The position numbers and the translations under genes are program-made. The notes under the pieces were generated by a model. That model worked only from the letters and a program-made list of their open reading frames with translations, searched no databases and was not told where the DNA came from. Shown piece after piece: positions 1 to 37,057 of a stretch of DNA of 37,057 nt. The first letter of the stretch is position 1. Each line of letters starts with the position of its first letter. This DNA comes from Hyphomonadaceae bacterium (GTDB taxonomy: Bacteria; Pseudomonadota; Alphaproteobacteria; Caulobacterales; Aquidulcibacteraceae): positions 1 to 37,057 of the forward strand of contig JAKFWO010000027.1 of the NCBI GenBank assembly GCA_021731815.1. Reading direction: 5' to 3'.

Positions 1-492
1 GTGCTGGGGGTGGGTGGGCTTGGCGCGATCATTGCGGCGCGCGAATACGGTATCAGCCTCGCTCTGACCGGAACCGGGGCCCTGTTCATCCTGCTCTGGG
101 CCTATGGCGCACGGTTCACGGCGGCGTCCTTCGCCCCGTTCGAGGCCGGCTATGCCAGGATGGGCCCCCATCTGCGCGAGGCGGCCCGCGGCCTCGGTGC
201 CGGCCCCGTGCGCCGCTTCCTTGAAGTGGACTGGCCGCTGCTGGTTCCCGCGGCGCTCGCGGCGGGGCTCGCAGTCTTTGTCGATGTGATGAAGGAATTG
301 CCGGCCACCGTGCTGCTGCGGCCCTTCGGGCTGGAAACGCTTGCCTTGCGGGTCTACTTCTATGCCAGGGAAGAAAGACTGGTCGAGGCCTCCGCCCCGG
401 CCTTGCTGCTCATCTTTGCGGGACTGCTTCCCGTTCTCCTGCTCGCGCGCCGGATGCGCCGTGCAGGCCATGGGGTAACCGGAACCGCATGA
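1..492 (+). CDS. ABC transporter permease, iron(III)-type (C-terminal part)
   Basis: Inner-membrane permease subunit of a binding-protein-dependent ABC importer, of the FbpB/ThiP type. The reading frame is open to the left edge, so only the last 163 residues or so are present and the GTG at base 1 is not necessarily a start. Visible are hydrophobic segments near residues 20-40, 80-95 and 130-150. Around residues 60-80 is the EAA loop (EAARGLGAGPVRRFLEVDWP), which docks on the ATPase. The following MKELPATVLLRPFG stretch is typical of iron(III) permeases. The stop overlaps the next ATG by four bases, so the two genes are translationally coupled. The substrate is inferred from family resemblance only; thiamine or another small ligand is possible. 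No periplasmic binding protein gene is visible; it would lie to the left. Confidence 0.88.
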   Translation: MLGVGGLGAIIAAREYGISLALTGTGALFILLWAYGARFTAASFAPFEAGYARMGPHLREAARGLGAGPVRRFLEVDWPLLVPAALAAGLAVFVDVMKELPATVLLRPFGLETLALRVYFYAREERLVEASAPALLLIFAGLLPVLLLARRMRRAGHGVTGTA

Positions 493-1547
493 CCGCCGGG
501 ATCATCTCTGCTTATGGAATCGGTCGCCGCCTCGGCGGGAAATGGGCCCTGCGTCATGCCAGCCTCACGCTCGCGCCCGGCCGGATCATCGCGTTGCTGG
601 GGCCCTCGGGATCGGGCAAGACAACATTACTGCGCCTGTTGGCCGGGCTCGAACCGGTGGATGAGGGCGAAATCCGCCGCGGGGCGGAAATCATTTCCGC
701 CCCCGGCCGCACCCTTGCCCCGGAAAAGCGCGACTGCGGTCTGGTGTTTCAGGACTTCGCCCTGTTCCCGCATTTGCGGGCGCGCGAGAATGTGGCCTTC
801 GGGCTCGACCGGCGCGACAGGCCGGCGGCTCTGGCGCGCGCGCTGGCCTGGCTCGACCGCGTCGGGCTGGGAAGCCGGGCCAATGCCTTTCCCCATGAAT
901 TGTCGGGCGGCGAACAGCAACGTGTGGCGCTGGCACGGGCGCTGGCTCCCGAGCCGAAGGCGATCCTGCTTGACGAGCCCTTTAGCGGGCTTGCGCCGGA
1001 ATTACGGGCGGAATTGCGCGACTGGACGGCCGAAATCCTGCGCGCCTGCAAGGCAAGCGCGCTGATCGTCACTCATGATGCCGATGAGGCGCAGATCCTT
1101 GCCGACGAAATCGCCATCCTCCATGCCGGGCGCATCCTGCAAATCGGGGAACCACGGGTCCTGTTTTTCGCGCCGTCCAGTCCCGAAAGCGCCGCGGCAC
1201 TCGGGCCGGTCAATCTCTGGCCGGGGCGCATCGAAAATGGGGCAGTGACCTGCCCTTTCGGCCGGGTTGCGATGCCCTGCGCGACGATCCATAAGGGGCT
1301 GGCCGAAGGCGCAAAAGTGACCCTGTGCATCCGCGCGGAAGGGATAATGATCGACCCCCGTGGAATTGCCATGCGTGTGCTCACCCGGCGTCCGCAGGGG
1401 GCGCTGGCGGCATTGGGGCTAGCGGCACCCGGTCTTTCCGTGCCGATCCGGGCGCTCGTGCCGTGGCCGGATGCACCGGCTCCGGGCGAAACCATTTCCG
1501 TGGGCTTCAATCCGGAACTGTGTTTCGTGTTTCCCGACGCTGAATGA
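489..1547 (+). CDS. ABC transporter ATP-binding protein, iron(III)-type
   Basis: ATPase that powers the permease encoded just upstream. It is 352 residues long, normal for the FbpC/PotA class with a C-terminal regulatory domain. Walker A is GPSGSGKTT at residues 38-46, the Q-loop glutamine is near 88, the signature LSGGEQQR is at 138-145, Walker B ILLDEP is at 159-164 and the switch histidine is near 196 (VTHD). Residues from about 230 to the end fit a TOBE-like domain that senses substrate or regulators. The ATG lies in an ATGA overlap with the permease stop. The family is very well supported; that iron is the substrate is an inference. A short hairpin follows the stop codon. Confidence 0.9.
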   Translation: MTAGIISAYGIGRRLGGKWALRHASLTLAPGRIIALLGPSGSGKTTLLRLLAGLEPVDEGEIRRGAEIISAPGRTLAPEKRDCGLVFQDFALFPHLRARENVAFGLDRRDRPAALARALAWLDRVGLGSRANAFPHELSGGEQQRVALARALAPEPKAILLDEPFSGLAPELRAELRDWTAEILRACKASALIVTHDADEAQILADEIAILHAGRILQIGEPRVLFFAPSSPESAAALGPVNLWPGRIENGAVTCPFGRVAMPCATIHKGLAEGAKVTLCIRAEGIMIDPRGIAMRVLTRRPQGALAALGLAAPGLSVPIRALVPWPDAPAPGETISVGFNPELCFVFPDAE

Positions 1548-1552
1548 GGGTG

Positions 1553-1569
1553 CCACCGGAATCCGGTGG
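1553..1569. terminator. Short hairpin between convergent genes
   Basis: A perfect 7-bp inverted repeat (CCACCGG / CCGGTGG, 3-nt loop) lies six bases after the ATPase stop and 25 bases from the stop of the convergent dehydrogenase gene. The position suits a bidirectional terminator, but neither strand has a T-run after it, so termination is only a possibility. Confidence 0.4.
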
Positions 1570-1593
1570 GCCCCGACCCGCGGAAAGCATAGA

Positions 1594-2646
1594 TTATGCA
1601 CGCATGCGCGCGGCGATCCGCGCTTTGGCGAGGCGGTCGGCGATCAGATTGGTCGCTTCCCCGGTCTCGCCCGCCTCCGCAAGGATTTCGGCAAGGCTGG
1701 CATTGAGTTTCCGAAGTTTCGCCTCCACCCAGGACGGGTCATAGGCCCCGCGGATCTCGGCCGCCACATTGATGATGCCGCCGCCATTGATCACATAATC
1801 GGGGGCGTAGAGAATGCCGCGCGCGGCCAGTTTTTCGCCCATATCCCGCGTGGCGAGCTGATTATTGGCACCGCCCGCAATGATCCTTGTCCGGAAGCGG
1901 GGAAGCGTATTTTCGTCGACCACGGCACCGAGCGCGTTGGGCGAGAACACATCGACCGGAAGATCATAGATTGAATCCGGCGCAACGATCTGCGCCCCGG
2001 TCGCGGCGGCGACGCTGCTCAGCGCATCGGCATTGATGTCAGTGATGAACAGGCGCGCATTATCGGCAGCCAGCATTTGCGCCAGATGCCCGCCGACATG
2101 GCCAATGCCCTGAACAGCGATCGTGCGGCCGGCGGGGTCCTCCGAGCCGAACACCATCCTGAGACAGGTGCGGATGCCGAGATAGATCCCGCGCGCGGTC
2201 ACCGGCGAGGGATCGCCCGACGCTGCCGCGCCCTCTGTCAGGCCCGCAACGAAGCGTGTCTCCTCCCGGACATGGCGCATGTCATCGGTCGACACGCCAA
2301 CATCCTCGGCCGTGTAATAATGCCCGCCCAGGCTTTCGACCGCACGCCCCAGCGCCCGAAACAAGGCCGGCGACTTCATGGTTCGCGGATCACCGATCAC
2401 CACCGCCTTGCCGCCGCCCAGATCGAGCCCGGCCATGGCATTCTTGTAGCTCATGCCCTCCGAGAGGCGCAGCACATCGCGCAAGGCGGCCCCGGAATCC
2501 GGATAGGCCCACATGCGGCAGCCGCCAGCCGCGGGCCCCAGCGCCGTGGAATGGACCGCGATGATGCATTTCAACCCGCTTTGGGCGTCGGAAAAGAAAT
2601 GCACGCCCTCATGTTCGGCGAAAGAGGAATGATCAAAGACACTCAT
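1594..2646 (-). CDS. Leucine dehydrogenase-type amino-acid dehydrogenase
   Basis: NAD-dependent oxidative deamination of branched-chain or aromatic L-amino acids to 2-oxoacids (Glu/Leu/Phe/Val dehydrogenase family), a cytoplasmic step of amino-acid breakdown. I chose the ATG at 2646 (350 residues), preceded by CAGGAAT, over an ATG 60 bases upstream whose 20 extra residues look unlike the family. The substrate-domain motif GGCRM is at 41-45, catalytic-type lysines are at 68 and 80 (GGGK), aspartate 115 is in EDVGV, and the dinucleotide fold GIGHVGG is at 180-186. Lysines 68 and 80 and aspartate 115 fall at the numbering known from Bacillus leucine dehydrogenase. Leucine, valine or phenylalanine preference cannot be settled from sequence. 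The gene sits directly downstream of rpoC, behind the putative rpoC terminator, and probably has its own promoter at 2647-2777. Confidence 0.9.
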   Translation of the reverse strand: MSVFDHSSFAEHEGVHFFSDAQSGLKCIIAVHSTALGPAAGGCRMWAYPDSGAALRDVLRLSEGMSYKNAMAGLDLGGGKAVVIGDPRTMKSPALFRALGRAVESLGGHYYTAEDVGVSTDDMRHVREETRFVAGLTEGAAASGDPSPVTARGIYLGIRTCLRMVFGSEDPAGRTIAVQGIGHVGGHLAQMLAADNARLFITDINADALSSVAAATGAQIVAPDSIYDLPVDVFSPNALGAVVDENTLPRFRTRIIAGGANNQLATRDMGEKLAARGILYAPDYVINGGGIINVAAEIRGAYDPSWVEAKLRKLNASLAEILAEAGETGEATNLIADRLAKARIAARMRA

Positions 2647-2777
2647 GGACAGATTCCTGGACTCTTGCGCCGCTCGCCGGAGCATTTTCGAACGAAAACC
2701 GGACAACCGACTTGCACCGGGCCTGTCTTTGCGAAACCGCTTCAGGCGCGCAAGCCGCGATCACATCTCTCGCAAAC

Positions 2778-2805
2778 AAGCCCGGCGGAATATTCCGCCG
2801 GGCTT
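2778..2805 (-). terminator. Probable rpoC transcription terminator
   Basis: A perfect 28-base palindrome with 14-bp arms (AAGCCCGGCGGAAT and its complement) starts 53 bases after the rpoC stop in the direction of transcription. It is followed by a weak T-rich tail (CTTGTTTG). A 10-bp unit, GGCTTGGCCG, is duplicated in tandem at 2801-2820, so the GGGCTT arm occurs in extra copies. The strong stem and its position at the end of the long ribosomal/polymerase operon support termination; the tail is not canonical. Confidence 0.65.
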
Positions 2806-2857
2806 GGCCGGGCTTGGCCGAACTTGAATGAATGCGCCATATCCGGTTACCGGAAAA

Positions 2858-7156
<4,299 letters not shown>

Positions 7157-7213
7157 TCAAAGACGCTCCTTGAGGGGCAGTATGAGAGACAGTTTTCGAC
7201 GACTGTATTTCGC

Positions 7214-7269
7214 GGCCGGCACAATGCCGGCCAAAGCCAAATCCCCGGCCGGACAATATCCGGCCGGGG
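7214..7269 (-). other. Two consecutive hairpins in the rpoB-rpoC gap
   Basis: The 158-base gap between rpoB and rpoC holds two strong inverted repeats. The first reached by polymerase is an 11-bp stem with a 5-nt loop (7243-7253 with 7259-7269). About ten bases later follows a 7-bp stem, GGCCGGC/GCCGGCC, with a 5-nt loop (7214-7220 with 7226-7232). A short T-rich stretch lies between them. They could act as a partial terminator, an RNA processing site or a stabilising structure that sets rpoB and rpoC levels. The pairing is visible; the role is inference. Confidence 0.6.
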
Positions 7270-7314
7270 GATCTTCAGTGGAGAATGCAAGCGCGGGCTT
7301 TCATGCGAAAGGCC

Positions 7315-10300
7315 TCATTCTGCTGCCTGCGGGCTGGAATTGGCACCCGCCTGCCCCGGTCTTCCGGCCGTTGCAAAGGGCGATACCGGCACCGAGGGCA
7401 GCGGTCGATGATCGACGAGATCGACATCGAGCCCCAGCGAACGCATTTCCTTGATCAGCACATTGAAGCTTTCGGGAATGCCCGTCTCGAACGCATCTTC
7501 CCCGCGCACGATCGATTCATAGACCTTGGTGCGGCCTGCAACATCGTCGGATTTGACCGTCAGCATCTCCTGCAGGGTATGGGCGGCACCATAGGCCTCG
7601 AGTGCCCACACCTCCATCTCCCCGAAACGCTGGCCGCCGAACTGGGCCTTGCCGCCCAGAGGCTGCTGGGTCACGAGGCTATAGGGCCCCGTTGACCGCG
7701 CATGCATCTTGTCATCGACCAGATGGTGCAGTTTCAGCATGTAGATATAGCCGACGGTGACATCGCGCTGAAAGGATTCGCCCGTGCGTCCGTCATGCAG
7801 TCGAACCTGACCCGAGGCCGCGTAGCCGGCCTTGGCCAGCATATCCACGATGTCGCTTTCGCGCGCACCATCGAATACCGGCGTGGCGATCGGCACCCCT
7901 TTTTCGAGATTGCCGGCGAGTTCTTCCAGCCCTTCCCGGTCGGCCGGCAATTCCTGATCGGGTCCGTAAATATCCCTGAGCCGGGCTTCGATCAGTTTGA
8001 TTTCCCCGGTCCGGCGATAGGTTTCCATCGCCTTGCGGATCTGCGTGCCGAGGCCTGCACAGGCCCAGCCGAGATGGGTTTCGAGGATCTGACCGACATT
8101 CATCCGCGAGGGCACGCCCAGCGGGTTGAGCACGACATCCACCGCCGTGCCATCGGCGAGATAGGGCATGTCCTCGATCGGCGTGATGCGCGAGATCACG
8201 CCCTTGTTGCCGTGACGGCCGGCCATCTTGTCGCCGGGCTGGAGCTTGCGCTTGACCGCGACAAAGACCTTGACGACCTTCATCACGCCCGGTGCCAGTT
8301 CGTCCCCGCGCTGGAGCTTGTCGACCTTGTCCTCGAAGCGATCGACCAGCCGTTTGCGCGAAGCATCGAACAAAGCCTTCAGCGCTTCGGCTTCTCGCGT
8401 GGCTTTCTCGTCCTCGAGGCTGAACTGCCACCATTGGCTGCGCCCGACCCGATCCATTTCCTCGGTGGTGATCACGCCCTTGCGGAATCCTTTCGGCCCC
8501 GAAATGGCAGCCTTGCCCGAAAGAATTTCCCGCAGCCGGCCAAAGATATTGCGTTCGAGGATCTCAAGCTCCGCATCGCGGTCCTTGGCCAGACGCTCGA
8601 TTTCCTCGCGTTCGATCTGCAAGGCGCGCTGATCCTTGTCCACACCGTGGCGGTTGAACACGCGGACTTCCACCACGGTGCCCTGCACGCCTGGCGGCAG
8701 GCGCAGGCTGGTGTCGCGCACATCGGAAGCCTTTTCGCCGAAAATGGCGCGCAGCAGCTTTTCTTCCGGCGTCATCGGGCTTTCGCCCTTCGGCGTGACC
8801 TTGCCGACCAGAATGTCGCCCGGCTGCAATTCCGAACCGATCGCCACGATCCCGGCCTCGTCGAGATTGCGGAGCTGCTCTTCGCCGACATTGGGGATGT
8901 CGCGGGTGATTTCCTCGGGCCCGAGCTTGGTGTCGCGCGCCATGACCTCGAATTCCTCGATATGGATCGAGGTGAACACGTCATCGCGCACGATGCGCTC
9001 GGAAATCAGGATGGAATCTTCGAAATTATAGCCGTTCCACGGCATGAAGGCGACCAGCACATTGCGGCCCAGCGCCAGCTCGCCCAATTCGGTCGAAGGG
9101 CCATCGGCCACGATGTCGCCCGCCACCACCACATCGCCGACGCGCACGATCGGGCGCTGATTGATGCAGGTATTCTGGTTGGAGCGTCGGAATTTCGCGA
9201 GATTATAGATGTCGACGCCGGATTTTGCGGCCTCGACCTCTTCGGTCACGCGCACCACGATTCGGGTGGCGTCGACCTGCTCGACCACGCCCGAGCGCCG
9301 CGCCACCACCGTCGCCCCGGAATCCCGGGCGACCACGCCTTCCATGCCGGTGCCGACCAAAGGCGCATCCGCCTTGATCAATGGCACGGCCTGGCGCTGC
9401 ATGTTGGAGCCCATCAAGGCCCGATTGGCGTCGTCATTTTCGAGGAAGGGAATCAGCGCGGCCGCCACCGACACCACCTGCTTGGGTGAGACGTCGATAT
9501 AATCGACCTGTTCGCGCGGGGCGAGGGTTGCTTCCCCATCCACCCGCGCAAGCGTCAGGACGTCCAGCAACCGGCCCTTTTTGTCGACGCTCGCATTGGA
9601 TTGCGCGATGGTGTGGCGCGATTCCTGGCTGGCCGAAAGATAATCCACATGTTCGGTCAGTGCGCCATCTTTCACCCGGCGATAGGGGCTTTCGATGAAG
9701 CCATATTTGTTGACGCGGGCAAAGGTGGCGAGCGAATTGATCAGGCCGATATTCGGCCCTTCAGGCGTTTCAATCGGACAGATGCGGCCATAATGCGTGG
9801 TGTGCACGTCGCGCACTTCAAAGCCCGCGCGTTCGCGCGTCAGACCGCCCGGACCCAGCGCCGACAGGCGCCTTTTGTGGGTGATTTCGGACAAGGGATT
9901 GGTCTGGTCCATGAATTGCGAGAGCTGCGATGAGCCGAAAAATTCCCGCACCGCCGCCGCCGCCGGTTTGGCATTGATCAGGTCATGGGGCATCACGGTC
10001 TCGATATCGACCGAACCCATGCGTTCCTTGATCGTGCGCTCCATGCGCAACAGGCCGAGTCGATACTGGTTTTCCAGCAATTCCCCGACCGAGCGCACCC
10101 GGCGATTACCGAGATTGTCGATGTCATCGACTTCGCCCTTGCCGTCCTTGAGGTCCACAAGGGTTTTCAGGACCGCGATCACGTCCTCGCGGCGCAGCAC
10201 GCGTTCCTCGTCGGAGGCATCGAGCCCCAGACGCATATTCATCTTCACCCGGCCAACCGCCGAAAGATCGTAGCGGTCGAGGTCGAAAAACAATTGCCGG

Positions 10301-11499
10301 AACAGCGCATCGGAGGCTTCGAGCGTCGGGGGCTCACCCGGCCGCATGACGCGATAGACATCCGACAGCGCGCCTTCGCGCGATTCATTCTTGTCCGCCG
10401 ACAGCGTATTGCGAATCCACGGCCCGACCGAGACATTGTCGATATCGAGGACGCTGATCTCATCGACCCCGGCCTCGCGCATCTCGGCGATGCGGGCTTC
10501 TGTCAGTTCTTCGCCGGCTTCGGTATAAATCTCGCCGGTCTCGAAATTGACGATGTCGATCGCGGCGAATTTGCCGGTCAGCTCTTCCGACGGCACGAGG
10601 ATTTGCTCCAGCCCGCCATCGCCGAGTTTGCGGGCGACCGCTGCCGTGAGTTTCTTGCCGGCCGGGGCCACCACCTTGCCATCGGCAGCATTGACGAGAT
10701 CGAAAGCGGGCTTGGCCCCGCGCCAGCGTTCGGCGCGGAATTCCGTCGTCCAGCCCGAGCGGTGCAGATGGTAGCTCACCTTGCCATAAAAGGCGTCGAG
10801 GATCGCCTCCTGGTCCATGCCCAGCGCATAGAGCATGGTCGTGGCCGGCAATTTGCGGCGGCGATCGATGCGGACATGAACGATGTCCTTGGCGTCGAAT
10901 TCGAAATCAAGCCAGGACCCGCGATAGGGAATGACCCGGGCCGCAAACAGCAATTTGCCCGACGAATGGGTCTTGCCCTTGTCATGGTCGAAAAACACAC
11001 CCGGCGAGCGATGCATCTGCGAGACGATCACCCGCTCCGTGCCATTGACAATGAATGTGCCCTTGTCGGTCATCAGGGGGATGTCGCCAATAAAGACATC
11101 CTGTTCCTTGATGTCCTTGACTGATTTCGACTGGGTTTCCTCGTCGACCTCGAACACGATCAGACGCAATTTCACCTTCAGCGGTGCCGCATAGGTCAAA
11201 TCGCGCTGCTGGCATTCCTCGACATCGAATTTCGGCTCCTCAAATTCATAGGAGACATATTCGAGCACCGCGCGCTCATTGAAATCGCGGATCGGGAAGA
11301 CCGAACGGAACACGGCCTCGAGCCCGTCAACCCGGCGATCCGCATGGCGCATGGCGCGCCCGGTCGCCGGATCGGTCTTTTGAAGAAATTGTTCGTAGGA
11401 GCTCTTTTGCACCTCGATCAGGTTTGGCATCCGAACCGCTTCCGGGATCCGCCCGAAGGATTTGCGAATGCGCTTTTTACCTGTGAACGAGAGAGCCAT
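7315..11499 (-). CDS. rpoB: DNA-directed RNA polymerase subunit beta
   Basis: Second catalytic subunit of RNA polymerase, 1394 residues, full length. The ATG at 11499 has a strong AGGAG seven bases upstream. The fork-loop/rifampicin region at about residues 522-552 is present with the wild-type pattern: aspartate 531, histidine 541 and serine 546, equivalent to E. coli 516, 526 and 531. No common resistance change is therefore visible. The downstream stretch [17 protein letters not shown] and the late segment [10 protein letters not shown], both highly conserved, are intact. It is followed by a short Ala/Pro-rich C-terminal tail. It lies between rplL (381-base gap with a possible attenuator) and rpoC. 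Confidence 0.99.
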
Positions 11500-11591
11500 G
11501 CACTTCTCCTGTCGAATTCCGCCCGTAACCAGTTGATTTCCGCAAATTTATCGCGGGCTTCACCGGGCGGGGAGGGCTGATCCGCCGGGCG

Positions 11592-11626
11592 GGCACAGGT
11601 TTCGGACACGGTTCCGAAATTGTGCC
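11592..11626 (-). other. Hairpin in the rpoB leader
   Basis: Two stacked stems are visible: GGCACA (11592-11597) pairs with TGTGCC (11621-11626), and TTTCGG (11600-11605) pairs with CCGAAA (11614-11619), separated by a small internal loop. It lies about 95 bases upstream of the rpoB start in the transcript. A role in RNA processing or translational control of rpoB is possible but unproven. Confidence 0.5.
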
Positions 11627-11832
11627 TTGTTCAATCACACCCTGTTCAATCCTGACGCATTGGAAGGTCTCGCGGGACCCATCCCCAGTGCCGGATGACC
11701 TGATTTACTGAGCCATAATTTGATCCACCCGCCAGAGGGGAGCCGCCGCTCTCGTTACCGGGCCCTCAACAAGGCCCGCTCGCATCCGTCAGATTTCATT
11801 GCCGGAAAAGCCAGGACATCAAACGGAAAGCA

Positions 11833-11855
11833 GGCCCCCCGATCTCCGGGGAGCC
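11833..11855 (-). terminator. Candidate rplL-rpoB attenuator
   Basis: A 9-bp GC-rich stem (one G-T wobble) with a 5-nt loop starts about 25 bases after the rplL stop in the direction of transcription. It is followed by TGCTTTCCGTTTG, a modest T-rich tail. In E. coli a partial terminator between rplL and rpoB lowers polymerase-subunit expression relative to ribosomal proteins; the same position here suggests the same role. The remainder of the 381-base gap (11500-11880) holds no gene that I can support. Confidence 0.55.
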
Positions 11856-11880
11856 CGCCAGGCATCTTCGCGCATTCCGT

Positions 11881-12258
11881 TTACTTGAGTTCGACCTTCG
11901 CGCCGGCCTTTTCCAGTTGCGCCTTGATCTTCTCGGCTTCGTCCTTGGTGACGCCTTCCTTCAGCGGCTTTGGCGCACTTTCCACGAGGTCCTTGGCTTC
12001 CTTGAGCCCGAGACCCGGGACGATCGCCCGAACTTCCTTGATGACCTCGATCTTCTTGTCGCCCGCGGCCGCGAGGATCACGGTGAATTCGGTCTGCACT
12101 TCCACGGCCGCCGCAGGAGCCGCACCGGCCGCTGCCGCCATCGCGACCGGAGCCGCCGCCGAAACGCCCCATTTTTCCTCGAGCAGCTTCGACAGTTCGG
12201 CCGCTTCCAGCACGGTCAGCGCGGAGAGTTCTTCATAGATCTTGTCCAGTTTCGACAT
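11881..12258 (-). CDS. rplL: 50S ribosomal protein L7/L12
   Basis: Stalk protein of the large ribosomal subunit that recruits GTPase translation factors; 125 residues, normal length. The N-terminal dimerisation domain (about 1-35) is followed by an Ala-rich hinge (about 36-55), and the C-terminal factor-binding domain runs from about 57, with the hallmark [10 protein letters not shown] and [10 protein letters not shown] segments. The ATG at 12258 has AGGACG upstream. It follows rplJ after 120 bases and precedes the attenuator-like hairpin before rpoB. Confidence 0.98.
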
Positions 12259-12378
12259 GGATTTCGTCCTGTTGGCCCATCAAGGGGCATGTTCAATCAT
12301 TATCCGGGGGAAGCCGGGAGTTCATGGGGACATGGCCGGACCCGCTTCACGCCCGCAGGCGCGAAGGGCCCGAACCGG

Positions 12379-12897
12379 TCAGGCAGCCTGGTCCTTTTCG
12401 GCATAGGCCTTGAGCACCCGCGCCAATTGACCGGCGGGCGCTTGCAGCACACCCGCGATTTTGGTCGCCGGCGCGTTGAGCAGGCCGATGATCCTGCCCC
12501 GAAGCTCATCGAGCGATGGCAGGGAGGCAAGAGAGGCAACGCCGGCCGAGTCCAGAACCTGCGGGCCGAACATCGCACCAAGAAGAACGAATTTGTCGTT
12601 TTCCTTGGCGAATTCCGCCGCCGTCTTCGCCGCCGCCACTGCATCCGCCCCGAAGACGATTGCCACAGGCCCGGTGAACCACGCCCCTGCACCCTCCGCG
12701 GGATTTCCCGCCAGAGCAATCTTTGCCAGCCGGTTCTTGACCACCTTCATCGTCGCACCAACATTGGCCAGACGTCCGCGCAGGGCGGTCATCTGCGCAA
12801 CGTCAAGCCCGGCATTGCGGGCGATGACCACGACACCAGATTCGGTGAATACACCTTTCAGCGCCTCCACCTGGCTGGTCTTCTCTTCTCGGTTCAT
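12379..12897 (-). CDS. rplJ: 50S ribosomal protein L10
   Basis: Anchor of the L7/L12 stalk on 23S rRNA, 172 residues. The ATG at 12897 (MNREEKTSQ) was chosen because AGGAG lies eight bases upstream and because the upstream in-frame extension to 13065 overlaps the putative RNA leader and does not look like L10. The N-terminal RNA-binding domain contains the conserved RGRLANVGATMKVVKNRLAK segment, and the C-terminal helix binds L7/L12 dimers. In many bacteria L10 (with L7/L12) represses its own mRNA by binding a leader; a structured leader is visible just upstream here. Confidence 0.98.
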   Translation of the reverse strand: MNREEKTSQVEALKGVFTESGVVVIARNAGLDVAQMTALRGRLANVGATMKVVKNRLAKIALAGNPAEGAGAWFTGPVAIVFGADAVAAAKTAAEFAKENDKFVLLGAMFGPQVLDSAGVASLASLPSLDELRGRIIGLLNAPATKIAGVLQAPAGQLARVLKAYAEKDQAA

Positions 12898-12935
12898 TGC
12901 GCTCTCCTGAATAGCGCCCGGCGATTCCGCCCGAC

Positions 12936-13099
12936 CCATTTGAATGTGTGGGAAGCGCGTGCCTGCCCAACACCCGTCAACGCCGCCAAATGGTTCCAGT
13001 GGCACGCCACCGCCCCTTTGCCGACGCCCGAACGGCCGCTGCGCTGACCCGCGCGACCTGTCCAAGGGCCAAAGCGCACAAGAGGTCGCGCAGCGGAGA
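12936..13099 (-). promoter_or_regulatory. Candidate L10 (rplJ) autoregulatory leader
   Basis: The transcript leader of rplJ can form two structures. Close to the start codon, CCATTTG (12936-12942) pairs with CAAATGG (12987-12993), enclosing a second stem of GTGTGGG (12945-12951) with CCCAACAC (12966-12973, one bulged base). Further upstream, the 14-nt arm at 13083-13096 pairs with two blocks at 13036-13043 and 13051-13059, leaving an 8-nt bulge. Nested stems just before the rplJ ribosome-binding site match the general plan of the known L10 leader. The match to that RNA family was not computed. The rest of the 476-base gap (12898-13373) shows no gene. Confidence 0.55.
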
Positions 13100-13373
13100 A
13101 CTGCACGCCCAACAAAGTGAACCCCTTCCCCGTCTCATGCCGGCTTTCAGTGATTAAGACCCCAGGAGCACCCGCACAGCGCAAATTACCGTGCGTGACC
13201 CTAAGAATCGCCAGCAATCTCGGACAGGACGAAGCACCGAAGCGCTTCGCATTCGACGCGTCGCCGCGCCGAACCGCCGTCTATGCCACCACCTGCCACG
13301 GGAGGCAAGGCCACGACCGGTGAATCCACAGCTTAATATTTTGTTATCCGACAGAGCGACCAGCCCTTCCCGG

Positions 13374-14075
13374 TCACCCTGCTGTCAGCGCGCTTGCCAC
13401 ATCCACCCGGACACCCGGTCCCATGGTCGATGACAAAGCGACCTTACGCACATAAACGCCCTTGGCCCCTGCGGGCTTCGCTTTCTGAAGCGCTTCGATC
13501 AAAGCGCGGATATTTTGCAGCAGCGCTTCTTCAGAAAAGCTCGCTTTGCCGATTGCAGCGTGGATGATCCCCGCCTTTTCGGCGCGAAACTCGACCGAGC
13601 CCGCCTTGCGCTCCTTCACCGCTTTCGCGATTTCGGGCGTCACGGTACCAACCTTGGGATTGGGCATGAGCCCCTTTGGCCCCAGCACCTTGCCGAGCCG
13701 TCCCACCAGCGGCATGAGATCGGGTGTGGCAATCACCACGTCGAAATCGCTGCGTCCGCCCTGAATTTCGGCGGCCAGATCATCGGCGCCCACCACATCG
13801 GCCCCCGCAGCGCGGGCTTCGTCGGCCTTGGCGTCCCGGGCAAAGACCGCCACCCGCACCGTGCGACCGGTGCCATTGGGCAGATTGACCACGCCGCGCA
13901 CCTGTTGGTCGGCATGGCGGGGATCGATCCCCAGATTGACCGCAAGTTCGATCGATTCATCGAATTTGGCGGTGGCGCGTGCCTTGACCATGCTCACGGC
14001 CGGGACGAGCCCGACCAGCGATTTGGCATCCACGCCCACACGGGCGGCATTCATTCTTTTTCCGGATTGTGCCAT
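13374..14075 (-). CDS. rplA: 50S ribosomal protein L1
   Basis: Large-subunit protein of the L1 stalk, which helps move deacylated tRNA out of the E site; 233 residues, normal length. The conserved core [19 protein letters not shown] is intact in the middle of the protein, and the C-terminal stretch ending [21 protein letters not shown] is typical. The ATG at 14075 lies one base after the rplK stop codon, so the two are almost certainly co-translated. In other bacteria L1 represses its own operon; no clear L1-binding leader was identified here. After its stop come 476 bases without a gene before rplJ. Confidence 0.98.
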
Positions 14076-14076
14076 G

Positions 14077-14508
14077 TTAATGCCCCGTCACTTCAAGGCC
14101 CATGGAGCGGGCCGACCCCGCCACCGAGCGCGCCAGCGAATCGACTTCGCGCGCATTCGAATGCTTGAGCTTGATCACCGCGATTTCGCGACACTGTTCC
14201 ATGCTCACTGCGCCGACCGTTTCGATCCCCGGCTTGAGCGCGCCCTTCTGGATCTTTGCCGCACGCATCAGGAAGAAGGACACCGGCGGAGTTTTCAATT
14301 CGAAGGTGAAGCTCTTGTCCTGATAATAGGTGATCACTACCGGAAGCGGCGTGCCCTTTTCGACTTCCGCCGAGCGGGCATTGAACTGCTTCACGAATTC
14401 CATGATATTCAGCCCGCGGCCACCCAGCATCGGGCCCACGGGGGGAGCCGGAGTGGCGGATGCCGCCGGCAATTGGAGCTTGATCTGCCCCACAACTTTC
14501 TTCGCCAT
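14077..14508 (-). CDS. rplK: 50S ribosomal protein L11
   Basis: Large-subunit protein at the GTPase-associated centre, needed for factor binding and for the stringent-response signal; 143 residues. The ATG at 14508 ([12 protein letters not shown]) has GAGGGAG upstream and gives the normal family start; the in-frame extension upstream is not conserved in character. The N-terminal proline-rich [17 protein letters not shown] segment, site of thiostrepton-type binding in the family, is present. It is the first gene of the cluster here: secE and nusG, which normally precede it, are absent. Confidence 0.98.
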
Positions 14509-15000
14509 GAGAACTCCCTCTTGTGGCGCGCGGGGGACTGTTCGGCCCACCGCAAAGCCCGCAAACCCGGCGGGCGGGGAGAGCGCGGTCCGGGCAGGGA
14601 GCCGGCGAAGCTCCCCATCCCTTCCGCACCGAGGCGCGCCACAAAGCCCATGGGACCGCGCTTGTCAAGCCCCGTCCGTGACCCCGACATTCCATGCCCG
14701 GAATTCCTTTCGGATCGCGGCCTGACGCAAAAGTGATTACAGATTGATTTCCCAGCGGAGGCCAGATCCGGCACATCTGATCCCGATTGTTGAGGCGGGT
14801 TCCCGACTGACGGCGCGGAAAATTTGCGCCACCGGCGTGGGGCGTGTCAACGACACGAATTCGCCTCGTATTACTGTTGAATAATCGTGTGCTCGTTGCG
14901 TCATGCGCAAGGTCTTTCGTCGATCTGCCAGGACGTCGAACTGTGAAGACAGTGCACTTTCACCCTGCAAGCCAACCAGCCTGAAAGGCGATTGATTCCC
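14509..15000. other. Divergent intergenic region between rplK and the Val-x-Arg protein gene
   Basis: These 492 bases carry the candidate rplK promoter and leader. A small perfect hairpin, CGTGTC-AAC-GACACG, sits at 14843-14857. No secE, nusG or tRNA-Trp gene was found in any frame or on either strand. I could not identify a convincing promoter for the plus-strand gene. Confidence 0.7.
14640..14668 (-). promoter_or_regulatory. Candidate sigma-70-type promoter of the rplK cluster
   Basis: On the minus strand a perfect TTGACA -35 box (14668-14663, inside CTTGAC) is followed after 17 bases by TTTGTG (14645-14640) as a weak -10 box. It lies about 130 bases upstream of the rplK start. A CTTGAC -35 is typical of alphaproteobacterial housekeeping promoters. 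The poor -10 box is the main doubt. Confidence 0.45.
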
Positions 15001-15366
15001 ATGAATTCCGCGCGCATGACAGTCTCCCCGTTCAAACTTCCGGCAGCCGCATTGCTGGTAGCCGTTGGCACCTTCGCCCTGGGTTCGGCCTGGGCGTCGG
15101 CGGGTCAGGTTCCACCGGCCCCCGCGGAAGAAGTGGCGTCCGAAATCGCCGGGGCCACAGCGACGACCTCCGCCACCGCGGCAACGGGCACGATTGCAGC
15201 CGACAAAGCCAAGGCCGCCAAGCGTCTCGAGGCGCTGGATGCGGTGCGCGATGTCGAACGCCCCGAGCGCGTGCAGCGTGTCGAACGGGTTCAACGCGTT
15301 GACCGTGTTGAACGGGTCGAGCGCGTGGAACGCGTCGAGCGCCCGGATACGGGTGGCGGAAGCTGA
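15001..15366 (+). CDS. Small secreted protein with C-terminal Val-x-Arg triplet repeats
   Basis: Unrecognised protein of 121 residues. A signal peptide is clear (hydrophobic core about 13-30, likely cleavage after ASA at 32-34). Then come a Pro/Ala/Glu linker, an Ala/Thr-rich stretch (50-67), a short Lys/Arg/Ala segment (68-84), and ten successive triplets at 85-114 of the form V/P-E/Q/D-R, ending in PDTGGGS. The repeat segment is strongly charged and has a hydrophobic residue every third position. I chose the ATG at 15001; AAAGG lies 12 bases upstream, and a TTG at 14992 is an alternative with better spacing. The mature protein is probably periplasmic or surface-associated; its function is unknown. 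The next gene on the same strand, 294 bases on, encodes a barrel-like exported protein. Confidence 0.7.
   Translation: MNSARMTVSPFKLPAAALLVAVGTFALGSAWASAGQVPPAPAEEVASEIAGATATTSATAATGTIAADKAKAAKRLEALDAVRDVERPERVQRVERVQRVDRVERVERVERVERPDTGGGS
15253..15342 (+). repeat. 9-bp coding repeat, ten units
   Basis: The DNA behind the Val-x-Arg triplets is a series of 9-base units close to GTCGARCGC. Units differ mainly at third codon positions (GTC/GTT/GTG, GAA/GAG, CGC/CGG/CGT), while the protein pattern is kept. This suggests that the repeat has been under selection at protein level after expansion. Confidence 0.85.
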
Positions 15367-15503
15367 TTTGATCATGCGCGGCCGGTTCCTGTGGTTGGAG
15401 GCGACCGCGACCTTTTGATCGAAATCGAACCGGGAACGGGGCGTTGCAGCCGGGATTAGTTCGGGAACTGTGTAGATCCCCTGCGGGATGCGTCAAATCC
15501 CGA

Positions 15504-15524
15504 TCCGGACACAGAATGTCCGGA
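15504..15524. terminator. Hairpin between the secreted-protein gene and the barrel gene
   Basis: A perfect 8-bp inverted repeat, TCCGGACA / TGTCCGGA, with a 5-nt loop, followed by CTATCTCACCCTTTCT. It lies 138 bases after the upstream stop codon. It could terminate that gene or be a regulatory palindrome for the next; the evidence is only the stem. Confidence 0.35.
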
Positions 15525-15591
15525 CTATCTCACCCTTTCTGCATTGCAGCGAGTGGTGGGCCAAGAACCTGCGCCGGATCAGTATCTTGTG

Positions 15592-15621
15592 CCGGATCGT
15601 ACAAATCCGGATCGTACAAAT
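15592..15621. repeat. 15-bp perfect tandem duplication upstream of the barrel gene
   Basis: CCGGATCGTACAAAT occurs twice back to back, 40 bases before the start codon. TTGACG follows at once (15623-15628). The duplication may place a pair of binding sites in the promoter or leader, or may simply be a replication slip. Confidence 0.85.
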
Positions 15622-15660
15622 ATTGACGCGATCCTGTTGAAGCAAAACCAGGGGGAAACC

Positions 15661-16575
15661 ATGACCAGCAAATTCGCGTTCACTGAGATCCGGAAGCGCA
15701 CAGCCAACCGAGGCCGTCACCGCGCGCTTCCCGGCGCCCTTCCCGGTGCCCTGTTTGCGGGCTTCACTTTGGCGCTCATTGCCGCCCCTGCCGCCCTGGC
15801 CCAAACCGCCCCGGCCGATTCAGCACCCTCCCAGTCGCAGGGCGATGGTGAACGCCCGGAAAACCGTTCGCTCCGGCTGTCACTGGCGACGGGTGTCGAT
15901 GTCAGCGGCGGCGATTTCGGCGACGAGAACGGTGTCGTCACCACGACGATCGCAGTTCCCACGTCGCTCCGGCTCAACTGGGGTGATTTTCGCTTCAGTG
16001 TCACAGTGCCGTGGCTTTCCATTGAAGGTCCGGGCGGCGTGGTGGCCGACGGCGTTATCATCGACCCCGATGCAGTCGGGACCGTCGAAACCAATTCCGG
16101 TCTTGGCGACGTAACGCTGGGGGTGAATTATTCCGTCCCTTCCGCGCTGACGGGCAATTGGTTTGTCGAGTTTCAATCGCGCGTAAAGATCCCGACCAGT
16201 GACATCGAGGATGGCCGCTCCACCGGCGAGGTCGATGTCGGATTTACCGGCGATGTCGGCTACAGCTTCGGCAAATTTTCGCCTTTTGTGTCGGTGGGTT
16301 ATCGTTTTCGCGGCGACCCCGAAGGAACCGACCTCAACAATACGGTGTCAACCTCGGTCGGCGCGAGCTACCTGATCGGCAGTGGCGTTTCCGTGCTCGC
16401 CACCTATGATTACCAACAGCGAACCGTTGACTCAGCCGAAGCCAGCCAGGAAATTTTTGGCGCGTTCTCGGGTCCGGTCGGAAAGAAAGTACGCTGGACA
16501 CTCTATGGATCTGTGGGCCTCAGCGATGGTGCGCCGGGCGGCGGCGCGGGCTTCCAACTGACCCTGCGCCAATAG
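15661..16575 (+). CDS. Putative outer-membrane beta-barrel protein
   Basis: Exported protein of 304 residues, probably an outer-membrane barrel. The ATG at 15661 follows AGGGGGAAACC, a good ribosome-binding site. A long signal peptide has a basic N-region and a hydrophobic core at about 31-46, with cleavage expected after ALA at 45-47. It contains a duplicated ALPG (22-29) encoded by a 12-bp repeat. The mature part shows many alternating short strands ending in aromatic or glycine turns, for example SLRLNWGDFRFSVTVPWLSI and the VGYSFGKFSPFVSVGYRFRG region. The overall pattern resembles the 'transporter' barrel proteins of phenol-pathway/MetA type, but no specific substrate can be named. The last residues (FQLTLRQ) lack the usual terminal aromatic. 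The gene is followed by a convergent gap. Confidence 0.75.
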   Translation: MTSKFAFTEIRKRTANRGRHRALPGALPGALFAGFTLALIAAPAALAQTAPADSAPSQSQGDGERPENRSLRLSLATGVDVSGGDFGDENGVVTTTIAVPTSLRLNWGDFRFSVTVPWLSIEGPGGVVADGVIIDPDAVGTVETNSGLGDVTLGVNYSVPSALTGNWFVEFQSRVKIPTSDIEDGRSTGEVDVGFTGDVGYSFGKFSPFVSVGYRFRGDPEGTDLNNTVSTSVGASYLIGSGVSVLATYDYQQRTVDSAEASQEIFGAFSGPVGKKVRWTLYGSVGLSDGAPGGGAGFQLTLRQ

Positions 16576-16585
16576 GGTGATTGCA

Positions 16586-16633
16586 GGCCAGAATTTCCAT
16601 GGAGGGGGGCGCATCGTGCAGGCCCCTCTGGCC
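16586..16633 (+). terminator. Candidate terminator after the barrel gene
   Basis: About ten bases after the stop, GGCCAG and GAGGGG on the left can pair with CCCCTC and CTGGCC on the right, giving a GC-rich stem with internal loops. The following sequence is AAAGCCC rather than a T-run, so the call rests on position and pairing alone. Confidence 0.35.
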
Positions 16634-16677
16634 AAAGCCCGAGCAGTGAAATTCGAGCCCGGGTTTTGATCATATCA

Positions 16678-16711
16678 AGCTCTGTTCTATTGAAAGCTCT
16701 ATTTTATTGAA
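16678..16711. repeat. 17-bp imperfect tandem duplication in an AT-rich convergent gap
   Basis: AGCTCTGTTCTATTGAA is followed directly by AGCTCTATTTTATTGAA (15 of 17 identical). It lies in a patch (16660-16780) markedly richer in A and T than its surroundings, between two converging genes. No gene is seen in the 284-base gap. Confidence 0.8.
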
Positions 16712-16859
16712 ACCGGACAATTTTAATTCGTATTTCTGGACCCGACTTCTTTGAAGATATTCGAGGTGCCTTGTCATCTTTTTGACGCGTCGAATGCATT
16801 ATCGGGCCCGCCAGCCCATGTCCTGTCGCGTGGCCTGCCCCCCGGTACGTGGTCAGGGG

Positions 16860-17762
16860 TCAGCGTTGCGCCGGTGCGAGCGCTGCGCGCAGGAAGTCGA
16901 TGGTGGCGCGCACTTTTGCCGGCAGATATTTGCGGCTGGGATAAAGAAGCCAAGCGGCGGTATCAAAGGTCGTGGCGGTGACATCGTGGCGGGGAAACAG
17001 GTCGACCAGCGCCCCCCCGGCCAGATCCTCGCCGATCAGCCAGTCGGCAAGCAAGGCCGGCCCCAGCCCCGACAGCGCGAAATCGCGCAAAGCCAGCGCA
17101 TTCGACGCCACCAGGGCACCATGGACCGGGATCTTCCCGATCTTGCCTTGATAGCGAAACAGCCAGCGCGTCCGGAAGTCGGGCAAAGCGAATAACAGGC
17201 AGGAGCGCACCGCCAGATCGGCAGGCTCTTTCGGCATTCCGGTTGTGGCAATGTAACCGGGGCTCGCCACCACCCGGAAGCGCGTCGGCATGAGCTTGCT
17301 GCCGATCACGCCTGCGCCATAGCCCGAACCCAGCCGAATGGCGAGGTCGATCCGGTCGGCAATAAGATCGACATTTGAATCCTGCAATATGAGTTCGAGA
17401 TTGAGCTTCGGAAAGGCCGCGCGAAATGCCGGGACGAGCGGCACCAGCACGCGCTGGCCAAAGGCCACGGAAGCGGTGAGCCGCAATGTCCCCGAAGGGC
17501 TCCCCGAATGGGGATTGATCCCGTCGCGTGCGGCCTCGAACGCGTCGAGCAGCGGAATGATCCGGCCGAGAAAGGCCTCGCCGGCCTCGGTCAGCACCAG
17601 CGAACGCGTCGTGCGCTGCATGAGCAAGGCACCGAGCTCCGCCTCCAGCGCCGCAAATGCGCGCGACACCGACGACACCTCCACCCCGCGCAGCCTTGCC
17701 ACCGCCGAAAAACTGCCCTGGCGGGCGACTTCGACAAACAACTGAAGGGAATCAATATCCAA
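16860..17762 (-). CDS. LysR-family transcriptional regulator
   Basis: DNA-binding regulator of 300 residues, normal length. The N-terminal winged helix-turn-helix is at about residues 4-62 (FVEVARQGSFSAVARLRGVE, then SSVSRAFAALEAELGALLMQR), and a substrate-binding-protein-like effector domain spans about 90-295. The start is a TTG at 17762, with GAGG eight bases upstream; no in-frame ATG fits. It lies 63 bases downstream of the hydroxyacid dehydrogenase gene on the same strand. It is thus probably co-transcribed with it rather than divergent, which is less usual for this family. The natural target may be that gene and the decaying genes upstream; this is inference. Confidence 0.93.
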   Translation of the reverse strand: MDIDSLQLFVEVARQGSFSAVARLRGVEVSSVSRAFAALEAELGALLMQRTTRSLVLTEAGEAFLGRIIPLLDAFEAARDGINPHSGSPSGTLRLTASVAFGQRVLVPLVPAFRAAFPKLNLELILQDSNVDLIADRIDLAIRLGSGYGAGVIGSKLMPTRFRVVASPGYIATTGMPKEPADLAVRSCLLFALPDFRTRWLFRYQGKIGKIPVHGALVASNALALRDFALSGLGPALLADWLIGEDLAGGALVDLFPRHDVTATTFDTAAWLLYPSRKYLPAKVRATIDFLRAALAPAQR

Positions 17763-17825
17763 AGTCGTGCCTCGCCCCCGGTCCGTATGATCGACCTGCT
17801 CATTCCGGCCTTGCCCTGCAAGCGG

Positions 17826-18968
17826 TCAATCCTCGCGCCACAGGATCGAGGCATCGGCCCCCGCGAGGTCGGTCAAGCCGCACATGCCCATGGTCAGGTC
17901 AAGCTCGCGGGCGATGATCCCCAGCGCCCTCGTCACGCCTTCCTCGCCCATTGCGCCCAATCCGTACAGAAAAGCGCGCCCGATCATGGCCGCCTTCGCC
18001 CCCGATGCGATCGCCCGCAGCACGTCCTGCCCGCTTCTGATGCCGCCATCCATCCACAGCTCGACATCCTCGTCCAACGCCCGGGCAATTGCGGGAAGCA
18101 CAGCAATCGAAGACGGGGCACCATCGAGCTGGCGCCCGCCATGATTGGACACCACGATGGCATCGGCCCCGAAATCGCGGGCGCGGCGGGCATCATCGAC
18201 CTCCATGATGCCCTTGAGCACAAGCTTGCCCGGCCAGCGTTCACGGATCCATGCCAGATCCGCCCAATTGAGAGAAGAATCGAACTGGTCGGCAATCCAG
18301 GCCGCGAGCGATCCCGCATCACCGATATTCGCCGCATGGCCGACGAGATTGCCAAAACTGCGCCGCCGCGTGCCGAGCATGCCGAGGCACCAGCGCGGCT
18401 TCGTGGCCATGTCGAGGAGATTGGCGAGCTTCAGACGCGGCGGCGCGGACAGGCCATTACGCGCATCCTTGTGGCGGATGCCAAGCACCGGCAGATCGAG
18501 CGTCACGACCAGCGCCGTGCAGCCCGCCGCACGCGCCCGCGCGATCAGCCTTTCCATGAAATCACGGTCGCGCATCATGTAAAGCTGGAACCAGAAGGGT
18601 TTCGGGCTCGCTGCGGCGACATCCTCGATCGAGCAGATGCTCATGGTCGACAGGCAGAATGGCACGCCAAAGGCGGCCGCCGCGCGCGCGGCGAGGATCT
18701 CGCCATCGGCATGCTGCATCCCGGTCAGCCCGACCGGAGAAAGGGCAACCGGCATGGCGACCGGCTCGCCCAGCATGGTCGCGCGGGTCGAGCGCCGGCT
18801 GATATCGACCGCGACACGCTGCCGGAAGCGCAATCGCGCCAGATCGGCCTCATTGGCGCGGTAGGTGGATTCCGTCCAGGATCCGGAATCAGCATAATCG
18901 TAAAACATGCGCGGCACGCGCTTGCGCGCCAGCTTCCGCAAATCCTCGAGATCGGCGATATGACGCAT
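17826..18968 (-). CDS. FMN-dependent 2-hydroxyacid dehydrogenase/oxidase
   Basis: Oxidises a 2-hydroxyacid such as L-lactate, glycolate or mandelate to the 2-oxoacid (LldD/glycolate oxidase family). It is 380 residues, full length. Family active-site residues are in place: tyrosine 25 (FYDY), tyrosine 130 (QLY), aspartate 158, arginine 165, lysine 252, histidine 276 and arginine 279 in SNHGGRQLD. The FMN phosphate-binding MDGGIRSGQD is at 306-315. The ATG at 18968 lacks a strong ribosome-binding site. The substrate cannot be fixed from sequence. Upstream on the same strand are remnants of a fumarylacetoacetate-hydrolase-like gene, a GlcG-like gene and a 3-hydroxyisobutyrate-dehydrogenase-like gene, which points to a former catabolic operon. 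This gene itself is intact. Confidence 0.93.
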   Translation of the reverse strand: MRHIADLEDLRKLARKRVPRMFYDYADSGSWTESTYRANEADLARLRFRQRVAVDISRRSTRATMLGEPVAMPVALSPVGLTGMQHADGEILAARAAAAFGVPFCLSTMSICSIEDVAAASPKPFWFQLYMMRDRDFMERLIARARAAGCTALVVTLDLPVLGIRHKDARNGLSAPPRLKLANLLDMATKPRWCLGMLGTRRRSFGNLVGHAANIGDAGSLAAWIADQFDSSLNWADLAWIRERWPGKLVLKGIMEVDDARRARDFGADAIVVSNHGGRQLDGAPSSIAVLPAIARALDEDVELWMDGGIRSGQDVLRAIASGAKAAMIGRAFLYGLGAMGEEGVTRALGIIARELDLTMGMCGLTDLAGADASILWRED

Positions 18969-19029
18969 GAGGCGGCATCCGGGTTCAGAGGCACAGACAT
19001 TTCGTCAGCGCCCGGGAAGACTGCGCATA

Positions 19030-19200
19030 GCGTGATTCAGGCGGCAATGGCGCGATTTGACAATCTGCCAAACCCCTCCCCTCGATCACATCGCCGGGCT
19101 GGAGCGCGTGTTTGGGCGTCATGAACGCATTGCAGCACGGAGCGTATCGGCGAGGATGACATCGCCGGGCTCCAATGTGAAGCAAAGCGAGCAAAAAGAA
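19030..19200 (-). pseudogene. Remnant of a fumarylacetoacetate-hydrolase-family gene (C-terminal end)
   Basis: In one minus-strand frame the peptide FTLEPGDVILADT is read (from about 19181). One frame away, 24 residues on, HALQPGDVIEG is read (ending near 19080). The paired motif LEPGDVI...L(K/Q)PGDV(I/V)E at about this spacing is characteristic of the C-terminal end of FAH-family hydrolases/isomerases. The frame change and an in-frame stop between the motifs mean that it cannot be functional. I cannot confidently align the part upstream of 19200. It lies between the hydroxyacid dehydrogenase gene and the 113-bp repeat array; the rest of 18969-19353 shows nothing supportable. Confidence 0.45.
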
Positions 19201-19355
19201 GTCGGCAGCGCGGGGGATCCGAATCCTCGGCCTCAGCCCCGGAACGGTGGCGACAGACATGATGGCGAAGATCGGGCAATCCGGGATCAACCCGGTCAGC
19301 CAGCTCGACTGGTCAACCCACATCCGACCGGCATGGCCGGGCCAATTTCGGCCCT

Positions 19356-19694
19356 GGAGCGCGTTCAGAAAAAGTGGAATCCGGTTTTTCGCCTGAACGC
19401 GCTCCAAATCATTGAATCTGAGCATTTTCAATGTAGACATCCGGCTCGGATTTCCTTGAAAATGCTCTGGAGCGCGTTCAGAAAAAGTGGGATCCGGTTT
19501 TTCGCCTGAACGCGCTCCAAATCATTGAATCTGAGCATTTTCAATTCAGACATCCGGCTCGGATTTCCTTGAAAATGCTCTGGAGCGCGTTCAGAAAAAG
19601 TGGGATCCGGTTTTTCGCCTGAACGCGCTCCAAATCATTGAATCTGAGCATTTTCAATGTAGACATCCGGCTCGGATTTCCTTGAAAATGCTCT
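19356..19694. repeat. 113-bp double-hairpin element, three tandem copies
   Basis: Copies start at 19356, 19469 and 19582, with an exact 113-base period. Each contains two inverted repeats. The first is GGAGCGCGTTCAG / CTGAACGCGCTCC (13 bp, for example 19356-19368 with 19393-19405); its loop holds AAAAA/TTTTT that can extend the stem. The second is GAGCATTTTCAA / TTGAAAATGCTC (12 bp, for example 19420-19431 with 19456-19467), with a small inner ATCCG/CGGAT stem. Copy 1 differs from copies 2 and 3 in the first loop (GTGGAAT versus GTGGGAT). Copy 2 differs from copies 1 and 3 in the second loop (TCAGACA versus GTAGACA). It resembles palindromic intergenic elements scattered in alphaproteobacterial genomes, here in tandem. 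It is too long and structured for a CRISPR array. Confidence 0.92.
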
Positions 19695-19732
19695 GGCCAA
19701 TGGTCAGGCTGGTCTGGCTTGGCGACCCGCCA

Positions 19733-20223
19733 CTACAAGGCCGACGCGATGGCCGCGATCGCCGCCCGCGCACATTCGCCGTCCTCTGTCGGACGCGCAC
19801 CCGAAACACCGATTCCGCCGATCAACACACCCGATTTCGTGACGATCGGCTCACCGCCCTCGACAATCGTGATGCCGGGCAAATGTTCGATGCCGTGTGG
19901 CTGTTCGCCCTCCGCAATCACCGGACGACGCAGATCGGGCGTCGAACGCCCGGTCGTCGCAGCGGTAGAAGCTTTCAGCATTGCCACATCGATCGGCTTG
20001 ATACGCGCCCCGTCCATGCGGGAAAATGCGACGGGGTCTCCCCGGAATCGAGCACTGCAATCGCGAGCCGCCACCCTTTGGCCTCGGCGAGCGTCCGACA
20101 GGCTTTCGTCGCGGTCTCTGCCAGTTCGAGCGTCAGGAAAGGTCTCTGCGGCGGGGCGGCATTGGCGATCCCGCTCTCGGGCTGCGAAAGCAACAGAATC
20201 AATGCGAATGTGGGCGTTCTCAT
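19733..20223 (-). pseudogene. GlcG/HbpS-like heme-binding-family gene with a one-base frameshift
   Basis: The N-terminal half is read from the ATG at 20223: a signal peptide (hydrophobic core, cleavage near ANA), then LELAETATKACRTLAEAKGW and RLAIAVLDSG. At a run of four C on the plus strand (20040-20043) the frame is lost. The other half continues one frame away: DPVAFSRMDGARIKPIDVAM, KASTAA, LPGITIVEGGEPIV and GVLIGGIGVSG, ending at 19733. Adding one base to the run restores D-S-G-G-D-P-V and a protein of about 163 residues, the normal length of a secreted GlcG/HbpS-type protein. It is either a true frameshift or a homopolymer sequencing error. The start overlaps the stop of the upstream fragment by ATGA, evidence of a former operon. 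Confidence 0.85.
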
Positions 20224-20408
20224 TGCGCCTGCCTCCGCACCAATGTGGCAACACTGGTCAAATTCCGGTCGCCCAGGCCTTTGCGCATCGCCCTGCGGAA
20301 CATTTCATGCGCCGCGCGCGCGACCGGTGCCCCGGAGCGTCGTGTCGCTGCGCGGGCATAACCGAAATCCTTCTCGGCCAGGGCCACCGGAAATCCGATC
20401 CGCGCCAT
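20220..20408 (-). pseudogene. 3-hydroxyisobutyrate-dehydrogenase-type gene, C-terminal fragment only
   Basis: Sixty-two residues (from MARIGFPVALAEKDFGYARA to the stop) match in character the last part of NAD(P)-dependent beta-hydroxyacid dehydrogenases (3-hydroxyisobutyrate dehydrogenase, tartronate semialdehyde reductase). Seen are the GF-x(5-6)-KD helix start and the closing MRKGLGDRNLTSVA. Normal proteins have about 290 residues. The NAD-binding domain and the rest of the helical domain are missing; upstream sequence in the same frame (to 20501) does not continue the family. Its stop overlaps the GlcG-like ATG. About 155 bases upstream lies a palindromic element, so insertion or recombination there may have removed the 5' part. 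Confidence 0.7.
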
Positions 20409-20563
20409 GTCTGCTCCCTTGCCATCTGGCCCTGTTTCCGACGACATGATCCTGATTGCGGAACCCGGCGGGAAAAACCGCCGCAGACGCAAAGTACCCA
20501 TGCAAAATTCGCAAGAATGAACGGGGCGGGTTTCGATCCTTTTTCAATGTCGCGCACAAGGCT

Positions 20564-20728
20564 AGTGGTTCGATTCCGACATTTGCATCCCATTGGTACC
20601 TCCCGGCGAGCAAATGTCGGAATCATGAGATCCGCCAGCAAGTAATTGATTGCAGTGAATTTTCTGAGTTTGACCTTTGCTTGCGTGCCTGATGTCGAAC
20701 GGGATGCAAATGTCAAAGAGGATCCACT
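20564..20728. repeat. Palindromic intergenic element with alternative pairing
   Basis: GATTCCGACATTTGC (20572-20586) has a perfect 15-base complement at 20610-20624. The overlapping GACATTTGCATCCC (20578-20591) has a perfect 14-base complement at 20701-20714. The outer ends AGTGG (20564-20568) and CCACT (20724-20728) are also complementary. The left arm can therefore form either a short or a long hairpin, and the whole resembles a 165-base miniature inverted-repeat element. It carries no gene. It is unrelated in sequence to the 113-bp element. Confidence 0.75.
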
Positions 20729-21053
20729 CGGGCGCTGATGGGACGGGCGACCTCCCCGTGGCGCTGCCGGAGCAAATACAATCCACCGGCTGAGCACGAC
20801 CGCTTTGTCGTATTATTTGGATTCCTGGTTTGCGACTTGTTCCTTCGCCCGGGCCTTTCCTGTGAAATCCGAAGCTCCCGACAACCGCTGTCGGCGCAAT
20901 GCCGATATTGACCCATCGAGAGAAACATGGGCTCAATCATGGTCAATTGTTCCAACTCCCCTTTGGGGGCAATTGCCGGTGCCTTTCAGACAGGAAATGC
21001 ATACCGCCTGAGACGGGGGGCGGAGGGGACTTGCCAGAGGTCGCGGACACAGG
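20729..21053. other. Intergenic stretch without recognised content
   Basis: Between the palindromic element and the next plus-strand gene I see no gene, hairpin or clear promoter. Short open frames here lack ribosome-binding sites and family-like character. Confidence 0.6.
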
Positions 21054-21824
21054 GTGAAAACATTGTTTCAGCCTCTTTTGATGCGTGCTTTGCTGATGCT
21101 GGCCGTGTTTCTTGCCGGATCAGGCTGGCAGGCAGGCAGGGAAGCCGGTGCGGACGCGGTCTCGCACATGTTTCAGGACATCACCACACCGCCGCAAAGG
21201 CCGGTGGTGTCGAAGGCTCCGGACAGCGGGGATCCATCAGCCGATGACCAGGCGGAAGAGGTCGCCGAAGTCACCACTCAGCCTTTCGATGCGACTTTTG
21301 CGATTTTCAAGCGCTTGTGCCTTGACCCCGTCGAGATGCGCGCGCAATTCCCGGTGCCGGACTGGCGCGAAATTCACGTGGCAAATGTCAACCTCAATCC
21401 CCAGATCGTACCCGAAAGCAGCCGGGTCTGGGAAGGGGCGGAGGATGGCACCAGTTTCGCGGTCGTCCATGCGACCGGCAAAGGTGCCAAAGGCTCGGTT
21501 CACGCCAGGGCGCAGGTCCGGACCTGCCAGGTCACTGCGATCGGTGCCCCAAGTCCGGCTTTTGTCGGGGTTCGACTGAGAAAGATCCTTGGCATCCCGC
21601 CATCCAATCGGCTTTCGGAAACAACGGACAATTGGCACGTTGACGTTTGGGCGACGACACGCGAGCGAAGGACAAATGCAGTCGATTTCACCAGATTTTC
21701 AGGAAGTGTAGTTGTAACTCAACCTTTATTTTATAGGCAAGGCCGGGAATATATTTTGCTGCAATTGCACCGTGGCATCAGAAATCAGGCGATTCATTCG
21801 ATCAGGATCGCGGTCTATTCCTGA
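21054..21824 (+). CDS. Secreted protein of unknown function
   Basis: 256 residues, not recognised. The start is a GTG at 21054 (weak AGG directly before it); an ATG at 21081 is an alternative that keeps the signal peptide. The hydrophobic segment at about 9-24 (LMRALLMLAVFLAGSG) indicates export. Then come a Pro/Asp/Glu-rich linker (about 40-72) and a globular part that begins FDATFAIFKRLCLD. Two cysteines in the globular part, one in KRLCLD and one in VRTCQV, could form a disulfide. An FxxFxxLC start after a linker recurs in small secreted alphaproteobacterial proteins of unknown role. Towards the 3' end (from about 21690) the base composition turns AT-rich, unlike its neighbours, which hints at an acquired or poorly adapted gene. 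It converges on smc. Confidence 0.65.
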   Translation: MKTLFQPLLMRALLMLAVFLAGSGWQAGREAGADAVSHMFQDITTPPQRPVVSKAPDSGDPSADDQAEEVAEVTTQPFDATFAIFKRLCLDPVEMRAQFPVPDWREIHVANVNLNPQIVPESSRVWEGAEDGTSFAVVHATGKGAKGSVHARAQVRTCQVTAIGAPSPAFVGVRLRKILGIPPSNRLSETTDNWHVDVWATTRERRTNAVDFTRFSGSVVVTQPLFYRQGREYILLQLHRGIRNQAIHSIRIAVYS

Positions 21825-21917
21825 TCATTATACAAATTTCATAGCCATTTTCGTTTCAAGTTTCCTTGCGCCGCCCTGATCCGGGATAAACGGGATACGG
21901 AATATATGGCGCGCGCC

Positions 21918-24900
21918 TTATGCCGCCTCAATCATCTGCTCGGCCTGTTTGAGATCGACCGAGACCAGCGTGGAAACCCCCTGCTCGGCCATGGTCACGC
22001 CAAATAATCGGTCCATCCGCGCCATGGTGACCGGATTATGGGTGATGATGAGAAAGCGCGTATCGGTCCGCTTGCGCATCTCGTCGAGCATCCGGCAGAA
22101 GCGTTCCACATTGGCATCGTCGAGCGGCGCATCCACTTCGTCCAGAACGCAAATGGGCGAGGGATTGGACAAAAACACGGCAAAGATCAGTGCGGTCGCT
22201 GTCAATGCCTGCTCTCCGCCACTCATCAGCGACATGGAAGCCAGCCGCTTTCCCGGCGGACAGGCATAGATTTCGAGCCCGGCGGACAGGGCGTCCTCCG
22301 TTTCGGTCAGCTTGAGTTCCGCATGCCCGCCTTCAAACAAGGCCTGAAACAGGCTCTGGAAATGGGAATTGACGATATCAAAGGCCCGCTTCAGCCGCTC
22401 GCGGCCTTCGGCATCCAGCGCCTGGCCGGATTGACGCAATTTGGCGATCGCCCCGGTAATGTCATCGCGTTCGCGCGCCAGATGCGACAAGCGCTCCTGC
22501 TGGGCATTCACGGCCTCATCGGCCGCGAGATTGACTGCGCCCATCGCCTCGTGTTCACGCTTGAGGCGCTGGATGCGTTCCTCGCCGCGCGGAATATCCC
22601 AGTCCCGGGCGCGGGGGCCGAAAAAAATGGCGGCTTCCTCGGCCAGATGGTCGGGCCCCGCGCCAAAGGCCTGCCGGATCTCACCCTCAAAAACCTGCAA
22701 TTGCTCGGCCGCGCCTTCCAGCCGCGCGAGGGTTGCCGCGCGCGCCTCGCGGGCCTCACCCGCCAGCTTTTCGGCCTCGCGCTTCCGGCGCTCAGCGGCC
22801 TTGAGCTGGGCCTGACCTTCGCGCAGGGCATCGGCGGCGGCATTCTTGCGCTTGTCGGCATCCTTGAGCGCTGCGGCCAGTTTCTGGCGCTCGGCGGTCA
22901 GTGCTTCGGGCTTGCCCAGAAGTGAATCGCGGGAATTTTCCGCTTCAATAGCGAGCCGCGCCAATTGGTTGAGCCGCTGGGCCGTCGAATTCAGGCGCCT
23001 GGTCCAGGCGTCGGTCTCGCTGCGATGGGCCGCCCGACGCTCGCCCGCGCGGGCATGTTCACCCGCAAGCCGGGCGATCTCGGCGCGCGCTGCGGCGGCG
23101 GTTGTGCGCTGGGCCTCGGCCGTGGCGCGGGCGCGCGACAATTCGGCTTCCGTCTCGGGCAAGGGCGCCCGGGCAAGGGCGGCTTCGGCGGCCGAAAGCG
23201 CCGCCCGGGCCTCGGTGAGCCCGGCTTCGGCGCGCATTTGTTCGGCATTGAGACTTTCGGCGCGCAAATTCAGGCGCTCCGTTTCCCGCAGCGCCGTGCT
23301 TTCGGCCGCACGCGCGGTTCCAAGAGCCGCGCGCAAGGCGGGAAGTGCGGCGCGTGCCTGTTTCGCCGCGGCTTCGGCTGAACCCCGCGCCTCACGCAAG
23401 GCGCGTTGGGCAATCTCCGCCTGTTCAAAGCGCGCTTTGGCGTCGGCGATGTCCTGCCCGAGCGCTTCGGCCCGCGCCACCATTTCGAGCCGCGCGGCCT
23501 GCGGTCCCGGAGCCTCTGCGCGGCGCACAAAGCCGTCCCAGCGCCACAGATCGCCTTCGCGGCTGACCAGACGCTGGCCGGGCTGCAAATAATTCTGGAG
23601 GGCCGCCCCCTCCTCGCGCGCGACGATGGCGCAGGCCGCAAGGCGTTGGCGCAGCGCGGCGGGTGCCGTGACCTTCGTCGCAAGAGACATACGCCCCGCC
23701 GCCCATTCCGGAAGCGCGCCCTCAAAGCCTGCCCCGGCCCAATGAAATGGTGCCTCCTGGTCGAGCCCGGCCTCCAGATCATCTCCCAATGCCGCCGCCA
23801 GCGCGCGCTCGAATCCGGGTTCGGCGCGCAGATCTTCCATGACCGGGCGGAATTTCACGGTGCCCGGCCGCGCCAGTGCCTTGCGCAGACCGGCGGCCTC
23901 GGATTCCAGCGTTCGCAGATGGTTTTCCGCGCGATTGGCGAATTCGCGGCCTGTGGCCTCCGCCTGATCGGCTTCACGCCATTCAGTTTCCTTCTGCTCG
24001 GCGGCCCTGGTGGCGTCGGCGTCCCTCGCTTCGGCAAGCGACAACGCCGCGCGCGCGGCAACAAGGGCGTCTTCGGCCGGGCCCATGGCGACGGAGGCCG
24101 CGGCCGCGCGCACGCGTTCCAGATTGGCCGTGGCCTGCGCCTGACGCGCCAGCGCTGCCTGATGCTCACGCGCAGCCGATTCCGCCCTCGCTTTCGCCCC
24201 GGCAAGGCGCGCGGCTTCGCCTTCGAGCGCCCGTTCGGCCATTTCGCGGGCCCGGTCGGCGATGTCGGCGGCCTCGCGCGCCTCGGCCAGCGCGCTCTCG
24301 CCGGGACCCGTTTCGGCTTCGACCTGCGGCGCTTCAGCTGCCAGACGGGCCAAAGCCGCCTTCGAATCATCTTCCAATGCCTGCTCGCGCGCGGAATCGG
24401 CGGCGATCCGCGTGAGATCGGCGGCGGCGCGCGACAAGGCAGCCTCGGCCTCCGCCTGGGCGCGGACAAGCGCCTCCGCCTCGCCGGAATAACGCGTGGC
24501 CACCATGCCGGCGATCAGCGATTCCTCCTCCAGCGGCTTCAGCCTGTGGGCGGCAGCGGATTCGGCGGCGCTGGCATCCTCGTAATCGGCGAGGGCGACC
24601 CGGCCCTTCTCCTCGGCCTGGCGGGCGATCATCCGGGCGTTTTCGAGGACATTGAGCCGTTCGCGCCATTTCAGCGCGGCCAGCAATGCCTCCAGCGCCC
24701 GGATCTCCGCCTGCAGGGTCCGATACCGTTCGGCCTTGCGGGCCTGTTCGCGCAGATCAGCGAGGCCCGCCCCGATTTCACGGCTGATCTCGTCCACGCG
24801 GCCGAGATTGACCTCCGCCGCCCGCAGTTTCAGCTCGGCCTCGTGCCGGCGCGCCTGCAAACCGGCAATGCCGGCGGCATCCTCGAGAATCCGGCGGCGA

Positions 24901-25376
24901 TTTTCCGGCCTGGCGCTGATCAGCTCCGACACCTGGCCCTGGCGCACCAGAGAGGGGCTGTTGGCCCCCGTCGCGGCATCGGCGAACAGCAATTGAACGT
25001 CGCGCGCGCGCACTTCCTTGCCGTTGATGCGGAAGGTCGATCCGGCCTGACGGCGGATGCGGCGCAGGATTTCGAGCGTCTCGGCCTGCGCCCAGGCTTC
25101 GGGGGCCCGGCCGTCCTCGTTGCCGAGCACGATCGCCACTTCGGCATGTTCGCGGGCCGGACGTCCGCCCGAGCCGGCGAAGATGACATCGTCCATGTCC
25201 TCGCCGCGCAGGGCTTTGGCGGAGGCTGCCCCCATCACCCAGCGCATGGCTTCCAGAAGATTGGACTTGCCGCAGCCATTCGGTCCCACGATCCCGGTCA
25301 GGCCGGGCTCGATCAGGAGCCTCATCGGCTCCACAAAGGATTTGAATCCGGCGAGGCGGAGTTCGCGAATATACAC
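21918..25376 (-). CDS. smc: Chromosome segregation ATPase SMC
   Basis: Large coiled-coil ATPase that organises and helps separate the chromosome, acting as a dimer with ScpA and ScpB. It has 1152 residues, full length. Walker A GPNGCGKSN is at 31-39. The N-terminal domain ends with the conserved VRQGQVSELISARPENRRRI region near 145-165. Two long Ala/Glu/Arg-rich coiled coils (about 170-490 and 640-990) flank a hinge of about 150 residues containing VKFRPVMEDL. The C-terminal signature LMSGGEQALTA and Walker B ICVLDEVDAPLDD follow near the end. The start is GTG at 25376. It follows the DsbA-like gene after 97 bases on the same strand, an order common in alphaproteobacteria. scpA and scpB are not in the window. 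Confidence 0.98.
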   Translation of the reverse strand: MYIRELRLAGFKSFVEPMRLLIEPGLTGIVGPNGCGKSNLLEAMRWVMGAASAKALRGEDMDDVIFAGSGGRPAREHAEVAIVLGNEDGRAPEAWAQAETLEILRRIRRQAGSTFRINGKEVRARDVQLLFADAATGANSPSLVRQGQVSELISARPENRRRILEDAAGIAGLQARRHEAELKLRAAEVNLGRVDEISREIGAGLADLREQARKAERYRTLQAEIRALEALLAALKWRERLNVLENARMIARQAEEKGRVALADYEDASAAESAAAHRLKPLEEESLIAGMVATRYSGEAEALVRAQAEAEAALSRAAADLTRIAADSAREQALEDDSKAALARLAAEAPQVEAETGPGESALAEAREAADIADRAREMAERALEGEAARLAGAKARAESAAREHQAALARQAQATANLERVRAAAASVAMGPAEDALVAARAALSLAEARDADATRAAEQKETEWREADQAEATGREFANRAENHLRTLESEAAGLRKALARPGTVKFRPVMEDLRAEPGFERALAAALGDDLEAGLDQEAPFHWAGAGFEGALPEWAAGRMSLATKVTAPAALRQRLAACAIVAREEGAALQNYLQPGQRLVSREGDLWRWDGFVRRAEAPGPQAARLEMVARAEALGQDIADAKARFEQAEIAQRALREARGSAEAAAKQARAALPALRAALGTARAAESTALRETERLNLRAESLNAEQMRAEAGLTEARAALSAAEAALARAPLPETEAELSRARATAEAQRTTAAAARAEIARLAGEHARAGERRAAHRSETDAWTRRLNSTAQRLNQLARLAIEAENSRDSLLGKPEALTAERQKLAAALKDADKRKNAAADALREGQAQLKAAERRKREAEKLAGEAREARAATLARLEGAAEQLQVFEGEIRQAFGAGPDHLAEEAAIFFGPRARDWDIPRGEERIQRLKREHEAMGAVNLAADEAVNAQQERLSHLARERDDITGAIAKLRQSGQALDAEGRERLKRAFDIVNSHFQSLFQALFEGGHAELKLTETEDALSAGLEIYACPPGKRLASMSLMSGGEQALTATALIFAVFLSNPSPICVLDEVDAPLDDANVERFCRMLDEMRKRTDTRFLIITHNPVTMARMDRLFGVTMAEQGVSTLVSVDLKQAEQMIEAA

Positions 25377-25473
25377 GGCGGTCTATCGGCTTTCAAAAAT
25401 GGCGCGGCCTTCCCCCCCCTTGGCCACATGGCCCGGGGATATCGCGCCATGGGGCCCCGGCGGGTGCCCGAAG

Positions 25474-26151
25474 CTAAAACGCCTGGCCGGCCAGCGCCTT
25501 GTCCACGGCCGCCGACATGCCCTCGGCGGTGAAATATTCCGGGGATTCCAGCTTCTTGCCATTGAGGATGAGCGCGGGCGTGCCCGTGACATTAAAGTCC
25601 CGCGCGCCCCCTTCGGCCTTGTCGGCAATGATTTTAAGCTGTTTCTCGTCCTCAAGGCAGGCTTTGGCCTTGTCTTCCTTGATCCCGGCCACGCGATCGA
25701 CAATGCCGAAATAGATGCTGCCGACGGGCTTGCCGGCGCGCAGGGCATCAAACACAGTGCCCTGATTGTCGAACATCGCTTCGATCACTTCGAAATATTT
25801 CCCGGGGCCCGCACAGCGCGCCAGCAAAAATCCCGCGGTCGAGACTTCATTGGGCGGGGTCGGGGATTCACGGAACACGAAGCGCAATTTACCGGTATCG
25901 ATAAATTTCGACTTGAGCGTGGGATAGACGTCATTATGGAAACTCCGGCAGTGAACGCAGGTGATCGACGCATATTCGATCAGCACCACTTTCGCCGTGC
26001 CCGACCCTTGCGCCATATCATCGGCATTTTCATAGGCGCTGCGCCGGCCGCCCTCGGCAGAGGCTGATTTACCATTGCCCCCGGCATTCTGACACGCCAC
26101 CAGCAGCATGGCACCAAACACAAAGACCAGAATACGGCGTGTCATCTTCAT
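25474..26151 (-). CDS. DsbA-family thiol oxidoreductase, lipoprotein
   Basis: Thioredoxin-fold protein of 225 residues that probably makes or rearranges disulfides in the periplasm. The ATG at 26151 has AAAGAGAG upstream; the 37-residue in-frame extension before it is not protein-like. A lipoprotein signal ends in LVAC, with cysteine 20 as the lipid anchor. The active site is CVHC (65-68), with valine where E. coli DsbA has proline. The cis-proline loop TGTPALILNG and the inserted helical domain are present. Two further cysteines (in LARCAG and KACLED) lie in that helical insertion. It is likely co-transcribed with smc. Oxidase versus reductase/isomerase activity cannot be decided. Confidence 0.92.
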   Translation of the reverse strand: MKMTRRILVFVFGAMLLVACQNAGGNGKSASAEGGRRSAYENADDMAQGSGTAKVVLIEYASITCVHCRSFHNDVYPTLKSKFIDTGKLRFVFRESPTPPNEVSTAGFLLARCAGPGKYFEVIEAMFDNQGTVFDALRAGKPVGSIYFGIVDRVAGIKEDKAKACLEDEKQLKIIADKAEGGARDFNVTGTPALILNGKKLESPEYFTAEGMSAAVDKALAGQAF

Positions 26152-26441
26152 GAATTTGCTCTCTTTTGGTGGTCGGATGTGATATTGGTCAAGGGTGGCA
26201 AGCCGGTGCTCCGACCGAATCGCCAGGAAATGATTCTGTCCGGCGCCGATGATAAGGCGCATCCGGGAAAAGGGAAAGACGCTTTCACCGACCTCGCCTG
26301 CATGTCATGCAGGCCGCGGAACCCGCATCACGGAACAGGTCAGGACGCTTGCACTTGCCACCGCGGCCTGCTTTGCATGCGGCCTTTCGCTTTCGCGGAG
26401 CCCGATCGCCCTGCCCTCCATCTCTATGGTCCCGACCCCCC

Positions 26442-28070
26442 ATGCCTTCCCGATCCGATCCGGAATTCCTGTCATTGCTGCCGGAATCGGCGCTCAATGA
26501 GGCACGGGAATGGCCCTTCGAGCAAGCGCGCGCCGTGATCGCGCGGCTTGGGCGTGATCCCGCCCGCTGCGAGCGCCTCGCCGCCGGCGAGGAGGCCGTT
26601 ATCTTCGAAACCGGCTATGGCCCCTCGGGCCTGCCGCATATCGGCACCTTTGGCGAAGTGGTCCGCACCACCATGGTGCGCAATGCCTTCCGGGCCCTGA
26701 GCAATGATCGCTGGCCGACCCGGCTCATCGCCTTTTCCGACGACATGGACGGCCTGCGCAAGGTCCCGGGCAATCTGCCCAATCAGGAATTGCTGGCCGG
26801 CCATCTGGGCAAGCCCCTGACCGCGATTCCCGATCCCTTCGGCACGCATGAGAGCTTTGCCCATCACAACAATGCGCGGCTTCGCGCCTTTCTCGACGGA
26901 TTTGGCTTCGAATACGCGTTTCGCTCGTCCACCGAAATCTATCGCGCGGGCGGCTTTGATGCGACGCTTTTGCGGATGCTCGCGCGCTTTGATGAGATCA
27001 TGGCGGTGATGCTGCCGACTTTGGGACCCGAACGCCGCGCGAGCTATTCGCCCTTTCTGCCGATCAGCCCGAAAACCGGCAGGGTGCTTCAGGTCCCCAC
27101 GCTCGAGCGCTTTCCCGACCGCGGGACCATCGTCTTTGCCGACGAGGATGGCGAGCGCATCGAAACCCCCGTCACCGGCGGCCGGATCAAGGTGCAATGG
27201 AAGCCCGATTGGGCCCTGCGCTGGGCGACCTTCGGCGTGGATTACGAGATGTCGGGCAAGGATCTCATCGACAGCGTAAAAGTGTCAGGCCGGATTTGCC
27301 GGATCCTCGGTGCGGCCCCGCCCGAGGGTTTCAACTACGAACTCTTCCTCGACGACAAGGGCGAAAAGATCTCCAAATCGAAGGGCAATGGCATTTCGGT
27401 GGAGGACTGGCTGCGTCATGCCAGCCCCGAAAGCCTGTCGCTCTATATGATGCAGAAGCCGAAAACGGCCAAGCGTCTGTATTTCGACGTGATCCCCAGG
27501 GCGGTCGATGAATATTTCCAGCATCTTGCCTCCTTCCCTGCCCAGACCCTCGCCCAGCGCCTCGACAATCCGGTGTGGCATATCCATGCCGGCACACCGC
27601 CCGGGGAGGTGCTGCCGATTTCCTTCGCGCTGCTGCTCAATCTCGTCTCGGCAGCCAATGCCGCGACCAAGGCCGAATTATGGGGCTTCATCGCCCGCTA
27701 TTCGCCGGGGCTCACGCCGGAAAATTCCCCCGTGCTGGACCGGCATGTCGGCTATGCGCTGCAATATTACGAGAATTTTGTCCGTCCTGCCAAAAATTTC
27801 CGCCCGCCCGATGCGCGCGAACGCGCGGCGCTTGCGGGGCTCGCCGCGGGCCTGCGGGTGCTCGATCCGGAGGAAAAGGATTCCGAAACCATCCAGAACC
27901 TTGTTTACGCCATCGGCAAGGATCATGGTTTCGAGCCCCTGCGTATTTGGTTTCAGGCCCTCTACGAAACCCTGTTGGGTCAAAGCCAGGGGCCGCGCTT
28001 CGGAACCTTTGTGGCGATTTTTGGCATCGGACGAACGCTCGCGCTGATCGAATCCACGCTCGCGACCTGA
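26442..28070 (+). CDS. lysS: Lysine--tRNA ligase, class I
   Basis: Charges tRNA-Lys with lysine. It is 542 residues, the class I form (also called lysK) found in archaea and many alphaproteobacteria, unrelated to the class II enzyme of E. coli. The HIGH motif is HIGT at 66-69 ([12 protein letters not shown]) and the KMSKS motif is KISKS at 309-313. The ATG at 26442 starts the family-like sequence ([20 protein letters not shown]); a longer in-frame extension from 26307 is low-complexity and rejected. No good ribosome-binding site precedes it. The 290-base divergent gap to the DsbA-like gene shows no further gene. The stop lies 18 bases from a convergent gene. Confidence 0.97.
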
Positions 28071-28088
28071 CGCAAAGTCCGCCCGTGG

Positions 28089-29345
28089 TCAGGCCCGCAG
28101 GAGGTCCGAAAACCCTTTCACATTGCCCGAATCGGGGAAAATGTCTGCGGCCAGACCCGGCTCCGACAGGCCCCAATGGGCGGCGAGCGCACCCTTGAAC
28201 AGACGGCGCAGATCATTTTGCGGTGCGAGATCGCGCCCCTCATGGAGCCGCGCAAGGCCCGGCCAATCACCGAGAAACCGTCCGCCCTTCACCCCGCCGC
28301 CGGCGAGAAAGGCCAGCCCGCCCGTGCCATGATCGGTTCCGCCCGAGCCATTGGCGCGCGCCGTGCGGCCGAATTCACTGGCCGCGATGACGAGGGTTTT
28401 TTGCCATAACGGGCCGAGTTCGCTGCGCAGGGTGGCAAAAGCGGCATCGAGCCCCGCGAGCCGAAGCGCCAGCGGCCCGGCTTCCGCGCCCTGGTTGAAA
28501 TGCGAATCCCAGCCATCGAAGGACAGCACGATCAGGCCCGGACCGTTGGGGGCCTTGAGCAGGGCAGCGCCTGCTTTGGCGCTCTGCTGATATGCCGCAC
28601 CGGGCCCGGCAATGCGCGCGCCCGCGCCACCCCGCGCCCCCGCAAGACCGTCGGCGCGCAGATCGGCTTCGGCCGTCGCTGCGATCTCCTGAGTGCCCAT
28701 GGCCTGGGTGAGCGCATCGAATAACAGGTCGTCGCCTTCATAAAGCGCCATCAGGCGGTCGAGAATATCGTCGCCGTGGGCCCGCGCCCGCGAAGGTGCC
28801 CACGACCCCGCTTTCGCCGCCCCCCGCAGGACGAGGGGGACATTCTGCCCGACCGCCAAAGCGGGGCGGGCGATGTCGGGCTGTTCGACCGATGCGCGCG
28901 CAAGGGCGCGGTTGAGCCAGCCATCCTTCGCGCCATAGACCCGGTCGGCCCCGCTTTCGAGCACATCCTGGCCATCGAAATGCGAGCGGCTGCGACAGGG
29001 GGTCGCGGCCGCGTGCAGCAGCGCGAGTTCGCCCGCGTTCCACAGCCTTGCACTCTCGGCGAGCGCGGGATGGAGCACCATGCCCTCGCCGATCGGGTGC
29101 AGGCCGGGCCGGCCGGCCAGCGACAACGCGCCGCGCAGCCCCGAATATTCCGGCGCACCGATGGGTGCCGCCGCCGCGAGGCCATCGAGCGCCCCGCGCA
29201 AAATGATGAAGACGAGTTTGCGATCGGCGGGCACCGGCGTGGCGGCCGCCGCGAGCCGCGCGCCTCCAAGGCTCAGCACCAGCGACAATCCGGCGAGACG
29301 GGCGAAGTCGCGTCGCGAGGAGACAGAAGGGTTTGAAAAGGTCAT
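28089..29345 (-). CDS. DUF1501 family protein with a Tat signal
   Basis: Exported protein of 418 residues from a family with an alkaline-phosphatase/sulfatase-like fold and no settled function. The N-terminus has a twin-arginine signal (SSRRDFARLAG, then a hydrophobic run ending near residue 35), so it should leave the cytoplasm folded through the Tat system. Family marks include KLVFIILRGALDGL near 43-56, SHFDGQDVLESG, the late VLSFDGWDSHFNQG, and ASEFGRTARANGSGGTDHGTG. Aspartates and histidines in these fit metal binding. The ATG has AGGA upstream and lies 19 bases after the DUF1800 stop, so the two form an operon. Confidence 0.93.
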   Translation of the reverse strand: MTFSNPSVSSRRDFARLAGLSLVLSLGGARLAAAATPVPADRKLVFIILRGALDGLAAAAPIGAPEYSGLRGALSLAGRPGLHPIGEGMVLHPALAESARLWNAGELALLHAAATPCRSRSHFDGQDVLESGADRVYGAKDGWLNRALARASVEQPDIARPALAVGQNVPLVLRGAAKAGSWAPSRARAHGDDILDRLMALYEGDDLLFDALTQAMGTQEIAATAEADLRADGLAGARGGAGARIAGPGAAYQQSAKAGAALLKAPNGPGLIVLSFDGWDSHFNQGAEAGPLALRLAGLDAAFATLRSELGPLWQKTLVIAASEFGRTARANGSGGTDHGTGGLAFLAGGGVKGGRFLGDWPGLARLHEGRDLAPQNDLRRLFKGALAAHWGLSEPGLAADIFPDSGNVKGFSDLLRA

Positions 29346-29364
29346 GGCGATTTCCTGTTTACCG

Positions 29365-30813
29365 TCAACGCCGCTGGAATTCGGGGCTCATCAGCACCAG
29401 CACGATGGCCTGTGCCGCATCTCCGGCACCTGATACCGCCTGCCGCAAGCGCTGCCCGGCCAGCGGGCCGAGCGCATCCTCGAGAAACTTCATCGGCGCA
29501 ACCTTGCCGGCAATTCGTTTGGCGAGGATTTGGGAAAATTCCACCCGCTTGACCAGAGCGTCGGGGCCGGCCCAGGCGGCGGCCTCATCCGCCCAGCCAC
29601 GCGGGCTGGGGGCGCGCAAGGGCGGCTGGCCAAGCAAATCGAACGCACGGCGCAGTTCGGGAAGCCGCAGATCCGCGCCACTCATTCCGGCCGCCCGCAG
29701 GCTCGACACCAGGAATTCGTAAGGCTGCTTGAATTTGGCCTGCGCCGGAACACGGATTTCCGGACTGGCGATCAGCGTCTGAGCGAGCGCCGCCAGATCC
29801 CCCCCGGTCGCCATAAAGGATTTCGCCAGGCGGTCGACGAGGGATGCGGGCGGATCATCCGCCGTGAAATGCCGCGCCAGCTTGCGCGCGATGAATTGCG
29901 CAGTCGCGGGATGAACCGCGAGATCGCCGAGGATCGCGCGCGATTGCGCCGCACCCTCTTGCGCATAATTCCTGCCGAGGATTACGCGCGTGCCCGGCTC
30001 GTGCAGGGGGTCGAGGAACCGCGCCTCCCCGATTGATCCGCTGATCCCGAAGCGCTGCAAGCCATCGCGCAAGCGCGGCGTGATCACGGTCCAGCCGGTG
30101 AGGGCTTTGGCAAATTCCGTGACATCGGCCTGGTTATAGCCGCCATCCACACCCAGACTGTGCAATTCGAGGATTTCCCGGGCGAGATTTTCATTGAGCC
30201 CGCGCTCGCGTCTTTGGCCAAAGGCGGAATTGGGTCCGATCGAGCCCATTTGGTCGAGCCAGGCCAGCATGCCCTGATGGGTCGCCGCATGGGTCAGCAG
30301 ACTGGCGAAACTTCCCCAGATATGGGGGCGGATGGCCTCGCGCTCGAAAGGCCCGGCCAGCGCGAGGCTTGCCGCTTTTCCGGCCCCCACGGTGAAATGA
30401 TTGGCCCAGAACAGCGCCCAGCGTTCGGCAAAGGGATAAGGCGCATCCACAGCCGCCCGGGTGCGGGCCAAAATCTCGGGCCCGAGCAGCAGCGCCCCCC
30501 CGGTGACGAAATCCAGCGCGCGCTCGGGCGGGACATCGGCCGGGCGCAGGCCCGAAACGCTTCCGGGAGGGACGATTGGCGGGGCCTTTTGCGCGGTTTC
30601 CGCAGCCTCGCGCCTCTGGCTCCGATAATCGAGCTGCATGCGATATGAATCTGCCGCATTGGGCAAATCCGTGCTGCGGATGGTCGCGGCATCCGTCACC
30701 CCGATCGCAGCGCGTGCCCACGCCCCGGGATTGGGTGCAACCGCGGCCCATTCCTCGGGCCGGGGACCAAGCCCCAGACGTGTCAGGGCCAATGCGGCGG
30801 TAATTTCGACCAT
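29365..30813 (-). CDS. DUF1800 family protein
   Basis: 482 residues from a family almost always encoded next to DUF1501 proteins; function unknown. I chose the ATG at 30813 because GGAGAG lies in the right place before it. The frame is open for another 170 codons upstream, but that part reads like the antisense of the next gene. Family marks include WALFWANHFTVGAGK, NENLAREILELHSLGVDGGY, FAKALTGW, and FIARKLARHFTADDPP. No signal peptide is visible from this start, unlike its Tat-exported partner. An alternative start at 30867 lacks both a signal and a ribosome-binding site. Confidence 0.92.
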   Translation of the reverse strand: MVEITAALALTRLGLGPRPEEWAAVAPNPGAWARAAIGVTDAATIRSTDLPNAADSYRMQLDYRSQRREAAETAQKAPPIVPPGSVSGLRPADVPPERALDFVTGGALLLGPEILARTRAAVDAPYPFAERWALFWANHFTVGAGKAASLALAGPFEREAIRPHIWGSFASLLTHAATHQGMLAWLDQMGSIGPNSAFGQRRERGLNENLAREILELHSLGVDGGYNQADVTEFAKALTGWTVITPRLRDGLQRFGISGSIGEARFLDPLHEPGTRVILGRNYAQEGAAQSRAILGDLAVHPATAQFIARKLARHFTADDPPASLVDRLAKSFMATGGDLAALAQTLIASPEIRVPAQAKFKQPYEFLVSSLRAAGMSGADLRLPELRRAFDLLGQPPLRAPSPRGWADEAAAWAGPDALVKRVEFSQILAKRIAGKVAPMKFLEDALGPLAGQRLRQAVSGAGDAAQAIVLVLMSPEFQRR

Positions 30814-31159
30814 TTCTGCTCTCCGGCCTACAAACCGATGCTGTGACTGAGGGAAGGCGTCTGTCATGGATGCTGATCTTTGAACGCCCGGCGAGGAAAT
30901 ATCCGTCGCCAACCGCGCGGCCTGCGGGTGCCGAAGCGCAGCGGCGCATGATTGCGGGGCGCTATGCCGGCCAATGGACAATTGCCCTGTGATGGAAGTA
31001 AGAATTCCCGCACCACGGACCGGACCGCCCTTCGTTCCCTTTCCGGAAAACGGGCCGGGACCAATCCCGCGGCCGGGCCCGCCTTCGGCGATCAGACTTC
31101 GGCGATCAGACGTGGACAACAGACGTGGACGATCAGACAATGATGAAAGCCCGCAATCA
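30814..31159. other. Divergent gap between the DUF1800 gene and the CysQ-like gene
   Basis: This 346-base region should hold both promoters. I see no convincing -35/-10 pair. Its notable content is the four-unit tandem repeat at 31084-31138, close to the CysQ-like start. Confidence 0.6.
31084..31138. repeat. 14-bp tandem repeat, four units, upstream of the CysQ-like gene
   Basis: TTCGGCGATCAGAC occurs twice exactly (31084-31097, 31098-31111). It is followed by GTGGACAACAGAC (13 bases) and GTGGACGATCAGAC. The shared core is GATCAGAC. It ends 21 bases before the chosen start codon, so it lies in the leader or promoter; an operator array or a slippage product are both possible. Confidence 0.85.
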
Positions 31160-31981
31160 ATGACCATGGCCGAATCCGCGCCCGAATCCCGGTGCGCTGC
31201 CGCTCCCGATGGTTTCGCGCTGGCGCTCGCCGGCATCGCGGAACATGCGGGGGCGCGGATCCTCGAAATCGTAACCTCCGGCTTTGCGGTACAGACCAAG
31301 GAGGACCGCACCCCGGTCACCATCGCCGATCAGCAGGCCGAGGCCCTGATCCTTGCCGGGCTCCGGGCGCTCGCCCCCGACATTCCGGTGATTGCCGAGG
31401 AGGAAGTCGCCGCCGGCCGCACGCCCGCACATCGGGGGCGGTTCTTTCTCGTCGACCCTTTGGACGGGACGCGCGATTTCGTGGCCGGGCGGCCGGGATA
31501 TTCGGTCAATATCGCGCTGGTCGAGGAAGGGATTGCCCGTTACGGCGTGATCTTCGCGCCCGCTTTGGACCGGATCTTTGTCGGCGGACCCGCCGGGGCC
31601 TATGAACGCCGGGCGGGCGAATGGGCACGAATTGGCGTGCGGCCGCCCCGCCATGACGCACTCGAAGCCTATGCCAGCGCGTCCCACAACACCAATGCCA
31701 CCGATGCCTTTCTCGCCCGCCTGCCGGGGATCGCCAAAAAGCGCATCGGATCAGCGGTGAAATTCGGCCTGATTGCAGCGGGCGAAGCCGATCTCTATGC
31801 GCGTTTTGGCCCGACCATGGAATGGGACACAGCGGCCGGGCAATGTATCCTCGAGGCCGCAGGCGGCATCGTGCTGACCGCCGACGGCGCGCCGCTTGCC
31901 TATGGCCTTCCCGCACGCCATTTCGCCAATCCGGATTTCGTGGCCTTTGGCGGTTTGCGGATGCCGCCGGGAAGCTGGTAG
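31160..31981 (+). CDS. CysQ-like 3'(2'),5'-bisphosphate nucleotidase (inositol monophosphatase family)
   Basis: Probably removes phosphate from 3'-phosphoadenosine 5'-phosphate, a by-product of sulfate assimilation; 273 residues, normal length. Metal-site motifs of the family are complete: KEDRTPVTIAD (48-57), EE near 80-82, DPLDGTRDF (99-107) and WDTAAG (222-227). The ATG at 31160 (MTMAESAP) has only a poor ribosome-binding site; an ATG at 31166 is equally possible. Other members of the fold (inositol-1-phosphatase, histidinol-phosphatase) are alternatives, but the DPLDGTRDF wording favours CysQ. The stop lies five bases from the convergent aminotransferase gene. Confidence 0.85.
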   Translation: MTMAESAPESRCAAAPDGFALALAGIAEHAGARILEIVTSGFAVQTKEDRTPVTIADQQAEALILAGLRALAPDIPVIAEEEVAAGRTPAHRGRFFLVDPLDGTRDFVAGRPGYSVNIALVEEGIARYGVIFAPALDRIFVGGPAGAYERRAGEWARIGVRPPRHDALEAYASASHNTNATDAFLARLPGIAKKRIGSAVKFGLIAAGEADLYARFGPTMEWDTAAGQCILEAAGGIVLTADGAPLAYGLPARHFANPDFVAFGGLRMPPGSW

Positions 31982-31986
31982 CGGTC

Positions 31987-33288
31987 TCAGGCAAGCCCGG
32001 CAAAGCAATCGCCAAGAATGCCAAGGGCTTCCACGCATTCGGCCTCGGTCACAGACAAAGGCGGCGCGAGACGCAGCACATTGCCATGAACCCCGCCCAT
32101 GCCGATCAGCAGGCCCTTCGCCTTCGCGGCCTCGAGCACCATGCGCGCCGCCGCCCGGTCGGGCACACGTCCATCAGAGCCCACCAGCTCCACCCCCAGC
32201 ATCAGGCCCTTGCCACGGATCTCCCCGATCGCGGGCTGACGGGAAGCGATCGCCTGAAGCCCTGCGCGCAATTGCGCTCCACGGATCCGCGTATTGGCCT
32301 GGAGCCCGTTGGCTTCGAGGTAAGCGAGATTGGCGAGCGCCCCGCGCGTGGCGAGCGGATTGCCCCCGAAAGTGGAGATCGAGCTTTTGTCAAAACAATC
32401 CATGATTTCGGCGCGTCCGATCACGCCGCCAATCGCCAGCCCATTGCCCACCCCCTTGGCAAAGGTGATGAGATCGGGCGTGAAGCCATGCGCCTGATAG
32501 CCCCAGAAATGATCGCCCGTGCGCCCCCAGCCGGTTTGGACCTCATCGGAAATGAACAGGCCCCCACGGGTCTTGAGGATTTCGTTGAAGCGACCAAACA
32601 ATCCGTCCGGTGCATGGGCAAAGCCCCCGACCCCGAGCACCGGTTCGGCGATCAGACAGGCCGGATCGCCCGACACTGCGACCTCGAGCAGATTGGCGAG
32701 GTCGTCAGCGCAGGCTTCGACATAAGCCGCGTCATCGAGCGTCCGGAACGGGCTGCGAAAGCGATAGGACCCATGGACATAATGCACCGCAAAGGGCGAC
32801 AATGCGGTCGGCGACCATGAATTGATCCCCGTCACCGGCACGGTCGCGAAGGACCGCCCGTGATAGGAATGGCGCATGGCCAGCACCTGATTGCTGCGCC
32901 GAAAAGCGGTTGCCAGCATCAAGGCCGCATCATTGGCCTCGGACCCGGAACTCGTGAAAAACACCCGCGCATCCGGGATACCCGATTTTTCCGCAAGGAT
33001 TTCCGCGAGCTCGATCTGGGATTCGATGAGATAAAGCGTCGAGGAATGGAGCATCAGCCCCGCCTGCTCGCGAATGGCCGCCACGACTTCCGGGACATTA
33101 TACCCGGTCATGGTGGTAAGAATGCCGCCGAAAAAGTCGAGATAGACCCGGTCATTCTGGTCCCAGACCCGCCGCCCCTCGCCCTTTTTCAGTTCGATCG
33201 GCTCGGAATAATAGAGCGCCATCCATTTCGGCATCACGGCGCGATGCCGGTCGAGCAGACTGCGATTGGCGGGAAAAGAATCGGCCAT
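31987..33288 (-). CDS. Class III aminotransferase (PLP-dependent)
   Basis: Moves an amino group from an omega-amino acid or alanine to a 2-oxoacid. It has 433 residues, full length. The PLP-phosphate motif SSGSEAND is at 113-120, the aspartate that holds the pyridine nitrogen is D248 (SDEVQTGWGRTG), and the Schiff-base lysine is K278 (ITFAKGVGNG). The closing GVHGNVLRLAPPL resembles alanine-glyoxylate aminotransferase 2 and related enzymes; 4-aminobutyrate or beta-alanine enzymes are alternatives. The ATG at 33288 has GGGGG about seven bases before it and is preferred to one at 33309. It is the third gene of an operon with the DUF6456 and HTH genes (30-base gap). Confidence 0.9.
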   Translation of the reverse strand: MADSFPANRSLLDRHRAVMPKWMALYYSEPIELKKGEGRRVWDQNDRVYLDFFGGILTTMTGYNVPEVVAAIREQAGLMLHSSTLYLIESQIELAEILAEKSGIPDARVFFTSSGSEANDAALMLATAFRRSNQVLAMRHSYHGRSFATVPVTGINSWSPTALSPFAVHYVHGSYRFRSPFRTLDDAAYVEACADDLANLLEVAVSGDPACLIAEPVLGVGGFAHAPDGLFGRFNEILKTRGGLFISDEVQTGWGRTGDHFWGYQAHGFTPDLITFAKGVGNGLAIGGVIGRAEIMDCFDKSSISTFGGNPLATRGALANLAYLEANGLQANTRIRGAQLRAGLQAIASRQPAIGEIRGKGLMLGVELVGSDGRVPDRAAARMVLEAAKAKGLLIGMGGVHGNVLRLAPPLSVTEAECVEALGILGDCFAGLA

Positions 33289-33318
33289 GGATACCCCCGG
33301 TGAGGACAATCGCCGAAT

Positions 33319-34158
33319 CTATCGCGCTTCTTCATCCGATCGCAAGTCTTTGACGCCGCCCGCATAATGGAGCGCCAGCGCCTGAAGCGCCAGCCGGACC
33401 CCGAGCCGGCCGCTGCGCGGTGGCCAGTGAAAGCGGCGCTCCAGTTCGGCGAGCCCCGCTTCCTCGAGGACGAAAGCGCGCACGATCGCCCCGAGATCGG
33501 GACCCAGCGCCCGGAAGGCGGCCTCGACCCGCCGCCGCGCATCATAGGCGGCGGCCTCCCGCGCGCCCGGGCCATTGCCGGGGCCGCGTTCCGCGCGCGA
33601 GATGGGCGGCGCGTCCCAGGCCGCGCAGAGCCGCGGCCCGGATTCGGCGCGGGAATGATCCGCGGCAAGGCGCGCGGCGGCCTCGGCCTCCCTGCGGTCG
33701 AGTACGCCATCAAAGCGCGCGCGCGCATCGGCCCGGCGTTCGACTTCCACCCAAATGCCATCCGGGCTCTCGATCTTTTCGCGTATCCGCGGCCCGGATT
33801 GGGCGGCGAAATCGCCCGCAGGCCCCCGCCGCACCCTGGAAAAGCCCGCCTCGGTCAGGGTCAGAACCTCATCCGGGCACTCGGCTTTCGCGCCGCCTTC
33901 AGGCTTGCCGGCCAAGGCAGAGCGCACAGCAAGCGCGCCCGATCCCAGCAGATCGCGAATTTCCACCTCCGAAAATACGGCAAGAACCCGCCGGCGCCCA
34001 TCGGCGTGCTGGCTGGCCCGCCAGCTCCCGTCCGCGGCGCGGCGCAAGGCGATATGCGGCCGGGCCAGTTTCACGAGCCTGCGATGGAGAAGCGCCGCGC
34101 TCGCCGCTTGATTGCGTTCGAGGGCTTCGGCCACGCGGTCGGGTTTTGGCGTGCTCAT
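33319..34158 (-). CDS. DUF6456 domain protein
   Basis: 279 residues; function not established. The C-terminal half carries the domain. Visible are the region RLAADHSRAESGPRLCAAWD, the line YDARRRVEAAFRALGPDLGAIVRAFVLEEAGLAELERRFHWP, and the ending RSGRLGVRLALQALALHYAG. The last part reads like a helix-turn-helix of the kind used to recognise DNA. The N-terminal half (about 1-130) is Arg/Ala-rich with no recognised domain. The start overlaps the stop of the upstream HTH gene by ATGA, so the two are translationally coupled. Pairing with a DnaA-like HTH gene is typical of alphaproteobacteria and suggests a joint role in regulation or replication control; this is inference. Confidence 0.82.
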   Translation of the reverse strand: MSTPKPDRVAEALERNQAASAALLHRRLVKLARPHIALRRAADGSWRASQHADGRRRVLAVFSEVEIRDLLGSGALAVRSALAGKPEGGAKAECPDEVLTLTEAGFSRVRRGPAGDFAAQSGPRIREKIESPDGIWVEVERRADARARFDGVLDRREAEAAARLAADHSRAESGPRLCAAWDAPPISRAERGPGNGPGAREAAAYDARRRVEAAFRALGPDLGAIVRAFVLEEAGLAELERRFHWPPRSGRLGVRLALQALALHYAGGVKDLRSDEEAR

Positions 34159-34544
34159 ATCACCGACCCTTTCAACGCCCCGCCGGCTTTGCCCCGGCGA
34201 CGCAGATCATGGATCGCGCGCAAGGCTTCCTCGAGCCCATCCAGCCAGGAATCGAAGCGCGGCTCCTCGCGCAGATCCTCGATGCGATGGCAGGCATGGG
34301 CGACGGTCGAGCGGTCGCGCCCGAAGGCATCGGCCACTTTGGCGAGGCTCATTTCAAAGCTGACATGGGCGAGATACATGGCGATCTGTCGCGCCAAAGC
34401 GGCACGGGCCACCCCGCGGGTCGTCGTTTCAAGGTCGGCCGGTGCGAGATCAAGCACCGACGCCGCCACCGCGCGGGCACAGGCCGCACGAAATCCCCAT
34501 TCCGCCCGTTCGGCGCGATCGGGTCTGTTTCCGTCACTGTCCAT
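34155..34544 (-). CDS. Stand-alone DnaA domain IV-like helix-turn-helix protein
   Basis: 129 residues. It is made almost entirely of the DnaA-box-binding domain: helix RGVARAALARQIAMYLAHV, then SLAKVADAFGRDRSTVAHAC followed by HRIED (about 65-90). In DnaA the equivalent segment contacts the DnaA box. There is no ATPase domain, so it is not an initiator; it may compete for DnaA boxes or act as a transcription factor. The ATG at 34544 has GGAGG five bases upstream and is preferred over ATGs at 34556 and 34601. It is the first gene of the three-gene operon running to the aminotransferase. Confidence 0.88.
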   Translation of the reverse strand: MDSDGNRPDRAERAEWGFRAACARAVAASVLDLAPADLETTTRGVARAALARQIAMYLAHVSFEMSLAKVADAFGRDRSTVAHACHRIEDLREEPRFDSWLDGLEEALRAIHDLRRRGKAGGALKGSVI

Positions 34545-34920
34545 CCTTGCCTCCATCACTGATGCTTTTGTGGTCGTTCGGATGATTGCTCCCCCACCCA
34601 TCCTGGTTTCCGCGCTGGATGATTGGGTGGCGCACCCGCATGGGCACGCATCCGCATCATTGATGAAATTTACGGTTGTAGGATAACTTTCCTACTATAG
34701 GAATGAGAGCCGATAAGGCAACCCGAAACTTCATCTGCCCGTTGCGTCTGTTCACCGCGGCCGACCAAGGCAGTCGGCCACATGGAATCCGGGCGTCGAC
34801 AATTCCGCCAAAGCCGGGCACAGAGATGCGCGAACCTGCTATCCGGAGGATTCACCGGCCACCGGAGGAGCGCCGAAATGGCTCCGTCCGGAGTGAAGTC
34901 CGTGTGTTGAAAAGGAACGA
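34545..34920. other. Divergent gap between the HTH gene and rnd
   Basis: 376 bases without a gene. It holds the interleaved palindrome at 34678-34702 and, nearer rnd, a duplicated CCGGAGGA (34844-34851 and 34861-34868). Transcripts in both directions should start here. Confidence 0.6.
34669..34702 (+). promoter_or_regulatory. Candidate promoter overlapped by a palindromic operator
   Basis: GTAGGA (34678-34683), TCCTAC (34690-34695) and TAGGA (34698-34702) form two overlapping inverted repeats of the same half-site. On the plus strand TTTACG (34669-34674) and TACTAT (34693-34698), 18 bases apart, could be -35 and -10 boxes, with the palindrome covering the -10. That layout suits repression of rnd, or of the divergent HTH operon. 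The pairing is visible; the function is inference. Confidence 0.4.
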
Positions 34921-35538
34921 ATGAGCAAGATTCATTATCACCGCGGGGACCTTCCCCCCGATCTGACATGGCCGGCGACCATCGCTGTTGACAGCGAAAC
35001 CATGGGATTGTCGCTGGTGCGCGATGCCTTGTGCGTCGTGCAATTATCTGCCGGCGACGGGGACGCCCATGTCGTGCAGCTCACTCGCCCCGAATATGAG
35101 TGCCCCAATTTGAAGGCGCTGCTGGTCGAGCCGGCGATCGAAAAGATCTTTCACTTCGCGCGCTTTGACATCGCCATGATCCGCCGGGATCTGGGGATCG
35201 AGGTTTTCCCGATTTACTGCACCAAAATCGCATCAAAACTTGCGCGGACCTATACCGACCGCCACGGGCTCAAGGACACGCTGAAGGAATTATGCGGGGT
35301 CGATATGTCCAAGCAGCAACAGAGTTCCGATTGGGGCGCGCCCCAGTTGAGCGACGCCCAATTGGCCTATGCGGCGTCCGACGTGCTCCATCTTCATGCG
35401 ATGCGCTCCAAGCTCGATGCAATCCTTGAGCGTGAGGGGCGCATGGAACTGGCTCAGGCCTGTTTCGGTTTTCTTCCGGGCCGGGCTGCGCTCGACCTCG
35501 CCGGCTGGGCGGAAATCGATATTTTTGCACATATGTGA
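34921..35538 (+). CDS. rnd: Ribonuclease D (short form)
   Basis: 3'-to-5' exoribonuclease of the DEDDy class, involved in trimming tRNA and other small RNA ends; 205 residues. Catalytic residues are visible: D24 and E26 (VDSETMG), D83 (HFARFDIAM), and Y150 with D154 (YAASDV). Unlike E. coli RNase D (about 375 residues) it has no C-terminal HRDC domains, which is common among alphaproteobacterial proteins of this family. AAAAGGAACG precedes the ATG. lptC follows on the same strand after 132 bases, so the three genes rnd-lptC-lptA may share a transcript. Confidence 0.93.
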   Translation: MSKIHYHRGDLPPDLTWPATIAVDSETMGLSLVRDALCVVQLSAGDGDAHVVQLTRPEYECPNLKALLVEPAIEKIFHFARFDIAMIRRDLGIEVFPIYCTKIASKLARTYTDRHGLKDTLKELCGVDMSKQQQSSDWGAPQLSDAQLAYAASDVLHLHAMRSKLDAILEREGRMELAQACFGFLPGRAALDLAGWAEIDIFAHM

Positions 35539-35585
35539 GAAATGCACCCGGGCAGGTGCAGGATTTCGGGGATTCAGACCTCTTC

Positions 35586-35631
35586 GAATTGCACAATTCC
35601 GCCATTTGGTTCATTCAGAACCTGAGTTCTG
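35586..35631. promoter_or_regulatory. Two perfect palindromes upstream of lptC
   Basis: GAATTG-CA-CAATTC (35586-35599) and CAGAAC-CTGA-GTTCTG (35616-35631) lie 17 bases apart in the 132-base gap before lptC. They could be operators or RNA hairpins that separate rnd from lptC expression. Neither is followed by a T-run. Confidence 0.35.
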
Positions 35632-35670
35632 GCAGGATCCGGCTTCCCGGCGACCGGTACGAGGAGAGCA

Positions 35671-36507
35671 ATGTCCGACGGAGCGAGAATTGCCGGGGAG
35701 GAAACGCACAGTCCGCGCGCGGGCGAGGCCATGTCCTGGTCGCCGCGTCGGATGGTGCAGCTCGACCAGGCGTTTCGGCGATCAAAGCGTGTGTTCCTGT
35801 TGCGACGATTATTTGCCGCCGCCGCCCTCGTGGCGGCACTTGGTCTGGTGGCCGCCGGGCTCTTTTCGGCGCTCGGTCGAACCGGTTCCACACGCGAGCG
35901 CCTGGTGGCGGATGACACGATCCGCATGCTCAATCCCCGTTTCACCGGTCGCTCGACCGACGGCAAGCTCTTCATTGTTACGGCCCAGGAAGCCATCCGG
36001 CGCAATGCCGAGGACAGCCGGATCGAATTGAAGGACCCTGAGGTCGGAAATGGTGTGGACGGACAGATTCGGGCGCGAACCGGCGTGTACGATCTCGACA
36101 AGCGCCTTGTGGCGCTCAAATCCGGTGTTGAACTGGAAGACCCCCAGGGCAATCTCTTCTCGACGGAAGAGGCAATTTTCCGGATCGACGACAATTATGC
36201 CCGTGGCGACAAACCGGTCAAGGGCAGCGGTCCGATTGGCGATGTCTCCGCCGACAGTTTCGAAATCATCGATGGTGGCCGGTTGATAAAATTGCGCGGA
36301 AATGTGCGCGCAATCGTGGCCACCGATTCCGAACGCGAAAGACGAAACGCCGCGATTGTGCTTGAACGGGCGAAGGCCGAACGCCCGGCGGAGGCTTTGC
36401 AAAACCAGGGGCCAAACACCCCGCCACAGACGACGCTGTCCACCGGAAACGAGGTTCCGGCGGCGCGGCAATCACCGATAGTGTCGAGTGAGGAACGGAA
36501 AAAATGA
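35671..36507 (+). CDS. lptC: Lipopolysaccharide export protein LptC
   Basis: Bitopic inner-membrane protein that passes lipopolysaccharide from the LptBFG transporter to LptA. It has 278 residues, longer than the E. coli protein (about 190), with an extended N-terminus and a Pro/Glu-rich tail. A single membrane segment lies at about 42-68. The periplasmic beta-jellyroll follows, with typical lines NPRFTGRSTDGKLFIVTAQE, RTGVYDLDKRLVALKSGVEL and GRLIKLRGNVRA. A GAGGAG ribosome-binding site precedes the ATG. Its stop overlaps the lptA ATG, and rnd lies upstream; rnd-lptC-lptA is a known alphaproteobacterial order. Confidence 0.93.
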   Translation: MSDGARIAGEETHSPRAGEAMSWSPRRMVQLDQAFRRSKRVFLLRRLFAAAALVAALGLVAAGLFSALGRTGSTRERLVADDTIRMLNPRFTGRSTDGKLFIVTAQEAIRRNAEDSRIELKDPEVGNGVDGQIRARTGVYDLDKRLVALKSGVELEDPQGNLFSTEEAIFRIDDNYARGDKPVKGSGPIGDVSADSFEIIDGGRLIKLRGNVRAIVATDSERERRNAAIVLERAKAERPAEALQNQGPNTPPQTTLSTGNEVPAARQSPIVSSEERKK

Positions 36508-37057
36508 TGCGATGGATCGCGATGGCGGGCCTGCTGGCACTCGCTTTGATTACCCCCGCCCATGCCCAGATCGGTACGGGCGGCGGGCCCGTCGATGTCT
36601 CGGCCGATGCCGGCGATATCGATCCCGAAATGCGGGTGGTTACCTATACGGGTGCCGAAGGCGGCGTGATCGCGCGCCAGGGCGATGCGACCCTGAGATG
36701 CCGGAAACTGACGCTCTATTTCGCCCCCCGCACCGGCTCCGCGCCGCAATCGGGGTCCAACATCAATCAAAGCTTTGGCGATCTCGAGCGCGCCATCGCT
36801 GAAGGGGAAGTGTTTTACATTACCCCTCGCGAGAGGGCGGCCGGCGACAGCGCGATCTATCTGGCCGCTACCGACATTATCACCCTTGACGCAGCACCCG
36901 GAAAACGCGTGCAATTGGTTCAGGGTCAGGATGTCGCCGAAGGCGCGCGACTGATGATCAATCTGACCACCGGCAAGTCCAATCTTGTCGGATCGACGGG
37001 AGCCGGAGGGCGCATCCGCACCGTAATCAATCCAAAAGCGGGAGCTCCCGCCCCCCC
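36504..37057 (+). CDS. lptA: Lipopolysaccharide transport periplasmic protein LptA (right end cut)
   Basis: Periplasmic bridge protein that carries lipopolysaccharide between LptC and LptD. The ATG at 36504 overlaps the lptC stop (ATGA), with AGGAA upstream. The frame runs to the window edge with no stop, giving about 184 residues. A signal peptide (WIAMAGLLALALITPAHA, cleavage near residue 21) is followed by an OstA/LptA-type beta-jellyroll: VVTYTGAEGGVIARQGDATL, CRKLTLYF, the central AEGEVFYITPRERAAGDSAIY and TLDAAPGKRVQLVQG. The final visible residues are a proline/alanine-rich tail, so little of the protein is missing. Confidence 0.9.
   Translation, partial: MMRWIAMAGLLALALITPAHAQIGTGGGPVDVSADAGDIDPEMRVVTYTGAEGGVIARQGDATLRCRKLTLYFAPRTGSAPQSGSNINQSFGDLERAIAEGEVFYITPRERAAGDSAIYLAATDIITLDAAPGKRVQLVQGQDVAEGARLMINLTTGKSNLVGSTGAGGRIRTVINPKAGAPAP

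Follow-up and report, generated by a model that had tools for sequence, protein, structure and literature searches.

The window (the whole stretch of 37,057 nucleotides analysed here, from contig JAKFWO010000027.1 of a Hyphomonadaceae bacterium) contains two neighbouring genes on the forward strand: one for a small protein ending in arginine triplets and one for an outer-membrane beta-barrel. The features of this region are as follows.

15001..15366, forward strand: triplet-protein gene, 121 amino acids (synonymous saturation; tail-protein genes also adjoin the barrel gene in relatives)
15001..15102, forward strand: signal-peptide-like N-terminus, residues 1-34 (by eye)
15103..15252, forward strand: Ala/Thr-rich linker, residues 35-84 (sequence)
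15253..15342, forward strand: ten triplets (nine V-x-R, one PER), residues 85-114 (sequence, shuffling, codon comparison)
15343..15363, forward strand: C-terminal end PDTGGGS (sequence)
15390..15409, forward strand: terminator-like hairpin 3' of the triplet gene (weak; 2 found in the region against 1.2 expected by shuffling)
15592..15621, no strand: perfect direct repeat of 2 x 15 bp, about 40 bp before the ATG of the barrel gene
15661..16575, forward strand: outer-membrane beta-barrel gene, 304 amino acids, PF13557 member, FapF-like (Pfam, PDB profile search, homologues)

The ORF 15001-15366 is a real gene. Residues 85-114 of its product are VER PER VQR VER VQR VDR VER VER VER VER, and the middle residue is Glu in seven triplets, Gln in two and Asp in one. 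The first-pass annotation had described ten Val-x-Arg triplets; the number is correct, but only nine follow V-x-R, the other being P-E-R. It had also called the protein secreted. A hydrophobic N-terminus, which stops at ASA-GQ (by eye, with no predictor), and the Ala/Thr-rich linker are indeed present, and the protein looks exported. Its end, PDTGGGS, resembles RPGGGS at the end of a tail protein from a related genome (G067). The two genes of the window are separated by 294 bp and the weak hairpin; the corresponding gap is 62 and 102 bp in two relatives.

The periodicity is unlikely to be a chance product of composition. When the C-terminal two thirds of the triplet protein was shuffled, none of 500 shuffles reached its run of ten Arg residues at a spacing of three, and the next-longest such run among the 353 stop-to-stop frames of at least 60 amino acids in the window was six. 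Comparison of the ten units gave 25, 9 and 88 differences at codon positions 1, 2 and 3, respectively, each out of 135 comparisons. The 88 third-position differences fall inside the range of 57-92 (mean 77.8) expected from independent synonymous draws, for which the codon usage of seven window genes was used. Third positions are saturated, and the earlier remark that synonymous changes have piled up with the protein pattern kept is borne out. These units might be old copies that selection on the protein has maintained, or exact DNA repeats might be avoided through codon choice; either origin means a translated and kept pattern. The opposite view, that GC-rich DNA has produced a non-coding shadow frame here, could draw on a 212-residue antisense frame (14737-15375, reverse strand), which spans the entire triplet gene, and on the lack of a detected orthologue. 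It is contradicted by the codon-position pattern, by the signal-like start and by comparable genes that adjoin the barrel gene in relatives, and seems very improbable. The antisense frame is itself probably a shadow of GC-rich coding DNA.

Pfam and NCBIfam gave only chance-level matches to the triplet protein, in agreement with the statement that no named family has this design. The first-pass annotation had proposed a same-frame orthologue in relatives as a test; none was found among 100 related genomes, all from outside the genus, and this weakens the finding. The protein matched 81 of 101 genomes, its own included, at E values up to 1, nearly all weakly. The best non-self match among the 100 relatives (E 1e-4) lay in a frame of 617 residues, and plasmids gave no match. 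What rescued the finding was the gene neighbourhood rather than direct homology. Genome contigs were also scanned, which yielded at least three loci, one of them in Pseudomonas sp. JM0905a. In this locus, VER/IER triplets form the end of a DUF5666 protein, and a homologue of the window's barrel comes next. This arrangement moved attention to the barrel gene that neighbours the triplet gene in the window.

The window barrel matches PF13557 at 33.9 bits (gathering cut-off 22). The cut-off is also passed by the barrels of loci L091 and L082, whereas the homologous barrels of L032 and L076 fall short. The nearest barrel found came from Novosphingobium; a homologue on a Novosphingobium RL4 plasmid shows 40% identity over 292 residues, and that of Pseudomonas JM0905a shows 31% over 230 residues. 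When a five-row barrel profile was compared with all PDB sequences, FapF was the single match up to E 10 (1.7e-4). With a 28-row profile, the value for FapF was 3.5e-6, and the next match was TodX at 0.0089. The COG4313 channel structure 4RL8 was matched in neither of these sequence searches. The P-T of the PTG motif occurs in 23 of the 28 profile rows; this motif is described for FapF and COG4313 in the available parts of PMC5557850 and PMC6173800. The model of the barrel was weak (pLDDT 51.6, with 15 strand segments; FapF is a 12-stranded barrel). In a fold search with this weak model, FapF came first by E value (4.5e-4) with TM-scores of 0.30-0.34, below those of several porins, and 4RL8 ranked lower at E 0.026 with a TM-score slightly above that of FapF. 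The fold search therefore adds little. On the sequence matches, the window barrel probably belongs to the FapF/COG4313 superfamily, and its relation to FapF would be at the superfamily level only.

With the window's own genome counted, 13 of 60 genomes in the family and 39 of 398 in the order carry barrel homologues. At the phylum level, with its own query profile and E 1e-20, they were found in 14 of 398 genomes. The order search gave 45 matches in the 39 genomes, and 30 were read as loci; two matches outside the 30 (G061 and G069) were read as L157 and L158 in the phylum set. One of the 30 (L103) ends at a contig edge and was excluded. Of the 29 testable order loci, 23 have a charged low-complexity neighbour that is predicted to be exported (L090 being weak), both properties being scored by eye in flanks of about 1.5 kb. 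In 11 of these 23 (L088, L091, L093, L094, L096-L101 and L114), the neighbour has an Arg run of at least five at a spacing of three, a class assigned by script. The window is L088 in this list: its triplet protein carries such a run in the C-terminal part, and the gene lies beside the barrel gene. The neighbours in the other 12 are D/R-rich (L105, L107, L111, L115, L116 and L117), acidic (L092, L095, L106 and L109), of KAE type (L089, read as L076) or rich in Ala, Glu and Arg (L090, the weak case, read as L077). Six of the 29 have no charged neighbour in the flanks (L102, L104, L108, L110, L112 and L113; three of them were read as L071, L066 and L067).

Of the 14 further loci from the phylum set, 13 have a charged neighbour; nine are clear and four are weak or have no visible signal. 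These neighbours include ERPERPEKPEKPEKPGRGG in L150, DRDI tetrads in L162 and acidic V/E repeats in L159-L161. The weak cases are L152, L157 and L163, and L162 has no clear signal peptide in the listed frame; L154 has no charged neighbour. Among six plasmid loci, that of Novosphingobium RL4 has a charged neighbour and five have none in the flanks read (L084 and L086 from annotated features, L085 from features and the ORFs near the barrel). Electrostatic matching by total charge was rejected, since the net charges of partner and barrel were not correlated (rho 0.29, p 0.27, n=16). Apart from this, a GLKRRGDGSIDD-like motif is common to the partners in L115, L116, L117 and L076, whose genomes belong to two families; L115 and L116 have it in repeated form, and L076 has a repeated variant. 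Subtilisin-like protease frames lie near the barrel gene in L077, L106, L109 and L157, and those in L106 and L109 have acidic low-complexity N-termini.

The location of the tails was examined with a 39-residue (E/D)RP tail from L091 as query. The 14 genomes searched had been picked for having a barrel and a charged neighbour, so that the search bears on the position of tails and not on their frequency among genomes. It gave 15 matches in nine of the 14 genomes, and 14 of these lie within 2.6 kb of a barrel gene; the tails already known in G221 and G234 escaped the search, and others elsewhere may likewise have been missed. The exception is in the window's own genome (L126, G000:C21:37218-37274). 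It is an internal PDGPDRPDWPDRPDRPV stretch (DRP), not a tail, in a protein that looks like a GcvT/YgfZ-type protein. In eight genomes (G221, G117, G189, G062, G341, G353, G067 and G206), a DUF5666-type protein and a helical-repeat protein at one locus both end in xRP triplets. Tails are borne by at least three builds of protein (the short linker type of the window, the helical-repeat type and the DUF5666 type), with up to two per locus. The window linker was compared with the pre-tail part of 21 partner proteins, and nothing convincing was obtained (L097, L111 and L027 were marginal). The pre-tail parts look unrelated, which means that the tail, and not the rest, is common to the partners.

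The locus in families f4 and f5 further includes a DUF6502 gene, a GGxGGTG/DUF5666-type gene and a helical-repeat gene; DUF6502 was tested in L098 and assigned elsewhere by resemblance. Eight genomes gave a DUF5666 match at the barrel locus; the protein of G221 was below the cut-off, and that of G353 was assigned by resemblance only. The DUF5666 protein of G234 runs off its locus, and several genomes have further DUF5666 proteins elsewhere. In Pseudomonas JM0905a, genes for an acidic Gly-rich protein, a DUF6502-like protein, the DUF5666 protein with the VER tail and the barrel lie in a row. A Rhodocyclaceae MAG has DUF6502-like and tailed DUF5666 genes, with no barrel in the part read. In relatives and in JM0905a, DUF5666 (PF18914) GGIGGTG proteins and DUF6502 (PF20112) proteins share the barrel locus, and triplet ends of the xRP or VER type occur there. 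The window protein differs in having no DUF5666 domain. No DUF5666 match was found in it or in its own genome, so that the window holds a two-gene version of the locus, like G130.

The first-pass annotation had said that a period of three fits neither a standard heptad coiled coil nor a plain beta-strand. This overlooked two other structures: polyproline II, which has three residues per turn, and an alpha helix in which E(i) pairs with R(i+4). For seven of the ten acidic residues in 81-116, an Arg is present at i+4, and AlphaFold2 with a single sequence predicted a helix over residues 42-113, with block-mean pLDDT values of 88-94 over residues 61-110. These features would suit a rigid rod or a stress-protective polyampholyte that acts alone in the periplasm or at the LPS, the barrel gene being merely co-regulated. 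ECF sigma and anti-sigma-like genes, which flank the pair in several genomes (g20, g15 and g35; those of L107 were the ones tested against families), are consistent with such a role. On the other hand, the helix was predicted from one sequence, and the tail matches are almost confined to the barrel locus, although the search was not exhaustive. Furthermore, Pro replaces Val at every third residue in many relatives, which a helix does not tolerate; this argues against the helix and agrees with an unfolded chain or polyproline II. We consider the lone rod or protectant unlikely, and we think that what is conserved is not one fold but a chain that is extended and regularly charged. As a separate observation, genes for ECF sigma and anti-sigma-like factors lie next to the barrel gene in L103, L105, L107, L111, L113, L115, L116, L117 and L151, which suggests regulated expression of the pair.

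It is likely that the two gene products of the window share a function. Our best reading is a locus of an undescribed type: its barrel, which is FapF/COG4313-like, acts together with charged, disordered partners that it probably exports or docks. The ORF 15001-15366 would then encode a polyampholyte that is exported and acts as partner to the outer-membrane barrel encoded downstream. Sec would deliver the triplet protein to the periplasm, where it would remain extended and unfolded, and the regularly charged tail would engage the barrel. The barrel would most likely hand the chain to the cell surface, or hold it threaded there. The model for this is FapF, which is thought to pass the unfolded FapB and FapC. 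We infer the physical contact, the direction of transport and the surface location of the triplet protein; export or threading of the tail is suggested because the gene pair recurs, because tails concentrate at the barrel locus and because FapF is the best sequence match of the barrel. We give this reading a probability of about 40%.

In the available part of PMC5557850, FapF is described as a channel through which amyloid subunits pass unfolded, and the authors discuss how disordered substrates might be threaded by electrostatics. The window barrel is like FapF in that its profile matches FapF over other solved structures and keeps the P-T in most rows, and its partner, like FapB and FapC, looks exported, repetitive and probably disordered. 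However, FapF has an N-terminal coiled coil and a helical plug, whereas only about 25 residues lie between the apparent signal and the first strand of the window barrel (by eye). No Fap-like operon was seen by eye among the ORFs neighbouring the barrel gene. In addition, the FapD-type C39 peptidase (PF03412) was matched in none of four genomes (the window's own, G000, and G013, G130 and G062), whereas eight of 14 control genomes gave a match. Membership of the Fap system was rejected, since neither the coiled coil nor a Fap operon nor the C39 peptidase was found.

A sub-case of the export reading, and the one nearest to the fibre idea of the first-pass annotation, is that the barrel exports the subunits of a fibre or an amyloid-like surface matrix, as FapF does. 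The repeats here are charged triplets, many of them with Pro in the relatives, and high charge and Pro are unfavourable for amyloid. The FapC repeats are, by contrast, Asn/Gln-rich, according to the available part of PMC5557850. A fibre of this kind appears decidedly improbable. The first-pass annotation had also suggested binding to an anionic surface such as LPS, peptidoglycan or nucleic acid; nothing in the analysis pointed to such binding.

In the main rival of export, the barrel takes up small hydrophobic molecules as a COG4313-type channel, and the charged protein is not its cargo but a periplasmic plug or spacer, or a tether to the inner membrane or peptidoglycan. The COG4313 uptake channels, which take up hydrophobic compounds, belong to PF13557 (available part of PMC6173800), and the window barrel, like them, scores above the cut-off of this family. 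Unlike those channels, the window pair has no recognised aromatic-catabolism gene among the surrounding ORFs (by eye). Tail proteins of the DUF5666 type start with a hydrophobic segment that has no evident cleavage site, and their long Pro/Glu-rich stretches give them a TonB-like layout (both by eye). TonB-like proteins, which span the periplasm, direct a comparable Pro- and charge-rich extended region towards the outer membrane. The tail proteins differ from them in having no folded C-terminal domain, and no ExbB or ExbD was seen by eye in the loci read. The PDB sequence searches, which matched FapF and not 4RL8, also disfavour a plug or tether, as does the rank of 4RL8 below FapF by E value in the fold search, where the model was weak and the TM-score of 4RL8 slightly the higher. 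Moreover, a plug or tether has no obvious need for tails so varied in length and chemistry. This alternative is rather unlikely, and we retain export or threading as the preferred reading.

A bolder form of the export reading is that the C-terminal arginine-triplet tail is a modular tag, recognised by a FapF/COG4313-type barrel that moves the tagged protein or anchors it at the cell surface. We hold this to be doubtful. If it were true, an export or anchoring route would be addressed by a periodic charge pattern with no fixed sequence, and this route would span Pseudomonadota, with variants that use other charge periods. A tail that serves as an address would mean that proteins could be routed to the outer membrane, or across it, by a simple pattern of charge.

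FapF-like barrels also occur outside Fap operons, where they are so far unexplained. In an HMM survey of 2013, 69% of the FapF hits were counted as false positives, which its authors took as a sign that FapF belongs to a larger protein family (available part of PMC3792158). Pairing with charged low-complexity proteins gives such barrels a testable role, and it gives the DUF5666 and DUF6502 proteins a context. In the literature searched, few papers naming DUF5666 and none naming DUF6502 were found. None was found that joins "FapF-like", "low-complexity" and "outer membrane", and no description of the pairing was found.

Elsewhere in the window, at 19354-19696, there are three copies of a 113-bp tandem repeat, which are 97% alike. 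The repeat unit contains the inverted repeat GGAGCGCGTTCAG ... CTGAACGCGCTCC.
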